The position numbers and the translations under genes were made by a program. Below are positions 1 to 64,000 of a stretch of DNA of 64,000 nucleotides, one piece after another. The stretch is from Candidatus Sumerlaeaceae bacterium (GTDB lineage Bacteria > Sumerlaeota > Sumerlaeia > Sumerlaeales > Sumerlaeaceae): contig JAIBAT010000150.1 of assembly GCA_019695055.1 (NCBI GenBank), positions 99,543 through 163,542 of the forward strand, given 5' to 3'. The notes beneath the pieces are model-generated. The model was not told where the DNA came from. It was given only the letters and a program-made list of their open reading frames with translations, and did not search any database. Numbering within the stretch: position 1 is the first letter of the stretch; each line of letters opens with the position of its first letter.

Positions 1-776
1 GAGAATCCGTCTCTCTCATCCTGGCCAGCAACACCATGAACCTCGCACTTCCCGCAAAGATGGGTGACCTGACAAAGGGTTACTTCCTGACGCGGACCGG
101 CACGCTCGACTTGAAGCGCGCCATGAACATCGTGATCTTCGAGAAAATGCTCGATGTGGCCTGCCTCGCCCTCGTCATGATAACCGGGGTCGCCATGCTA
201 TTCTCACGGGGGGAGGCAACCGGGGTCCTTGCCAGGCAGGCGATCTTTGCCGCAGCTCTTGGGGCTGTCGCCGTTGCGGGCGTTGCCATTTTATATTTTG
301 TGCCCACGCGGTACATTCCCGGCTGGAACGCGCTGCTGACGGCCCTTGCCGCGCGGCCCAAACTGGCCAAAATCCACAGCCTGCTTCAGGCGAGCCACGA
401 AACCATTTCCCTGCTTCAATCCCGCGGCGCAAACCGCCCACTCATCTGCGCGTACTCTATAGCCATCTGGATGTTCCACATGATCCAGATTTATCTTTTC
501 TTCCTTTGCCTGACACCCGCCATGAACCAGCCCGCGCCCCTCGCACAGTTTATTTCGCTCGTGCCCCTCGCCATTTTCATCGGGCTCATTCCCCTCACGG
601 TGGCTGGCTTCGGCGCCCGCGACATGGCCATCATCCGCTTCTTCCCCCTCCAGGGCGAAGCCGCAATGCTTGGCGTCTCGCTTTATATCAACCTGCGCTA
701 TATTCTCCCCGCCATCGCAGGGATGCCGTTCCTGAACCGTTATCTCACAATGGCCAAACCCGCCGATCAACAGTAG
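1..776 (+). CDS. Lysylphosphatidylglycerol-synthase-TM-like membrane protein, 5' end cut by window
   Basis: Integral membrane protein of the LPG_synthase_TM / UPF0104 type, a family linked to flippase or lipid-modifying roles. The reading frame is open from base 3. An ATG lies at 36, but the residues just before and after it (LPAKMGDLTKGYFLTR) match the internal loop LPxRxGExxR that lies well inside full-length members, so the true start is upstream of the window. About five hydrophobic helices remain, and near the C-terminus FIGLIPLTVAGFGARD matches the family's conserved PLTPGGLGxxE loop. It is convergent with copA and ends 37 bases from copA's stop. The substrate cannot be told from this fragment. 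Confidence 0.72.
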   Translation, partial: ESVSLILASNTMNLALPAKMGDLTKGYFLTRTGTLDLKRAMNIVIFEKMLDVACLALVMITGVAMLFSRGEATGVLARQAIFAAALGAVAVAGVAILYFVPTRYIPGWNALLTALAARPKLAKIHSLLQASHETISLLQSRGANRPLICAYSIAIWMFHMIQIYLFFLCLTPAMNQPAPLAQFISLVPLAIFIGLIPLTVAGFGARDMAIIRFFPLQGEAAMLGVSLYINLRYILPAIAGMPFLNRYLTMAKPADQQ

Positions 777-813
777 CGGCGACAAATCCCACCCATCACA
801 ACACCCAGATCCG

Positions 814-3054
814 TCAGGCCTGAATTCGCGATACCTTCGCCCGCATGAGCCGCAGACTGTTGCCCACCACGCAAAGGTCGCTCAGCGCCATGGCCACACT
901 TGCAAAGATGGGATTCAGCAGGATTCCGTAAGCCGGATAGAGCGCTCCTGCAGCCACTGGAATGCAGAGTACGTTGTAAAAAAACGCCCAGAACAGATTC
1001 TGTTTGATGACCCGAAACGTCTGGCGGCTCAGGTCCAGCGCTCCCGCCACACCTCTCAGGTCGCCCGAGATCAACGTGATGTCGCTGGTTTCCATGGCAA
1101 CATGGGTTCCCGTCCCGATGGCGATCCCGACGTCCGCCGCAGCCAGCGCCGGCGCATCGTTAATTCCGTCACCCACCATGGCAACGCGCCTGCCCTGGCG
1201 CTGGAAATCTCGCACACGGTCTGCTTTCTCACCAGGGAGCACATTTGCTAAAATGTTTTCTATCCCGACACTCCCGGCAACCGATTTGGCCGCGCGTTCA
1301 TCGCCACCAGTAATCATAACCACTTCCAGGCCCATGGCCTTGAGTTGCCGGACTGCCTCAGCGGAGGTTTCCTTCACCACATCAGCAAGCACAACAGCGC
1401 CCGCAAGAACGCCATCAGCAGCCACATAGATCACCGAGCTTCCCCTCGCGCCATGCCGCTCAGCGTCCGCGGCCATAGCTTCGAGGGCCACCCCCGAAGA
1501 CTGAAGCATGCGCGAGCTTCCCATCAAAACCTTCTTCGCGTCAATCACTGCCTCAATGCCAAATCCTTCGCGAGCCACGAAACTCTCGGGCTGTTTCGGC
1601 GAGACACTCTCTGCCGCGGCAACGCGCATAATGGCCTCCGCAAAGGGGTGCTCCGAGCGGGACTCGGCGCTCGCTGCAAGCTGAAGCAGCTCGCCGCGGG
1701 TGAAACCCGACGCAGGGATCAACTCCACAACATCAGGGTGACCGCGTGTAATGGTCCCCGTTTTGTCGAGAACCACCACATTGAGGCCATGCGCCTTCTC
1801 CAGCGCCTCGCCACCACGAATCAGTATTCCCAACTCGGCGCCGCGGCCCGTTCCCGTCATCACAGCCATGGGCGTCGCCAAACCCATGGCGCAGGGGCAG
1901 GAAATGATGAGTACCGTAACAAAAGACATGACCCCGAGACCCAGGTAACTCCACCCGCCAAAAACAAGCCAGGCCACTAACGTCATCACCGCAATGGCGA
2001 CAACCACCGGCACAAAAACGCCACTAATGCGATCGGCCAGCCGCGCAATGGGCGCCTTTGAAGTCTGCGCTTCGGAAACCAGATTCACGATGCGCCGAAG
2101 TGCGGTATCAGCGCCAACCGCCGTCGCACGAAAACGAAAACTGCCTGATTTATTGATGGTGCCGCCGATGACCTCCGCGCCCGGTCCCTTTTCCACCGGA
2201 ATGCCCTCACCGGTGATCATGGACTCATCCACCGCGCTCTGCCCGTCCTCGATGACCCCGTCCGTCGCGATCCGCTCGCCCGGCCGCACGACAATAAGGT
2301 CGCCGACCTGTAAACTGGCAGTCGAAACCTCAACCTCGGCGCTACCCCGCGCCACCCGCGCCGTATCTGGCGCCTGCCCCAACAATTTCTGGATGGCCCC
2401 ACTCGTCCGCGCGCGGGCACGATCCTCAAGGTAACGGCCCAACAGAATCAGAATCGTAATCCCGGCGGCGGCCTCGTAGTAAACATCGGGATGTTTCCCA
2501 ATGCCATGCCACAACTGCGGCGCCACCGTGGCCACCACACTGTAAACAAAAGCAGTACCCGCCCCCATGGCGACCAGCGTATTCATGTCGGCAGTGCCGC
2601 GCTTGAGTGCCTTCCACGCACCGGTGAAAAATCCACTCCCCGACCAAAACACCACCGGAACCGTGAGCGCCAACATCATCCATTCCATATACGGAAAATG
2701 GATGTGCATCATCCCGACGACCATGACTGGCAGCGCCAAGATTCCGCCCACGATCAACTTTGTGGGCCGCTCCGATTTGCAGCCATCGCCACAATGGGCC
2801 GCGGCCGTTTCCGCAGTCACAGGCCGCGCCTTGTAGCCAATCGCCTCGACCCGCCCCATTATCGCCTCTGAATTGGTCTGGTCCGGGTCAAATTCCACCC
2901 GCGCCTCGCCAGTCGCAAGGTTCACGCTCGCCGATTTTACTCCATCAAGCCCGGCAAGGCCCTTCTCCACGCGTCCCACACACGATGCACAATGCATGCC
3001 GTCCACAAGGAGGCGTGTTTGTGTAACATTCGACGATGGAATAGCGGATGACAT
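814..3054 (-). CDS. copA: Copper-translocating P1B-type ATPase
   Basis: 746-residue heavy-metal P-type ATPase that exports Cu(I) across the inner membrane using ATP. An N-terminal HMA metal-binding domain carries GMHCASC (19-25). Then come an HCGDGC patch (87-92), transmembrane helices, the actuator TGE (281-283), the intramembrane metal site CPC (386-388), the phosphorylation motif DKTGT (430-434), and the hinge GDGINDAPAL near residue 640. CPC with a single HMA domain is the copper/silver class. The ATG is preceded by AGGAG seven bases away, a strong ribosome site. It is the last gene of a minus-strand run, 55 bases after the solute-binding protein gene. No CueR- or CopY-type regulator is adjacent; the BlaI-family repressor at 43829 is far away. 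Confidence 0.95.
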   Translation of the reverse strand: MSSAIPSSNVTQTRLLVDGMHCASCVGRVEKGLAGLDGVKSASVNLATGEARVEFDPDQTNSEAIMGRVEAIGYKARPVTAETAAAHCGDGCKSERPTKLIVGGILALPVMVVGMMHIHFPYMEWMMLALTVPVVFWSGSGFFTGAWKALKRGTADMNTLVAMGAGTAFVYSVVATVAPQLWHGIGKHPDVYYEAAAGITILILLGRYLEDRARARTSGAIQKLLGQAPDTARVARGSAEVEVSTASLQVGDLIVVRPGERIATDGVIEDGQSAVDESMITGEGIPVEKGPGAEVIGGTINKSGSFRFRATAVGADTALRRIVNLVSEAQTSKAPIARLADRISGVFVPVVVAIAVMTLVAWLVFGGWSYLGLGVMSFVTVLIISCPCAMGLATPMAVMTGTGRGAELGILIRGGEALEKAHGLNVVVLDKTGTITRGHPDVVELIPASGFTRGELLQLAASAESRSEHPFAEAIMRVAAAESVSPKQPESFVAREGFGIEAVIDAKKVLMGSSRMLQSSGVALEAMAADAERHGARGSSVIYVAADGVLAGAVVLADVVKETSAEAVRQLKAMGLEVVMITGGDERAAKSVAGSVGIENILANVLPGEKADRVRDFQRQGRRVAMVGDGINDAPALAAADVGIAIGTGTHVAMETSDITLISGDLRGVAGALDLSRQTFRVIKQNLFWAFFYNVLCIPVAAGALYPAYGILLNPIFASVAMALSDLCVVGNSLRLMRAKVSRIQA

Positions 3055-3109
3055 GGGGACTCCTGATTAATTTCTCAATTGGAGCGAAACTATTCGACCC
3101 GGGCCACAA

Positions 3110-4564
3110 TCATTTCGCCTGACCGGACAATTCCCTGTTAATGGGGTCCAATTCGCGCAACTGGAACCGACGGGATTCCACCTGCAACACCTTTGCAGGG
3201 TCCGCATTGCGATTGATGAGAACTTCCTGGATTGCCGGCCCAAGATACTGGCTGTAAAGCGTCTGGCAGCGATACGGCGGCTCCACCCGCACGGCCTCCG
3301 CAGCCTGCGCCATGAGCTTCGACTGGTCGGGCACCGTTCGATACTTGTTCACGATGGCGTCGATCTTCTCCTGGTACTCCGGCAGAAAAATGGGAACGCA
3401 CGGCAGCCCCACGCGCCGCCCCTGTTCCTTCAGCAGCCTAAGCCGCGGCTCGATCACGTCCGGTTCGTGCTCATATACGATCGCGTCGAACGCGCGCTGC
3501 TTGCGCTGTCCTTCGAGGTCGCGATTCACAATCACAAACGCCCCGCCAATCTGGTTCGCGCGTCCTGCCGGGCCTGCTGGCAGAAGCGCAATCTCCACAT
3601 CACCCGCAGGGAAATGATACTTGTCGATAAGGCTCTGCATCGTTTCCGGCGCCTGAAACATCATGGCCGCCCGACCGGATGCGAACATCTGGATGATGTC
3701 GTCGTTGTTGGCCAGAATGTTCTTCTGGAGCACATCATGTTTCCACCGCAAGTCGCGCAGATACTCAAGGGCATGAATCACAGGCGGCTCATGAAACACA
3801 GATATCCATTGGCCATCGCCCCCGCGCCGCTCGAAATCACCACCTGCCTGCCACGCCCAATTCAGGAAGTGCCAGGCATTGCCGCCGTTCTCGCCCAGCA
3901 TTCCAAATCCGCAGACTCCCCTTGAATGATCCGTGAGGCGAATCGCATAGGTCGTGAAATCATCCCACGTCTGCGGCGGAATCACTCGCCCCCGCGCATC
4001 CACAAGCCCCGCCGCTTTGAATAGTGGAACGTTGCAGAAAAGCGTCATCACATAGAAACCTGCGCCTGCGCCGCCGACAGGCAATCCAAGCACGCGCCCA
4101 TTGCGCGAGATCGGCTCCAGCAGCTTCGGGTTAAGGTGCTTGTAGAGCTTCCACGCCCGCAGTTCTTCCGTGATGTCCGCCGAAAGCCGCTTGTCCAATA
4201 TTAGCGTGGCTTCCGTCGCAAACAGCCCGATGACATACGGCAAAGTGTGTGCGTTGTACTTTGCGAAGAACGTGTCCGGCGAGAACTGCCAGGTATCGAA
4301 TTGAAGCGTTGCGTCGGGAAACTTCTCCTCGAATAGACGCCGCATCAAATCCTGCTCAGCCTGGCGCTTGAAGTCGTTCTCCATGGCGCCACTGTTCTTG
4401 CTGACGCCAATGCGCCCGGTTGCCACCGTGGTTTGGACCGGAACTACCGGCTCTGACTCAGGTCGCGGGCCGCTGGCCGGTGGAAAACCAAACTTCACGG
4501 CGCCCGCGATAAAGAGCGCCGCGACGGCCGCGCCAAGCAGCCGGTTTTTTGCGCCGGCAATCAC
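3110..4564 (-). CDS. Membrane-anchored extracellular solute-binding protein (family 1, MalE-like)
   Basis: 484-residue binding protein resembling sugar ABC-transporter receptors. I place the start at the GTG at 4564, which overlaps the gmhA stop as GTGA; a longer reading would run 38 codons into gmhA and adds only low-complexity residues. Residues ~8-24 form one hydrophobic helix without a clear lipobox, so it is probably an uncleaved anchor. The body shows family-1 features: TLPYVIGL near the N-lobe, PPQTWDDFTTYA, the long ALEYLRDLRWKHDVL helix and FASGRAAMMFQAPE. No permease or ATPase gene is next to it, so it is an orphan receptor and its ligand is unknown. The overlap implies coupled translation with gmhA. 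Confidence 0.85.
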   Translation of the reverse strand: MIAGAKNRLLGAAVAALFIAGAVKFGFPPASGPRPESEPVVPVQTTVATGRIGVSKNSGAMENDFKRQAEQDLMRRLFEEKFPDATLQFDTWQFSPDTFFAKYNAHTLPYVIGLFATEATLILDKRLSADITEELRAWKLYKHLNPKLLEPISRNGRVLGLPVGGAGAGFYVMTLFCNVPLFKAAGLVDARGRVIPPQTWDDFTTYAIRLTDHSRGVCGFGMLGENGGNAWHFLNWAWQAGGDFERRGGDGQWISVFHEPPVIHALEYLRDLRWKHDVLQKNILANNDDIIQMFASGRAAMMFQAPETMQSLIDKYHFPAGDVEIALLPAGPAGRANQIGGAFVIVNRDLEGQRKQRAFDAIVYEHEPDVIEPRLRLLKEQGRRVGLPCVPIFLPEYQEKIDAIVNKYRTVPDQSKLMAQAAEAVRVEPPYRCQTLYSQYLGPAIQEVLINRNADPAKVLQVESRRFQLRELDPINRELSGQAK

Positions 4565-5136
4565 CGCACGCCGAACAGCCGGCTTTCGATGATCTCGCAC
4601 CAGATGTGCAAAATGGTAATATGGGTTTCCTGGATGCGCGCGGTGGACTCGCTCGGCACAACCACGCACACGTCGCACATGGCCGGCATGCTGCCGCCCT
4701 TGCGCCCCGTCAGCCCGATGGTCTTCGCGCCCAGCGCCCGCGCCTTTTCCAGCGCCGCCAGCACGTTCGGCGAAATCCCCGAAGTGGAAATCCCGATGAC
4801 CACGTCGCCAGCGCGCGTAAACGCCTCCAGCTGCCGGATGAAAACGTGGTCGTAATCATAGTCGTTGGCGATGGATGTGATCGTCGAAGTGTTCGTGTTC
4901 AGCGAAATGGAAGGAAGTGGCGCTCGCTCCTTCTGGAATCGCCCCACCAGCTCCGCCGCAAAGTGCTGCGCGTCGGCCGCGCTGCCGCCATTGCCAAAGA
5001 TCAGCGTCTTGCGACCCGCCTCGTAGGCACCGACAATCAGGTCCGCCGCGGCCGCAATATCCGTCGCGATGTCATCCGCCGCCTTGCGCTTCACCTCCGC
5101 GCTGTCGCGCAGTATCTGCTGGATTCGTTCAATCAT
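4561..5136 (-). CDS. gmhA: Phosphoheptose isomerase (SIS domain)
   Basis: 191-residue SIS-domain sugar isomerase. GmhA converts sedoheptulose 7-phosphate to D-glycero-D-manno-heptose 7-phosphate, the first step to ADP-heptose for lipopolysaccharide core. The length is the family norm. Visible signatures are FGNGGSAADAQHFAAELVGRF (about residues 48-68), the phosphate-binding GISTSGISPNVL, and the C-terminal QETHITILHIWCEIIE helix with its active-site histidine. The closely related DiaA also has this fold, but the GRF and QE(T/A)H motifs favour GmhA. It sits between the kinase gene and the solute-binding gene and overlaps the latter by four bases. No other heptose genes are in the window. Confidence 0.93.
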   Translation of the reverse strand: MIERIQQILRDSAEVKRKAADDIATDIAAAADLIVGAYEAGRKTLIFGNGGSAADAQHFAAELVGRFQKERAPLPSISLNTNTSTITSIANDYDYDHVFIRQLEAFTRAGDVVIGISTSGISPNVLAALEKARALGAKTIGLTGRKGGSMPAMCDVCVVVPSESTARIQETHITILHIWCEIIESRLFGVR

Positions 5137-5196
5137 CGTAGTTGGGATTGCTGGATTGCGAAGCGCCGCCCGTCAAGGCTCGACGCGCGAAAATAA

Positions 5197-6744
5197 TCAC
5201 TGCGCGGACTTCTGCTTTCTGATGGCAAGGTCCGTGGAACTCAGCGGTTTCGCCGCCTTGAGCTGCGTTCCGTTCAGCGAGTAAACAAAATCATCGTCAG
5301 TGTCCTCCTGGCCGTCGCGCCCGAAGGATTTGATCGTGCCACCGCTTGACGACGTGATCACAAATGCATTCCCCCACGCATCCTTTGCGTCCTCCTCCGC
5401 GACAACCCCTTCGCTGACCAGCTCCTTCATGCGCGGAATGCCTGTCTTGCCGGGTTCGCGGCGATAGTTGATGATCTTGAGGACCGTCCCATCAATCCGG
5501 TTCATGGTGACCTGCGCCTTTTCGTTGTCCTCGGCCACGATCTCGTCCGGTGTCTTCTCGCGGATCTCGCCACCCTTGTTGATCAGCCCGGCCACCCATT
5601 TCGTGATGGCGGAGGGTTCGCCCTCCTTTTCCTCGCCGCCCGCTTTGACATACGCCACGATGGCGGCGCCAATAATGAGCACGCCAAACAACGACAACAT
5701 GATCGTCTTGAAGCGCGATTCCGGCTCGGGATCAGGCAAATCCTTCAGCTCAACGCTGACCAGGCCCTCGGTCAAATAGGACCGCGGCGTGCCGCCACCA
5801 TGCCCCGATTCGCTCAGAGCCCCATTATCCTCCGATAGCAGCGTCGGGCTGCCGGCGTCGCCGATGCGCCGCTCCTTACCGAGGCGATGGATCTTTGCGG
5901 ATTCCAGCTCGCTGATGAGGCGGTCGTAATCCTGATAGCGCTGGCTCGGATCCTTGGCCATCATCTTGCAGATGATCTCGTTAATGTCCGCCGGCACCTT
6001 CGGGTTGATCATGTAGGGCGGCATCAGCGGCGTGTTCACGTGCTTGAGCATGATGGCCATGGCTGTTTCCCCGTCGAACGGGCACTGGCGCGTCACCAGC
6101 TCATAGAACGTGGCGCCCAACGAATAAATGTCGCTGCGGTGATCCACAGCGCGCCCCATTCCCTGCTCGGGCGACAGATAGCGCGGCGTGCCGACGACCA
6201 TGTTGGTGCCGGTCAGCATCGACCGATCCCAAAGGGATTTTGCGAGCCCGAAGTCGATGATCTTCACCACCCCGTCCGGCGTCACCAGCAGGTTCGTGGG
6301 CTTGATGTCGCGGTGAATGATGGAATGCCGGAATGCCATCTCCAGCCCCCGTGCCACCTGGACCACGAAATCCACCAGCGTCGAGAACGGCGCATTGGGA
6401 TTGCGCTTGCAGTAAACGTCCAGCGGTTCGCCATCAATGAATTCCATGACGATAAACGGCGAGTTGTTCTCGTCGTATTCCATGCCGTAAATTTTGGCGA
6501 TGTTCACATGGTCCAGCGCATGGACGGACGTGGCCTCGCGCTCGAACCGGCGGATCAGCTCGGGATCCTGACCTGCGTCGGGATCAATCTTCTTGATGGC
6601 CACATAGCGCTGGTTCAGCTCGTCCAGGGCCTTGACCACCTCCCCCATGCCGCCGCGGCCCAGGGACTTGATGACGCTGTAGGTGCCTATGCGCTGGACG
6701 TTCGCGTCCAGCGCGTTCTCGAAAACTGTATGTTTGTCATCCAT
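5197..6744 (-). CDS. Transmembrane Ser/Thr protein kinase with pseudopilin-like extracytoplasmic C-terminus
   Basis: 515-residue Hanks-type kinase. The cytoplasmic catalytic domain (about 20-285) has the glycine loop GRGGMGEV (29-36), Lys51, HRDIKPTN (144-151), DFG (164-166), GTPRYLSPEQ and SDIYSLG. A linker leads to a single transmembrane helix (~346-367). The outside part (~370-515) ends with DAWGNAF (455-461) followed by SFGRDGQEDTDDDF, the calcium-loop pattern of GspG-type pseudopilins. Family kinases usually have PASTA, beta-propeller or no sensor, so this tail is notable. An in-frame GTG at 6774 would add ten residues; I prefer the ATG at 6744. It lies between hisS and gmhA on the same strand, 60 bases before gmhA. 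Confidence 0.9.
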   Translation of the reverse strand: MDDKHTVFENALDANVQRIGTYSVIKSLGRGGMGEVVKALDELNQRYVAIKKIDPDAGQDPELIRRFEREATSVHALDHVNIAKIYGMEYDENNSPFIVMEFIDGEPLDVYCKRNPNAPFSTLVDFVVQVARGLEMAFRHSIIHRDIKPTNLLVTPDGVVKIIDFGLAKSLWDRSMLTGTNMVVGTPRYLSPEQGMGRAVDHRSDIYSLGATFYELVTRQCPFDGETAMAIMLKHVNTPLMPPYMINPKVPADINEIICKMMAKDPSQRYQDYDRLISELESAKIHRLGKERRIGDAGSPTLLSEDNGALSESGHGGGTPRSYLTEGLVSVELKDLPDPEPESRFKTIMLSLFGVLIIGAAIVAYVKAGGEEKEGEPSAITKWVAGLINKGGEIREKTPDEIVAEDNEKAQVTMNRIDGTVLKIINYRREPGKTGIPRMKELVSEGVVAEEDAKDAWGNAFVITSSSGGTIKSFGRDGQEDTDDDFVYSLNGTQLKAAKPLSSTDLAIRKQKSAQ

Positions 6745-6828
6745 GGATTCTTTTGCCGCGAGAACTTTCCCCACATGGCCGTGCGGGTGTCAACAGGAAC
6801 TCCCCGCGCCCCGATGCGAAACGCGCCC

Positions 6829-8145
6829 TCAACCTTCCTTAAGATTGCGTTCGATTTCCGCCATGAGCAGCTCGATCTGCTCGCCGGATTCGAGGTTCTT
6901 CCACTGCGCCACGCCGCGCGACAATTCATCGGCACCGACGATGACGGCAATCTGCGCCTTTGAGCGATTCGCCGACCGCAACCCCGCCTTGGCGCTCTTG
7001 GGCTGGCAGTCAAAGGCCACGCGCTGGCCGCTGGACCGCGCCAACTCGGCGAGGCGATACGCCGTCGGAAGCGATTCGTCGTCCAGGGCCAATACGTAAA
7101 ATGCAGGCGGCGGCGATGGCGGCAGCTTGATGCCCTGTGCCTGCATCGCCATGATCAGCCGCTCCACGCCGATGGCCATGCCCACGGCCGGCGTTGGCGG
7201 GCCGCCCAGCTCCTCGACAAGGTTGTCATAGCGCCCGCCGCCCAGAATCGCATTCTGCGCGCCGAGGCCGGTCTGCACAATCTCAAACACCGTGCGCGTA
7301 TAATAATCGAGGCCGCGGACCAGCTCGCGGTCCACCTCGAAGGGCACACCCGCCTGGGCAAGAAGCGCCGTCACCACGTCAAAGTGATTCCGCGCCTCTT
7401 CCCCAACGTAGTCCACCACCCGCGGCAGGGACGACAAATAGGGGCGGCATTCCTCAACCTTGGTGTCAAACACGCGCATCGGGTTGATGGCCGCCAGATC
7501 CTGCCATTGCTCGCACCATTCGGCGTACTTGCCCGATTCGCGAGCCGAAGCCACGACCTCGAGGATCGCCTCGCGCAGCCGGTCGTTGAAACCCTTCCGG
7601 TCGCCGGGATCCCCCAGGTTGTTCAGTTTCACCACAATATCATTGAACCCCACCCGCCGCAACAGGTGGTAACACATCGTGATGACCTCCGCGTCGGCCG
7701 CGGCGTGGGCCACACCAAACAATTCCATACCGATCTGGGTGAACTGCCGCTGGCGTCCCTTTTGCGGCTTTTCATAGCGGAACATGGGCCCCACATAGAA
7801 TAGCTTTTGCTGCGAGGTCTCCTTGAGCAGCCCGCTTTCGATGAGGGCGCGCACCACGCCGGCGGTTCCCTCGGGGCGCATCGTGTTGCTGCGCTCGCCG
7901 GGGTCGGTGAAGGTGTACATCTGCTTGGACACCACGATGTCCGACGAATCGCCCACCGTGCGGGCGAAAAGCTCCGTCGGCTCCAGCACCGGGGTGCGGA
8001 TTTCGCCGTAGCCGTAGCGGTCAAAGAGTTCGCGGGCCTGCCCCTCCACAAACTGGTAGTGGCGCGCCAGCGCCGGCAGGATGTCCTCCATGCCGCGAAT
8101 GGCGCTGATCTGCGACTTCTTCTCGATGGTTCCTTCGGTTGTCAC
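6829..8145 (-). CDS. hisS: Histidyl-tRNA synthetase
   Basis: 438-residue class II aminoacyl-tRNA synthetase that charges tRNA-His. The N-terminal RGMEDILP is followed by motif 2 (FRYEKPQKGRQRQFTQIGMELFG region, about 115-137), the two HisA-type histidine-binding motifs LVRGLDYYTRTVFE and ILGGGRYDNLV, and a C-terminal anticodon-binding domain (~335-430). The start is a GTG at 8145 with GAGGGA just before it. It is the first gene of the minus-strand run that continues into the kinase gene. The dispersed repeat with its G-rich tract lies about 180 bases upstream, on the promoter side. Confidence 0.96.
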   Translation of the reverse strand: MTTEGTIEKKSQISAIRGMEDILPALARHYQFVEGQARELFDRYGYGEIRTPVLEPTELFARTVGDSSDIVVSKQMYTFTDPGERSNTMRPEGTAGVVRALIESGLLKETSQQKLFYVGPMFRYEKPQKGRQRQFTQIGMELFGVAHAAADAEVITMCYHLLRRVGFNDIVVKLNNLGDPGDRKGFNDRLREAILEVVASARESGKYAEWCEQWQDLAAINPMRVFDTKVEECRPYLSSLPRVVDYVGEEARNHFDVVTALLAQAGVPFEVDRELVRGLDYYTRTVFEIVQTGLGAQNAILGGGRYDNLVEELGGPPTPAVGMAIGVERLIMAMQAQGIKLPPSPPPAFYVLALDDESLPTAYRLAELARSSGQRVAFDCQPKSAKAGLRSANRSKAQIAVIVGADELSRGVAQWKNLESGEQIELLMAEIERNLKEG

Positions 8146-8286
8146 GGTCCCTCAACTTTCAAAGCGCGCGAGATTGTGGCAGGCCAAAGGCAAAGGCAAG
8201 GGCGCAGTTGCGCGGGCCGCTGCGCTGATGGCGCCATTTCCCAAGCGCGGAGAGGGCTTCGGTTGGAGGGTCTTGTGTGGGGCCGA

Positions 8287-8566
8287 GAGTCCTGCCACCC
8301 CTCCCAATGACCGGGTTGCCAGCTGGGGGGAGGGGGAGGGGGGGTATGTCAAAACTGTTAACCTCAATAAAATCAATGTGATGGCTATTGGAAAGGTGGC
8401 ATTTTGGCTGTTTTTTGTGTTTTTTAAACCGATCCAATTTTTGATTTGGAGCGGTTGAAATGTGCGGATTACGCGCGACGTCGGAGGTCTGGTTGGCGGT
8501 GTCTAAGATGAGCATCATGGGGGCAGCCTAACATGGGAAAATGGGTTTGCCTATTCCCTACTGACC
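8287..8566. repeat. Dispersed intergenic repeat, copy A (G-rich tract to GTTTGCCTATTCCCT)
   Basis: An imperfect copy of a sequence also found at 41311-41595. From left to right on the + strand both copies have a GTCC(C)TGCC(A/G)ACC-like lead, an uninterrupted purine tract (here G6-A-G5-A-G7 at 8325-8344), an AT-rich part containing GTTAACCTCAATAAAATCAAT (copy B reads GTTAAAGTCAATAATACCAAT), and end ~200 bases later in the shared GTTTGCCTATTCCCT. Similarity in the middle is patchy, so these are old copies. No coding frame is preserved. Seen from the neighbouring minus-strand genes, both copies sit upstream in the same orientation. Confidence 0.6.
8325..8344 (+). other. Potential G-quadruplex tract
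   Basis: Twenty bases consisting only of G with two single A interruptions (G6, A, G5, A, G7), about 180 bases upstream of the hisS start. The last run can supply two G-triplets, so four G-tracts with one-base loops are possible. It is part of dispersed repeat copy A. Whether it folds or affects hisS expression is not known. Confidence 0.55.
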
Positions 8567-8898
8567 CCTTGTGGCCTCTTAGGGACCCATGAACCGGCGA
8601 CGGGACGAACCACAACGCCATGGCGCAAAGGGGCAAGGACGCAAGGGGGTGGTTGATATGGACAGGCAGGGGCTTAACACGGAGATTGGGAGGAACAAGG
8701 AGTGGCCGGGAAAGATTGCCGGCGGGGGCGCCGGCGCTCCCGGAAGCTGTGCCGGGTGGATGGCCCGGCTATTCTCTCTCTGTGAAAATCTGGGAAATCT
8801 GTGGATGCGGGTCGTTTGCGAGGTGCCAATAAAAGCCCTTTACTTGCCGGATGTCGGGCGTGAAGTCGGTTCGGTAAACAGCCAGAAACCCATCCGCC

Positions 8899-9903
8899 AT
8901 GCCGCAACCGACAGCCACACGCTACGAAGGTTATCTCGAAACCTGGATTGAGGAGAAGGGCTACGGCTTCATCCAGCGCGACGACAACGGCCGGGACGTC
9001 TTCATCTTCCACAGTGCCTTTCCCCGACGCCTTGACCGTATCGAGATCGGGATGCGGATATCCTTTGAGATCGAACAGGACGACCAGGGACGTCCCCGCG
9101 CGACGAACGTCCGGTTGCCGGGCTGGGAGCCCGAGCCACTGCCGCCACCAAACCGGCGACAGCAGCCCTACCAATCAGGTTTCAATGGGCCCGCACCGGG
9201 AGGATTCGCAAGCTGGGCAGTCTTGCTGGCCTTTGTCGCCATCAGCTTCGCGGGATTCGCCAGCGGGTACATCCCGTGGCAGATCCTTGCATTTTACCTG
9301 GGCGCCAGCGTCGTTTGTTACCTAACCTACGCCGGAGACAAGGCAGCCGCCGAGGAGAAAGCCTGGCGAACACCGGAAAAGACACTGCATGCCCTAAGCC
9401 TTGTGGGCGGATGGCCCGGCGCCATCATGGCCCAGCAGACCCTGCGGCATAAGACAGTTAAAGAGGAGTTCCGTATTGTTTTCTGGATGACCGTCATCCT
9501 AAACACCGTCGGCCTTACGTACCTGTTGAGCAATCTCCCGGAAGAAATGCGTGCGAGGAACAAGTTCGTCGGAGTGAGCCAGGCAGAATCCAGCGGGGAT
9601 GTTTCCATTTGGACAGAACCTTCCAGCAGGGCCGAGGCCTCGGAACCAGTTGGCGCCGTCAGAACTCCAACACTGAGCTTTGTCCGCCCCCAGCAGAACA
9701 CCAGTGTGGCAACGCCAACACCACGGCCCACATGGAGCCCCAATTGGGACAAGGTGGAAACCCCGCCGACCGTGGCACCGGACGCGCCGGAGGTTTCCAT
9801 CAACAAACCGTCCGCGGAAAGTCGAGCAGTGCCCAAAACGCCACCCAGGCGCGCCTCGAAACCGGTGGTTCGAAAAACGCCGGATCCGTCGCGACCCTAT
9901 TAG
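8899..9903 (+). CDS. Cold-shock domain / DUF1294 fusion protein
   Basis: 334 residues. Residues ~8-76 form a cold-shock nucleic-acid-binding domain: the RNP1-like GYGFIQRDDNGRDVFIFHSA and RISFEIEQDDQGRPRATNV match the family. Residues ~95-215 form a DUF1294 membrane domain with hydrophobic helices (WAVLLAFVAISFAGFASGY, ILAFYLGASVVCYLTYAGDKAAA) and the family hallmark HALSLVGGWPGAIMAQQTLRHKTVKEEF. The fusion is widespread in proteobacteria and elsewhere; its function is not established. The last ~120 residues are Pro/Thr/Ser-rich and probably disordered. It is monocistronic and faces away from hisS. Confidence 0.9.
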   Translation: MPQPTATRYEGYLETWIEEKGYGFIQRDDNGRDVFIFHSAFPRRLDRIEIGMRISFEIEQDDQGRPRATNVRLPGWEPEPLPPPNRRQQPYQSGFNGPAPGGFASWAVLLAFVAISFAGFASGYIPWQILAFYLGASVVCYLTYAGDKAAAEEKAWRTPEKTLHALSLVGGWPGAIMAQQTLRHKTVKEEFRIVFWMTVILNTVGLTYLLSNLPEEMRARNKFVGVSQAESSGDVSIWTEPSSRAEASEPVGAVRTPTLSFVRPQQNTSVATPTPRPTWSPNWDKVETPPTVAPDAPEVSINKPSAESRAVPKTPPRRASKPVVRKTPDPSRPY

Positions 9904-10117
9904 TTCTCATCATCCAACGATTCCGATCAAGACCGTCTGTTGACGCAATGGCGCAAAGAGGTGTTGCGAAAAGACGAAGCTGACACGGAGATGGCGTAGA
10001 AGGAAGGGAAGATTGCGGAGTTTTCAGGCAGTGTACTGAGCTGCTGACTTGGTTCTTCTCTCCGTAATAGTCCCCGCCATTTGGGAATGTCTTCGGGTCC
10101 TCAGGCGCTCGTATGTG

Positions 10118-11638
10118 CTACCACTGAACCCTTCCGTTGGCATCTTGTAATGGCAGCAACACCGTAATGGTATTCGACGTTTCGAAAAGCCGACGTTGTT
10201 GCCTTGCAGACAGCCGGCTGAATTCAGGTGTGCCTGCAAAACGCACAATGTCGCGGTGGAACTCCTTTAGGTCGGCTCCAATACGATCAAAGAAACTGTA
10301 CGAATATGACGCATCAAAATCGTAGGCAAACGCAACGGTTCGATAATACGCCAGCCTGTCTTCCAACGGCCACCCCTCCACAGTCGTCTCGTTATTCAGC
10401 ATGGCCCGTTGAACTCCCCCGCTTGCTTCATAGAGGTACCCGAACTCAATTCGCCACAGATACGGGCGACATGCAAGTCGAACGCCAATGGAATTTCTAT
10501 CCAACCATACCAGAGCAACAGCGCAAGCAACCACGGCGAACAAAGACAAACAAACAATGGGCCGCCGCTTGAAGCCGTGGAGCCTGGAGGGACGTCGGGC
10601 GGTGGCCTTCATGGCCAAGGCTTCCCCATCGGGCGAGGAAGCATCTGGGAATGACTCGCGAACCCGCGTCGCTCCGAGGAACGCAAGGCCGCAAGGAATA
10701 GCCGCAAACGCACAATACCAAAGTGTTCCAATGAAGTCGTGGAACATTCCTTTCAAAGCCGTAATAAACAGGGGAGGAAAAAGGGTCGCCGTCGCAGGCA
10801 GTAGAAGAAACGTAAGGGTGACTGCAACAGAGCGCCTTCCCGGTGCGAAGGAAAGCCCCATGCTTTGAGCTGCTACAATTGCGCGAACCGCAAGGATCAG
10901 CCCCGGCAACGCGAACAGCAAAAACAGAAACGCGACTGTCGCCTGGCCTGGGATCCATCCCTCGATTTGAGGGTATTGTCTCTCTTCGACGCGGATCTGT
11001 GGCGCAACGTAGAAATAGGCCCCCGAGGAAAATGCGGACGCCGCCGCGAGCTTGAGGGCATCAGTCGGCCAGCGGTTTCGCGGCTTTGGCGGGTTATTGC
11101 TCAATTCACCCGGAGCCTCCCGCGGAATGTTGTTGAGCATTTCACGGTCTCTCCGGCTTCCCAGGCAGGCCGTGAACCATGACGGCAGAAAAAAAAGGAA
11201 ATAGAAGAGGAACAGCGCTCCGTAGGTCGCTATACCAGAGAACGCTCGGGCCGAAGTGGGTGGCAGTAAACTTGCAAAGGCCGGAAACAGCAATCCTAAT
11301 AGCAGAAAAATTGCAGGCTTGCACTGGCAATTAGCAAACACTCGCCCCTTGACCGCCACGTAGATCGCTCGCCCCGCAAGGATTAATCCCGGCACCCCAA
11401 ACATCAGGAAAATATACCCAAGTATCATTCCGCCGGGGGCACGGTCATCTCTGAGCCTATCCGGTCCCGAGTCAAAATAGACGAGGGAAGCGGCATACAG
11501 GTATATCCCTGAAACAATGGCCGAAGCGACAGCCAGGCGAATGGCGCTGGCGACAACATCGGAGCCGGGCAAAAGCTTGTCCCCCATTGAAGCCGATTCC
11601 TCAGTTGCAGAGGGCGGAACCTGATCCGAATCCTGCAT
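10118..11638 (-). CDS. Membrane protein of unknown function with internal duplication
   Basis: 506 residues if started at the ATG at 11638; no good Shine-Dalgarno is seen, and a second ATG at 11587 with GAGGAATC upstream is a fair alternative. The frame stays open further upstream, but that part overlaps remnants read in another frame and I exclude it. Residues ~33-155 and ~195-322 are two versions of the same four-helix unit: compare FGVPGLILAGRAI with FALPGLILAVRAI, and (V/A)ASA(I/F)xSGxY(L/F)Y near each start. One more helix (~362-380) leads to a ~125-residue soluble tail. I do not recognise the family. Confidence 0.65.
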   Translation of the reverse strand: MQDSDQVPPSATEESASMGDKLLPGSDVVASAIRLAVASAIVSGIYLYAASLVYFDSGPDRLRDDRAPGGMILGYIFLMFGVPGLILAGRAIYVAVKGRVFANCQCKPAIFLLLGLLFPAFASLLPPTSARAFSGIATYGALFLFYFLFFLPSWFTACLGSRRDREMLNNIPREAPGELSNNPPKPRNRWPTDALKLAAASAFSSGAYFYVAPQIRVEERQYPQIEGWIPGQATVAFLFLLFALPGLILAVRAIVAAQSMGLSFAPGRRSVAVTLTFLLLPATATLFPPLFITALKGMFHDFIGTLWYCAFAAIPCGLAFLGATRVRESFPDASSPDGEALAMKATARRPSRLHGFKRRPIVCLSLFAVVACAVALVWLDRNSIGVRLACRPYLWRIEFGYLYEASGGVQRAMLNNETTVEGWPLEDRLAYYRTVAFAYDFDASYSYSFFDRIGADLKEFHRDIVRFAGTPEFSRLSARQQRRLFETSNTITVLLPLQDANGRVQW

Positions 11639-11714
11639 CGTTCGCCAATAGTCAGAAGAATACCTGTCAAGGCAAGGAAATTTCGGGGCGCGCCTGCGCC
11701 GTATGGCTGGTGCC

Positions 11715-11924
11715 TTACGCCCCATCCTCCTCCAACCTTTTCCCCATGCTGAACACATCATCCACGCTGTAGCCAATGCACTTGTAAAATTCGATGACGT
11801 CCTTGTTGGAGGTGCGGATTTGGAAGTTGATCTTGGGGCAGTTCCGCGCGTGCAGCAGGTCCTCGGCGGTGGCCATGATCTGGACGCCAAAGCGAGCGTT
11901 GCGGTGGGCAGGGGCCTCGATGTT
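11715..11924 (-). pseudogene. C-terminal remnant of a GNAT acetyltransferase
   Basis: Reading leftward from about 11924 to the TAA at 11715-11717 gives ~68 residues that match the C-terminal half of small GNAT acetyltransferases: HRNARFGVQIM in the place of the acetyl-CoA loop, AEDLLHARNCPKINFQIR, then SNKDVIEFYKCIGY and the end SMGKRLEEDGA. The N-terminal half is missing, and the fragment begins exactly where a 7-base tandem repeat starts. The RGxGxG/A loop is degraded to RNARFG, so it cannot be active. It is a decayed passenger in a stretch of fragments. Confidence 0.75.
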
Positions 11925-11957
11925 GAGTTCTGAGTTCTGGGTTCTGAGTTCTGAGTT
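11925..11957. repeat. 7-base tandem repeat (GAGTTCT, 4.7 copies)
   Basis: Units of GAGTTCT run from 11925 to 11957, with one variant GGGTTCT as the third unit. The repeat abuts the broken end of the acetyltransferase remnant, so it may mark the rearrangement point or have grown there afterwards. Confidence 0.85.
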
Positions 11958-11971
11958 AAATGCCGGCGAAT

Positions 11972-12001
11972 TTCACCGCAGAGTTCGCAGAGGGCGCAGA
12001 G
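11972..12001. repeat. 9-base-period CGCAGAG tract
   Basis: Three consecutive units CGCAGAGTT, CGCAGAGGG and CGCAGAGAA lie just right of the 7-base repeat. Similar short-period tracts occur near 8620-8652, 25300-25338 and, on the other strand, 25798-25820. Confidence 0.7.
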
Positions 12002-12054
12002 AATTGCAATGGATTCGCGATTATTCGTGACCTCCAACGGGTGTCATGAAAGCG

Positions 12055-12117
12055 GCCACCCACCACGAGGTGGTTAACGCGGTTTGAATTCCGAAATCTC
12101 AAAAACTCTTTGAAATC
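12055..12117 (-). pseudogene. N-terminal remnant of a nucleotidyltransferase (AbiEii/MNT-like toxin partner)
   Basis: In the frame that overlaps the end of the upstream 68-residue gene, leftward translation gives DFKEFLRFRNSNRVNHLVVGG. Intact nucleotidyltransferases that follow this kind of small gene start with DFKEFLxLLNxxxVxYLVVGGYAVAFHG. After VVGG the similarity stops, before the GS...DxD active site, and the sequence runs into a CGCAGAG repeat. The partner gene is therefore reduced to about 21 codons. The call rests on pattern memory over a short stretch, hence the modest confidence. Confidence 0.42.
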
Positions 12118-12280
12118 GGAGGGTAGCTGGGTCATAGCCATAAACGATTTGCCGCATAAGTTCGAGGGCCTCGAGACGTTCCGCCGGGGTCCTGCCTTTC
12201 CAGAACTCCTTCTCGTCGTCCCCGTCGTCCAAATGCCCCAAGACAAGGGCACTGCGGTCCATTTTTTGAGTCTGCTTCAT
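12074..12280 (-). CDS. Small conserved protein of nucleotidyltransferase toxin-antitoxin-like pairs
   Basis: 68 residues, ATG at 12280 with AGGA ten bases before. The centre, WKGRTPAERLEALELMRQIVYGYDP, is the recognisable core (S/G)RTPxERLEAlExMRQ...YGYDP of a short conserved family encoded just upstream of a nucleotidyltransferase gene and thought to act as its antitoxin or partner. Here the downstream partner is only a stub, and the last codons of this gene (FQRVFEISEF) use the same bases as the stub in another frame. The product may still be made; without its partner its role is doubtful. Confidence 0.6.
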   Translation of the reverse strand: MKQTQKMDRSALVLGHLDDGDDEKEFWKGRTPAERLEALELMRQIVYGYDPATLRFQRVFEISEFKPR

Positions 12281-12364
12281 GAATCACAATCCTATGGTTC
12301 GTCCCCTCGTCATGTCCAGCCATTTCCGGCTCCCAATGCGAAGGTCCCAATGTCACGAAATTCA

Positions 12365-12399
12365 GGCGGGTTGGAAAACCCGCCCTCCTTTGGGGAGGG
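12365..12399 (-). terminator. Two back-to-back hairpins after glgP
   Basis: Immediately past the glgP stop, reading leftward, come a CCCTCC/GGAGGG hairpin (12383-12399 arms) and then a perfect 8-base stem GGCGGGTT/AACCCGCC with a 4-base loop (12365-12384). There is no clear U-run, so intrinsic termination is only plausible; the pair may instead be a repeated palindromic element. Confidence 0.45.
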
Positions 12400-14904
<2,505 letters not shown>

Positions 14905-15014
14905 GAACGGAGTCACGCTCCGGCAAAAAGTGGAACTAAAGGGAAATCGTCACACCCTGTTGTTCAGTCCCGGAGGCGCGAAATGCGATAACTTCCCGGG
15001 CATTATCCATAAGT

Positions 15015-15884
15015 TCATTTGCCTGCGGTCAACCCGTCGAGAACGTCCCGGATTCCATGAAGGGGTTCAAATCCCATGACACGGCGAGCCTCGGAAACAT
15101 CACGGGCGAGGGGCGGTCGGGAAACGTCAAACCCGGCCGCGATTGCCGCATCGTAAAACCCTGGGAATAGCCGGCGGAATGAGGTGCCGGGGCCACGGGT
15201 GTCCCATGCGCTTCGTTCGTCAGCGGGAATGTCGTCGCGGGCGCCGAGGGAGAGGATCGGCGGCTGGGGATAGGACTCGCGGGCAAGGGTGTCGGCACTC
15301 ATCAGTACTGCCCGGGAAAGATCCTCGATGTGCATTGCCGAGCGCCCCCAGTACTCGCGGGCCCAGGCGGCATAGCCATCATAGACGTCAAGATTGCCGG
15401 GCGGAATGAAGGATGGGGGGCGAAGGATGATGGCATTGATGCCACGGTGGGCCGCGTACCAGGCGACAAGTTGCTCGCCAAGGCGCTTGGTGAGGCCATA
15501 AAAACTATCGGCGCGGGCGACGGACGTGCTTGAAAGAAACACCAGCCGCCGCGCCCTGTTGTCGCGGGCCATCGCCTCGAGAAGGTTGGCCGTTCCGGTC
15601 ATGTTCACGTCCCAGAACTCATGCGGGGTGCGCAGACCACGTCCTTCATGGATTCCGTGCCACGCGGCCACATGGACCACCGTGTCCGCGCCAGCGACGG
15701 CGCGGGCCAGTTCGCCGCGGTCGAGGATTGACGCGGGAATGTGGTCGCCTATTCCATCGGGAGGCGGCACGGGATCAAGCCGACGGACGAGATCACCACG
15801 CTGGGTAAGCAGCGCGGTAAGGCTGGTCCCCAGATCGCCGGACCCGCCGGTGATGAGAATGGTAGTCGGGGCGGTTAGGGCCAT
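15015..15884 (-). CDS. NAD(P)-dependent epimerase/dehydratase (extended SDR)
   Basis: 289 residues from the ATG at 15884 (a TTG four codons earlier is possible). The nucleotide fold starts with ILITGGSGDLGTSL (GxxGxxG), followed by DTVVHVAAWHG, the catalytic Ser region LSSTSVARAD and YGLTKRLGE, the YxxxK pair of short-chain dehydrogenases. Members act on nucleotide sugars or similar substrates; the substrate cannot be told here. It follows the methyltransferase gene by 21 bases on the same strand, so the two are probably co-transcribed, perhaps for a surface glycan or small metabolite. Confidence 0.88.
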   Translation of the reverse strand: MALTAPTTILITGGSGDLGTSLTALLTQRGDLVRRLDPVPPPDGIGDHIPASILDRGELARAVAGADTVVHVAAWHGIHEGRGLRTPHEFWDVNMTGTANLLEAMARDNRARRLVFLSSTSVARADSFYGLTKRLGEQLVAWYAAHRGINAIILRPPSFIPPGNLDVYDGYAAWAREYWGRSAMHIEDLSRAVLMSADTLARESYPQPPILSLGARDDIPADERSAWDTRGPGTSFRRLFPGFYDAAIAAGFDVSRPPLARDVSEARRVMGFEPLHGIRDVLDGLTAGK

Positions 15885-15905
15885 GGTGCGGGACAATGCG
15901 CGGCG

Positions 15906-16697
15906 CTATTGCAGCGGCTTCTGGGCTATGCAGAGGAGGGACATGCCGAAGGGAAGGTTCATGTGCTTGAGGAGCCAGGCCTCGACCTTCATGGTGGCGA
16001 GGAGGCTGGCATTGACGAAACCGGGCAGGGGGAATTCGTCGGTCTTGGGATTGGTGGAGGTTTCCGGTTTGCTGACGAGGCGCTTGATGCGGCGAAAGGC
16101 GGCGGCGGGCAGGTAGGCCGAGGAAACGGAGAAGCTGTACTTGACGGGCTTCAAGCCTGCGCCGGTGACAAGGCTGAGGAATTCGGGTTTCTCGTAGCGG
16201 CGAAAGTGGTGGAGGGCCACGTCGTGGTTGCTCCAGAGGCTCTTGTGGGCCGGGACGGACATAAGGGCCATCCCGCCGGGACGAAGAATCCGGAAAAATT
16301 CGCCCATGAGGCGGTGGTCGTCGCGGATGTGCTCAACGAGGTCGAGGGCGGTGATGACATCGACGCTGGCGGACTGGAGGGGGATGTTGGCGGCGTCGCC
16401 GCGGAGGACATTCCTTAAATTCCGCTGGCGGCAGTAGGTGAGGGCAACCGGCGAGAAATCGAGGCCGACGGCGACCCCCATCTTCTCGAGGTCTTCCAGA
16501 AGGTAACCGGTGCCGCAACCAATATCCACGAGGCGCAGGCGGCCATCGGGATGACGGGCCGGCGCGGTGGCGCAGCCCCAGGACCGCCCCCCGGCGAGGA
16601 TTTCGGCCAGCATGTTGTGGACGACCCGGCGGCGCCCCTGGAACCACCAGTAGCGCTGCTCGAGGGCGTGCATCTTATGGTATTCGGCGGTGTTCAT
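15906..16697 (-). CDS. Class I SAM-dependent methyltransferase
   Basis: 263 residues. Motif I is RLVDIGCGTGYLLEDLEKMG (about 71-90) with the acidic end of strand 2 at GLDFSP, then DVITALDLVEHIRDDHRLM and the LRPGGMALMSVPAHKSLWSNHD loop of Methyltransf_11/23 enzymes. The opening EYHKMHALEQRYWWFQGRRRVV is typical of methyltransferases found in glycan and lipid clusters. A Cys-rich insert with little similarity lies before motif I. The substrate is unknown. It is the first gene of a two-gene unit with the downstream epimerase, and it diverges from the pseudopilin cluster. Confidence 0.88.
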   Translation of the reverse strand: MNTAEYHKMHALEQRYWWFQGRRRVVHNMLAEILAGGRSWGCATAPARHPDGRLRLVDIGCGTGYLLEDLEKMGVAVGLDFSPVALTYCRQRNLRNVLRGDAANIPLQSASVDVITALDLVEHIRDDHRLMGEFFRILRPGGMALMSVPAHKSLWSNHDVALHHFRRYEKPEFLSLVTGAGLKPVKYSFSVSSAYLPAAAFRRIKRLVSKPETSTNPKTDEFPLPGFVNASLLATMKVEAWLLKHMNLPFGMSLLCIAQKPLQ

Positions 16698-17028
16698 GGC
16701 ATCAGGCAGGCAGTAAACGCCCCATCGGGCAGATTGTTCATGGGTTTGGGTTGGTGAGCCAATGGGGGCCTCAAGGCAACCGAAAAAGTTTGATTACCCC
16801 AAGTTCAGGCTGCCAAGTCGGGCTGTCACAGCATTAAAACCGCCGCGACGCCGTGGTATTGCCTTTGGCGCCGGGCGCGTTGATTTTCCGCCGTTTAGGT
16901 GGTCACTTTTGGTCGGCGGCGTCATAGACTATCGTTTGGCTTTTGGCATTTCAATCGGTTCACATTGTGAGAACGACGAAACATAAGGGGCTGCCACGAG
17001 CGGCTTTCCGGGGATTACGGGGCGGCGC
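16698..17028. other. Divergent spacer before the pseudopilin cluster
   Basis: 331 bases between the methyltransferase (leftward) and the GspK-like gene (rightward). I see no gene, RNA or repeat and no convincing sigma70-type promoter pair. A G-rich stretch just before 17029 may serve as the ribosome site for the GspK-like gene. Confidence 0.6.
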
Positions 17029-19308
17029 ATGCGGATAACTCATGGCGCCCGAGGCTCTTCCTTTATCCTCGTTCTGGCGCTGCTCACACTATTGGTTTTT
17101 CTGGCGGCGGTCCTTTCCTATACGTCGCGGCTTGAGGCGCTGACGAGCGGGAACTATGCCAAGATTGCCCAGGCGCGGGAATCGACAGCGACGGGATTGC
17201 CGGCAGCGATGAAATTGGCGCGGGGCGGGACCTCGGTGACGACGATCCTGCAGCCGTGGCACCAGGCGCTGGCCGCAACGACACAGAAGGCTCCGGCGCG
17301 AAGTGCCAATGCGCGAACGACACGAAACATGTATGGCGACAACGCAACAACGTCGGGCCTGGGGCGCGACGTGGCCACAATGCTTGGAACTGGGCTGGAG
17401 GCGGCCATCGCGGTGGACGACCTGTGTTCAAAGGTTAACGTGAATGCAATCCAGAGTGAGCGGGCCTTTGAAAAATTCCTGAGCGCGGCCCTGAGCGGGG
17501 CAAGCGGATCCATGGCCAGCGGGGCGCAAACCCGGGCGCAGGGATTGTTCGAATATCGCGGCGGGCGGAACGGGGCCGTGGATACGGGAAATCCCATGCT
17601 GGACGGGACCAAGACTTCCAACGAACCGAAGTGGAAGACGGAGCCGGACCTGCGCAAGGCGCCTCCGGAAGGCGTGAAGCGGTTTGAAACGGTGCAGGAG
17701 TTGCGTCAGTCGCGGCGCACTTCGCCGCAGTTGTTCACGGACAAGGAAATGAGTGTCCTGGGGCGCTATGTGACGGTATTCTCGCAGTCGCCCGAGGTAC
17801 TTAACAAGCCGGATGGCTCAAGCCTTCCGAAGTTGCCGATGGAAGGAATCACGGCCCACAGCGTTTATCTGGCTCTGCGACAGGCGTTTCCGGAGAAGGA
17901 TCCGCGGCTGCTGATGCAGTTCGCGGCAAACGTGATGGATTACTATAATCCCGACGGGCCGCCGACGGTGATCACGGATCCGCGGCATCCGCAGCCATGG
18001 AACGCGCTGTTTGGCGTGAAGCCGACGCCGCTGATTACGGAGATTTATCCGCGGGCCATGGGAGTCGGGGAAAACTCGACACAGGGACAGTTTGTGGAGA
18101 TTTACAACCCCTGGGGGCAGCCCATGTCGCTTGTCAATTGGCGGCTGGCCATTGCGGCGACGAATGGCGCCACGGGTGGAGTGACGCTGAATGCGGTGCT
18201 GCCGCCGGGTGGGTACCTGATTGTCACCAACAACTACGACAAGCCCGACCAGAAGGACCCCGCAGAGACGGGATCGTTTCTCTCGATCTTTGGCGCGCGG
18301 CAGGACGGAGGGCAGAAGAAGGTGGTCACCGACGCCGGATTCCGCCTGCCGGAGGAGAATTCCTTCGTGGCGCTGATAGACAACAATGGCGGGCTAATCG
18401 ACGTGTTCAGCTACACGGACGTGGTCGGACACAATACCAAGAAGAGCTACCAGCGGGATGACCCGCGGGTGCGGTCGTTCGAGGTGGGCGAGGCCACGCC
18501 GTTTGAGAAGCCGGGGTCAGGGATTTATCATGGCACGGCGGAGGCCGAGATGGCCATGCGCAAGGCGTTCCAGTCGGACAGCCAGGAGACCAGCAGCCCG
18601 GTGGACATGTTGCGGATTTCGACGGCCTACGCAGGATTGCGGGCCAACGGGGAGCGAATGAAACTGGAGCCCCACGGCTGGCAAATGCCGGAATACCTGA
18701 AGTCTGTGGAGCCCAAGGCCACGAATTTTGATGTGTCGCTGGTGGATGTTTTCACGACGGTCAAGCCGCCAAAGGCGGAGGGGGATGAAACGTCCGGGGC
18801 AGCGACGCTGCGAACGAAACTGGCAAACCTGAAAGTTGGTCAGAAGATCATCGAAGATTACGAGAAGCGCAACAGCGAGACGGTAACCACGGGGACCACC
18901 TACTATGCCTATGGTCGCCTGAACGTAAACACCTGTGCCAAGGTGGCTTATTTCAGCCTGGATGGTCTGGTGGATGGAACCGATTTCATCACGGCGAGCG
19001 TGGTGGACGGGCTGGAGAACTTCCGCCAGAAGAGCGAGGGGCAGAAAACCGTGCCTTTCCTCAATACGAGCGACTTTTTGCTGAAAGTGTTCCCGGACAA
19101 GCTGTCGGACAGCCAGTTTGCGGCTGCTGCGAAGCTATTGGACCAGGTAACGGTGAGTTCCAGCTCTTTCAACATCACGGCGGAGAACCGAGCCGACAGC
19201 CAACCGGGTGGTGGCAACGGGGTCAGGCCGTCTTTGGTGAGAATGAACTGGATGGTGGCGCTTGACCGCCAGCCTTTGAGCCTTATTGGTTTCAGTACGG
19301 ATCATTAG
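17029..19308 (+). CDS. GspK-like minor pseudopilin with lamin-tail-like domain
   Basis: 759 residues. The N-terminus (RGSSFILVLALLTLLVFLAAVLSY) is the class III signal and helix of type II secretion GspK, which as usual lacks the Glu at +5. VDDLCSKVNVNA (~128-140) matches the D..(G)K(I/V)N(L/V)N signature that follows in GspK. Residues ~333-460 (LITEIYPRAMG, FVEIYNPWGQPMSLVNWRL, LPPGGYLIVTNN) look like a lamin-tail domain, a beta-sandwich found in extracellular proteins and not part of classic GspK (~330 residues). GspK caps the pseudopilus tip, so this could display a binding domain there. Six prepilin-like genes follow on the same strand after a 142-base spacer with its own promoter. Confidence 0.82.
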   Translation: MRITHGARGSSFILVLALLTLLVFLAAVLSYTSRLEALTSGNYAKIAQARESTATGLPAAMKLARGGTSVTTILQPWHQALAATTQKAPARSANARTTRNMYGDNATTSGLGRDVATMLGTGLEAAIAVDDLCSKVNVNAIQSERAFEKFLSAALSGASGSMASGAQTRAQGLFEYRGGRNGAVDTGNPMLDGTKTSNEPKWKTEPDLRKAPPEGVKRFETVQELRQSRRTSPQLFTDKEMSVLGRYVTVFSQSPEVLNKPDGSSLPKLPMEGITAHSVYLALRQAFPEKDPRLLMQFAANVMDYYNPDGPPTVITDPRHPQPWNALFGVKPTPLITEIYPRAMGVGENSTQGQFVEIYNPWGQPMSLVNWRLAIAATNGATGGVTLNAVLPPGGYLIVTNNYDKPDQKDPAETGSFLSIFGARQDGGQKKVVTDAGFRLPEENSFVALIDNNGGLIDVFSYTDVVGHNTKKSYQRDDPRVRSFEVGEATPFEKPGSGIYHGTAEAEMAMRKAFQSDSQETSSPVDMLRISTAYAGLRANGERMKLEPHGWQMPEYLKSVEPKATNFDVSLVDVFTTVKPPKAEGDETSGAATLRTKLANLKVGQKIIEDYEKRNSETVTTGTTYYAYGRLNVNTCAKVAYFSLDGLVDGTDFITASVVDGLENFRQKSEGQKTVPFLNTSDFLLKVFPDKLSDSQFAAAAKLLDQVTVSSSSFNITAENRADSQPGGGNGVRPSLVRMNWMVALDRQPLSLIGFSTDH

Positions 19309-19370
19309 TAAAAGCAATGGACAAGCTGGGTTTGACCATTGATGTTAGTGGAGTTTTTAGGGTTCCCGGG

Positions 19371-19399
19371 TTGACAGATTTTGAGGGAAGGCATATAAG
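19371..19399 (+). promoter_or_regulatory. Sigma70-type promoter of the pseudopilin array
   Basis: TTGACA at 19371-19376, a 17-base spacer and TATAAG at 19394-19399, an almost consensus pair. The expected start point, near 19406, gives a 5' leader of about 45 bases before the ATG at 19451. It separates transcription of the six prepilin-like genes from the GspK-like gene upstream. Confidence 0.75.
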
Positions 19400-19450
19400 C
19401 TTTCTGCGGATAATGGTATGGTTCAGGGCCGTCTAAATATCGTAAAATCA

Positions 19451-20218
19451 ATGCGTTCCAAGGGCTTCACGCTCGTGGAAATGCTGATTGTTGCTGCGCT
19501 AATCGCGCTGTTTGCGGGTCTTGCCGTGATCAATATCCAGCAGCAGTTTGAACTGAACAAGCAGAAGGCTGCCACGGCCGAGTGCCGCGAAATTGGCACG
19601 GCGATGAGTTTTGCGCTCAATGACCTCGGTTTTTACCCCAAAATCTGCTTCCTGCGATTCAATTATCTGACGCTAACACAGGAAATCTCGACGCTTCCGC
19701 TGAACCAGTTCGAGTACCACGGGCTGACGGTGGGCGGGATTACTTCGCGGCTGCAGAACCAATGGAGCAAGGCTGGTGCTTATGCGGCTTTCAACTTCAA
19801 GAAGCTGGCTTTGATGCAGATTCCCGGTTCGAGTCGCGACCCGTTTGAGTGGCCTGCGGATCCGTGGAATAATCCGTATGTGGCTTACATCGTGCAGGCC
19901 GTGCAAAACGGCAATACCGTGGAGAACCGGTTCATCAAGTCGGCTGGGGAAACGGGCAATTTCTTTGCGGGTGTTGTCAGCTATGGCCGCAACCGTGTGC
20001 CGGGGTTGACGGATGAGCCGACGGGAGCGGATATCAATGCGCGCAACGCTCTGCGGCTGTATAAGGATGGTGCCGCTTTCAATACTTACATTGCGCTGAC
20101 GGAAACGGAATACGATGCGGCGAAGGCGGCCATGATCTTCACGTCGCCGCCGAATCCGACTCCGCTGACGCCGCGCATTCGCGACAACAATTCTGACGAT
20201 CGTGTTTTTGAATTCTGA
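19451..20218 (+). CDS. Prepilin-like protein 1 of the array
   Basis: 255 residues from the ATG at 19451; an ATG at 19418 would add 11 residues but leaves almost no leader after the promoter. MRSKGFTLVEMLIVAALIALFAGLAV is a type IV/GspG prepilin leader: cleavage after Gly, Phe at +1, Glu at +5, then the hydrophobic helix. The C-terminal domain has DPWNNPY, a YGRNRVPG loop and ends with DNNSDDRVFEF. It is longer than GspG (~140). It is the first of six related tandem genes and probably a pseudopilin subunit exported by a type II secretion-like machine encoded elsewhere. No ATPase or platform gene is in the window. Confidence 0.88.
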   Translation: MRSKGFTLVEMLIVAALIALFAGLAVINIQQQFELNKQKAATAECREIGTAMSFALNDLGFYPKICFLRFNYLTLTQEISTLPLNQFEYHGLTVGGITSRLQNQWSKAGAYAAFNFKKLALMQIPGSSRDPFEWPADPWNNPYVAYIVQAVQNGNTVENRFIKSAGETGNFFAGVVSYGRNRVPGLTDEPTGADINARNALRLYKDGAAFNTYIALTETEYDAAKAAMIFTSPPNPTPLTPRIRDNNSDDRVFEF

Positions 20219-20243
20219 CAAGGCGAGGACCATTTCGAGGACC

Positions 20244-21047
20244 ATGAAACCTGAGTCTAAAGATATGAGCCGGCGGCAAGGCCGGTGGGCACGGCGCAGC
20301 CTTGTGGCGCGGCGGCATGGGCGCAATCGCGGCTTCACGGCCATTGAAATCGCCATGGTGGCAACAGTCATCGCGATCTTTGCGCTGCTGGTGCTGCCGT
20401 TGTTCCGCAACCGCGTGGAAGAGGCCAAGGTGGCGGCGGCCAAGGCGGACCTGACGAGCCTGATGAAGGCCGAGGAACTGGTGTTGGCAGATACGGGCTT
20501 CCTGATTCGCCTGGAGGATTTGGACAACGTTGAGGGATTGGCTGCGGACGCGACGGGTGTGGCCCCGGCCATTTACCTCTCCACTCCGGGATTTTATTAC
20601 GTACCCCGCGCGGCGCTTTACACCGGATCGCGCGTGGTTCTCAATTCGACGCAGCGCGATGACCTCGCCAAGAAATTCCGCGGACCCTACATAGCCTTCC
20701 AGAAGTCGATCACTTATGGGGACCTGACGACACTGGCGAGCTACGCATCGCTGGCCAACGTCTTGCTGGTGAGCCGGACGGGTAATGTGGCCAGCCCGAT
20801 TTACGACGTAACTGGCGGTTCGTTCCCCGATGCAACGGTGAACCGGATCCCCTTGGATCCGTGGGGCAATCCCTATCTGTTTTATCCGTCGACGGCGGAA
20901 ACGGCTTTCAATGCCATATACTCTCTGGGCAGGGACGGTTTGCCAGGGCGGTTGACGGGCACCACGCCAGCGGATTTCCTGCCCGGTGCAACAAACGGGT
21001 TGGGAACGGTCGGTACGGACATTGACGATCTTGAGGTGCGTTTCTAA
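20244..21047 (+). CDS. Prepilin-like protein 2 of the array
   Basis: 267 residues from the ATG at 20244, chosen because GAGGACC lies directly before it; a start at 20202 would overlap the previous gene. The basic leader is long (~30 residues, MKPESKDMSRRQ...) before NRGFTAIEIAMVATVIAIFALLVLPLF, with Gly-1, Phe+1 and Glu+5. The C-terminal part contains LDPWGNPYLFYP, IYSLGRDGLPG and ends with GTDIDDLEVRF, the most GspG-like tail of the array. The stop overlaps the next start as TAATG, so translation of the two is coupled. Confidence 0.88.
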   Translation: MKPESKDMSRRQGRWARRSLVARRHGRNRGFTAIEIAMVATVIAIFALLVLPLFRNRVEEAKVAAAKADLTSLMKAEELVLADTGFLIRLEDLDNVEGLAADATGVAPAIYLSTPGFYYVPRAALYTGSRVVLNSTQRDDLAKKFRGPYIAFQKSITYGDLTTLASYASLANVLLVSRTGNVASPIYDVTGGSFPDATVNRIPLDPWGNPYLFYPSTAETAFNAIYSLGRDGLPGRLTGTTPADFLPGATNGLGTVGTDIDDLEVRF

Positions 21048-21802
21048 TGATGAGAACAGGGCGCTATAGCGCGGCGGGACGCCGGGCCGGTTTCACGATC
21101 ATCGAGCTTTTGATCGCGGTGATCATCATCGGCATTCTTGTCGCCATCGTTATCAACGTCTACACGTCACGCGCGGAAGACGCACGGCAGGCAGCGGTGC
21201 GGGCCGACCTTGAGGCAATCTGCACGGCGCAGGAACACGCAGGCATCGACACGGCATACTTTTACCAGCTTTATTGCCTGGACGACGTATATCAGGGCGA
21301 CGGCGTTGCCCCAGCGAACACGGCCACGGACCGGGCCGACGGTCTGACGGATGAGGCCATTCGTACCGACGTTTCGAGCGACCCCAAGCGCATCTTCATC
21401 GACACGAAGGATGGCGATGTGCCGGCGGGTTACACAGGAATTTTCAACGGCTTGCTGGCGAGCGAAACGCGCTTCAACTGGCGCGGGCCCTACTGCAACA
21501 TTAGCAAGAAGTCCCAAATTAACGAATTTACAGGGCCAACGGCCTCGGTTCAAGTGCCGGCGGGTTTCCCCATCGACCCGTGGGGACGCCCCTATCTGTT
21601 CTTTACGAAGAAGGGATATGTGGATCCCATCACACTGTCGCTGGTGACATCGCTGACGGTCAGTGGTGTGGCCGTGACAAGTGCCCAGATTCCGTTTGAC
21701 CGACCAACCATTCTGTCACTGGGCCGTGATGGGGCCGTTGGTGACGGGGCCGTACCCGGTTCGGTGTTTGGCCAGGGTGATGATATTTACAGGCAGTTTT
21801 AG
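21047..21802 (+). CDS. Prepilin-like protein 3 of the array
   Basis: 251 residues; its ATG shares one base with the previous stop. MMRTGRYSAAGRRAGFTIIELLIAVIIIGILVAIVINVY has a 14-residue leader, Gly-1, Phe+1 and Glu+5. The soluble domain holds IDPWGRPYLFFTKKGY and LSLGRDGAVGDGA, and ends with GQGDDIYRQF. It keeps the array pattern of a DPWxxPY motif followed by a Gly/Asp-rich loop. No Cys-rich or catalytic motif is seen. It is followed 20 bases later by the next array gene with AGGA as ribosome site. Confidence 0.88.
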   Translation: MMRTGRYSAAGRRAGFTIIELLIAVIIIGILVAIVINVYTSRAEDARQAAVRADLEAICTAQEHAGIDTAYFYQLYCLDDVYQGDGVAPANTATDRADGLTDEAIRTDVSSDPKRIFIDTKDGDVPAGYTGIFNGLLASETRFNWRGPYCNISKKSQINEFTGPTASVQVPAGFPIDPWGRPYLFFTKKGYVDPITLSLVTSLTVSGVAVTSAQIPFDRPTILSLGRDGAVGDGAVPGSVFGQGDDIYRQF

Positions 21803-21822
21803 GAAAGGATGACCTGCGTCTC

Positions 21823-22578
21823 ATGAGACGTTATACGAACCATAAGGTCCGCGGTGTGACGCTGACAGAGTTGCTGGTGGTCATGGTGATCGTGACGCTG
21901 TTTTCCACGATCGCAGTGATTGCCTATATCAACCGCATGGAAGAGGCGCGCATCTCGATCGCGAGAGGCGAATGCCGGGAATTGGCCGAGGCCGAGGAGC
22001 AGTGCGCCCTGATTCATGGTTATTATGTGCCGCTTCAGGTGTTGGACGACAAACCGGATCTGAACAACATCACCTCCACGGGCGATGCCATTGACCTTGA
22101 TCTTCTGAACAGCCTGTTTGTTATAAACCCCCTTGTTCCACCGGTCACGCAGCAGGGAAACCAGTTGAATATGAACAATACCAACCAGCGGATCCAAGAC
22201 TTGGTGGACAACTGGCAGGGGCCGTTCCTGACCACGCAGCGGGTTTATACTGGCAACGCAGACCCCACAAATCCGAACTTCATCAACTCTACAGAGATCC
22301 ACTTGGATTTTCCCCTGGATCCCTGGGGCACACCCTACCGGTTCTACTCACCCCTTGGAATCATTGGTTCCAATGCCACCACGCAGGACTATACGAATCT
22401 TGGAGTGGCTTTCAGCAACGGCATCCTGACCAACAACATCCAGGAGCCGTTTGATCGCTACGCCGTCACGAGTTGGGGACGCAACACCCAACCCAACACT
22501 TTGACGCCAAGTGACACGGACGACATCATCTACCAGTTTGGCATGGCGGGTGTGGAATCGACATTTGCAAACCCCTGA
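21823..22578 (+). CDS. Prepilin-like protein 4 of the array
   Basis: 251 residues. The cleavage site is unusual: VRGVTLTELLVVMVIVTLFSTIAVIAY keeps Gly-1 and Glu+5 but has Val instead of Phe at +1. The C-terminal domain has LDPWGTPYRFYSPLG, a SWGRNTQPN loop and SDTDDIIYQFGMAG near the end, with about ten extra residues compared with its neighbours. The central part is Asn/Thr-rich. It is encoded between two other array members in the same orientation with short spacers, so a structural role in the same fibre or complex is inferred. Confidence 0.86.
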   Translation: MRRYTNHKVRGVTLTELLVVMVIVTLFSTIAVIAYINRMEEARISIARGECRELAEAEEQCALIHGYYVPLQVLDDKPDLNNITSTGDAIDLDLLNSLFVINPLVPPVTQQGNQLNMNNTNQRIQDLVDNWQGPFLTTQRVYTGNADPTNPNFINSTEIHLDFPLDPWGTPYRFYSPLGIIGSNATTQDYTNLGVAFSNGILTNNIQEPFDRYAVTSWGRNTQPNTLTPSDTDDIIYQFGMAGVESTFANP

Positions 22579-22631
22579 CAGGGCATAATTGACATATAAT
22601 GGTTTACGGACGAACGGGAGACATAGGGAAA

Positions 22632-23231
22632 ATGAGGAATCAGAAGGGTTTCACGCTGCTGGAGCTGCTTGTGGTGGTGTTGATTCTCAGCCTGCTGGCG
22701 ACCATGGTGGTCGGCATGTATCTCAACCAGATGAACAAGGCGCGCATCGCGGTTGCCCAGGGCACCATCCGCGAGATTGAGCATGGCGCGCTGCGGTATC
22801 AACTGGACTTGGGTGTCTTCCCCCCAAGCCTGAGCCTGAATCCGGCGATTGTGTCGGGCGGTGGTTGCGGCTTTGTTTACGAGGCGTTGGTCCATAGCGT
22901 CGGCGGCACGAGCCAGAATCCGTCGGACTCGCGCTGGACGGGGCCCTACATCTCTGTGGAGAATGTGAATCTCGACCAGAGTGGCGGCGACGGCAACGTG
23001 CAGATTCTGGACCCATGGCGCACGCCCTATCGCTTTGTGCGCAAGAATGACTACGCGGCGTCGGGAACTCCCCTGCCATCGGGCAGTCCCTACATTGGCG
23101 AAACGTGGTATAACCCCCAGACGGTGCAGGTTGTCTCCTATGGCGCCGATGGCCTGCCCGGCAATGCCGGCTTGGGCACCTTTCCGAACAACCTCGGCGA
23201 GGGCGACGACGTAACGAATTTCGGACTATAG
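22632..23231 (+). CDS. Prepilin-like protein 5 of the array
   Basis: 199 residues from the ATG at 22632 (an ATG at 22599 would add 11 residues). MRNQKGFTLLELLVVVLILSLLATMVVGMYLNQMNKARIAVAQGTIREIEHGALRYQLDLGVFPPSL is very close to GspG over its whole N-terminal half. The C-terminal part reads ILDPWRTPYRFV, then GETWYNPQTVQVVSYGADGLPG and ends EGDDVTNFGL. It and the next protein are the closest pair in the array and match along their length, which suggests a recent duplication. Confidence 0.88.
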   Translation: MRNQKGFTLLELLVVVLILSLLATMVVGMYLNQMNKARIAVAQGTIREIEHGALRYQLDLGVFPPSLSLNPAIVSGGGCGFVYEALVHSVGGTSQNPSDSRWTGPYISVENVNLDQSGGDGNVQILDPWRTPYRFVRKNDYAASGTPLPSGSPYIGETWYNPQTVQVVSYGADGLPGNAGLGTFPNNLGEGDDVTNFGL

Positions 23232-23279
23232 GCCCGCAAATCAGTGCGGACGGAACAGGCATCCCAGATCGTGCGAAAA

Positions 23280-23903
23280 ATGTTGGATAAGCGCACCTCC
23301 CGGCAGGTGAAACCCGCCGCCTTCACGCTCATCGAGCTGATGGTGGTGGTGATCATTCTGAGTATGCTGGCGTTGCTTGTCATGGGATCGTATTTCAATC
23401 AGGTGGAGCGCGCCCGCAAGGCAGCCGCCAAGGCAACGATCGCCGAGATGGAGGTGGCCATCACACGTTATCAAGTGGATACCTGCGTGTATCCGCCCAG
23501 CCTGAGCGCCGCCAGCCCCGACGGCTGCGGAATGTTGGAACTGGTCCTGATCCACAGCACGAGTGGCAACTCGAACATTCCTTCCAGCGCCATGTGGAAG
23601 GGCCCCTACCTGACGGTAAAGCAGGAGCTGCTGGGCGATCTGAATGGCAATAATGTCATTACGGGACTGACGGCTGGCAACGTCCAGATTCTTGACCCAT
23701 GGAATAACGCTTACCGGTACGTGCTGGAATCAAACTATAACCTCTATGGCACGGTCCTGCCGAGTTCACATCCTTACGCCACGACAGAGACTTATTACAA
23801 TCCCTCGACCTTCCAGATCGTATCGCGTGGTCCCGATGGCGTCACACTAGCAGATCCGAACTATGGCACGGGCGCTGACGACATCAATAACTTCGGCGAG
23901 TAG
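23280..23903 (+). CDS. Prepilin-like protein 6 of the array
   Basis: 207 residues from the ATG at 23280; a GTG at 23244 would add 12. The leader ends PAA before FTLIELMVVVIILSMLALLVMG, so the cleavage site has Ala instead of the usual Gly at -1, while Phe+1 and Glu+5 are kept. The domain reads ILDPWNNAYRYV, TETYYNPSTFQIVSRGPDGV and ends ADDINNFGE, paralleling protein 5. Whether prepilin peptidase accepts Ala at -1 here is open. It is the last gene of the array; no clear terminator follows. Confidence 0.86.
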   Translation: MLDKRTSRQVKPAAFTLIELMVVVIILSMLALLVMGSYFNQVERARKAAAKATIAEMEVAITRYQVDTCVYPPSLSAASPDGCGMLELVLIHSTSGNSNIPSSAMWKGPYLTVKQELLGDLNGNNVITGLTAGNVQILDPWNNAYRYVLESNYNLYGTVLPSSHPYATTETYYNPSTFQIVSRGPDGVTLADPNYGTGADDINNFGE

Positions 23904-24102
23904 GGATTTCTTTCCACTCCACCCAGCACCCATTTCAAACCGCACCCGGCCACCATTGTGGCATTTCCGTGACTTCAGGTTCACCCTCTTGACTTAGCCA
24001 TTCCGCAACCATGTGTTGTAGGGTCAATCGGACGGATGGTCATATCTGGCAATTTTTGTGGTTTTGGGCGCCGCCGGTCATTCTGAAGGAGTTCTGATTG
24101 GC

Positions 24103-25269
24103 ATGGGTGAATGGATTGGCCGCGGGCGCAAGGCTCGCAGGGCTTACGGCTTTGATGAAATCGCCATCGTTCCTGGAACGGTAACAATTAACCCCGCGGA
24201 AGTGGATGTGTCGTGGGAGTTGGATGGGCACCGGATCGAAATTCCCATCATAGCGGCGGCAATGGACGGGGTGGTTGACCCTGCATTTTCCATCACTATG
24301 GGAAAACTGGGGGGCCTTGGGATTCTGAACCTGGAGGGTGTATGGACGCGGTACGATGACCCTTCAGGGATTCTAAGGGAAATCGCCGAGGCCGACGTGG
24401 ATCGCGCGACGGAACTGGTGCAGCAGCTTTACCAGCCGCCGGTGCGGGAAGATCTGATATCAAGGCGGGTGGAGCAGATCAAGGCAGCGGGCGTGCCGGT
24501 CATTGTTTCGTCCATCCCGCAAAAGGCGGAGCGCTATGGCGCGCTGAGCGAAGAGGCTGGCGGTGACATTTTTGTGGTCCAGTCCACCGTCAGCACGGTG
24601 CGCCACGTTTCCACGGAATACAAGACGCTCGATCTGGAGAAGTTTATCGGTAAGACAAAGATGCGCGTCATGGTGGGCAACTGCGTGACGTACGAGACTG
24701 CGCTGGAGATCATGGAGTGTAAGCCGGCGGCGGTCATCATAGGAATTGGCCCGGGGGCGGCATGCACGAGCCGGGGCGTACTGGGCATTGGTGTACCGCA
24801 GGTGACGGCAACGGTGGATGGCGCGGCCGCGCGCGACAAGCACTACATGCGCACCGGGCGCTATGTCCCAATCATCACGGACGGCGGCATGAATGTGGGT
24901 GGCGATATCTGCAAGGCGTTTGCGTCAGGGGCAGACGCGGTGATCGTGGGAAGCGCATTTGCCAAGGCGGAGGAGGCACCAGGCGGAGGTTTCCATTGGG
25001 GAATGGCGACACCCCACGCAAACCTGCCGCGCGGAACCAGAGTGCATGTGGGAACAAGCGGCACGCTGGAAGAGATTCTGTATGGGCCAGCGCGGCTGGA
25101 CGACGGGTCGCAAAATTTGGTGGGCGCGTTGAGAACCTGCATGGGAAGCGTTGGTGCCATGAACATCCGGGAGCTTCAGAGAGTGGAGCTTTGCATCGCG
25201 CCGGCGATCAAGACAGAGGGCAAAATATTCCAGAAGGCTCAGCGGATCGGGATGGGAAAGGACAAGTAG
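24103..25269 (+). CDS. guaB3: GuaB3-family IMP dehydrogenase-related protein
   Basis: 388 residues from the ATG at 24103, with AAGGAG 11 bases upstream. It has the (beta/alpha)8 IMPDH barrel without CBS domains. The catalytic loop GIGPGAACTSRGVLGIGVPQ places the active Cys at ~221, and IITDGGMNVGGDICKAFASGADAVIVGSAFAKAEE gives the phosphate site. GuaB3 proteins (actinobacteria, cyanobacteria) have this length and the opening WIGRGRKARRAYGFDEIAIVPG. IMPDH oxidises IMP to XMP, and guaA for the next step lies 580 bases downstream, which supports a working role in GMP synthesis. Whether a classical guaB exists elsewhere cannot be seen. Confidence 0.93.
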   Translation: MGEWIGRGRKARRAYGFDEIAIVPGTVTINPAEVDVSWELDGHRIEIPIIAAAMDGVVDPAFSITMGKLGGLGILNLEGVWTRYDDPSGILREIAEADVDRATELVQQLYQPPVREDLISRRVEQIKAAGVPVIVSSIPQKAERYGALSEEAGGDIFVVQSTVSTVRHVSTEYKTLDLEKFIGKTKMRVMVGNCVTYETALEIMECKPAAVIIGIGPGAACTSRGVLGIGVPQVTATVDGAAARDKHYMRTGRYVPIITDGGMNVGGDICKAFASGADAVIVGSAFAKAEEAPGGGFHWGMATPHANLPRGTRVHVGTSGTLEEILYGPARLDDGSQNLVGALRTCMGSVGAMNIRELQRVELCIAPAIKTEGKIFQKAQRIGMGKDK

Positions 25270-25299
25270 CGCTTGAGATTGTTGGCTTCATGGCCAAAC

Positions 25300-25338
25300 A
25301 CGACACGGAGACTCAGAGGCAAAGAGAAGCACGGAGAG
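25300..25338. repeat. 8-base-period CACGGAG/CAGAG tract before the GxxExxY gene
   Basis: An imperfect series of units ACACGGAG, ACTCAGAG, GCAAAGAG, AAGCACGGAG. Its last GGAGAG doubles as the ribosome site of the gene starting at 25347. An inverted counterpart (CTCCGTGCCTCTGTGTC) lies at about 25801-25817, after the gene. GxxExxY genes in other genomes often carry such words at their ends (from memory). Confidence 0.6.
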
Positions 25339-25346
25339 AAATCAAC

Positions 25347-25727
25347 ATGGTAGATGATCCCCTGACTCAACGAATCATTAATTGCGCAATTGAGGTCCAC
25401 AGAACTTTGGGCGGCCCGGGACTCCTTGAGAGCGTTTATGAAGAAGCACTTGTTTGGGAATTAACAAGAGCTGGACTAAGAGTCGAACAACAAAAGCCCC
25501 TCCCCATAAATTACAAGGGACATGCCCTCTCGTCTGCTTTGCGCGTGGATTTGATTGTCGAGGGTCAGGTCATAGTGGAATGCAAAGCGGTTGTAGATCA
25601 CAATCCAATTTTCGAAGCCCAGTTACTTACATATTTACGTCTGACAGGGCTGAAAGTGGGGCTTGTGCTTAATTTTGGCAAGAGCACTCTCCGCGAAGGC
25701 ATTCATCGAGTCAGCAATGGATTTTAG
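25347..25727 (+). CDS. GxxExxY protein
   Basis: 126 residues, the usual size of this uncharacterised family (TIGR04256), named for the motif seen here as GLLESVYEEAL. Further conserved parts are QRIINCAIEVHRTLG, the basic PLPINYKG, VDLIVEGQVIVECKAV and a QLLTYLRLTGLKVGLVLNFG tail. The D...ExK pattern (DLIVEGQVIVECK) resembles PD-(D/E)XK nuclease folds. I start at the ATG at 25347, which has GGAGAG eight bases upstream; an ATG at 25290 would only translate the repeat. It is inserted between guaB3 and guaA. The family is commonly patchy and mobile; its function is unknown. Confidence 0.9.
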   Translation: MVDDPLTQRIINCAIEVHRTLGGPGLLESVYEEALVWELTRAGLRVEQQKPLPINYKGHALSSALRVDLIVEGQVIVECKAVVDHNPIFEAQLLTYLRLTGLKVGLVLNFGKSTLREGIHRVSNGF

Positions 25728-25848
25728 GAATGGCGGTGCATTTATAAACAAACCGGATTTAAACGACCCCTCTTTGAATTGCCGCTCGATTGCTCCAGGG
25801 CTCCGTGCCTCTGTGTCAAATTTGCCTTGGACAAGGGCTTGAAAATTT

Positions 25849-27381
25849 ATGATCCTCATCCTCGACTTTGGTTCCCAGACGACGCAGTTGATTGCGCGGC
25901 GGATTCGCGGGTTTTCGGTTTACTCGCAGATTGTGCCGTTCAACACGCCGCTGGCAGAGATTCGGAAGCTCAGGCCGTCTGGCATTATTCTATCAGGCGG
26001 ACCGGCGTCGGTGGCGGCGAAGGGGTCGCCAAGGGTCAAAGCGCAGGTGCTGGAACTGGGGGTGCCAGTGCTGGGGATCTGCTACGGCATGCAGCTGCTG
26101 GTGAAACTGCTCGGCGGGGAAGTCCGGCCGCAGGCTCACAGCGAGTTCGGCCGCGCGACGCTGAAACATCACTCAAAAGATCCGCTGCTGGCAAGGATTC
26201 CCGGGAAAGACACGGTGTGGATGAGCCACAACGATGCGGCGGTGAAATTGCCGGGGGAATGGAAGACGCTGGCTGCAACGGATGGGTGCGGTCAGGTGGT
26301 GGTTCGACACAAACAGCGGCCATTCTATGGATTGCAGTTTCACCCCGAGGTGCATCACACGACCCACGGCACGCAACTGCTGAAGAACTTTGTACTGAAG
26401 GTGTGCGGCGCCAAGGCTGATTGGAAGATTACAGACTACATCGAGCATACTTTGCGCGAGATTCGCGAGCTGTTGGCGCGGGCACCTGGCTCACGAATCG
26501 TCTGCGCAGTCAGTGGAGGGGTAGACTCGACGGTGCTGGCCGCGTTGCTGAATCGCGCCGCGCCGGAGCGGGTACTGCCGGTGTTTGTCGATAACGGGGT
26601 GTTGCGAGCCGGCGAGGCGGAGATTGTGGAGAGGAATTTTCGCGATAAGCTGGGGATCAACCTGAAGGCCATCAATGCACGGAAGCATTTCATTGATGCG
26701 CTGGAAGGGGTATCGGATCCCGAGCAAAAGCGCAAGATCATCGGGCGGGAGTTTGTGAACATCTTCTTTCGACACCTGAAACCCAAGGATTTCCTGGCCC
26801 AGGGAACCCTGTATCCGGACGTGATTGAAAGCGTCAATGTGCGTGGCCCCAGTGCGGTGATCAAGACACATCACAACAGGGTGCCGGAGATCCTGGAACT
26901 GATGAAACAAAACCGGGTTGTGGAGCCGCTGCGGGAGCTGTTTAAGGATGAGGTGCGCGAGTTGGGCCTGAAATTGGGCATTCCGCGGGACATGCTCTGG
27001 CGACAGCCTTTTCCGGGGCCGGGGCTGGCGGTTAGATTGCTCGGGAAAATCACGCGAGAGCGATTGGAGACACTGCGCAAGGCGGACAAGATTGTGCTGG
27101 ATGAGATCAAGGCCGCGGGGCTTTACGACAAACTGTGGCAGAGCTTCGCCGTGCTCCTTCCAGTGAAGGCTGTGGGGGTCATGGGGGACGCGCGAACCTA
27201 TGCCGACGTGGTGGCCGTGCGCGCGGTGGAGAGTGTAGACGCCATGACCGCGGATTTCGCGCACCTGCCGTGGGACGTGCTGGGACGGATTTCCACGCGG
27301 ATCATCAATGAAGTGCCCGGAGTGAATCGGGTGGTTTATGACGTCAGCTCCAAACCACCAGGCACCATTGAGTGGGAGTAG
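25849..27381 (+). CDS. guaA: GMP synthase (glutamine-hydrolysing)
   Basis: 510 residues, the normal length. It aminates XMP to GMP with ATP and glutamine. The N-terminal class I amidotransferase has the nucleophile Cys78 in GICYGMQLL and the His/Glu of FHPEVHHT. The ATP pyrophosphatase domain has SGGVDSTVL from residue 222. The C-terminal dimerisation domain has RQPFPGPGLAVR and ends with the XMP-binding VYDVSSKPPGTIEWE. It follows guaB3 with one gene between, so the GMP branch was probably one operon before the GxxExxY gene arrived. Confidence 0.97.
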   Translation: MILILDFGSQTTQLIARRIRGFSVYSQIVPFNTPLAEIRKLRPSGIILSGGPASVAAKGSPRVKAQVLELGVPVLGICYGMQLLVKLLGGEVRPQAHSEFGRATLKHHSKDPLLARIPGKDTVWMSHNDAAVKLPGEWKTLAATDGCGQVVVRHKQRPFYGLQFHPEVHHTTHGTQLLKNFVLKVCGAKADWKITDYIEHTLREIRELLARAPGSRIVCAVSGGVDSTVLAALLNRAAPERVLPVFVDNGVLRAGEAEIVERNFRDKLGINLKAINARKHFIDALEGVSDPEQKRKIIGREFVNIFFRHLKPKDFLAQGTLYPDVIESVNVRGPSAVIKTHHNRVPEILELMKQNRVVEPLRELFKDEVRELGLKLGIPRDMLWRQPFPGPGLAVRLLGKITRERLETLRKADKIVLDEIKAAGLYDKLWQSFAVLLPVKAVGVMGDARTYADVVAVRAVESVDAMTADFAHLPWDVLGRISTRIINEVPGVNRVVYDVSSKPPGTIEWE

Positions 27382-27425
27382 CAGGCTCCGGGCATTGACA
27401 AGCCCCATTCGGCGCGGCGATTTAG

Positions 27426-29489
<2,064 letters not shown>

Positions 29490-29497
29490 CGGCGGGA

Positions 29498-32077
29498 ATG
29501 GACGCACCCGAGACACCATCGCCGGCCGCAATGCCCGCCGCGACGAAGCCGAGTTGGCGAGAGCGCATGGAATTGCTGCGCCCCGAGGTGGAGAAACGCT
29601 ACCGCCTGCTTGTGGTGCTGATGTGCCTGCTATTGTCCCTGGGTATTCACCTGCCTGCACTAGGAAACAAGTACTTCCTGTTTGGCACTGATACCATTGC
29701 CCATGATTACATCATGCACATGTATGGGTGGCAATCGATCACGGGGAGCGGCCTGCTGCCTTTGTGGTGTCCGTATCTGTTTTGCGGCTTTCCGTTTCTG
29801 GCAAGTTTTGCCCTCTGCCCGTTTTATCCATCGCAGTGGCTCTACCTGTTGGTGCCGTTCAATACGGCTTTCACCCTGCAATATGTGCTGGCTGTGGCGT
29901 TGGCAGGGATTTTGACGACCTGGTGGCTCAGGCAGATTCCACTTCGGCGCGGAGTGGCATTGTGGGGTGGAATTGCGGCGATGTTCTCCGGGCATTTCCT
30001 GACACTAACCTATGCCGGGCATTTGCAGAAGATGATCGCCATCGCGTGGGCGCCACTCGCGTTTGGGGCGGCGCTGCAATTGTGCCGAATGGCGCGGCAA
30101 CGGGGAGAACACCCTGGTTTGTCGGTTGGTAGTGCGCAACGGCCTGTGCTGCTGTTTGCCTTGGCGTTGGGAATGCAACTCCTCGCCAGCCATTCACAGA
30201 TTTTTTACGCGACTCTTTCAGTATGCGGGGCGCAGGCGCTCATTGTGGCGGTCCCTCTGCTGGTGAAGGCATGGGTCGCGCCAGACCATGGATTGCTGGC
30301 CCCGTTGCGCACGCCTCCCGCGCGGGCTGTGGCCTGGCTGGTGTTACGGTACGGATTGGTCCTGTTCCTCGGAATTGGCCTGAGTGCAGTCCAAATGTTT
30401 CCCGGATGGGAGATGGCGGGAGTCTCCAATCGCGCCCATGGTGTGTCATTTGAGGAGGCCACCGAGACATCCTATCCACCTGCGGAGATACTCGAGTACG
30501 GGATCTCCCGCGTGTTTGGGGATTCGGTACGGGATACACCGACACCCTATTTCGGGTCCTGGGGTGAGCGCATCGTCAGCGATTACCTCGGTGCTCCCCT
30601 GCTGGTACTGGCCCTTGTGGGACTTGCGATCTCCCGCCGCCGTTATCGGTGGTTTCTTGGAGGGCTGGTGCTGGCCTCGATTGTGGTGGGTCTTGGATTT
30701 TACACGCCACTTTATAAGATGCTTTATGCGTCGCTGCCCGGGTTCCGCAGTTTCCGCTCCCCGGGAACATTCATGTTTCTCGCGAATTTCGGTTTGTTGG
30801 CGTTGGCAGCCATGGGGCTTGAAGCAATCCAGGACTCAATGGGGGCAAGGGCCGAGGGAAGTCCGAACACGAGAAGCAAGCGGTTTGGAACTGTCGTCGG
30901 CATGACTGCCATGGTCCTGCTTGGAGCAGGGCTTGCCATGATTTGCGTGGGCATCTACCGCAACTGGGGCGTTCGCCTTGCCATTGCGACGGCGGCGGAG
31001 AAGCAGCGCTATCACATTTTCTCCAGCCTGATGGGCGGAGGCGTGGAACTGGCGCTCGCAGCGGGATTGCTTCGCGTGGGAATTGTGCGATTTGTCTCCA
31101 TCGAAGGATGGCCGGCCAAACTGCCGCGATGGTCCCTGACGGCTTTGGTGTTTCTGGCTCTGGGTCTCCCGCTCATCCGAAATTATCACTTCGTGAGTTT
31201 TGATTCGCTGGAGAGATTCTCGGATTATCTGCGGTTCCAGCCGGTTTACGCAACCCTGCAAGGATTGGGAACAAAACCGGTACGGCTGCTTGAGCAGAAG
31301 GACCTGAAGAACGACTGTGTGCTGCACGGCATCGGGACCCCGACGGGGTACCATCCCGTGCTGCTGGAACGCTACCGGAAGATGTTATCGGCGGTGGGGT
31401 TCGAAACGGAACTTTTTGGGGACATGGTGGCAATTGGGTTTGCCCATCGTTATTCCAACCAACCACCAGTTGGAGTGTGGAAGCTCTTGCGGCAAACCAC
31501 GAATGAATCCATATATCAGTGGAATGGGTCGCCCCGTCTTTACGCAAAGCCACGGGCCACCATTCGCGGGGTGGGGAGCGAAGAGGATGTGCTGAATGCA
31601 CTGGGGCGTGCTTCGGTCCCGACGGGAGAATTTGCCGCAGTGAAAAGTGATCTCGAAAAAGCCGGCGTGAAGAGCGGGCCCCAGAGGAACTCTGCGGAAC
31701 TGCAGGAATGGCGGCCAGGCTACGTGCGGCTGAAAACAGACGGGTCTGCTCCATCACTGTTACCTCTGGCCGAACCCATTGCACCGGGGTGGAACGCAGT
31801 CACCGATGATGGGAGAACTCTGGCCCAACTGCCTGTGAATTACGGCATGCGCGCCGTCGTGCTGCCTGGTGAAGCCTCCACCGTAACGCTTCGGTATGAA
31901 CCTTTCTCATTCCGGTTCGGATTGTTTGTATCAATGCTCGTGACGGCTACCACGCTGATCATTGTCATCGCGCGGTCACACCGAATCCTTATGAAGACAC
32001 GGGTTGGCGCGATAATAGCCGGGTATTTTCACGGGGCGGGTGCGCACCAGGCCGGCAATGCCGGGGTGGAGGCTTGA
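29498..32077 (+). CDS. YfhO-like large membrane protein (copy 1)
   Basis: 859-residue polytopic protein with about 12 helices in the first two thirds and a soluble C-terminal part ending in one more helix (~815-835). YfhO-type features are the first outside loop with GTDTIAHDYIMHMYGWQS, the PFLASFALCPFYPSQWLYLL segment and GGIAAMFSGHF; the architecture is that of GT-C glycosyltransferases with an acidic first loop. YfhO of Bacillus glycosylates lipoteichoic acid; here a role in surface glycan or lipid modification is only inferred. It starts eight bases after ligA. A second member is at 54744-57662. Confidence 0.82.
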   Translation: MDAPETPSPAAMPAATKPSWRERMELLRPEVEKRYRLLVVLMCLLLSLGIHLPALGNKYFLFGTDTIAHDYIMHMYGWQSITGSGLLPLWCPYLFCGFPFLASFALCPFYPSQWLYLLVPFNTAFTLQYVLAVALAGILTTWWLRQIPLRRGVALWGGIAAMFSGHFLTLTYAGHLQKMIAIAWAPLAFGAALQLCRMARQRGEHPGLSVGSAQRPVLLFALALGMQLLASHSQIFYATLSVCGAQALIVAVPLLVKAWVAPDHGLLAPLRTPPARAVAWLVLRYGLVLFLGIGLSAVQMFPGWEMAGVSNRAHGVSFEEATETSYPPAEILEYGISRVFGDSVRDTPTPYFGSWGERIVSDYLGAPLLVLALVGLAISRRRYRWFLGGLVLASIVVGLGFYTPLYKMLYASLPGFRSFRSPGTFMFLANFGLLALAAMGLEAIQDSMGARAEGSPNTRSKRFGTVVGMTAMVLLGAGLAMICVGIYRNWGVRLAIATAAEKQRYHIFSSLMGGGVELALAAGLLRVGIVRFVSIEGWPAKLPRWSLTALVFLALGLPLIRNYHFVSFDSLERFSDYLRFQPVYATLQGLGTKPVRLLEQKDLKNDCVLHGIGTPTGYHPVLLERYRKMLSAVGFETELFGDMVAIGFAHRYSNQPPVGVWKLLRQTTNESIYQWNGSPRLYAKPRATIRGVGSEEDVLNALGRASVPTGEFAAVKSDLEKAGVKSGPQRNSAELQEWRPGYVRLKTDGSAPSLLPLAEPIAPGWNAVTDDGRTLAQLPVNYGMRAVVLPGEASTVTLRYEPFSFRFGLFVSMLVTATTLIIVIARSHRILMKTRVGAIIAGYFHGAGAHQAGNAGVEA

Positions 32078-32129
32078 CAGCGCGCGCCGGGGTCCGCCTT
32101 ATCCCCGGATTATTAGGATTTCACCTCCC

Positions 32130-33551
32130 ATGACCCATCCGTTGCACCAGCCGCCTGGCCCAGCCCGGCTAATAATTATTTGTCTGCTGACAGCGGTGCC
32201 GCTGGCACTTCTCATCCAGATGGTGGGTTTTTGTGGCGTCAATGTGCCGGTTCACGACGAGTGGCATCTCGTCGACATGTTTGACCGAAGCTACTCAGGT
32301 ACTCTGACCTGGGATTACCTTTGGCTGATGCGAAACGAACACCGGATATTCTTTCCACTGCTGTTGTTGCTGGGACTTGGCCGTCTTAGTCACTGGGATT
32401 TACGTTGGGAACTGTGGGCGAATGTGGCCATCGTGGCGGCGGTGTTCGGCATAACCGCCTGGCAAATAGTCAGTACCTCGCGCCGATTGCCAGGTCGGCT
32501 GGCCTGGTGGTTGCTTCCGTTGGTCTCGCTCGTCTTCTTCTCGCTCAGCCAGTTGGAGATGTGGGTCTGGGGAATCACGGTCACCAACACTATGAGCGTG
32601 TTCTTTGTCGTTTCCTCGACCCTGCTGCTGGCGAACAGCCATGGGAGAACGGGGTGGGTCCTGGGGTCTCTGGCGCTCGCAGTATGCGCGTCATTTTCCT
32701 TTGGCACCGGTCTCGCAGTGTGGCCCGCAGGGGCTTTGTGTCTGCTGGGATTGCCGGTGACTCAGCAGCGGCGATGGCGACTTTTTGCCTTCTGGTTTTT
32801 GGCGGGGGCCATCTGTGTGGGACTGTATTTTCAGGGGTACAACCACAATCCTGCGCGGTATCGGGAAACAGGCTTTCTGGAGACGTGGGGCCTGTTTGCC
32901 AATTATTTCTGTGCATGCCTTGGCGGGCCGGTAAGCAGCGCCAGCACGAACGGGGCCATGTGGGCCGGGGTGCTGGCCATCTATGTGCTCATCGGGCTCA
33001 GTTGGTACCTGGTGAGGTCGGGCGCCATGACCGGGCCGCAACTGCTCCCCTACTGGGTGCTCGCCATTGATGCGGCATTGATGACGGGGTTTGTCGCGGT
33101 GGGAAGGTTTCGTTTCAGTGCCGCACAGGCAATGTCATCCCGGTATGTCATCTTCGCTTCGCCGTTGTGGGTTTCGGTCGCCTGCGTCCTGTGGTTTACC
33201 ATGGCAAGTCTTCGCGCGGGGACACCGCGCGGTTTTGAGCGGGGCATGCGATTGTTTATACTGGGAACCCTGACGGCGGCCATCGCCGGTTCCATCATCT
33301 TCCTTAATGTCTGGTCCGGGGACGAGGTGGTGGGGTTTCGCGAACAAATGCTGAAGCACCATGAAGCGGCTGAGTACATGCGGGGCGAGATGCACACCCA
33401 GTGCGATTATTACTATATGCACCGCTTGAATCCAAAGCCCGACATGGTACGCAGGCTTGTACCCATCCTGATGAAATGGAAATTGTCGGATTTCCACGAC
33501 CCAGCCGCACCGCAGGCGACTCTTTACTGGCAGCTTCCCTCCCTGAGGTAG
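32130..33551 (+). CDS. Polytopic membrane protein of unknown function
   Basis: 473 residues from the ATG at 32130 (a longer reading starts inside the previous gene). About ten hydrophobic helices are visible. The first outside loop holds VPVHDEWHLVDMFDRSYSG, an acidic loop in the position used by GT-C glycosyltransferases, and later RYVIFASPLWVSVACV. The end is a short soluble tail. I recognise no precise family. It follows the YfhO-like gene by 52 bases on the same strand, so the two may work together on envelope glycans. Confidence 0.75.
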   Translation: MTHPLHQPPGPARLIIICLLTAVPLALLIQMVGFCGVNVPVHDEWHLVDMFDRSYSGTLTWDYLWLMRNEHRIFFPLLLLLGLGRLSHWDLRWELWANVAIVAAVFGITAWQIVSTSRRLPGRLAWWLLPLVSLVFFSLSQLEMWVWGITVTNTMSVFFVVSSTLLLANSHGRTGWVLGSLALAVCASFSFGTGLAVWPAGALCLLGLPVTQQRRWRLFAFWFLAGAICVGLYFQGYNHNPARYRETGFLETWGLFANYFCACLGGPVSSASTNGAMWAGVLAIYVLIGLSWYLVRSGAMTGPQLLPYWVLAIDAALMTGFVAVGRFRFSAAQAMSSRYVIFASPLWVSVACVLWFTMASLRAGTPRGFERGMRLFILGTLTAAIAGSIIFLNVWSGDEVVGFREQMLKHHEAAEYMRGEMHTQCDYYYMHRLNPKPDMVRRLVPILMKWKLSDFHDPAAPQATLYWQLPSLR

Positions 33552-33573
33552 GGGGAATAGGCGGATTAGGGGA

Positions 33574-33756
33574 TTAGTGTGTGGTTTCGGCGTCTGCAGA
33601 TGACGTGGACACGGCGTCGACCGCCGGCTTGACTTGAAGATTGATGGTACGCCCAGCGCCTTCAGCTGCAGGCACTTGGGGTTCAGGGGCTTTGCGCCCA
33701 CAGGCCGTGGCCATGATGAGGATCGCGAGGATTCCCGCGATGGGGAGGAACTTCAT
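33574..33756 (-). CDS. Small lipoprotein
   Basis: 60 residues from the ATG at 33756, which has GAGAG upstream; an earlier in-frame ATG lacks one. MKFLPIAGILAILIMATACG is a lipoprotein signal with the Cys at ~20 as lipidation site. The remaining ~40 residues are Ala/Pro/Val/Thr-rich with no recognised domain. It is convergent with the membrane protein gene on its left. The lysine-rich microprotein is encoded 79 bases upstream on the same strand. Confidence 0.65.
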   Translation of the reverse strand: MKFLPIAGILAILIMATACGRKAPEPQVPAAEGAGRTINLQVKPAVDAVSTSSADAETTH

Positions 33757-33834
33757 TTGGACTCTCAGAGAACGATTGAAACGTGAAGCGTAAAACAATT
33801 TATTGGCACCCGGGGCTCAGATACCCGGCAGTTA

Positions 33835-33915
33835 CTACTTCTTCTTTGCGCCCTTCTTAGGAGCGGCCTTCTTCTTGGCTGCGGGCTTCTTAGCGGCCTT
33901 CTTGGCTGTTGCCAT
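33835..33915 (-). CDS. 26-residue lysine/alanine-rich microprotein (histone H1-tail-like)
   Basis: The ATG at 33915 is preceded by GAGGTGAT seven bases away, a strong ribosome site, and the frame ends at a TAG at 33835-33837. The product begins MATAKKAAKKPAAKK and ends KKGAKKK: 13 of 26 residues are Lys and the rest are Ala, Pro, Gly and one Thr. This is the composition of histone H1-like tails (chlamydial HctB, other KAAKK-repeat DNA-compacting proteins). A well-placed promoter lies at 33967-33995. A role in DNA or RNA binding is inferred from composition alone. Confidence 0.62.
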   Translation of the reverse strand: MATAKKAAKKPAAKKKAAPKKGAKKK

Positions 33916-33966
33916 TCTCAATCACCTCTGCTTTCTTATGTGGCATTGAATCTTTACAACACGCGA

Positions 33967-33995
33967 ATTCAACGTTCCCGCACCCTCGTTGTCAA
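33967..33995 (-). promoter_or_regulatory. Sigma70-type promoter of the lysine-rich microprotein gene
   Basis: On the minus strand TTGACA (33990-33995), a 17-base spacer and TTGAAT (33967-33972, four of six matches to TATAAT). The predicted start, near 33960, leaves a leader of about 45 bases before the ATG at 33915. Confidence 0.55.
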
Positions 33996-34124
33996 ATAAA
34001 AGACGACATGCCTGCGAATTTTTTTTTCGTGCGGGATAGTAAGCGCGAATCACCTGATTTTTGAGTAGCATTGCAAATCGGTATGGCGTTTGCTCCGCGT
34101 GAAAGCTGCCAACACAAGACACCC

Positions 34125-34403
34125 ATGACAGTCGCAAAAAAAGAAGTCACCATCATCAACGGCTCGGGTCTCCACCTGAGACCGGCAGCCGTGTTTGTGC
34201 AAACCGCCAACAAACACAAGAGCTGCGACGTATTCGTGACGCGTGACAGCACGCGCGTGAACGGCAAGAGCATCATGGGTCTGGTGATGCTGGCCGCGGC
34301 GAAAGATACCGTCATCATGATTGAGTGTGCAGGCGAGGGTGCCGAGGAAGCGCTGGCCGAGCTGGCAGCGTTGGTGGAGAACAGATTTGGAATGGAAACC
34401 TGA
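34125..34403 (+). CDS. ptsH: Phosphocarrier protein HPr
   Basis: 92 residues from the ATG at 34125; upstream in-frame codons give unrelated sequence. HPr carries phosphate from enzyme I in the phosphotransferase system and can be a regulator through HPr kinase. The active-site motif GLHLRPAA puts the phospho-His at residue 17 (His15 in standard numbering). NGKSIMGLM places the regulatory Ser at residue 49 (Ser46), so regulation by HPr kinase/phosphorylase is possible. No enzyme I or EII genes are adjacent. glmU starts 12 bases after the stop. Confidence 0.95.
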   Translation: MTVAKKEVTIINGSGLHLRPAAVFVQTANKHKSCDVFVTRDSTRVNGKSIMGLVMLAAAKDTVIMIECAGEGAEEALAELAALVENRFGMET

Positions 34404-34415
34404 CAGGAGCACTGG

Positions 34416-35777
34416 ATGAAGGATCTTGTTGCCGTAATCCTGGCCGCAGGCCAGGGCTCGCGAATGTACTCCGGGCTGCCGAAGGTGCTGCACAGTGTGG
34501 CGGGCCAGCCCATGCTGGACCATGTGCTGGAATCCATTGAGGCGCTGGAGCCTGAGCGTATCATCGTCGTGACTGGTTTCATGAGCGAGAAGGTGCGCGA
34601 ACACTGTGGCAAGCGAGCTGTCTGCGTAAACCAGGATCGGCGCCTGGGCACAGCCCACGCCGTGCGGCAGGCCATTCCGCACCTCAATAAATTCAAGGGC
34701 GACGTGCTCGTGACAGTGGGCGACACCCCCCTAATCCAAACAGAAACGCTTAAGGAACTAATCAAGCGACGCCGCGCCCACCAGGTGGCCGCGACGGTGC
34801 TGACTACAGAGTTGGACAACCCGACCGGGTACGGCCGCGTGGTGCGCAATCGCGACGGAACCGTGCGCAAGATCGTGGAAGAGAAGGACACCAACGTCTA
34901 CGAGGCGGCGATCAAAGAGATCAACACGGGTATCTATGTGTTCGATTGCCAGAAGATGCTGGAGGCGCTGCGACGCGTGGGCAACAAGAACGCCCAGAAG
35001 GAATATTATCTGACAGATACAATTGAGATCCTCGGGCGCCTGAACGATGAAGTCGAGGCGATGGTGGCGGACGACCCGACGGAAATCATCGGCGTGAACT
35101 CGCGTGGTGATCTGGCGCGGGCCGAGGCATTCCTGCGGCGGCGTATCGCGGCAGCCGTCATGGAGCAGGGCGTCACCGTGATTGATCCGGCGACAACCTA
35201 CATCGACAAGCAGGTTCAGATCGGACGCGACTCGGTGATCCAGCCGTTTACGATTCTGCAGGGACGCTGCAAAATCGGCGAAGCCTGCGAGATCGGCCCG
35301 CATGCCCATGTGCGTGACAGCGTCATCGGATCAGGCAGCAATTTCCGCTATTGTACCATCGAGGAAGCGGAGGTCGGCGACAACGTAAGCGTTGGCCCAT
35401 ATGCAAACATCCGCCCCGGAACAAGAGTAGGGTCCGATGCGCGGATCGGCACCTTCGTCGAGGTCACGCGCAGTTCGGTGGGCGACAGCACGGACATTTT
35501 ACACCTGAGCTACATTGGTGATGCTGAAATCGGGAACCGCGCCTCGCTTGGCACGGGCAGCGTGACGGTGAATTACGACGGAAAGCGCAAACTGCCCACG
35601 AAAATCGGGGACGATGTGTTCCTCGGGACCAACACGAAGCTCGTGGCACCGGTGGAGGTTGTGGCCGGCACGCGGGTGGCACACGATGAAATCCTGACGG
35701 GCAAGATCGGGAGTGTGTCCCCCAGTGCCAGCGGGACATCAAAAACCAAAGCCAGGGCGGCTCGCAAACGGCGTTAA
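34416..35777 (+). CDS. glmU: Bifunctional GlmU: GlcNAc-1-P uridyltransferase / GlcN-1-P acetyltransferase
   Basis: 453 residues, full length. It makes UDP-GlcNAc for peptidoglycan and LPS. The N-terminal nucleotidyltransferase domain opens with VILAAGQGSRMYSGLPKVLH (loop 9-17, Lys23) and has the GDTPL metal-binding segment. The C-terminal half is a left-handed beta-helix of hexapeptide repeats (~250 on), with RPGTRVG, and NYDGKRK near the acetyl-CoA site. The extreme C-terminus is basic (KTKARAARKRR). It is translated just after HPr, so sugar-phosphate sensing and wall-precursor synthesis are co-expressed. Confidence 0.95.
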   Translation: MKDLVAVILAAGQGSRMYSGLPKVLHSVAGQPMLDHVLESIEALEPERIIVVTGFMSEKVREHCGKRAVCVNQDRRLGTAHAVRQAIPHLNKFKGDVLVTVGDTPLIQTETLKELIKRRRAHQVAATVLTTELDNPTGYGRVVRNRDGTVRKIVEEKDTNVYEAAIKEINTGIYVFDCQKMLEALRRVGNKNAQKEYYLTDTIEILGRLNDEVEAMVADDPTEIIGVNSRGDLARAEAFLRRRIAAAVMEQGVTVIDPATTYIDKQVQIGRDSVIQPFTILQGRCKIGEACEIGPHAHVRDSVIGSGSNFRYCTIEEAEVGDNVSVGPYANIRPGTRVGSDARIGTFVEVTRSSVGDSTDILHLSYIGDAEIGNRASLGTGSVTVNYDGKRKLPTKIGDDVFLGTNTKLVAPVEVVAGTRVAHDEILTGKIGSVSPSASGTSKTKARAARKRR

Positions 35778-35830
35778 GTGCGGCGGATGAACGGCCGGGC
35801 TTTTTCGCCCGTGTGGCTTGACGACCGGCA

Positions 35831-37435
35831 GTGAATCCATGTTTCCTTGGCGATGTGACCAGCGACTCAACAGCACTCGCACTCTCGCGCGCAAATTTCT
35901 GGGCTCCTTTTGCGCTGCTTGCCATTGTGGCGCTGGCCCTCTATGGTAACACCCTCACATTGCACGGAGCCCTGCTGGATGAGCCGGGAAATCTCTTTCA
36001 TGCTCATCAAATGGTGGAGCGCTTTGTGGCGGAACCCTCACTCGCGAATCTACGGGCGGCCAAGGACCCAAACCGCCTGTTCCCGGTTTTCTATCTTTAC
36101 CATTACAGCCTGACATCACTCCTGGGAAAAACTGCGCCGCCGCGGCATGCGGTGCAGATTGCCATTCTCTTGATGCACCTGCTGCTTCTTGTTTGGGCCT
36201 TCCAGCGACTTCTGGGCAACGGATGGTGGGCTGTTCCCGCGGCGTTTTACTATCTCTTCTTCATCCCGGACGACTGGAACTCAACGGCGTACAACTGGTA
36301 CACGCTGATGACCAATGAGCCGCTGATGATGGTGCTGTTGGGCACATGGTGCACCTTGCTCGTCGTGGGCGCGGACAAAGCCGCTTCCAAGGCATGCAAA
36401 GCAGGCGTGGTCGCAGGACTCTTCCTGCTGGCCCTGATCATTGCATTTACAAAGGAGACTTCGGCGGCGTACCTGCCCGGCGTTGGGGTGCTTGCCGTTG
36501 TCGCCTGGCGACGCGGACGCGATCCCCTGGTTTGTGGTGCGGGTGTGGCGGCCTACGCTATCGCGGTGGCAACTTTTCTAATGTGCTATTCTCATGTCGT
36601 CGGGTTTGGACAGGCCGTGCCGTCCGGACTGCCGACTGATGGTTCGGCCGCGACGCGGTCCACACGAATCGCTTCGCTGCTTTTCGACAACTATGGGCTG
36701 CTAATGATACTGATCCCGGTTTCCTGGGGGTTTGCTGTCGCGGCGCGGCGTCGGGGAGTATCCACGAATTTCCACTTTGATCTCGAACTCGTGGCGTGGG
36801 CTTTCGCGTTGCCGACTTTGGTCCAGTATGCGCTCTGGCCAAATTTCCAACCGCGGCTGCTCTTGCCGCAATCGCTACTGCTGGCGGGAATACTGGCGCT
36901 CTCCCTTTGGCGAATAGTCCAAGTTTTTAATGTGGGATGGCGACGTTCTGCAGGTACGGTGCTGGCATTGACAGTGGTATGCTCCGTGGTATTTCTGGTG
37001 AACTCCCTCCTTTCGTTCCATAATTTTCGCCTGCTTTACCAGGCGAATGAAGCCTTGCGAGTGCGCGCGTACGAAACTGCGCGGGATCAATTGAAACCCG
37101 GCAATCGCCTGTTTGTGGCGATTCTGCCAGGCGACCAAATCTTCTACGAAATCGGCTGGCGCCTCCACTTCATCGATGGGCAAACCAATGAGGTGCTCGA
37201 ACTCCAACCCGCCACTAAAAGCCAGGTCTCAAAGGGCGACGTCGTGCTCCTTCACCCGGAGATGAGCCGCGTCAAAATGTCGGGCGACGGCATGTCGCGC
37301 GAAACCTTCCGCGAATCCGGAAACAAGTTTCTCCACACAGGATGGAGCGGGCTTGTTGGAGCATTACTGACCAGCAAGAACCCGTTTGAGACCCGCAGTG
37401 GCGGGAATCAGTACGAGGTGATTGGTCTCAAGTAG
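35831..37435 (+). CDS. Polytopic membrane protein, GT-C-like
   Basis: 534 residues from a GTG at 35831 without a clear ribosome site, so the start is uncertain. About ten helices are seen, starting at NFWAPFALLAIVALALYGN. The first outside loop (LLDEPGNLFHAHQMVERFVAEPS) is acidic, then come YYLFFIPDDWNSTAYNWYTLMTNEP and WPNFQPRLLLPQSLLLAG, followed by a ~100-residue soluble tail (~425 on). The shape is that of GT-C type lipid-linked sugar transferases. I cannot name a subfamily. It lies after glmU on the same strand. Confidence 0.75.
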   Translation: MNPCFLGDVTSDSTALALSRANFWAPFALLAIVALALYGNTLTLHGALLDEPGNLFHAHQMVERFVAEPSLANLRAAKDPNRLFPVFYLYHYSLTSLLGKTAPPRHAVQIAILLMHLLLLVWAFQRLLGNGWWAVPAAFYYLFFIPDDWNSTAYNWYTLMTNEPLMMVLLGTWCTLLVVGADKAASKACKAGVVAGLFLLALIIAFTKETSAAYLPGVGVLAVVAWRRGRDPLVCGAGVAAYAIAVATFLMCYSHVVGFGQAVPSGLPTDGSAATRSTRIASLLFDNYGLLMILIPVSWGFAVAARRRGVSTNFHFDLELVAWAFALPTLVQYALWPNFQPRLLLPQSLLLAGILALSLWRIVQVFNVGWRRSAGTVLALTVVCSVVFLVNSLLSFHNFRLLYQANEALRVRAYETARDQLKPGNRLFVAILPGDQIFYEIGWRLHFIDGQTNEVLELQPATKSQVSKGDVVLLHPEMSRVKMSGDGMSRETFRESGNKFLHTGWSGLVGALLTSKNPFETRSGGNQYEVIGLK

Positions 37436-37517
37436 ACAAACGGACAATCGCCCACCAAGCCCCGTCGCAAGCAATTATAGTTGAAAAACTACATACATTT
37501 AATACTCAATCTGGGAA

Positions 37518-38591
37518 ATGCAATCCGCCAAACCCCGCTCTATCCTAAATATCATGGTCGCCACTGGATTTTTGCTTTTCTGGAGCACGGGAATCGGACT
37601 TATCCTGACCGCCCCGTCCGACGGAAGAAATAATACTTTTTTGTATTGCTTGGCTACGTTCGCAATACTGGCGGGTTTGGGCATGGCTGTTTTGCTGAAC
37701 CGCCTCCTGGTGCGGTACGAGTGGGACGATGCGGGAATTGAAATCGTAGGGCCCATCAAACGGATTCACTTCCCGTGGGGCGACTTGATAGATTACAAGG
37801 TTTTGGGCTCTACGACGTACAGACTACAATCCACAAGCAAGCAGGTGCGAGTCTATACCGATTGCCTGCCTTTTGACTGCCCCCTGCAGGAGGAACTAGT
37901 TCAAAGAACCTCCAAGTTGCGTGCGACCAAGCTTAATGCCCTCCTTTCATGTGGAACTGCGGTTTTTAAGACACGGATTGCCTCGATTCCCGTCGGCCGC
38001 ATTGCTTGGTCGGGTACATCCGTTCAGCAAAAGGGTATGGCCGGAAATTGGCAAATCTCGCTGGCTGAACTTGAAAGCCTCCGAATCGAGGCCATTTCCC
38101 AGCATGGGATCCGAACCGGAACAATCCATTCCCTACGGTGCCGCGACCAGAAGCCACTCTACCTCGCGACCGAAATTGATGACTTCGACCTCTTGTTGGC
38201 CTTGATTGCCCGAGTATCATCCAATGCGAAGATAATCGACCTGACCAAGGATTTCGCAGTCCCACTGAACAAAAAAGAAACTCCTGATACGGTCGAGTTA
38301 GAAATTGCTCTGATTTGCGAGAAACTCAAGAAGGCCCAGGACAACCTTCGGGGAATGTCGTGGATCCTTCCTCTAGCCACCGTGGGGTTCACCTTTCTTC
38401 GGTGGCGGCAGTACACACAAGCCACACCGGAACCTCACAGCATTCGGGGATTCCTGCCCCAAGTGCTTCCTTTCCTGTTTGTGCTTATTCCGGCAGTCGC
38501 AATTGCTTTTTCACAGCACCGAACCACCAAGCGGCTTACCCGGCGCATGAGAGAATTGACCTCCGGGACTACCCAAAACTCCGGAGATTAG
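37518..38591 (+). CDS. Membrane protein with bacterial PH-like domain
   Basis: 357 residues. Two hydrophobic helices at the N-terminus (~11-29 and ~42-60) are followed by a stretch resembling bacterial PH domains of YdbT/bPH type: RYEWDDAGIEIVGPIKRIHFPWGDLIDYKVLG, in which the aromatic/IPW-D core matches loosely. After a long soluble middle with DFDLLLALIARV, two more helices (~285-300 and ~318-335) close the protein. No catalytic residues are recognised. It is convergent with gyrA, with 9 bases between the stops. Confidence 0.6.
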   Translation: MQSAKPRSILNIMVATGFLLFWSTGIGLILTAPSDGRNNTFLYCLATFAILAGLGMAVLLNRLLVRYEWDDAGIEIVGPIKRIHFPWGDLIDYKVLGSTTYRLQSTSKQVRVYTDCLPFDCPLQEELVQRTSKLRATKLNALLSCGTAVFKTRIASIPVGRIAWSGTSVQQKGMAGNWQISLAELESLRIEAISQHGIRTGTIHSLRCRDQKPLYLATEIDDFDLLLALIARVSSNAKIIDLTKDFAVPLNKKETPDTVELEIALICEKLKKAQDNLRGMSWILPLATVGFTFLRWRQYTQATPEPHSIRGFLPQVLPFLFVLIPAVAIAFSQHRTTKRLTRRMRELTSGTTQNSGD

Positions 38592-38600
38592 AGGTCGGAC

Positions 38601-41129
38601 CTACGCCTCTCCGCCGTTATCCGTTTCCGACTCGCCTTCGCCTTCCTCGTCGCTCTTTTCGGCGAGACGGGCCACGCCGATGACGGAGTCACCTTCTCCG
38701 AGGTTGATGAGCTTAACGCCCTGGGTGTTGCGCGAAATGGTGCGCATGGCCTTGACGCTGGTGCGGATGCTCATGCCGTTCTTGGTGATCATGATGAGCT
38801 CGTCGTCCTCGATGACTTCCTTGACGGCGACCACAAGGCCGTTGCGGTCGGTGGCCTTGATGTTGATGACGCCCTTGCCACCGCGGCTGATGAGGCGGTA
38901 ATCATCGATATCGCTGCGCTTGCCGAAACCCTTGTCGCACACGGTGAGCAGTGTGGCGCCGGGGCGGGGCGTTTCGAGGCCGATGACGTAGTCCTTGCCG
39001 CTGAGCGTGATGCCGCGGACGCCACCGGTGAAGCGGCCCATGGGGCGCGCATCGGTCTCGTGGAACCGGACGGCCATGCCCTCGCGGGTGGCGAGCACGA
39101 TTTCGCTCTGGCCGTTGGTCAGCTTCACGTCCACCAGCTCGTCGCCGTCCTCGATCTTGATGGCCTTGATGCCGGCCTTGCGCGGATTGTCGTACAGTGA
39201 CAGGGATTGCTTGCAGACCTGCCCTTGGGCCGTCGCGAAGATGAGGAACTGGTTTTCCGTGAACTCCTTGACGGGCAGCACGGCACAGATCTTCTCGTTC
39301 GGCTCGAGCTGGAGCATGTTGACGACGGGGCGCCCCTTGGTGGCGCGGCCGCCCTGGGGCAGCTCGTATACCTTAAGCCAGTGGGCCTGACCACGGTCGG
39401 TAAAGAACATGAGGTAATTGTGCGTCGTGCCGACGAACAGGTGCTCCACCCAGTCCTCTTCCTTGGTCTCGGCGCCGGTGATGCCCTTGCCGCCGCGCTT
39501 TTGCTTGCGGTACTGGTCCGTGGGCGTGCGCTTGATGTAGCCGAGGTGGCTCATCGTGATGATCATGTTCTCATCGGCGATGAGGTCCTCAATGCCGAGC
39601 TCGCCGGTTTCATCGGTGATCTCGGTGCGGCGCTCATCGCCGTACTTGTCGCGTACTTCCTTGAGTTCCTTGCGGACGATCTTCCAGACTTCCTTGATGT
39701 CGCCCAGCACGGCGCGGTAGCGCGCAATGGCGGAGCGCAGTTCGGCGCGCTCCTCGAGAAGCTTGTCCTTCTCGAGCTGGGTGAGGCGGGCAAGGCGCAT
39801 GTCCAGGATGGCCTGGGCCTGCTCGGCGGACAGCGGCACGGCGGCCTTGATGTCCGGGTCGATCTCCTTGAGCATTTCCACCGGCACCTTGAACTTCGCC
39901 ATAAGCTGGGCCTTGGCGTCGTCGGGGCTGGCGGCGTTGCGGATGATCTTGATGACGGCGTCGATGTTGTCCTGAACGACGCAGAGGCCGTGGACGATGT
40001 GCAGGCGCTTCTCGGCGCGGTCGAGTTCGTAGCGTGTGCGGCGCACCACGACATCGCGGCGGTGGTTCAGGTAAAGCTGGATCATCTTCGGCAGGCTCAG
40101 GTAGCGCGGCCGACCATCCACGAGCGCGAGCATGATGATGCCGAACGTATTCTGCATCTGCGTGTGCTTGTAGAGGTTGTTGATGATGATCTCGGGAACT
40201 TCGCCCTTCTTCAACTCGATGACGATGCGCATGCCGTCGCGATCGCTCTCGTCGCGCAGGTCGCTGATGCCGGTGATCTTCTTGTCGCGGACGAGGTACG
40301 CGATTTCCTCGATGAGGCGTGACTTGTTGACCTGATAGGGAATCTCGCTGACAATGATGGCGTCGCGGCCACCCTTGAGCTGCTCGGTGCGCATGCGGGC
40401 GCGCATGACGACGCGGCCGCGGCCCGTGGAGTAGGCGTCGAGAATGCCCTTTCGGCCGTAGATATAGGCGCCGGTGGGGAAATCCGGACCCTTGATGTGC
40501 TTCATCAGGTCCGCCACGGTGACATCGGGCTTGTCGATCATCGCAATGCAGGCATCTATTGTCTCGCGCAGGTTATGCGGAGGAATATTGGTTGCCATAC
40601 CGACGGCAATACCGCCACTGCCGTTGACCAGCAGGTTCGGGAATGCACTGGGTAAAACGCAGGGCTCATTGAGCGAACCATCGTAGTTTGGCTGGAAGTC
40701 GACGGTGTTCTTGTCGAGATCCTGAAGCAGCAGCTCCGCCATGCGGGAAAGACGCGATTCTGTGTATCGCATGGCCGCGGGCGGGTCGCCGTCCACGGAA
40801 CCAAAGTTACCCTGGCCATCAATGAGCGGGTAGCGGAGCGAGAAATCCTGGGCCATGCGGACAAGGGTGTCGTAAATGGCCGCGTCGCCGTGGGGGTGGT
40901 AGTTACCCATGACGGCACCGACGCTCTTGGCACTTTTTTCGGTTTTGTGGGTCGGCCCGAAACCAAGGTCGTGCATCGCGTAGATGATGCGGCGGTGGAC
41001 GGGCTTGAGGCCGTCGCGCACATCGGGGAGAGCTCGGCCCACGATTACGCTCATGGCGTAATCGATATACGAGCTCTTCATCTCATCGTCGATGTTCCTG
41101 GGTATGACCTGTTCGCGGGGATCGGGCAT
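38601..41129 (-). CDS. gyrA: DNA gyrase subunit A
   Basis: 842 residues, the usual length. GyrA cuts and rejoins DNA to introduce negative supercoils. The active Tyr is residue 122 (AAMRYTESR), with numbering equal to E. coli. The quinolone region reads [18 protein letters not shown], so the residue equal to Ser83 is Ala and Asp87 is present. The C-terminal DNA-wrapping beta-pinwheel (~500-820) carries the GyrA box as KQKRGGKG instead of QRRGGKG, with several RGGKG-like blades. The end is acidic ([15 protein letters not shown]). gyrB is not in the window. Dispersed repeat copy B lies upstream. Confidence 0.97.
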
Positions 41130-41310
41130 TGTTTCTCTCTATCTCTATCAGTTCAACGGGAAGTTGGCCCCGCCAATGGGGCCGTGGTTCCGAAGGTCCG
41201 GAACAAACACGTTATTAACATCATTTGGTAGTCTGTGAATCGGGCGAAACAAGGACTTTTTTCGGGTGTGAAAGCCGCGAAAAACGGGAGTTTTCGGTGT
41301 CGTGAAATTG

Positions 41311-41595
41311 GTCCCTGCCGACCGTCCCGACGGCCCTGATTGGGGGGGGGAGGGAGGGGGGAGGGGGAGCAATATCGAGTCCATTTGAGTTAAAGTCAAT
41401 AATACCAATATTTTGAAGATTGAAAAACGCTGTTTTAATTGCTGCAAATGCGTGTTTAGAGCGGTCTAAATTGCAGAAATATGCTCCGAAAATGCTGGTT
41501 GTGGGAACCGGTACGGGGCTGTTCGTTTGGCTTGGGTATAGAGCGTTCATGACAAAGCGAGACTGGCACACCAAAAGTGGTTTGCCTATTCCCTT
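41311..41595. repeat. Dispersed intergenic repeat, copy B
   Basis: The partner of the repeat at 8287-8566, in the same orientation. The purine tract is at 41342-41369, the GTTAAAGTCAATAATACCAAT segment at ~41388-41408 and the shared GTTTGCCTATTCCCT end at ~41580-41594, giving nearly the same internal spacing (about 210 against 200 bases). It lies upstream of gyrA as copy A lies upstream of hisS. Confidence 0.6.
41342..41369 (+). other. Potential G-quadruplex tract upstream of gyrA
   Basis: G9, A, G3, A, G6, A, G5, A, G: four G-tracts separated by single A bases, an ideal pattern for a parallel G-quadruplex on the + strand, about 215 bases upstream of the gyrA start. It belongs to repeat copy B. 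Confidence 0.6.
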
Positions 41596-41805
41596 ACAGC
41601 CGCTTAGAACCCCTTGGGGAATCATCGCAACGAGTGAACTCAGAGTGCACCATTATTCAGTATGGCGGGCTCGATCCATTTGGTTAGGGGCTATTCCGGC
41701 TAAAGCACCCAAAGGGAGATTCATGCAGGTTTGATGGCCCACTGGGCTGCACCTTCAGGCGCATTTCACTTTGACAAATGTTCCATACACCGCGCACCTG
41801 AACTC

Positions 41806-43653
41806 ATGAAGGTAAAGCACCGTCGTTTCATAGGCATTTTCCCGATTTGCCTGTTGGCCACCATTGCATTTGCGGCTGTGGAATCGGGTACCACCGGGCG
41901 GGAAATCTACCTAACCGAGGGGGGCGCCTATTTTCTGGTCCTGGATCGCGATACCCAAGGGGCTTACACCCTCGCCAAGGGCGGAACTGACTCGCAGACA
42001 ACAAAGTACTACACGGTAAGCGTCACCGGAACCCAGAAACTCCTCCACCTGACACTTGGAATGCCCGGAGGGTTCAAACTTGTCGAAAGTTTGGTTCTGC
42101 CATCCGGTGAACAGGACTGGTTCATTGCCAAAATTGAGGACTGCCCACCCGCATACAATATCAGAAAGTACAACTGGCGGGAGCTTTCTCCGCCGGTGCG
42201 CTACCTTCACCGATTGGACGATAACAACATTGTACGCTATTTCGAGGTGCTGGAGAACGTCCCGCGGCCGGACCACCAGAACTACCGCGCAACTCCTTCG
42301 CGCCATTTGTGGAACGACAATACGACAACAGCCCCACTCGTTGAAATTGCTTCGCAGATACTGGCCGCTCACCCGAAAGATCTTTGGGCCCGGGTCCTTT
42401 TTCTGGATGCAGCGGCCCGAAGCAATCGGGCTTTGCTCAAGGACAAGCTGTCAGAGTGGGGGGCTGACTTTCAAAGGTGCGGCGATTCGCTACTGCTTGC
42501 CTCATTTGCAAAAGCCCGGCGGGCCGCGAGGGCCCATGAACTTTCATTAAATGGACAGAATGGTTACGCCCTGCTCGACAACTATTGGGAATCTTCCGCC
42601 ACGCTTGTCCAACGAATCCTCAACCTGACCAGGGCGCTTCAGCTACCGTCCGCTGAATTGGCCCCGACTGTGACCGAACCCTGGGACGAGGCACCCAGTT
42701 ACCTCGATGTGCTAAACCTGGCCAAGGTTTCGCGAACCATTGCGAATCTTCTACTGTTTGATGATCGGCGTGACGAAGCGGGGAGAATCTTTGCCGCCAA
42801 TTACCGGATCGGGCAGTGGTATTCGGGCGACTATAGCGTGCTTGCGCGCCTTATTGGCATCTCCCTGCGTGACATGGCCAGCGACGGGCTGATTCTGTTT
42901 GTGCTTAATGGCTGTGACAGCCACGAGGATTTTGCAACACTGTGGAGCCGGCTCGAGAATCTCAACCGGGTTGACCTGAAACAGCAAACGGAAGATTCCC
43001 CAGACTTTGAGATGACGAAGCTTCAATGTCTGCGGCAGACTGGTTTTATCTCGGAGTACGATTTTCGGAGAGACATTGCCGTAGCAAGATTCCAATTGGT
43101 ACGCATGGTTACGGCCGCGAGGGACCACGTCGTCACGACCGGCAATTGGCCAGACTCAGAAAAGGAATTCGCACCACTTCTCCTCGATGGACCGCCGCGC
43201 GACCCATTCTCTTCCAACACTTTGCGGTTTCGGGCTGTGGCCGACTCATTTGTCTGCTACAGCGTTGGCCCTGACGGACGCGATGGCTGTGCGCAAATCT
43301 GCTATGATCCGACAAATGGCACCGTGAGCGACGGCGACATTATGACGACCATTCCCCGCGAGCGCAAATATCCGTTTCCCCGGTCCGGCGTTCGCGCCTC
43401 AACGGCGGAGGACGTACGCAAACAGTTCCCGAACGGGTTACCGCCAGACATTTTCGCCGCCAAAGATCGCAGCCTAAGCGTGACGAGTTCTCTCCCGATC
43501 ATCATTTACAGCCAAGGTCCAATCTGCTGTCTGAACTGCGGACAAGGCGATTCGCTTCCGGGTGAACCCAACTACCGTCCGAAAGTTGAGTACGATCCAA
43601 CGAACGGCACGGTTAGTGCGGGAGAGCTACTAATACACATCCCGCTGAAGTGA
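41806..43653 (+). CDS. Secreted protein with pseudopilin-like C-terminal segment
   Basis: 615 residues from the ATG at 41806; earlier in-frame codons lack a signal. MKVKHRRFIGIFPICLLATIAFAAVESG is a signal peptide or anchor. The middle is helical, with TPR-like spacing, and has no named domain. Residues ~427-500 (MVTAARDHVVTTGNWPDSEKEF, then PPRDPFSSNTLRF and CYSVGPDGRDG) resemble the end of GspG-type pseudopilins: a helix, DPF in the place of DPW, and the Gly/Asp loop. Two copies of (C)YDPTNGTVSDG / EYDPTNGTVSAGE near the end are also striking. The function is unknown. It lies 175 bases upstream of the BlaI operon. Confidence 0.7.
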   Translation: MKVKHRRFIGIFPICLLATIAFAAVESGTTGREIYLTEGGAYFLVLDRDTQGAYTLAKGGTDSQTTKYYTVSVTGTQKLLHLTLGMPGGFKLVESLVLPSGEQDWFIAKIEDCPPAYNIRKYNWRELSPPVRYLHRLDDNNIVRYFEVLENVPRPDHQNYRATPSRHLWNDNTTTAPLVEIASQILAAHPKDLWARVLFLDAAARSNRALLKDKLSEWGADFQRCGDSLLLASFAKARRAARAHELSLNGQNGYALLDNYWESSATLVQRILNLTRALQLPSAELAPTVTEPWDEAPSYLDVLNLAKVSRTIANLLLFDDRRDEAGRIFAANYRIGQWYSGDYSVLARLIGISLRDMASDGLILFVLNGCDSHEDFATLWSRLENLNRVDLKQQTEDSPDFEMTKLQCLRQTGFISEYDFRRDIAVARFQLVRMVTAARDHVVTTGNWPDSEKEFAPLLLDGPPRDPFSSNTLRFRAVADSFVCYSVGPDGRDGCAQICYDPTNGTVSDGDIMTTIPRERKYPFPRSGVRASTAEDVRKQFPNGLPPDIFAAKDRSLSVTSSLPIIIYSQGPICCLNCGQGDSLPGEPNYRPKVEYDPTNGTVSAGELLIHIPLK

Positions 43654-43732
43654 GCCTGGGGTCACAAATGGAATGCTTTCGTAGTCTGATTCCAACTTAG
43701 CCCTTTGGAACGACCTTGCCCATCAGGAAACA

Positions 43733-43760
43733 TTGCAAATTACGAAACAATTCGTATTTT
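43733..43760 (+). promoter_or_regulatory. Candidate promoter of the BlaI/M56 operon
   Basis: TTGCAA at 43733-43738 and TATTTT at 43755-43760 with a 16-base spacer. Operator-like dyad 1 lies between and partly over these two boxes, the usual place for repression by blocking RNA polymerase. The match to consensus is moderate. Confidence 0.45.
43741..43756. promoter_or_regulatory. Operator-like dyad 1 (TACGA-N6-TCGTA)
   Basis: TACGAAACAATTCGTA is a 16-base inverted repeat with six-base arms. With flanks, nine of ten bases pair on each side. It has the size and form of BlaI/MecI operators, though the sequence differs from the TACA/TGTA type. It sits within the candidate promoter upstream of blaI. 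Confidence 0.6.
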
Positions 43761-43772
43761 TGCGCTTGCAAT

Positions 43773-43788
43773 TACGAAAGACATCGTA
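43773..43788. promoter_or_regulatory. Operator-like dyad 2 (TACGA-N6-TCGTA)
   Basis: TACGAAAGACATCGTA has the same arms and length as dyad 1. The centres are 32 bases apart, about three helical turns, so two dimers would sit on the same face of the DNA. It lies between the presumed transcription start and the GTG of the repressor gene. Confidence 0.6.
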
Positions 43789-43828
43789 CTACATGTCCCA
43801 CTAAACTGTCTCGAAAGGACCTCCGCCC

Positions 43829-44218
43829 GTGACACCCACACCCAAGGTCAAACCTACCAACAGCGAACTGGAGATACTGCGAGTGCTATGGGATAGGGGG
43901 GCGAGCACGGTGGGGCAGGTGCACGAGGTCCTGGCGGCGAAGCGGGACATGGGATACACGACCGTGCTGAAGATGCTCCAGATCATGATGGAGAAGGGGC
44001 TGGTGAGCCGGGACGACTCGCGGCGTCAGCACATATATACCGCGGCGGCGGGCGAACAGAGTGTCCAGCGGCAGCTTATGCGCGATTTGCTGGACAAGGC
44101 CTTTGCGGGCTCGGCGGCCAACCTCGTGATGCATGCGCTTTCCGCCAAGAAGGCCACCCAACAGGAACTTCAGGAAATCCGTGAAATCCTCGACCGCCTC
44201 GAAGGAGAGTCCAAATGA
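43829..44218 (+). CDS. BlaI/MecI/CopY-family transcriptional repressor
   Basis: 129 residues from a GTG at 43829 with AAAGGA upstream. The winged helix is clear: TNSELEILRVLWDRGASTVGQVHEVLAAKRDMGYTTVLKMLQIMMEKGLVSRDDSRRQHIY, the pattern of Penicillinase_R repressors. The C-terminal dimerisation part (LMRDLLDKAFAGSAANLVMHAL) includes the region where such repressors are cut by the partner signal. Two matched dyads upstream are probable self-regulatory sites. The stop overlaps the start of the M56 protease gene as ATGA, so repressor and sensor are translated together. The signal need not be a beta-lactam. Confidence 0.93.
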   Translation: MTPTPKVKPTNSELEILRVLWDRGASTVGQVHEVLAAKRDMGYTTVLKMLQIMMEKGLVSRDDSRRQHIYTAAAGEQSVQRQLMRDLLDKAFAGSAANLVMHALSAKKATQQELQEIREILDRLEGESK

Positions 44219-47200
44219 ATTCCGTGTTCTCACAGGAGATGATACTACTCGTTGGCTGGACCCTGGTGCATTTCCTCTGGCAGGGAGTCGCCGTGGCTGC
44301 GGTCGCGTCCGGATTGCTTTGGGTGGCGGCCCGGGGCTCTGCGAATCTCCGCTACCTGATCGCCTGCGCGGCCCTGGCCGTGATGGCGCTTTGCCCGCCC
44401 ATCACTGCCATTTACATGAGTTCCCAAACTGCCGCTGCCATCCCAACGGAAGAGCACTTGAACCTTGATGCCCCGTCGCAACCGGCTCCGCTTTTCACCG
44501 ACGCCGCCGCACCGGCCGTCAGCCAACCGAACTCGCCCGTTCCGCTTCCCACGGTCGCTGAGCCCGCGTGGACAATGGAGAAACTCCTCCCTGCATTGGT
44601 GATCTTGTGGATGGCAGGGATACTTGTTCTCTCCTGCCGTCTCGTTTTCGGGCTTGCCGGCATCCGGCGCGTTCGCGCCCATGGGGTGCAACCCGCAAAC
44701 AGGGAATTGCTGGAACTTGTTTCCCGCCTTGCGAAACTCATGGCCGTTTCGCGCCCCGTTCAGCTTATGGTGTCCGGGCTGGCGCGGGTACCTGTTACCA
44801 TTGGCGCACTCAAGCCCGTGATCCTGCTGCCGGCCAGCGCGCTCACCGGTTTGTCTCCCCGGGAAATCGAGCTTATCCTTGCCCATGAACTCGCCCACAT
44901 CCGGCGGCACGATTATCTCGCCAACCTTCTCCAGTCGCTGGTCGAGACTGTTCTGTTCTACCATCCGGCAATCTGGTATGTGTCCCACGTCATGCGCATG
45001 GAGCGCGAACACTGCTGTGACGACATTGCCGTCACGGTTTGTTCAGGCGACAGTGTCTCCCTCGCGCGCGCCCTGGTCCGGCTGGAGGAATCCCGGCCCA
45101 CTGGCGGTGTCTTCGCCATCTCCGCACGCGGCGGCAGCCTACTCCATCGCATCCAGCGCCTCGCCGGTTATCAGCACCAACCGGAGCGCTCATCTTTGAA
45201 ATGGGCGGCCGGCCTGATCGCCCCGCTCGTGATCATTGGCGTGATTGTCATGGGCAGCCTAACCGGCCATGCGCAGGACGAGAGCAATAAACCCGGAGTG
45301 TCGGCAGGTGACCAACAAAACTCACCTGATTCAATGGAACATCATCAAGTTCCCGACGAAACAACAGCGCAAGCCACCAATGGCAACGGTGTGCTCCCGG
45401 CTGGATACAGCCTGTCGACCGACCCCAAAGGAAGAATGGAATACAGTTTTGACGACAACAACAATTTGGTGTCCGTGACCGCAAGTGGCGACGCCGTTCT
45501 TTCCAGTCCTAAAGGCATAACCTATGGGGAGAAAATAGTGATCAGCAACGGAAGGAACGGTCGGACCATGGCTGCGGTTCATGGAACCACCAGCATTCCG
45601 GCCCTAGTGGTCTTCCAATCGGAAAAACTGTCGACCCAATCCTCTGAGCTCCAGCGCGAACTGAGACCGGCCGTTGCTCAAGACTTTATTGAAAAAGGCC
45701 CCGTCGGCTCAGAATACTTAATAACTTTCGACGAATTTGACAGCCCCGCCGAATTCGAGGAGACCTCCGCTTCCCTTCAGGCCGAAGGGTTCGAGCCCAT
45801 TCATCGCCTGCCCGGCGGAGCGATTGGCCTTGGCCCCTACAAGGATATCCATCAGGCTGCGGCCGTCCATGATAACGTGCGCAAGCAAGGCTACAAGAGA
45901 ACTCGAGTACGCCCAATCCCCCCGGGCGAGCCGTTCGCCATCACCGCGGCTCAAACGATCCGCATTGACCCGTCGTTTATAATGACGACGGGCCCAGGCG
46001 GAGAAATCCGGTATAAGTTCGACGACGCAAAAGAGGTTGTTTCTGTCACCGCCACCGGGGATGTCGTTCTGTCATCCACCAAAGGTATTGTCCAGGGCGA
46101 CAGCATTACAATCACCCCCAAGGATGGACGAATTACTACCAAAGACAAAGATGGGGGCGCAACTATTAGCCAAGACGACAATGCCACACGACTGTTCAAG
46201 GCTCTTCCCCCACTTGGCTTTAAAGGGAGCAATGGATTGGAATCCCCCCAACCCTTTGACAATACCTCCCGGATCATCCAGCGCGCAAGGAAGGCAAACG
46301 AGCTCTTCCAGAAGAGTGAAAACCCCGGCGGAGACACGAGCAGCAATCCGTTCATCAGCCCCCCAGTCAAACCGCCCTCGGGCCCTGTCGGCAAAACCCT
46401 TCCCCGGCTGCCCAGAACCGCCACCAAGCCCACCGCGCCGCTCTCCGACTCTGACTATTTCGTCGTCCTCGACGACCCCCTTGAACCCCACGATAACGAA
46501 GAACTCCGCGCCTCCCTTCGCAGGGACGGCTATACTCCCCTGCACCGGATGAAAAGTGGAGGAATAGCGCTCGGCCCATTCCAGGAGGAACAAACCGCAA
46601 CCGCCGCTCTCGAGGAAATTATGGCCGCAGGCTACGCGAATGCCAAGACTGCCCAAGGGCTGACCAATGACATTACACTGGAAGCCCCCGTCAACCTTAG
46701 CGAGCTTCAGCCACCAACCAAGCTTGAGCCGCTGACCACGCCAAAGTCCTCGATGGCCGTTGTTAAGACCCTCAATGTCGATGGCGAACTGACATTCCGC
46801 GACCTCCGCATCCGAATCACCAGGATCAATGAGAACGATCCGAAGGACAAGAACGACGACTCCGTGGAAATGGTTGTTCGCGCTCCAAACATTAGCAAAG
46901 ATCGCACAATATCGGAGTTTCGGAGTGAGTTTGTCGGGGATTACCAAATCAATGTTATCGCAGTCACGCCACAGACCGCCGAAAACAAAGCAATGGTTCA
47001 GCTCGAGGTTCGTTACAACCCATCAGAGGATACACACACTGACATTGGCAGGCAATCCGTTACCAGCATGTTGTCTCTAATGCAACAATCCCAATTCTGG
47101 GATTTGAAGGTGCAACTTGTCGGTCTTGAATTACCCAGGAAAGCTTCCACACCACGCGCGGCAAGCTTTTACATCGTTTCAAAAGCTGGGGAACACGACA

Positions 47201-48105
47201 TTCGACTCTCTGTGGGAGAATCCACTGATTTCGCAGGATACAAGATGACCCTGCTGGATGTCCGGGACGCCCAAACCGCCAAAGCCCCATTGAAGATTGC
47301 AAGATTCACAATTAGGCATCTTCCGAGCAATGATGCGGTTCAGCAAAAGGACTCCGAAACTGGAGGGAGCACTAATGCTTCGATGCCCAGTACAACAGGG
47401 ATGGGGACGCGAGGGACGGACAACACCGATCTCGAATCAGATGCCAGCCAACCGGTCCCGGCATCAATCACCAAGACCCTGAAAGTAGAAGGTGTGCTCT
47501 CCTTCCGAGACTTGCGAATTCGCGTGGTTAAAATCGATGGAAACGATCCCAAGAACAAAAACGATGACGCAGTTACATTAATTGTCCGCACTCCCACGAC
47601 AAGCGAAGAACAAATCATTTCCGAGTTTCGCAGCGAGACCATCGGGGATTACGAGATTAACATCATCGAAGTCTCGCCGGGACAACCGGCGTCGGAAGGC
47701 ACAGTCCGTCTGGAGGTTCGCTGGAATCCCGACCTTGAAACGGTCAATCAGGAAGGAGCAGCCGATAGAATGGTCCGCGCCCGCCAAGCGGCAGCCGCCG
47801 CCGAGGGAAAGCGACAGTATGGCGGCCCCTACTTCGTCCTTGTAGCCAGCAGCGTTTCAAAAGCCGAAGCCGCCAGCGTGACCCGACAGTTGGTGGATGA
47901 TGGTTATTTGTACGTCTGGAGCATCGACGAAGACAACGGCCAGGTCAGTGTCATTGTGTGCAACTTTGCCACTGAGGCAGCCGCGGCCACACAGTTGGGA
48001 GCGTTGCGCAGCAAAGGTTACCAATTCGGCAGCGTTGGGTCAGGGAAGATCGTGCGCAAGTGGCCGACGGAAAACTACCCCTTCAAGGATCGGCAAATTG
48101 AGTAA
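44215..48105 (+). CDS. BlaR1/MecR1-type M56 membrane metallopeptidase with repeated periplasmic domains
   Basis: 1296 residues. The N-terminal part (~1-350) is a multi-helix M56 protease with the zinc motif HELAH at 224-228 and EREHCCDD further on. Instead of a penicillin-binding sensor it carries a long C-terminal region: two LptA/OstA-like beta segments (~393-445 and ~583-650, each with EYSFDD or RYKFDD and VTA(S/T)GD(A/V)VLSS), three SPOR-like units (~501-566, ~748-815, ~1205-1280, each starting Y(L/F)(I/V)(T/V)) and two ~95-residue repeats (~845-940 and ~1083-1175, with FRDLRIR, NDPK(D/N)KNDD and EFRSE). This would sense something in the envelope, possibly glycan or lipid, and signal to the BlaI partner by proteolysis. 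It starts inside the blaI stop. Confidence 0.88.
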   Translation: MNSVFSQEMILLVGWTLVHFLWQGVAVAAVASGLLWVAARGSANLRYLIACAALAVMALCPPITAIYMSSQTAAAIPTEEHLNLDAPSQPAPLFTDAAAPAVSQPNSPVPLPTVAEPAWTMEKLLPALVILWMAGILVLSCRLVFGLAGIRRVRAHGVQPANRELLELVSRLAKLMAVSRPVQLMVSGLARVPVTIGALKPVILLPASALTGLSPREIELILAHELAHIRRHDYLANLLQSLVETVLFYHPAIWYVSHVMRMEREHCCDDIAVTVCSGDSVSLARALVRLEESRPTGGVFAISARGGSLLHRIQRLAGYQHQPERSSLKWAAGLIAPLVIIGVIVMGSLTGHAQDESNKPGVSAGDQQNSPDSMEHHQVPDETTAQATNGNGVLPAGYSLSTDPKGRMEYSFDDNNNLVSVTASGDAVLSSPKGITYGEKIVISNGRNGRTMAAVHGTTSIPALVVFQSEKLSTQSSELQRELRPAVAQDFIEKGPVGSEYLITFDEFDSPAEFEETSASLQAEGFEPIHRLPGGAIGLGPYKDIHQAAAVHDNVRKQGYKRTRVRPIPPGEPFAITAAQTIRIDPSFIMTTGPGGEIRYKFDDAKEVVSVTATGDVVLSSTKGIVQGDSITITPKDGRITTKDKDGGATISQDDNATRLFKALPPLGFKGSNGLESPQPFDNTSRIIQRARKANELFQKSENPGGDTSSNPFISPPVKPPSGPVGKTLPRLPRTATKPTAPLSDSDYFVVLDDPLEPHDNEELRASLRRDGYTPLHRMKSGGIALGPFQEEQTATAALEEIMAAGYANAKTAQGLTNDITLEAPVNLSELQPPTKLEPLTTPKSSMAVVKTLNVDGELTFRDLRIRITRINENDPKDKNDDSVEMVVRAPNISKDRTISEFRSEFVGDYQINVIAVTPQTAENKAMVQLEVRYNPSEDTHTDIGRQSVTSMLSLMQQSQFWDLKVQLVGLELPRKASTPRAASFYIVSKAGEHDIRLSVGESTDFAGYKMTLLDVRDAQTAKAPLKIARFTIRHLPSNDAVQQKDSETGGSTNASMPSTTGMGTRGTDNTDLESDASQPVPASITKTLKVEGVLSFRDLRIRVVKIDGNDPKNKNDDAVTLIVRTPTTSEEQIISEFRSETIGDYEINIIEVSPGQPASEGTVRLEVRWNPDLETVNQEGAADRMVRARQAAAAAEGKRQYGGPYFVLVASSVSKAEAASVTRQLVDDGYLYVWSIDEDNGQVSVIVCNFATEAAAATQLGALRSKGYQFGSVGSGKIVRKWPTENYPFKDRQIE

Positions 48106-48133
48106 CTACTGAAACCACCACGCCAAAACAATA

Positions 48134-48171
48134 ATCCCCCGCCGGTCATCAGTTACCGGCGGGGGATTTTT
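48134..48171 (+). terminator. Intrinsic (bidirectional) terminator
   Basis: A perfect 13-base stem (48134-48146 with 48155-48167, core CCCCCGCCGGT) with an 8-base loop is followed by a T-run on the + strand. On the other strand it is followed by ATTATTGTTTT. It lies between the convergent ends of the M56 gene (48105) and the SYLF gene (48211) and can serve both. Confidence 0.9.
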
Positions 48172-48210
48172 CATTTTATCCCTGCACTGAATGATTGAAC
48201 CGAAAAGCGA

Positions 48211-48783
48211 TCAGTTCAGGTCTGGGTCCTTGTAATACTTGGCACCGGTAACACTAACGCCAACAATGAGTCCCTCCTGCGTGAACTGGTAGAGGTGAAC
48301 GCCGGGTGCAACCTGAATCGCCCCGCTGTAGGCGCCCCCTTCCTTCTTGGATTTCGCGGCCGCCATGACGTTGGCACCGATGGCCCAGCCCGAGTTTACA
48401 AATTCGCTCAAGGACGCGGGGCGCTCAAAAACGAAAACCGTGCGGAAACTGTTCGCACCGATACCAAGGCCAGGCTGCAACTCAACCATCCTCATGAAAG
48501 TTTGCTCGCCCGTGGCATTGTTGACCGCGAGGCCTTCGCCCTTGGCTCCGCCCAGTACGCCGAACTTGAAGCCAATATCGCTAAACACGGCGTAGCCCGC
48601 CGACTTGGCAACGGCCGCCCTGGCACTCGGGTTTGCCTTGTAGAGATGCTCAAGGGTCTGGTTCGTGACCTGGCGAACGTATACCCTTTGCTGGTCATTC
48701 TGTGAAGCGGTTTTGGGGGTCAGGGAGCAGGCCGCAAGCCCCAAACTCATTGCGACCAAGAGCGACTGCGTGAAGCGTTTCAT
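48211..48783 (-). CDS. SYLF/YSC84-domain lipoprotein
   Basis: 190 residues. MKRFTQSLLVAMSLGLAAC is a lipoprotein signal with lipidation at Cys19. The rest is one SYLF (YSC84-like) domain, a lipid/phosphoinositide-binding fold in eukaryotes and a common periplasmic lipoprotein in bacteria: AKSAGYAVFSDIGFKFGVLGGAKGEGLAVN, FVNSGWAIGANVMAAAKS and the end QFTQEGLIVGVSVTGAKYYKD. Its bacterial role is not well defined. It faces the M56 gene across a shared terminator. AAGG directly before the ATG is a weak ribosome site. Confidence 0.93.
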   Translation of the reverse strand: MKRFTQSLLVAMSLGLAACSLTPKTASQNDQQRVYVRQVTNQTLEHLYKANPSARAAVAKSAGYAVFSDIGFKFGVLGGAKGEGLAVNNATGEQTFMRMVELQPGLGIGANSFRTVFVFERPASLSEFVNSGWAIGANVMAAAKSKKEGGAYSGAIQVAPGVHLYQFTQEGLIVGVSVTGAKYYKDPDLN

Positions 48784-49090
48784 CCTTGTATCCTTTTGAT
48801 TTATTGCCCGCCGAAGCGGACGATTCTACGCCAACAACATTGAAGCAGATAACGATTTGCCCCCGTTGCCCGGACACTGTCCATGGGATTTTCCGCATGT
48901 GAAGTTGGAGCCCCAGGGCGACGGTGTGCTGGAGAAGGCGAGCAGCTGCCGGATATTGCTCAATGACAAATGCATTTGATGACCGTTTGGAGTTGCATGT
49001 GCCCGCCCCACGCCTGCCAATGGTGGTTTGAACATGCGGGCCCGCCACCTCATGCCTGCGTGAGACACCATTTCAATTATTGAAGGTGAC
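48784..49090. other. Divergent spacer, no gene seen
   Basis: 307 bases between the SYLF gene and the secreted protein gene. Short frames here have no ribosome site or family match. AAGGTGA just before 49091 is the ribosome site of the right-hand gene. No repeat or RNA was recognised. Confidence 0.55.
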
Positions 49091-50845
49091 ATGATGGGCA
49101 TGAAACAGTGGGGAATGCGCGCGTGCGCGCTAATGGTTACTTGTGGGGTGATGACAGGCGTAGCGCAGGCCGCCACCTACACGTCAGTTCAATACGGGGT
49201 TTGGGACAATCCGGCCACCTGGGGCGCGGCATCGTACCCCGGTCCCAATGACACGGCGATCATCAACAGCGAAGTCCACATTGAGGATCCCACGACGGTG
49301 CAGAACTTGACGGTGAATCCGGCTGGTCTGTTCGTCATGTCCGGTGACCTCGTCATCAATGGCGGCAACCTGACCGTAAATGGTGATATGTATGTCATTG
49401 GTAACGAAATCTCCTTCGTCAACGGCGCGGACCTGATTGTCAGCTCCCCCGCTGATTTCGATGCTTCCTACGGCTCGCTTCGGTTTGCCAGCGGTTCCTG
49501 CACCATGAGCGGCCCCGCCAGCCCGTCGCTTTCCATTGAAAACATGTACGTAGACACAGGCAGCACGCTCACCGTCAGCACCATTGACTGGGTCATCGAG
49601 AGTTATCTTTACCCGGCTGGCGCGATCCTTGGCAAATCCCCCCGCTACGGCGCGGTTGGGGAATTGGACTACGTGGCCGGCGGCAACTACATCGTGGGCG
49701 CCGAGTGGACACCCGGTATGGTGGATCCGCCACTGACGTATATCGACAACAACACCAGTGTGGCTTTCAGTGTGCCGGACGGCGTTTACGATTGTTACGG
49801 GGTCATCATCTATGCTGGGTCAACGCTTTCCCTGGGATCGAGTGACCTGGATGCCATGTTTTTCGGTTTGGTGAATTACGGTACCTTCAATCAGGGGGCT
49901 CGGCGCGTGCGCATCCACGATACGGGTAACCTGAACAATTACGGCACCTACAATTATGGCACGGGAACTGTGCTGTTTCAGGACAACAGCTGGGCGCAGG
50001 GGCAGATGGACGGTGACGTTATAGTCTATGACCTTGTCGTGGACGGCAATCTGGCGCGAAGCTTTGGCACTCTGACCATTGTGCACAGTGCCACCGTCAA
50101 GAACCCCGATGGTTTCCTGCAGTGCGACACGCCAGCGTACTATCAACCGGGAGCCAAGCTGACGTTTGAGAATTTCACGGGCAATGATCACGGGTCGGAT
50201 TGGGCAACGGATCGCCCCACCACATCGCTCGGGGCCCCGACGGAGGTGCGCTTCACCAGCAGTTCGCTGACCACTTACAGCGATCCCACACTGGTTTGCG
50301 ATCGCCTGTACATTGATTCCAGTTCCACGCTTAACATCGACGAGGGGTATCTTTACATCAATGAGTTGCTGGAGGTAGCCCCCGGCGGGAACATCATCAC
50401 CGGCTTTTTTGGTGGTTACCAATTGCCACCCTATGTGACCTACGGCCTGCTGATCAATGGTCTCGGAAGCTACAGCTTTCCCCATACCAATGTTACGATG
50501 AACTTCACCGCGATTCCGCCGGGAGGTTGCGGAGTGTCGGTGGGAATGAACCCCGTCAGCTATCCGGGCGCCCCCGCAGGAATCCAAACGGGCAAATGGT
50601 GGAACATCGTAACCTCGGGAGCCTGCACGGCAAATATCACCCTCCCAACGACACATCTTGGATTTGGTTCCAACCCCTATGTGTGCCACTACAATACCGG
50701 CTCGGGCACATGGGACTATGGCCGCACCTCCTCGACTTTCACCACTGTGACGCGCAACGGCGTCAGCACATTTTCCCCGTTTGCGGCGGGAGACCAGAAT
50801 CTTGGGCCCGTGCCCGTTTCCGTCAGCGCGTTTGACGCGGAATAG
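49091..50845 (+). CDS. Secreted beta-rich surface protein (G8-like N-terminus)
   Basis: 584 residues, signal peptide at 1-28 (VTCGVMTGVAQAA). Just after it, YTSVQYGVWDNPATWGAASYPGPNDTAIIN matches the 'xGxWxxPxTWG...PxxxDxxxI' opening of G8-like and related cell-surface beta-solenoid proteins. The body is rich in repeated beta strands with Asn/Gly/Thr turns (VNGDMYVIGN, NYGTYNYGTG). The end, TFSPFAAGDQNLGPVPVSV, resembles the stretch before sorting domains in some T9SS cargo, but no sorting domain or anchor follows. It is probably extracellular; no enzymatic motif is seen. Confidence 0.7.
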   Translation: MMGMKQWGMRACALMVTCGVMTGVAQAATYTSVQYGVWDNPATWGAASYPGPNDTAIINSEVHIEDPTTVQNLTVNPAGLFVMSGDLVINGGNLTVNGDMYVIGNEISFVNGADLIVSSPADFDASYGSLRFASGSCTMSGPASPSLSIENMYVDTGSTLTVSTIDWVIESYLYPAGAILGKSPRYGAVGELDYVAGGNYIVGAEWTPGMVDPPLTYIDNNTSVAFSVPDGVYDCYGVIIYAGSTLSLGSSDLDAMFFGLVNYGTFNQGARRVRIHDTGNLNNYGTYNYGTGTVLFQDNSWAQGQMDGDVIVYDLVVDGNLARSFGTLTIVHSATVKNPDGFLQCDTPAYYQPGAKLTFENFTGNDHGSDWATDRPTTSLGAPTEVRFTSSSLTTYSDPTLVCDRLYIDSSSTLNIDEGYLYINELLEVAPGGNIITGFFGGYQLPPYVTYGLLINGLGSYSFPHTNVTMNFTAIPPGGCGVSVGMNPVSYPGAPAGIQTGKWWNIVTSGACTANITLPTTHLGFGSNPYVCHYNTGSGTWDYGRTSSTFTTVTRNGVSTFSPFAAGDQNLGPVPVSVSAFDAE

Positions 50846-50885
50846 GTTTATCGCATAGATTCCTGGGCCCCGGCTATGTTTTTCC

Positions 50886-51413
50886 ATGACACAGCCGGGG
50901 CTCATCCTTCGGGAATTGAACGCAGGGGACGAAGCGGCCTTCCTTGAAGGTTGGCGGGAATGGGAGGGCGAGGATCTGACCTGGTACGCCTTCGATTGGA
51001 AACCGGGCATGCCCTTTGCCGAATACCTGGAACGGCTGCGGAAGAACTCGTTGGGGATTGATCTGCCGGAGGATCACGTCGCATCCACCATGCTTTACGG
51101 TTTTGTAGACGGCGCGATTGTGGGGCGCGTGAGCATACGGCATCGCCTGACTGAGACGCTCCTCCAGCGAGGCGGCCACATGGGCTATGCGGTGGCGCCA
51201 CGATTCAGGCGACAGGGTTACGCCTTCGAGATGGCCAGGCTGGCCATTCCCATTTGCCGGAACCTTGGTCTTGAACGCATTCTCGTGACTTGCACCGACG
51301 CCAATGAACCGTCATGGCGAATCATCGAGCGGTTGGGGGGAACTTTGGAAAACAAGGCGTGGTGCGAACTCCATAACGAGGTCATTCGGCGGTACTGGAT
51401 TGATCTGGGCTGA
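50886..51413 (+). CDS. GNAT-family N-acetyltransferase
   Basis: 175 residues with the Gcn5-type fold: GFVDGAIVGRVSIRHRLTETLLQRGGHMGYAVAPRFRRQGYAFEMARLAI contains strand 4 and the acetyl-CoA loop RRQGYA (R/QxxGxG/A). NEPSWRIIERLGGTLENKAW is the usual C-terminal helix and strand. It resembles enzymes of the YjcK/RimJ-like 'predicted acetyltransferase' group, substrate unknown. It stands alone between the surface protein and the methyltransferase. It is intact, unlike the acetyltransferase fragment at 11715-11924. Confidence 0.88.
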   Translation: MTQPGLILRELNAGDEAAFLEGWREWEGEDLTWYAFDWKPGMPFAEYLERLRKNSLGIDLPEDHVASTMLYGFVDGAIVGRVSIRHRLTETLLQRGGHMGYAVAPRFRRQGYAFEMARLAIPICRNLGLERILVTCTDANEPSWRIIERLGGTLENKAWCELHNEVIRRYWIDLG

Positions 51414-51582
51414 CGAGTATGGTGTGCCGACCAGGGTTTGCGAAGGGAAACTGGTTTAGAAAACTGGCTACCGCATGCAGCAATCGCAGGCAACGAAACT
51501 TGTTGCCCGCAAGACGCAGTCGGCCGATAGGACAACTCATAATGCCCTTCGATTTGCCATGCCGTGCATTGGATGCGCCGCG

Positions 51583-52218
51583 ATGAAGATTTTTGATTGG
51601 TTGCGCGGTACGCGGCCTGCCAGCCGATTGACCATCCTTGAGCCGGGCACGTTTACGTTCGAGCAGGGTTCTGAAATGCCTGAGCGCCTGACCGCGGCCT
51701 TCGGGGAACTGTCGCAGCTCACAGCCCTGAACCTTGGAGCTGGCTGGGGCGAAAGCTACATGGGGAGGCAAACGCTCAGCCTGCCCTGGAAGCGCCTGAT
51801 TTCCGTCGAGGCGTTTGAGCCCTATATCGAAAAACTGGCTGTGCAACCCTGCCGGGCGGCCTCCCATGAGATTGTTCATTCCAGAATTGAAGATTACATT
51901 GCGGACCAAAGCGCACCTGTGGCCGATGTTGCCCTGCTGATCGACGTCATTGAGCATTTTTCGAAACCGGCTGCGCTGCAGATTCTCGCGCGACTTGGGA
52001 AGGTTGTGTCAAAAGGAATTGTGATCTTTCTGCCCATTGGACATTTTGAGCAGGATGAGTACGACGGCAACGAGATGCAGCGCCATCTGTCCGAGTGGAG
52101 CGGCGAGGAACTTGCCGGCCTGGGGTACGACACAGTGGTCTACCCGAAATTCCATGGGCAGGTCTCCCCTCCTCCAGACGCTGCGTGGGCCATCAAGCGG
52201 CTGGCGGGCTCACGATGA
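51583..52218 (+). CDS. Class I methyltransferase-like protein
   Basis: 211 residues from the ATG at 51583 (in-frame upstream codons give unrelated residues). LTALNLGAGWGESYMGRQTL is a modified motif I, followed by RLISVEAFEPYIEKL, VALLIDVIEHFSKPAALQIL and GIVIFLPIGHF, the order of Methyltransf_11/FkbM-like folds. The absence of an Asp/Gly at the usual GxGxG place makes activity uncertain. The stop overlaps the start of the histidine kinase as ATGA, which ties the two together. Confidence 0.75.
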   Translation: MKIFDWLRGTRPASRLTILEPGTFTFEQGSEMPERLTAAFGELSQLTALNLGAGWGESYMGRQTLSLPWKRLISVEAFEPYIEKLAVQPCRAASHEIVHSRIEDYIADQSAPVADVALLIDVIEHFSKPAALQILARLGKVVSKGIVIFLPIGHFEQDEYDGNEMQRHLSEWSGEELAGLGYDTVVYPKFHGQVSPPPDAAWAIKRLAGSR

Positions 52219-53639
52219 CAACGCGGGCCAAGCCACCCAAGTCGCCGAGGCAACGCAACCGGGGGCCGCTGCTGAGGCGGGTGCCATCGCTGGCGGCCCT
52301 GATGTTTGTCGTGATAGTCCTGCTGGTTCTTTACCTGTCGGTTTGGGTGCTGCTGCGCCAGTTTGAGACCTCCAAGGAGCGGGACGTCTCGGAGCGGCTG
52401 GAACTTGTGGCAAGGATGATTTCCAAGGACCTCCTGCAGGGCGGGCCCACGTTCATCCTCGTCGCGCTGAAAGATCTAAGCGCCGAGGAAATGACGCAGC
52501 GTCTTCAGGCCTTTGCGGACACTTCCACCTATGACCAGTTGGCCAGTCTGCTGAACCGCCGCCAGCGGGATTTCAAGCTGGCGCAGGTGGCGGTTTTGAC
52601 CACGAATTCCCTGGTGGTCGCCGACGGAAGTTTCACCACCCCACCGGGCGATCCCTATGTGTACAGGGACATTGATGCCGACTGTATCGCGAAGGCACGA
52701 GCCAACTTAACAGGCGAATCGCGACTCTATTACATCTACGACGAACCCTACAAGCGCGTGTACCTGCCCCTCTACAAGGAAAACGAGATTGCCGGCATAC
52801 TGCAGGTTTCCGTGAGCCCGGACTACATCGGAGCCATCACGGAGATGCGAAGGCGCGTGCTGTTTAACTCCCTGCTGGTTTCAGCGCTGCTGGTGCTGAT
52901 CGGGGTTTCCATCTGGCGAATGTTCCAGCACATGATCCAGGCGGAGCGCTCGGCGCTGCAGGGCGCCCGGGTGGAGGCCATGGGCGCGCTGGCAGGCGGG
53001 GTGGCCCACGAGCTGCGTAACCCGCTCATGATCATCCGCGCGCTTTCAGAGGAAATCGCATCCGAGCAAAGGCCCGATTCGCAATCGGCAAGAAACGCCA
53101 ATGAGATTATTGGGGAGATCGAGCGCCTCAACGAAATGGTGACGCAATTCCTGTCGCTCTCGCGCCCGGCGGAGGGCGCCCGGATTGACGAGGTGAGCGT
53201 CAACGACTCCATCGCAAGAGTCGTGGCCCTCATGCGCAAGGGCGCGCCGGACGGAGTCTCATTTGTGGATGAATTGCCCCTGGAACAACTGTACCTGCAG
53301 GCCGACGAGCGGGCGCTCCGCCAAGTGCTGATCAACCTGCTCATCAATGCCCGCGACGCGCTAAAGAACGGGCGGGGGGAAGTCCGCGTAACTCTGCGGG
53401 AGCGGCGCGGCATGGCCGAAATCCATGTGGTGGACAATGGACATGGCATCAGCCCCAAGGCACTGGCGCGGGCTTTCGAGCCCTTCTTCACCACCAAGTC
53501 CGCCGGCACAGGCCTCGGCCTGGCCATCAGCCGCGGGATTGTGGAGAACATGGGCGGCACCATTGAGATCACCAGCACGCCGGGGCGTGGAACGGACGTG
53601 GAAATCCGGCTGCCATTGACCGCCGATCAGGCGACCTGA
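52215..53639 (+). CDS. Membrane sensor histidine kinase (HisKA/HATPase)
   Basis: 474 residues. Two helices (~27-48 and ~214-236) enclose a ~165-residue outside sensor domain without a recognised name, probably a dCACHE-like fold. The H-box GGVAHELRNPLMIIRALSEE (His near 260) is followed by the N-box INLLINARDAL, G1 VDNGHGIS, the F-box FEPFFTTK and G2 GTGLGLAISRGI. No response regulator is next to it, so its partner is elsewhere. It is translationally coupled to the methyltransferase-like gene. Confidence 0.93.
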   Translation: MTTRAKPPKSPRQRNRGPLLRRVPSLAALMFVVIVLLVLYLSVWVLLRQFETSKERDVSERLELVARMISKDLLQGGPTFILVALKDLSAEEMTQRLQAFADTSTYDQLASLLNRRQRDFKLAQVAVLTTNSLVVADGSFTTPPGDPYVYRDIDADCIAKARANLTGESRLYYIYDEPYKRVYLPLYKENEIAGILQVSVSPDYIGAITEMRRRVLFNSLLVSALLVLIGVSIWRMFQHMIQAERSALQGARVEAMGALAGGVAHELRNPLMIIRALSEEIASEQRPDSQSARNANEIIGEIERLNEMVTQFLSLSRPAEGARIDEVSVNDSIARVVALMRKGAPDGVSFVDELPLEQLYLQADERALRQVLINLLINARDALKNGRGEVRVTLRERRGMAEIHVVDNGHGISPKALARAFEPFFTTKSAGTGLGLAISRGIVENMGGTIEITSTPGRGTDVEIRLPLTADQAT

Positions 53640-53696
53640 GCAACCGACACGTAAATCCGCAGTTGCCTTTGGCATTCCCGCACCAACCATGCGGGC

Positions 53697-54704
53697 ATGA
53701 TCAACCTTCTGGCCCTGGGTACCAGCACTGTGCGCATCAGCATGCCCTATGCTGCGGGTGCGCTCGGCGGGACACTGAGCGAGCGGGGCGGCGTGGTGAA
53801 CATTGCGCTCGAGGGATTGATGCTGTCCGGGGCGTTCACGTTTGCCACGACGAGCTGGTGGATCCAGAAACACTGGGGCGCGGACTGGGTTGCCTACGCG
53901 CCAACTCTTGGCCTTTTGGCGGCTGTCAGCGTTGGCGTGTTGCTATCATTGCTTCACGCGCTGGCCACCGTGACATTCAAGGCGGACAATATTATTTCCG
54001 GCCTGGCCATTAATATCTTCAGTCTCGGGGCCACCAATTTTCTGCTGAAATGGTTTTTCAATTCATCGAGCAATTCAGAGCGCTGCCCCAGCTTCAGCAA
54101 CTGGACGGTTTTCTCATCGCCGGATCCCAAAAGCCCCTGGCTGGCCCTCAACCAGATTTGTCATCCGCTAATCCTGCTGACGCTGGTGATGTTTGTTGCG
54201 TCCAATATTTTGTTGTTTCGCACGCGCTTTGGCCTGCGCCTGCGCAGCGTGGGCGAGAATCCCCAGGCTGCGGATTCGCTGGGTGTGAATGTGTCGTTTT
54301 ACCGCTACATGGGCGTGCTGCTGGGCGGCGCGTGCGCCAGCGTGGGAGGCGTGTGGCTGGCGTCGGACCAGGGGCTTTTTTCCAGCAACATGACCAATGG
54401 TCGCGGCTATATTGCGCTGGCGGCCATGATCATCGGGAAATGGAAACCCTGGGGTGCCGCGGTGGCTTGCTTGATTTTTGGCTTTGCGGACGCAGTGCAG
54501 AACCGGATGCAGATTTTTCGCCAGACGCTTTCCGGAGGCGACCTTGCAAACCTGCCGTGGCTCGATCGAATTGCGGCGGAAACGCCGACGCAACTCATCC
54601 AGGCGTTCCCCTATATTGTCACAATCATCGTGATCGCGGGGCTCATCGGGCGCTCGACGCCGCCGGCGGCCGACGGCATTCCCTATGAGAAAGAACGGGG
54701 TTAG
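53697..54704 (+). CDS. ABC transporter permease, nucleoside/simple-sugar type (BmpC/YufQ-like)
   Basis: 335 residues with about eight helices. The N-terminal MPYAAGALGGTLSERGGVVNIALEGLMLSGAF is the conserved opening of PF02653 permeases of the YufQ/TsgC13 group that import nucleosides or simple sugars. LRLRSVGENPQAADSLGVNV matches the EAA-like coupling loop. It is alone: no partner permease, ATPase or BMP-type receptor is within the window to the right, and the LivK-like protein is 7 kb away. The rest of the transporter may lie elsewhere. Confidence 0.9.
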   Translation: MINLLALGTSTVRISMPYAAGALGGTLSERGGVVNIALEGLMLSGAFTFATTSWWIQKHWGADWVAYAPTLGLLAAVSVGVLLSLLHALATVTFKADNIISGLAINIFSLGATNFLLKWFFNSSSNSERCPSFSNWTVFSSPDPKSPWLALNQICHPLILLTLVMFVASNILLFRTRFGLRLRSVGENPQAADSLGVNVSFYRYMGVLLGGACASVGGVWLASDQGLFSSNMTNGRGYIALAAMIIGKWKPWGAAVACLIFGFADAVQNRMQIFRQTLSGGDLANLPWLDRIAAETPTQLIQAFPYIVTIIVIAGLIGRSTPPAADGIPYEKERG

Positions 54705-54743
54705 CCCCGAAGTGATGGGCCAGCGATTCTCACGCGTTTCCGG

Positions 54744-57662
54744 GTGAAGGCATTGTCGCGCATCCGCCCCTATCTCATTTCGATCCTTCTGACGGCTCTC
54801 TTTTACGCGCCACTTTTCAAGCCCGGGAACTCATTCCTGATGGGCGACTACTTCGATTATTACATGCCGGTTCGTTACCACGCGAACAAGGCGCTTCAGG
54901 AAGGTCGGCTGCCAGAATTCACTAATGCACTTTACGGCGGCATGCCGTTCCTGTCAGACCCAGAGACGGCTGTGTTCTATCCGCCACACCTCCTGTTTGC
55001 GTGGATCAGCAGGGAGACGTCGGATCGCGGGGCCATGGATGCACTGGTTATGGCCCACCTGTTTCTCCTGGCGCTGGGCGCCACTTTTCTCGGGCGATCA
55101 CTGGGATTGGGGGAGGCGGGTGCCGTCACTTTTGCCATGGTGGCCGCGTTTAACGGCTTCATGGTGCGACACCTTGGGCATATAGGAATCTTCGAGCCGC
55201 TTACAATGGGATTGTGGGCATTGGGGGCAATGGCGCGGGCCGTGAGGCACACAGACATTCGCTGGGCGGCTGGATCCGGATTATTGTTCGCATGCGCGCT
55301 GCTGGGCGGGCACCCACAGGCCGGGTTCATGCTCTGCCTGGCCGCGGCAGCAGGCGGCGCAGCCATGGCGATTCAATCGGCCCGTTCACAGCGGTCCTGG
55401 GCATTGTTGTGGAAGCTCGCTGGAATCGGGCTGCTGATTGCGTTCCTTGCCGGCGCAGGCGCGGCCATTCAACTCATCCCCACCATCCAATTCCTTGACC
55501 TCAGCACCCGACGAGCACTCCCGTTGAGCCAAGCACTGAGTTTCCCGCTCCCATTGCGCGCATTGCCGGGGCTGGTCTTTCCGGGTCTGTTCGAGCCGCT
55601 TCCCTGGCGACTTCCCGACGGGCATTGGTGGTCCTTTGCCAGTCCGAACTGGTGCTTCATTGGCGCATGGGAGTATATGTACCCAGTTGGACTGATGACT
55701 TTCGCTCTGGCCGCGGTTGGCGCGCTGGCCAACTGGCGAAGCGGTCTTGTGCGCTGGTTGGCGGCGGGTTCGTTGGTTGTCGTGCTACTGGCGCTGGGTG
55801 AGCGGGGTCTGATCTACCCGATCCTCTATGATCGGTTTGATTTTATCCGGCAGATGCGGATTCCCGCACGCCTGCTGTGGCTTGCCATTACGGCGTGGGG
55901 ATTGCTGGCTGGCCTTGGCATGGATTCTCTATGCGGCCGGGGTGACCCTGCACGGGCGCGCCGCGCAGCATTATGGACAGCGACGGCCATCGCCGGTATC
56001 CTGCTGATGGGCGACGTGGTTATCGGCTTCGCCCACGCCTATTATGGCGACTGGTATCGCGCGTTCCATAAATTATTTGTATCCGACCCTTTCTTCCAGC
56101 CCGGTGTGACGCGCGGAATCAATGAGCTTGTGGCGGACATCGGCCAGCAGATCGCGCTGGCCCACCTCATCGCACTGCTTTGCATTGGGTTGCTTGTCTG
56201 CGCCAGTCGTCTCGGGCCGGCCCGGTGGATTGGGGCCATGGCCGGCCTGCTGCTCTTCGGGGAACTTTGCCTGCATGGTTTTCACAAGAACATTGCCCCC
56301 ATTGACCCGGCGAATCGGAGCGTTGTGGCTCCCTTCCTTCGCGCGTTGAATGGAACGGAAGTGGGCGGCCGGGTTCTCTACGCCGAGGCGGGCCCGTGGG
56401 AAATCAACACGGCTCTCGCCACGCCATACAGTTTTGCGGGAGGTTATGGGTCCATCCACTTCCCGTGGATGGAGGAACTCCTGCCGGAGACCATGCACTT
56501 TGGAAACGGACGCCAGGAAAAACTGCTCGACCTGTGGAATGTCTCCCATGTCGTCTTCCGCTCCAACCGAAAGTCCATCCCGCTGGATGGGCAGGTCACC
56601 CACCTGCCGGATTATCAATGGATAGAACTGGGGAGTGGCGACCATTTCCTGCCGGAGAAGGCCGAATGGCCACTGCAACCGTCCTTGGAGGCGAAACGAA
56701 TCCGCACTTTCACATTTGCCACCGGTGCCCTGGCGCTGCCGGACGGGTATCCCATGGCCAGCGTTGTGGCCTACGGCCCGGCGGGCGATGTGGTGTCGAG
56801 CCAGCCGCTGCGGCTTGGCCTGGAAACCGCCGAGGGAGGCTATGGTGACCCATTGCGCGCCAAGGGGGCCGGCCATCGCAAGTTGCCCGCCGCGTTCCGC
56901 CCGGATATCAAACCCGTAACCGGAGTGTTTGAACCACCGAACCCGGAAGTATACATGGGAACATTTGACTTCCCGTCGTCGGCCAGCGTGGCACGAATCG
57001 CCGTCGAGGCAACCGGAGCTCCCGGCCTCCGGCTGGGCCTGACCCACATCCTCGTGGAATCTTCGCAAGGGAGAAAGAGTTTATCAGGAATCCAGGGCCT
57101 GGGATATACGCAAACCAAATCCGGCTACGAAGGATGGCGTGTGATGAAACGGCCGTATACGCCCGCATACGCGCGGTTGGTTCCGACAGCACTCATCTCC
57201 GATTATCAGAAATCGGCTGAAGTTCGAAGACAACTACTGGCGGAAGACTTCGAGGCATCCCGCACAGTCATCTTGAAGGAAACGGAAAAGCTGCGGGGAA
57301 AACTCTCGGAGTTTAATGCGGCCGACCCCGCAAGGTTCGAGGGAAGTGTCCAGACACGCACCGTGGAGAACGGGGATGTTTCCATTCGGACCAAATCCAA
57401 TCAACCTGGATGGCTGGTCGTCTCACTCACCCACTATCCCGGATGGATGGGGTTTGTGGATGGCACCCCGAAACCTGTCTACTGGGCCAACGGACTCCAG
57501 TTGGCCATGGCTGTTCCCGCAGGGGAACACGAGATCCGAATGGTTTTCGCAACCCCGGGTCTTGCGGTGGGTGCGTGTCTATCGGCGGTGGCATGGTTCT
57601 GGGGAATTGTCCTTCTGCTGCGCCGCAGGAAGACGGACGCAAACCCGGTTGGAGCTAACTAG
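54744..57662 (+). CDS. YfhO-like large membrane protein (copy 2)
   Basis: 972 residues from a GTG at 54744. About 12 helices in the first half contain DYFDYYMPVRYHANKALQEGRLPEFTNALYGGMPFLSDPETAVFYPP, the acidic YfhO-type first loop. A ~400-residue soluble part follows, with a final helix near the C-terminus and a basic tail (RRRKTDAN). The family is linked to glycosylation of envelope polymers. The stop codon shares CTAG with the stop of the convergent phosphoesterase gene. It is the second such protein in the window (first at 29498). Confidence 0.85.
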   Translation: MKALSRIRPYLISILLTALFYAPLFKPGNSFLMGDYFDYYMPVRYHANKALQEGRLPEFTNALYGGMPFLSDPETAVFYPPHLLFAWISRETSDRGAMDALVMAHLFLLALGATFLGRSLGLGEAGAVTFAMVAAFNGFMVRHLGHIGIFEPLTMGLWALGAMARAVRHTDIRWAAGSGLLFACALLGGHPQAGFMLCLAAAAGGAAMAIQSARSQRSWALLWKLAGIGLLIAFLAGAGAAIQLIPTIQFLDLSTRRALPLSQALSFPLPLRALPGLVFPGLFEPLPWRLPDGHWWSFASPNWCFIGAWEYMYPVGLMTFALAAVGALANWRSGLVRWLAAGSLVVVLLALGERGLIYPILYDRFDFIRQMRIPARLLWLAITAWGLLAGLGMDSLCGRGDPARARRAALWTATAIAGILLMGDVVIGFAHAYYGDWYRAFHKLFVSDPFFQPGVTRGINELVADIGQQIALAHLIALLCIGLLVCASRLGPARWIGAMAGLLLFGELCLHGFHKNIAPIDPANRSVVAPFLRALNGTEVGGRVLYAEAGPWEINTALATPYSFAGGYGSIHFPWMEELLPETMHFGNGRQEKLLDLWNVSHVVFRSNRKSIPLDGQVTHLPDYQWIELGSGDHFLPEKAEWPLQPSLEAKRIRTFTFATGALALPDGYPMASVVAYGPAGDVVSSQPLRLGLETAEGGYGDPLRAKGAGHRKLPAAFRPDIKPVTGVFEPPNPEVYMGTFDFPSSASVARIAVEATGAPGLRLGLTHILVESSQGRKSLSGIQGLGYTQTKSGYEGWRVMKRPYTPAYARLVPTALISDYQKSAEVRRQLLAEDFEASRTVILKETEKLRGKLSEFNAADPARFEGSVQTRTVENGDVSIRTKSNQPGWLVVSLTHYPGWMGFVDGTPKPVYWANGLQLAMAVPAGEHEIRMVFATPGLAVGACLSAVAWFWGIVLLLRRRKTDANPVGAN

Positions 57663-58549
57663 TCCCTGTAAAGCTCCCAATCCTCCACCGCGGCGGGATT
57701 AAATGCCGCAAGCATGTTTGCGGCGCCGGCGTCGTTGGCGGTCAGGGTTCCCAGCGCAAAGTTATCCTCCACCGTCCGGAGCAGGTTGTAATGGTTGTAG
57801 TTGTTCGATATGGTGTGGCCCGGCTTGGCAAGGGCCGAAACGGCGACGCAATAGATGACATTCCCGCCGGTGCCATCATCCTCATCAAATGTGACAATGA
57901 TCGCGCCATCCGTATAATACTTGGAGCTTAGCATGTCCTGAAAGAACGTAAATCCACCGCCGGGCTTTAGCCAGGAGTTAAACTGGGCAACCCCGCAGTC
58001 GTGGCCGTCATTGCACATATTCGGTGTGACCATGACCAGCGGCGGCGGATTGGTGCCCATGAGCTCCGAATAAGTCGCCGGGGTGGCACCGTTGAAACTG
58101 CGAATCTTGGCCATGCGGGGCGGATCGCCTGAGATGCTCGTAAATCCGGCAAAAAAATCATGTTTGGCCATATACAATGCGGTGTCCACGCAGGCGGTGG
58201 TCATGCTCTCCTCGTACTCCCGCCAGTCCACACCCTTGGCTTCCAGCAGGTCCACGAGGTTCGTGTTGGTCAGGCTGACGCAACCCACGTTGGCAGTGAC
58301 GGCGAGTGTGCCACAGGCAAAGCCGACGTAATTAGGCTGGGACGGGTGGGTAAGGCCGTGGTAGTTTGAGAATTGCGAATACGAGGCTGCCAGGGCGGCC
58401 AGATAGGGCTGGGCAAGGGTCGCCGTCAGCCCTTTGTTCTCTCCCCACACTATCATGATGTGATTGAGGGGCGCAGCCCCGGAATTACGAAGGCTTGCGC
58501 AAAGGAGGAGGAGTGGCAATATCACGCGCCGCATTAATACGGTTCTCAT
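57659..58549 (-). CDS. Secreted phosphoesterase (PF04185-like), copy 1
   Basis: 296 residues from the ATG at 58549, chosen for its ribosome site AGGGAG; an earlier codon would add 18. The signal peptide is MRTVLMRRVILPLLLLCASLRNSGAA. The phosphoesterase fold of phospholipase C/acid phosphatases shows NHIMIVWGENK (metal-binding), GLTHPSQPNYVGFACG, CNDGHDC and the C-terminal ITVTFDE-like TFDEDDGTGG. Substrates could be phospholipids or phosphate esters. It is followed on the same strand, upstream, by a close paralogue at 58627-59514. Confidence 0.85.
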   Translation of the reverse strand: MRTVLMRRVILPLLLLCASLRNSGAAPLNHIMIVWGENKGLTATLAQPYLAALAASYSQFSNYHGLTHPSQPNYVGFACGTLAVTANVGCVSLTNTNLVDLLEAKGVDWREYEESMTTACVDTALYMAKHDFFAGFTSISGDPPRMAKIRSFNGATPATYSELMGTNPPPLVMVTPNMCNDGHDCGVAQFNSWLKPGGGFTFFQDMLSSKYYTDGAIIVTFDEDDGTGGNVIYCVAVSALAKPGHTISNNYNHYNLLRTVEDNFALGTLTANDAGAANMLAAFNPAAVEDWELYRD

Positions 58550-58626
58550 TTGCTCCCTTATAGTATGGGTCTTTTTGCGCGCGGCGTCATGGGGGTTGGG
58601 CAAACTGCCATTGGCAGCCTATCCAC

Positions 58627-59514
58627 TTAGTGCTTCATGGCAGGTGGCCTGAAGGCCCCGAGCATGTTTGTGGCCGCGGCATCATTTTCCGTCAGGGTGC
58701 CCAGGTCGAAATTGTCCTCCACGGTGCGCAAGAGGCTGTAGTGATTAAACTTCTTCTTAATGATCTGGCCGGGTTTGCTGAGCGAGGAAACGCCCACGCA
58801 ATAGACAATGTTCTCGCCTGGGCCCTCGTTTTCGTCGAACGTGATGAAAATCGCGCCGTCTGTAAAATACTTGGATTTCAGCATGTCCTGAAAGAAGGTA
58901 AATCCGCTGCCCGGGCGAAGCCATGCGTCGAACTGCCCGCCACCGCAATCATGGCCGTCGTTGCACATGTTTGGGGTCACAAGGACCACCGGGGGCGGAT
59001 TCGGCCCCATAAGTTCGGCATAGGTTTCCGGCTTGGCTCCGCTAAAGCCGCGAATTTTTGCAAGGCGCTTCGGGTCTCCGGAAACGCTGGTGAAGCCGGC
59101 AACGAAGTCGTGCTTTGATTTGTAAACCTCGTTGTCCAGGCAGGCGGTGGTCATTCCCTCCTCGTACTCGCGCCAATCCACGCCTTTTGCCTCCAGCAGA
59201 TCCACCAGGTTCTTGTTGGGCAAATTGCCGCACCCGGAATTGCCGAGAATCGCCAACTCCCCGCACGCAAAGGCAATGTAGTTGGGTTGCGAGGGATGAA
59301 TCAGCCCGTGATAATTGGTGAACTGCGTGTAGGAGGTGGCCAAGGCTCCGAGGTAGGGTTGCGCAAGCGTCTTATCGACCGCCTTGTTCTCCCCCCAGAT
59401 AATCATGATGTGATTGAGAGGCCCTGCCGCCCGGCCGCACGTCGCGGCCAGAAGCATGAGTAGCGCGCCGCCCAACCGGCACCAGGAGGCCGGAAAACTC
59501 CACTGTGTGGTCAC
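58627..59514 (-). CDS. Secreted phosphoesterase (PF04185-like), copy 2
   Basis: 295 residues from a GTG at 59514 with AGGA eight bases upstream. It matches copy 1 along its length: NHIMIIWGENK, IHPSQPNYIAFACG, KNLVDLLEAKGVDWREYEEGMTTACLDN, CNDGHDCGGG, TFDENEGPGE and LLRTVEDNF are shared with small changes. The signal peptide and first ~25 residues differ. Tandem duplication is clear; the pair may be expressed together, with copy 2 upstream. The same enzymatic class is proposed. Confidence 0.85.
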   Translation of the reverse strand: MTTQWSFPASWCRLGGALLMLLAATCGRAAGPLNHIMIIWGENKAVDKTLAQPYLGALATSYTQFTNYHGLIHPSQPNYIAFACGELAILGNSGCGNLPNKNLVDLLEAKGVDWREYEEGMTTACLDNEVYKSKHDFVAGFTSVSGDPKRLAKIRGFSGAKPETYAELMGPNPPPVVLVTPNMCNDGHDCGGGQFDAWLRPGSGFTFFQDMLKSKYFTDGAIFITFDENEGPGENIVYCVGVSSLSKPGQIIKKKFNHYSLLRTVEDNFDLGTLTENDAAATNMLGAFRPPAMKH

Positions 59515-59593
59515 GAATATGTCCTGAATCTGCCGAACTGACTACCGGCAAGAGAATGAGCGGGGGGATTTACTGCGATTTCTAATTAGCACA

Positions 59594-59788
59594 CTACGTG
59601 CCGGACTGGGGAATATCGCCGGTCACGCTTGGGGGGATGTTCTGTCGGCGCTGTTCCTGGTTTAGGGTGCGGTAATCATACTGGCGAATCTGCCCCTTCA
59701 CGCCACTGTTGGAGGAACTGCATCCCGGCAGGCAAAGCCCGGTCAATGCAATCAGTGTTGTCATGAACAACATTGCGCCTTTTCTCAT
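59594..59788 (-). CDS. Small lipoprotein
   Basis: 64 residues, ATG at 59788. FMTTLIALTGLCLPGC gives a lipobox with lipidation at Cys23. The mature part is short, polar and without a known domain (QYDYRTLNQEQRRQ). It lies upstream of the two phosphoesterase genes on the same strand, so the three may form a unit. Its function is unknown. Confidence 0.6.
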   Translation of the reverse strand: MRKGAMLFMTTLIALTGLCLPGCSSSNSGVKGQIRQYDYRTLNQEQRRQNIPPSVTGDIPQSGT

Positions 59789-59878
59789 TCCCGCGTAAAT
59801 CTCCCTTAAAGTGGAAACACACTGTATGTGCAGCCCGTAAGGTACACTTGCCGTGCCAGAACCATCAATGGCAAGTCA

Positions 59879-60556
59879 TTATAGGTAGGGCTTCAAACAC
59901 TTGGCCACCCTGACGGCGATATGCTTATATCCCCGCTGATTGGGGTGGGCATGGTCGGCCATCAGCCATGGGAATCCCCAGACCCCGTCCAATAGCAGCG
60001 GCACACAGGGGCAACCTGTCCGCCTCGCCAGGGACCGTGTGGGAGCATCAAGGTCCAATTTGTAGAGCCAGGAACCCCGCAGACCGAGTAGAACGACCAT
60101 CGCGCCCGCCCGCTGCAATTGCCCGATGAGCTCCTCAATATCGCCGATGGTTTCGGCGATGGACCGGCCGCGTATCAAATCATTGCCCCCGAAGCACAGG
60201 AGGACGATTCCCGGATTCAGTGGCAGAATGTCCCTTTCAAGGCGCGCCAGACCATCGCGGGTCGTTTCGCCGCGGACTCCACGATTGATGACCTCGCGCC
60301 CAATGATTTGCGCCAACTGCCCGGGATATCCCAACCCCTCCGGGGCGCCGACGCCCTGGGTCAGGCTGTCGCCGAAGGCAACAACGGCGCGGCCGGATTT
60401 GGCCGCATCGGCATTAACCACCGGGTAATCCGTCGGCTCCTCAAGTTTCGCCCCCCGATATACACCCCGTGCGCGACCGTAAATCTCCAGTGCGAACATG
60501 AAGAGTATCCAGCCTGCCCGCTTTATTGCGCGCCTCAGGGAACCCAACGGGGACAT
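59879..60556 (-). CDS. SGNH/GDSL hydrolase (TesA-like)
   Basis: 225 residues. Block I GDSLTQGVGAPEGLGYP has the catalytic Ser, block II NRGVRGETTRDGL the Gly, block III LLCFGGNDLIRG the Asn, and block V DHAHPNQRGYKHIA the Asp/His pair. This is the set of lysophospholipase/thioesterase L1 (TesA). A hydrophobic N-terminus (AIKRAGWILFMFALEIYG) looks like an anchor. The substrate is probably an acyl ester or thioester. The RdgC gene lies upstream on the same strand, 23 bases away. Confidence 0.92.
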   Translation of the reverse strand: MSPLGSLRRAIKRAGWILFMFALEIYGRARGVYRGAKLEEPTDYPVVNADAAKSGRAVVAFGDSLTQGVGAPEGLGYPGQLAQIIGREVINRGVRGETTRDGLARLERDILPLNPGIVLLCFGGNDLIRGRSIAETIGDIEELIGQLQRAGAMVVLLGLRGSWLYKLDLDAPTRSLARRTGCPCVPLLLDGVWGFPWLMADHAHPNQRGYKHIAVRVAKCLKPYL

Positions 60557-60579
60557 GGGGCCTTCAGGAGGACCTCAGA

Positions 60580-61194
60580 TCAGGCGACAAATGCCGTGGC
60601 TTCTAGGGTGGAAAGGTCTGCGTCCAGCTTCTCCCGCTCGATGAAGTGCTCGGCCCGCGTCGCGACGTTGGCCTCAAACAGCGTCAGCTCAAATGTTTCC
60701 TGAAACAAATCGGCAAACAGGACGGCGGCCTTCTGGGTATGGGAGGAGAAGTAGACCTCCCGGGATTCGTAGTTCCATGCCATTTCGAACAGGGCCGTCT
60801 GGGCGCTGACCGACGCCAGCATCTGCTCCTTCACCATTTCCTTCACCTTGAAGGATTCTTCCCGCGACATTTTCTTTCCGCGGCGTTCCCGAAGCGCAGC
60901 CTTCATGGCCTCGCTGAGGCGGGCCTTGAAAATGGCACTCGACAAATTCTTCCGATCGCGGCGCAGGCCGAGAAGGATGTGCTTTCCGTAGAGCATCTTC
61001 TCGAGGGTCATGTGCGCATCCAGCGGATTGAGGATGTTCACCCATCCCACAGATTCCTCGGGATTGACCTTCGGATTGATTTCCCGAAACGCGAACTTGG
61101 GCAACCTCTGCGCCAGGGTTTCCTGAAAGTTCTTCGGCAGCGTTCCATCCACGCGGAACAGTTTGTAGGTCACCGACCCATTTATGAATCCCAA
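60580..61194 (-). CDS. rdgC: RdgC-like recombination-associated protein
   Basis: 204 residues from a TTG at 61194 that is preceded by AAAGGA. The sequence matches the RdgC family (PF04381), a DNA-encircling ring protein that limits recombination: TYKLFRVDG near the start, VGWVNILNPLD, LLGLRRDRKNLSSAIFKARL and ESREVYFSSHTQKAAVLFADLFQETF. E. coli RdgC is 303 residues, so this is a short version lacking about a third. The gene is followed by the GDSL hydrolase. I am confident about the family, less about the function in this host. Confidence 0.82.
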   Translation of the reverse strand: MGFINGSVTYKLFRVDGTLPKNFQETLAQRLPKFAFREINPKVNPEESVGWVNILNPLDAHMTLEKMLYGKHILLGLRRDRKNLSSAIFKARLSEAMKAALRERRGKKMSREESFKVKEMVKEQMLASVSAQTALFEMAWNYESREVYFSSHTQKAAVLFADLFQETFELTLFEANVATRAEHFIEREKLDADLSTLEATAFVA

Positions 61195-61314
61195 GACAAT
61201 ATCCTTTCAATAGTGGCACAGACACTCTTGTCCGTGCAATTCACGCCTCCAGGCACAACCGATGGTGATTGAATGCAGAAAGAAGCACGGACAGGAGTGT
61301 CCGCACCATGCTCC

Positions 61315-62487
61315 TTACTCTGCGGAAAGCTGCTTGTCGGCGAGAACGAACTTGCCATCCTTCACCACGGCGACCTGGACCGGCTTCCTGCAGTCTCCTT
61401 CGCTGTCAAAGTAGGTCTTGCCCGTCAGGCCATCATACGCTGATGCCACGGAATTGACCGACTTCATGTAATTGTGTATGGCTTCGCGGGAGGCGCCTTT
61501 CTCCTTGATGGCCTTCACAATAAGCATGAGGGCGTCGTAGCTCTGGGCGGCCCAGGCATCGGGCTCCTTGTTGTGCATCTTCTTGAAGTCGTCGTAGAAC
61601 TTCTTCGAGCGCTCGTTCTTCTGGTCAAACAGGTAGGGGCTCGTCACAAAGGTGCCTTCGGCGGCCTTGCCGCCCAGCTCCATGTAGGCGGGCGAGAAAA
61701 CACCATCGCCGCCGATAAGCTGCGTCTTGATGCCCAGTTCCCTGGCCTGCTTGGCAATGACCGCAGCCTGGTTGTAAAGACCGGCAATCAGGATAATTTC
61801 AGGATTTGAGGCACGCACGGTCTCGAGCTGCGAGCGAAAGTCATTGTTGTCCTTCGAGTAGGCGGTCTCGCTCACGATGTCGAGTTTCAGCTCGGCAGCC
61901 TTCTTCTTGTAGCTCTCCTTCAGGCCAGTACCGTAGTCATCGTTGTCGTAAAGAATCGCGACCTTCTTGAGCCCCAGGACCTTTCCGGTGTAGGTGGCAA
62001 GCGACTGCCCCTGAAAATCATCGGTGAAAATGTTCCGGAAGGCGTAATCGCTGTCCTTGGTGACCGTGACGTTTGTGGACGCCGGGGAAAACATGACCAT
62101 CTTTGCCTCGCTGTAGGCACCCTTGCCAGCCAGCGAGCAGGAGCTGTTAAAATGGCCGACAACCGCGAGAACCTTCGGATTGCTCGCAAGACGCGTGGAA
62201 ACCGTCTGAGCGTCGGCAGGGTTCCCGGCATCGTCCTCGACCTTCAGCTCGAGCGGGCGGCCATTGATGCCGCCGGCGGCGTTGATCTCGGCCTTGGCAA
62301 GCGCCACACCCAACCCAATTTGGGTCCCGAATTCGGCGCTGTTACCTGTCATGGGGGCCGCAATCCCAATCACGATGGGGTCGCCCTTGGGCGCAGCTTT
62401 CTCCTGGGCCTGCGAGATGCCCGCCAGCGAGGCAAATGCCCCGAAAGCACAGAAGGCCCGGCTAAATACGTTGGTTTGTACGGTCAT
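61315..62487 (-). CDS. Branched-chain amino-acid-type ABC substrate-binding protein (LivK-like)
   Basis: 390 residues from the ATG at 62487, favoured over the one at 62496 because AGGA lies nine bases before it. The signal peptide ends at AGISQAQ. DPIVIGIAAPMTGNSAEFGTQIGLGVALAKAEINAAGGINGRPLEL is the usual opening of PBP type 1 ligand-binding proteins, followed by VGHFNSSCSLAGKGAYSEAKMVMFSPASTN and a C-terminal hinge ending at LADKQLSAE. The permease and ATPase genes are not adjacent in the visible part. It diverges from the FHA/sigma54 regulator gene. Confidence 0.93.
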   Translation of the reverse strand: MTVQTNVFSRAFCAFGAFASLAGISQAQEKAAPKGDPIVIGIAAPMTGNSAEFGTQIGLGVALAKAEINAAGGINGRPLELKVEDDAGNPADAQTVSTRLASNPKVLAVVGHFNSSCSLAGKGAYSEAKMVMFSPASTNVTVTKDSDYAFRNIFTDDFQGQSLATYTGKVLGLKKVAILYDNDDYGTGLKESYKKKAAELKLDIVSETAYSKDNNDFRSQLETVRASNPEIILIAGLYNQAAVIAKQARELGIKTQLIGGDGVFSPAYMELGGKAAEGTFVTSPYLFDQKNERSKKFYDDFKKMHNKEPDAWAAQSYDALMLIVKAIKEKGASREAIHNYMKSVNSVASAYDGLTGKTYFDSEGDCRKPVQVAVVKDGKFVLADKQLSAE

Positions 62488-62637
62488 GTTTCTCATTCCT
62501 TTCCAAAGTCGGCAAATGGAACACCGCGCAACATTTGCGTGTCAACAGGTGACACCGGTTCAGAAGCACGCCGCAATGAAGGCAATCCTTGCAAGGTGGG
62601 ATTTTCCCCGGTTAGCCATCAGATCACCTTTGGAAAA

Positions 62638-64000
62638 ATGTCATCATTACTTGTCATAAAAGGACCCAATTTAGGGGTTCGCTACGAGATCGGCGACAGG
62701 GCCCGGATTGGCCGGGGCGAGGACACTGACATCCAGGTTGCCGACCCAAACGTCTCAAGGCACCATGCGGAAATTGTCCGAAACCGTATGGCCTACACCA
62801 TCATCGATACCGGGTCAAAGAACGGGGTGCAGGTTAACGGCGAGTGGACGAAGGAAAAGCTCCTTCTGCGCAACGACGAAATTCAGATTGGGAACACGGT
62901 ATTCCTGTTCAACTCCGACCTGAACATTCGCAACGCACGCTTTTCGAACAATAGTGTCTACTTGTACCCTGCAGAAAATGCCACGGTCGAGATTGCCCGC
63001 AAGCAAAGCCAACTGTCAACGCTGACGGGTCCAGACAGACAATCCGTTGACTTTCTACTGCGGTTTTCAGAGCTTTTCGCAGGGGAACCCGCACCCCTTT
63101 CGCAAACAGCCAATCGCCTGATGTCGCAGGTGATGGAATTGCTCCTTGCCGATGGTGCCCTGCTGCTACTACGGGATTCAATCAGCGGGGAAATGTTGCC
63201 GATTGTGGCTCTTCCGCCCGATGTGCCTGCACGCATTAACCGCCAGCTGCTTGCCACCGTGGCCGAGGACAGGAACGCTTTGCTCCTTTCCGAGCGGACC
63301 CCCGATCTGGCGACTGCCGAGCCCGTTAACATGGGCCAACCGCAAGTCTCCCCCAAGCAGGGGGAGCCGGTTGGGACGCTGGCCGATGAAACCAATCCCG
63401 CATGGAATGAGACAACTGGTTCGGCCCAACCGGACAGTCCGGTTTTGGACGAATACGTGGCAAATCCGGCCTACCACTCCACTTTGTGCGCCCCCCTGGT
63501 CCAGGATGACCAAACCATTGGGATCATGCTCGTCGAGAAGAAGTCCAAGGATTTCTTTTCACTGCGCGATTTGGGCCTGCTGCAGGCCGTGGCGCGAATG
63601 GCGACTGGCACACTGCAGGCCGCGCAGGTGCTGGACCGCCTGTCCGGTGCCGAAACGGCAACCGTCGAAGAAAAGATCATTCCGTCGCGCAATACACGGG
63701 TTCAGGAGATCTTTGTGGCAGCTGCGCGCGCGGCCCTGGGGGATTCCCCCATGTTGATTTTGGGCGAGGGGGGAACGGGCAAGGAGGTGCTCGCGCGTCA
63801 CATCCATGAGTCCAGTGGACGGGGCAACGGGCCGTTCATCACGGTAAATTGCGCCGCGGTCCTGCCTGCGCTGATGGACATAGAATTATTTGGGTACGAA
63901 AGAGGCGCTTTTAGCGGTGCAACCAAGACAACCCTCGGGCGCATTGAGAGGGCCGAGGCGGGGACGCTGTTCCTCGACGATATATCCGAGATGGAGTTTG
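62638..64000 (+). CDS. FHA-GAF-sigma54 activator, 3' end cut by window
   Basis: The start at 62638 (TTTGGA upstream) opens a frame that runs off the right edge after 454 codons. Residues ~1-98 are an FHA phosphothreonine-binding domain (YEIGDRARIGRGEDTDIQV, VSRHHAEIV, SKNGVQVNGEW). Residues ~142-325 resemble a GAF domain. From ~351 the sigma54 AAA+ domain starts: Walker A GEGGTGKE (376-383), ELFGYERGAFSGAT with GAFSGA (423-428) in place of GAFTGA, and Walker B GTLFLDD. Such proteins activate sigma54 promoters in response to kinase signalling and a small ligand. The DNA-binding end is outside the window. Confidence 0.93.
   Translation, partial: MSSLLVIKGPNLGVRYEIGDRARIGRGEDTDIQVADPNVSRHHAEIVRNRMAYTIIDTGSKNGVQVNGEWTKEKLLLRNDEIQIGNTVFLFNSDLNIRNARFSNNSVYLYPAENATVEIARKQSQLSTLTGPDRQSVDFLLRFSELFAGEPAPLSQTANRLMSQVMELLLADGALLLLRDSISGEMLPIVALPPDVPARINRQLLATVAEDRNALLLSERTPDLATAEPVNMGQPQVSPKQGEPVGTLADETNPAWNETTGSAQPDSPVLDEYVANPAYHSTLCAPLVQDDQTIGIMLVEKKSKDFFSLRDLGLLQAVARMATGTLQAAQVLDRLSGAETATVEEKIIPSRNTRVQEIFVAAARAALGDSPMLILGEGGTGKEVLARHIHESSGRGNGPFITVNCAAVLPALMDIELFGYERGAFSGATKTTLGRIERAEAGTLFLDDISEMEF

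What the first reader, a model, noticed from the sequence alone, without database searches (positions are those of the whole stretch)
5197..6744. Ser/Thr kinase whose outside domain looks like a pseudopilin C-terminus
The single-pass kinase has DAWGNAF and SFGRDGQEDTDDDF outside the membrane, the same pattern as the array proteins (DPWGNPY and SLGRDG...). Using the pseudopilin calcium-loop module as a sensor or as an attachment point to pili would be a new kinase input.
Basis: partly seen in the sequence, partly recalled or inferred. Interest (0 to 1): 0.7.

Follow-up and report, generated by a model that had tools for sequence, protein, structure and literature searches.

The report
Receptor kinase with pilin-like outer domain
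A bacterial membrane protein kinase from a little-known phylum carries, on its outer side, a domain with the fold and calcium loop of a type II secretion pseudopilin; the same pairing is kept across that phylum, so it is a real and apparently undescribed kind of kinase input.

Summary
The ORF (minus strand, 6744-5197, 515 aa) is an intact Hanks-type Ser/Thr kinase (residues 22-270), one transmembrane helix (348-366), then an extracytoplasmic module (about 399-497). The module is a genuine pseudopilin (GspG) globular domain. AlphaFold2 from two sequences, no templates (pLDDT 87), returns GspG structures as the top six PDB matches (3gn9 rmsd 2.2 A over 89 residues; 3g20 Z 9.4). Profiles of 21 kinase modules align with GspG over 80 columns (P 5e-15), and the half before DxWG still scores 31 against a shuffle maximum of 13.6. 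The calcium side-chain ligands of 3g20 are all present. The prepilin leader is absent, so it is not itself a pseudopilin. The organism is a Sumerlaeota bacterium. Catalytic kinase-TM-module proteins occur in 21 of 39 genomes of its class, in nine families; their kinase domains group together (100/99) apart from the genome's other kinases. Pseudokinase and kinase-less versions keep the module. Outside the phylum the module sits on DUF4388-TM proteins and alpha-2-macroglobulins. Best reading: a calcium-stabilised pilin-fold sensor or association domain on a receptor kinase. The ligand, and any contact with pili, are untested.

The parts
5197..6744 (-). Kinase-TM-GspG-like module ORF, 515 aa from ATG 6744 (a GTG start at 6774 is also possible)
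5935..6681 (-). Hanks Ser/Thr kinase domain, residues 22-270, motifs GRGGMG, VAIKK, HRDIKPTN, DFG all present
   Evidence: PF00069 E 1.3e-49; motif positions
5647..5703 (-). Single transmembrane helix, residues 348-366, preceded by a conserved juxtamembrane stretch (LPDPEPESR) and followed by an acidic linker
   Evidence: hydropathy; alignment of relatives
5254..5550 (-). GspG-like extracytoplasmic module, residues about 399-497
   Evidence: AF2 pLDDT 87, GspG top structural matches, profile comparison
5368..5382 (-). DAWGN motif, residues 455-459
   Evidence: D and W nearly invariant in the family
5287..5328 (-). Calcium-type loop SFGRDGQEDTDDDF, residues 473-486; D477, T482 and D485 correspond to side-chain ligands D117, T122 and D125 of 3G20
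   Evidence: with PMC3396595

Best explanation
It is a single-pass receptor-type Hanks Ser/Thr kinase whose extracytoplasmic domain was built from a pseudopilin (GspG-type) globular domain. Shown by sequence and prediction: intact kinase motifs, one TM, a C-terminal GspG-fold module with all calcium side-chain ligands, no prepilin leader, and inheritance of the arrangement across Sumerlaeota. Inferred: the kinase is inside and the module in the periplasm; the module binds calcium and needs it to fold; binding of a partner to the module changes how kinases associate and so sets autophosphorylation. The most likely partners are pilin-fold proteins: the cell's many pseudopilins, or the paralogous pseudokinases and kinase-less proteins that carry the same module.
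For: Kinase motifs and Pfam. Fold: AF2 without templates, then GspG 3g20 Z 9.4, 3gn9, 3fu1 and 4lw9 Z 8.5-8.7 at rmsd 2.2 over 88-89 residues, 5o2y Z 8.0 and 1t92 Z 7.7, ahead of type IV pilins. Homology beyond the motif. Ligand positions conserved; a peptide of the related consensus loop binds Ca2+ at 33-79 uM (PMC3396595). Catalytic kinase-TM-module in 21 of 39 class genomes. Module-bearing kinases form one group against 22 other kinases of the genome, support 100/99. In families f7 and f13 pseudokinases with the module occur in the same genomes as catalytic ones. The module also ends DUF4388-TM proteins in other lineages.
Against: No ligand, calcium binding or kinase activity was measured. 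Genes within about 3 kb of the kinase are not shared with relatives, so context names no partner. The loop varies in some kinases (L049 and L058 lack the usual DD), so calcium may not be needed in all. The module could be only a stable folded tip.
Confidence: 0.6

Rival explanations
1. The module is an attachment point: it docks on, or is built into, a pseudopilus, holding the kinase at the secretion or pilus machine.
For: Same fold and same N-in/C-out order as a pilin; Sumerlaeota genomes hold tens of pseudopilin-like genes (54 TIGR01710 matches in this genome). DUF4388 proteins carry the same module; DUF4388 corresponds to the PATAN domain by my own knowledge, and PATAN regulators bind the pilus motor PilB1 (PMC7690835).
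Against: No prepilin leader or Glu5, no hydrophobic helix running straight into the domain, and about 30 residues of linker after the TM, so it cannot pack into a filament core as a normal subunit. No synteny with pilin genes was seen within 3 kb in relatives.
Confidence: 0.15
2. The module is a passive structural or dimerisation cap, without a ligand.
For: The same module is reused in unrelated exported proteins, including alpha-2-macroglobulins, which suggests a generic stable fold.
Against: Conserved for a whole class in one kinase lineage, in pseudokinases and in kinase-less forms.
Confidence: 0.2
3. Only a calcium loop of the PERCAL kind is shared, by convergence; the rest is not a pilin domain.
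For: The G-x-D-G-x(5)-D-D motif occurs in unrelated proteins (PMC3396595); the single-protein Pfam match is weak.
Against: The half before DxWG aligns with GspG by itself, score 31.1 against a maximum of 13.6 in 200 shuffles and 6.9 reversed; the whole fold matches GspG.
Confidence: 0.03

Closest known systems
T2SS major pseudopilin GspG/PulG (PF08334, TIGR01710)
   Same: Globular fold, long helix, DxWG, short beta hairpin, calcium loop with D, T and D ligands
   Different: No leader peptide, no alpha1-N continuous with the domain, shorter stretch between alpha1 and DxWG, fused to a kinase through a TM and linker
PASTA-type receptor kinases (PknB/Stk1, NF033483)
   Same: Closest NCBIfam kinase match; N-terminal Hanks kinase, single TM, C-terminal outside domain
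   Different: Outside domain is a pilin fold, not PASTA repeats; score 317.5 is under the family cut-off of 450
DUF4388-TM-GspG-like proteins found here (L135, L137, L138, L145, L150)
   Same: Cytoplasmic domain, single TM, C-terminal GspG-like module
   Different: DUF4388 in place of the kinase; found outside Sumerlaeota

Membership tests
Hanks-type Ser/Thr kinase | Glycine loop, catalytic Lys, HRD, DFG | tested here: met
   Motifs at 29-34, 48-52, 144-151, 164-166; PF00069 E 1.3e-49
Hanks-type Ser/Thr kinase | Kinase activity | not testable with these tools
   Needs an assay
T2SS pseudopilin GspG | Globular GspG fold | tested here: met
   Predicted model; top six structural matches are GspG, Z 7.7-9.4
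T2SS pseudopilin GspG | Calcium ligand residues | tested here: met
   D477, T482, D485 correspond to D117, T122, D125 of 3G20; sequence only, binding not tested
T2SS pseudopilin GspG | N-terminal prepilin leader with G-F and Glu5 | tested here: not met
   N-terminus is a kinase; the TM IMLSLFGVLIIGAAIVAYV lacks the motif
T2SS pseudopilin GspG | PF08334 score over the curated cut-off | tested here: not met
   17 bits against 21; 4 of 26 family members match at E 0.05 or better
PASTA receptor kinase | PASTA repeats in the outside domain | tested here: not met
   No PASTA family among the Pfam matches of 26 members

The most novel reading that the evidence does not exclude
Sumerlaeota run a kinase-pseudokinase signalling set whose members meet through shared pilin-fold outer domains, so that pseudopilins in the periplasm, or calcium, directly set Ser/Thr phosphorylation: secretion or pilus status read by a receptor kinase through a pilin mimic.
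Probability: 0.2. Interest if true: 0.8.

Novelty: new variant of a known kind. Interest (0 to 1): 0.58.

Why it matters
Bacterial receptor kinases are classed by their outside domains, and few inputs are known. This adds a pilin fold to the list, kept across a phylum but mostly invisible to Pfam. It also shows the pseudopilin globular domain as a portable module used apart from any filament, with a testable link between secretion or pili, calcium and Ser/Thr phosphorylation.

Tried and rejected
Chance motif or disorder: rejected by the fold model and the profile tests. Convergent calcium loop only: rejected by the N-half test. Viral contigs: no relatives for the single protein; the alignment was not conserved enough to search with. 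Full-length AF2 from two sequences failed for the kinase (mean pLDDT 43) though the module stayed at 72-86, so nothing is said about kinase-module contacts. Shared gene neighbours: none found within about 3 kb in relatives. Kinase fusions outside Sumerlaeota: 30 stretches, mostly long ORFs, fetched from two wider samples (291 genomes of one phylum, about 346 others) held none, but not every hit was opened. Literature searches found no description of such a kinase; the library holds open-licence papers only.

Full report
The thing itself. The finding's interval translates, on the minus strand, to a 515-residue protein. Residues 22-270 are a protein kinase (PF00069, E 1.3e-49) with an intact glycine loop, catalytic lysine, HRD and DFG. 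There is one strong hydrophobic segment at 348-366; basic residues precede it and an acidic linker follows, which fits kinase inside and C-terminus outside (inference). DAWGN (455-459) and SFGRDGQEDTDDDF (473-486) lie in the outer part.

Is it a pseudopilin domain? For this protein alone Pfam gives PF08334 only at E 0.0063, under its cut-off, and only 4 of 26 relatives match it at E 0.05 or better, so standard annotation would mostly miss it. Three independent tests settle it. (1) A profile of 15 homologous modules searched against PDB sequences finds GspG proteins as the first five and as eight of nine hits, best E 6e-4. (2) An alignment of the modules of 21 catalytic kinases compared with an alignment of GspG from Sumerlaeota and other bacteria gives 80 aligned columns at P 5e-15. 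With everything from DxWG onwards removed, the first half still scores 31.1; 200 column shuffles reach at most 13.6, and reversed profiles 6.9 and 8.6. (3) AlphaFold2 with two sequences and no templates gives pLDDT 87 and pTM 0.78: a long helix, short helices, then strands around the loop. Foldseek's best PDB match is GspG 3g20, though with E 0.033 only. VIA-align ranks six GspG structures first (Z 7.7-9.4; 3gn9, 3fu1 and 4lw9 at 2.2 A over 88-89 residues), then type IV pilins.

Calcium. In 3G20 the ion is held by side chains of D117, T122 and D125 in PGPDGVPNTEDD, and a peptide of the related consensus binds calcium at 33-79 uM (PMC3396595). The kinase loop FGRDGQEDTDDD has D, T and D at those places. 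Across the family the first D and the DD are nearly invariant, with exceptions such as L049 and L058. Binding itself is not shown.

Who has it. A 57% identical full-length relative is a Candidatus Sumerlaeaceae bacterium (L051), so the window comes from Sumerlaeota. Among 39 genomes of the class, 31 have a module match. Some of those are plain pilins or fragments; after opening the ORFs, catalytic kinase-TM-module proteins are present in 21 genomes of nine families. The genome has 25 kinase matches, and the module search finds only this one with the module. In a tree of kinase domains the 21 module-bearing ones fall on one side of a branch with support 100/99 against 22 other kinases of this genome. 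That fits one fusion followed by inheritance, although kinases of other species without the module were not included.

Variants. In families f7 and f13 genomes also carry pseudokinase versions with the same TM and module but without HRD and DFG, for example G031 (L040 catalytic, L061 pseudokinase), G036 (L042, L063), G037 (L058, L012), G013 (L054, L065), G026 (L062, L060) and G034 (L056, L064). f7 genomes also hold kinase-less TM-module proteins such as L009, L014, L015 and L036, which keep the juxtamembrane motif. The module is thus kept where catalysis is lost.

Elsewhere. No kinase fusion was seen among the long ORFs opened outside Sumerlaeota, but the same module ends single-TM proteins with an N-terminal DUF4388 domain (Pfam E down to 2e-34, with T2SSG over its cut-off in two of five), and it lies inside alpha-2-macroglobulins just before the A2M domain. 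The pilin globular domain is therefore a portable extracytoplasmic module.

Mechanism. The best-supported reading is a receptor kinase whose outer domain is a calcium-stabilised pilin fold that binds a partner and alters kinase association. Fold, topology order and inheritance are supported by computation; calcium binding, partner and regulation are inferred. It is not a pseudopilin: no leader peptide, no Glu5, and a linker of about 30 residues between the TM and the domain. It is not a PASTA kinase, though the kinase domain is PknB-like.

Noticed in passing
L104 (G341:C60), L110, L127, L134, L148, L149, L152: Alpha-2-macroglobulin-like proteins of about 1500-1600 aa with thioester GCFEQT carry a GspG-like module between the bait-region domain and the A2M domain (Pfam A2M, TED, A2M_BRD and weak T2SSG in L104); most of the 79 matching genomes of one phylum and several other lineages show ORFs of that size.
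   Followed up: partly
L135, L136, L137, L138, L145, L147, L150: DUF4388 - single TM - GspG-like module proteins in several bacterial lineages outside Sumerlaeota.
   Followed up: partly
G000 and other Sumerlaeota genomes: Sumerlaeota genomes are very rich in pseudopilin-like genes: 54 TIGR01710 matches at E 0.001 in the window's genome.
   Followed up: no
window 17029-19308 and 19418-23903 (+): An array of six N-methyl pseudopilin-like genes follows a large GspK-position protein that holds a lamin tail domain (PF00932).
   Followed up: no
window 41731-43653 (+): A 640-aa protein without Pfam matches ends in a degenerate pattern, DPFSSNTLRF...SVGPDGRDG, possibly another pilin-like module.
   Followed up: no
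L125, L126, L128; L069: A GspG-like tail (SSIGTDGVKGTDDDW type) at the C-terminus of a conserved protein of about 570-640 aa in three genomes, and a DPFSPGKTEPFRY...SLGPDG variant at the end of a 1058-aa Sumerlaeota protein.
   Followed up: no

Follow-up and report, generated by a model that had tools for sequence, protein, structure and literature searches.

The prepilin array and its GspK-like gene

The window analysed here is a stretch of 64,000 nucleotides from a Candidatus Sumerlaeaceae genome (G000; 4.34 Mb, 172 contigs, 94.9% complete), hereafter the window genome. It contains seven open reading frames (ORFs), K and G1 to G5b, which run in the same direction with intergenic gaps that are short or negative by their ORF coordinates, consistent with a single transcript for the array. 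The genes are as follows.

K, 17029..19308, + strand: GspK-like tip pseudopilin, 759 aa, with an inserted lamin-tail domain at approximately residues 335-463 and no Glu5 after the leader Gly
G1, 19418..20218, + strand: GspG-like prepilin, class 1
G2, 20202..21047, + strand: GspG-like prepilin, class 2, with a GFTAIEIAMVATVIAI leader
G3, 21047..21802, + strand: GspG-like prepilin, class 3
G4, 21823..22578, + strand: GspG-like prepilin, class 4, its C-terminus extending a short way past DDIIYQF
G5a, 22599..23231, + strand: GspG-like prepilin, class 5, the class closest to canonical GspG
G5b, 23244..23903, + strand: further class 5 prepilin, sharing 48% identity with G5a

The preliminary description of this DNA claimed six tandem prepilin genes with a common C-terminal signature behind a GspK-like gene. 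This was confirmed by the ORFs, by a type III leader of the form [GA][FV]TxxE in all six of the small ORFs (detected as N_methyl or IV_pilin_GFxxxE matches), and by a DPWxx[PA]Y motif, likewise found in six of six. The acidic/Phe C-termini of the six are DDRVFEF, DDLEVRF, DDIYRQF, DDIIYQFG plus the extension, DDVTNFGL, and DDINNFGE. Judged from sequence, the shared signature is that of GspG (T2SSG, TIGR01710), with no new motif. Against the GspG equivalog model (NCBIfam), the array prepilins scored 30 to 57 bits and none reached the cut-off of 88.85; we therefore class them as predicted GspG-like prepilins, yet not as canonical GspG. With a best GspG score of 57 bits, the six do not resolve into separate classical pseudopilin classes; such a resolution had been envisaged as counting against a new system. 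The predicted structure of G2 (pLDDT 79) had GspG proteins of the EpsG type as its best five PDB matches, with poor E-values of 0.2 or worse. Pairwise identities among the six prepilins were 24 to 34%, the exception being the G5a/G5b pair at 48%, which is the sole duplication within the array. G5 is the shortest and most conserved of the five classes. The true start of G2 may lie downstream of position 20202. Scanning for sigma-70 promoters did not yield one at position 19371, where a promoter had been proposed, though one of another type may lie there.

The K protein of the window matched the GspK model weakly, scoring 24.9 bits where the NCBIfam cut-off is 130, but the GspK character of its relatives was clear. 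A domain search of 17 K homologues detected the lamin-tail domain (LTD) in 17, HHH_3 in 12, and T2SSK in 10, and Glu5 was absent from all 17. GspK is known to be without Glu5, and we regard K as a predicted GspK-type minor pseudopilin that has T2SSK domains and lacks Glu5. The lamin-tail domain was present in K of both phyla in which the array was found (see below), and K of the second phylum also contained T2SSK. The predicted structure of K (pLDDT 75) gave lamin tail domains as its best matches (E-value of 5e-6) and, in the XcpGHIJK filament model, a weak match to chain T, which we take to be XcpX, the GspK homologue. Upstream of K, on the opposite strand, lies a methyltransferase gene (15906-16697) that is found beside the array in five Sumerlaeaceae loci; a few further neighbour genes were common to four loci.

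Five subunit classes in a fixed order

The array is kept in relatives, throughout the Sumerlaeota (BRC1) and in two genomes of a second phylum. The order K-G1-G2-G3-G4-G5 was observed in all but one of the 32 Sumerlaeota genomes inspected. The exception is G008, in which the gene at position 4 (L164:6900-7808) has a G4-type leader and scores best with the G3 model, possibly reflecting a gene conversion or replacement. K was matched in 37 of the 41 genomes searched. Of 40 Sumerlaeota genomes, 38 had a G2 match with an E-value of 1e-50 or less, among them G039, which belongs to another class. A search with G2 (E-value of 1e-12 or less) of approximately 250 further genomes outside the Sumerlaeota revealed no other array, and the weaker, single G2 matches outside that phylum were ordinary GspG-type pilins.

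Hidden Markov models (HMMs) for the classes were built from some of the loci and tested on 19 loci outside the training set. The order G1-G2-G3-G4-G5 was exact, or exact up to a contig end, in 18 of the 19, and the median margin over the next-best class was 134 to 173 bits. Mapped onto a 98-sequence tree, the class labels required six changes, against a minimum of five and a mean of 61.6 for shuffled labels. G1 (99/96), G2 (100/93), and G5 (99/92) each formed a single clade spanning both phyla, the second-phylum G3 was unresolved relative to the other G3 sequences, and G5 grouped with canonical GspG at 100/99. These comparisons show the predicted subunits to be five ancient orthologous classes in a fixed order. 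The earlier suggestion of a fibre made of several interchangeable subunits thus stands in part: there are several similar GspG-type subunits in what appears to be one fibre system, but five distinct orthologous classes, held in fixed order across two phyla, do not support their being interchangeable.

Machinery beside the array and elsewhere in the window genome

The preliminary description noted that secretion machinery is absent alongside the genes, and indeed no match to T2SSE, T2SSF, secretin, or peptidase A24 was found inside the window. A system without machinery is nevertheless not supported, as such genes adjoin the array in other families and the window genome has counterparts elsewhere. 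Genome G010 has a block consisting of a PilB-like ATPase, PilT, PilB (MshEN-T2SSE), PilC (T2SSF), H, I, and J, followed by K. In other Sumerlaeia with the full block, it continues beyond K with G1 to G5. The PilT, PilB, PilC, and H-I-J genes adjoin the array in G010 and G024, and partly do so in G009, G012, G015, and L097. H, I, and J lie upstream of K in most other families and form a separate locus in the Sumerlaeaceae. The block is split elsewhere as well, with G1-G5 separate from H-I-J-K in G008, G012, and G019, and K separate from G1-G5 in G004. PilMNOPQ is located approximately 9 kb from G5 in the single-contig genome G005. Beyond pilus genes, no further neighbours were conserved across families, and no PilY1 adjoined the array within the neighbourhoods inspected.

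Both of the second-phylum genomes examined, G167 and G291, contain the block. In G291 it is contiguous, running PilB-like ATPase, PilT, PilB, PilC, H, I, J, K, a secreted protein of 280 aa, and G1-G5. The G167 block is nearly complete, with two G5 copies and with the array turned relative to PilB-PilC. PilT adjoins PilB in both of these genomes, as in G010 and G024, and both have a separate type II secretion system (T2SS) locus with a single GspG. The Pro-rich 280-aa protein encoded between K and G1 in the second phylum (L159:10910-11752 and L184:7676-8518) is weakly cohesin-like in G167 and absent from the Sumerlaeota loci; it is a candidate tip or secretin-associated partner.

A genome-wide search for the ATPase, platform, secretin, and prepilin peptidase genes, as the preliminary description had proposed, found them in the window genome on contigs including C48, C101, C132, C45, C2, and C127. 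PilC is on C132 (787 bits), PilB on C48 (770 bits), H-I-J on C53, and the prepilin peptidase (peptidase A24) on C2. The PilT counterpart on C101 scored 678 bits with a model derived from G010 and 435.7 bits with TIGR01420 (cut-off, 319.1), and it is the only PilT-like ATPase of this genome that is close to the array-associated PilT. A PilMNOPQ set is on C45, with PilM scoring 246.8 bits against a cut-off of 133, and in it PilM and PilN are separate genes, with no GspL-type fusion. We infer that this set serves the array from the position of PilMNOPQ in G005 and from its being the only other complete alignment-complex/secretin set seen. The separate T2SS is on C127 and comprises E, F, H, I, J, K, D, and a PilM-like gene; it was the only T2SS locus seen, and GspG equivalogs over the cut-off are at C132:34391-34699 and C150:29771-30073. 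The orphan system was rejected because machinery stands beside the array in other families. Type III leaders, a PilD-type peptidase, an extension ATPase, and a platform protein, by which type IV filaments are recognised, are all present in the window genome, and what had been called the best candidate for an undescribed system is instead a dispersed type IV filament locus.

The window genome also contains approximately 13 PilT-like and eight PilB/GspE-like ATPase genes, and similar expansions occur in G005, G010, G167, and G291. It has approximately 49 T2SSG-like regions (E-value of 1 or less), many matching in the leader region only, which we read as a large stock of putative prepilin-like proteins of unassigned role. 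Given that stock, a separate PilA could exist.

A probable retractile filament of the type IVa pilus kind

We consider it fairly probable that the array supplies K, as tip subunit, and the GspG-like subunits to a type IVa pilus (T4aP)-like, PilT-equipped filament machine that is dispersed in the Sumerlaeaceae. T2SSs are held to have lost PilT, and their GspL is held to be a fusion of PilM with PilN (PMC10191384), so PilT in the operon, together with separate PilM and PilN in the set putatively assigned to the array, favours a retractile machine like the T4aP over a T2SS. From the genes we infer filament composition, surface exposure, and function along the following lines. The Sumerlaeota would have inherited the machine as one large block, which was then broken up in the Sumerlaeaceae. 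The prepilin peptidase would process nine to ten prepilins, and H-I-J-K would start the filament, by analogy with the T2SS and T4aP, in which these proteins start or cap the fibre (PMC6211770, PMC10191384). K would form the cap and display its lamin-tail domain for binding, PilB and PilC would add subunits, PilMNOPQ would guide the fibre through the outer membrane, and PilT would retract it. G5 is most likely the shaft subunit, as it is the closest to GspG, the most conserved, and the shortest of the five classes. G1-G4 are probably specialised, being sub-tip or interspersed subunits that might enter the fibre at set points, such as the stretch from tip to shaft, and that may be held by calcium-type loops. 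Codon usage, compared with that of ribosomal protein genes in six genomes, singled out no array subunit as the most abundant. A more detailed version holds that the fibre is an ordered retractile heteropolymer with an H-I-J-K tip carrying the lamin-tail domain, four distinct GspG-like subunits at set positions, and a shaft of G5, kept over two phyla and with the subunit order encoded; we offer this only tentatively, and regard it as rather doubtful.

The likeness to the T4aP lies in the PilB/PilT motor set, the platform protein, the H-I-J-K minor pilins and, through the set putatively assigned to the array, separate PilM and PilN and a secretin, as well as in T4aP genes being scattered, as they are in the Sumerlaeaceae. 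However, the T4aP has one major pilin, whereas the array has five ancient GspG-like subunit genes with GspG-type C-termini, a K enlarged by a lamin-tail domain, and no adjoining PilY1. Verru_Chthon cassettes (TIGR02596, TIGR02599) are cassettes of prepilin-like genes in Verrucomicrobia; the array matches them weakly, in the leader region and far under the cut-off, and is made up of G-type genes plus K. By the published description, type IV filaments contain one major pilin, or two at the most, and a few minor ones (PMC10191384). Those with two, such as the filaments of Streptococcus sanguinis (PMC10191384 cites cases of this kind), would share with the array the use of more than one main subunit per filament, but the array has five divergent classes.

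A different reading, which we think unlikely, is that the nine subunits make up a second T2SS, a periplasmic pseudopilus expelling exoenzymes from these polysaccharide degraders, with the five G variants serving different cargo. Every G class resembles GspG and not PilA, and the DPWGxPY motif with its acidic loop, the H-I-J-K gene order, and a K without Glu5 are all shared with the T2SS pseudopilus (GspG plus GspHIJK), in which the H-I-J-K tip recruits substrates (PMC6211770). Yet PilT is within the operon in both phyla, and the T2SS is thought to have originated with the loss of PilT (PMC10191384); PilM and PilN are separate in the set putatively belonging to the array, which has no fusion of the GspL type; the G proteins score under the GspG equivalog cut-off; and the same genomes already have a separate T2SS. 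The array is also unlikely to be the pseudopilus of the C127 T2SS in particular, as that distinct system comes with an H-I-J-K set of its own, and GspG equivalogs are found elsewhere, on C150 and C132.

PilT and the adjacent retractile machinery would also suit a DNA-uptake (competence) pilus, with DNA bound by K and the G proteins and drawn into the cell when PilT retracts the fibre. DNA uptake is possible for type IV filaments (PMC6370729), and K of relatives has a helix-hairpin-helix motif. That motif, however, overlaps the T2SSK domain and so belongs to the ordinary GspK fold, a domain search found no DNA-binding domain in G1-G5, and, as no non-pilus gene is kept beside the array across families, no competence gene is kept there either; we judge this reading quite improbable. 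Least credible of all, to the point of being negligible, is the idea that a single GspG gene was recently duplicated on the spot and that the copies mean nothing for function. All of the subunits do have one domain family in common and G5a and G5b truly are duplicates, but five classes that are 24 to 34% identical and whose orthologues are arranged alike in two phyla refute it for G1-G5 through both tree and synteny. Recent duplication is possible for G5b alone.

For the T4aP-like filament that we favour, a search of the literature outside subscription for arrays of multiple GspG, a lamin tail with a pilin, or BRC1 pili returned no matching paper, and the composition of nine pilins, H-I-J-K plus five G, appears to be undescribed. 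Genes for type IV pilus-dependent twitching have been mentioned for the Sumerlaeota in general terms only (PMC8092238), and the phylum is without a pure culture. That two phyla have retained, in the same order, five subunits of the GspG type along with four tip pilins and a lamin-tail domain at the tip suggests that a filament may require many non-equivalent shaft or sub-tip subunits. The array is well suited to comparative study of what specifies the order of pilins and the function of the tip.
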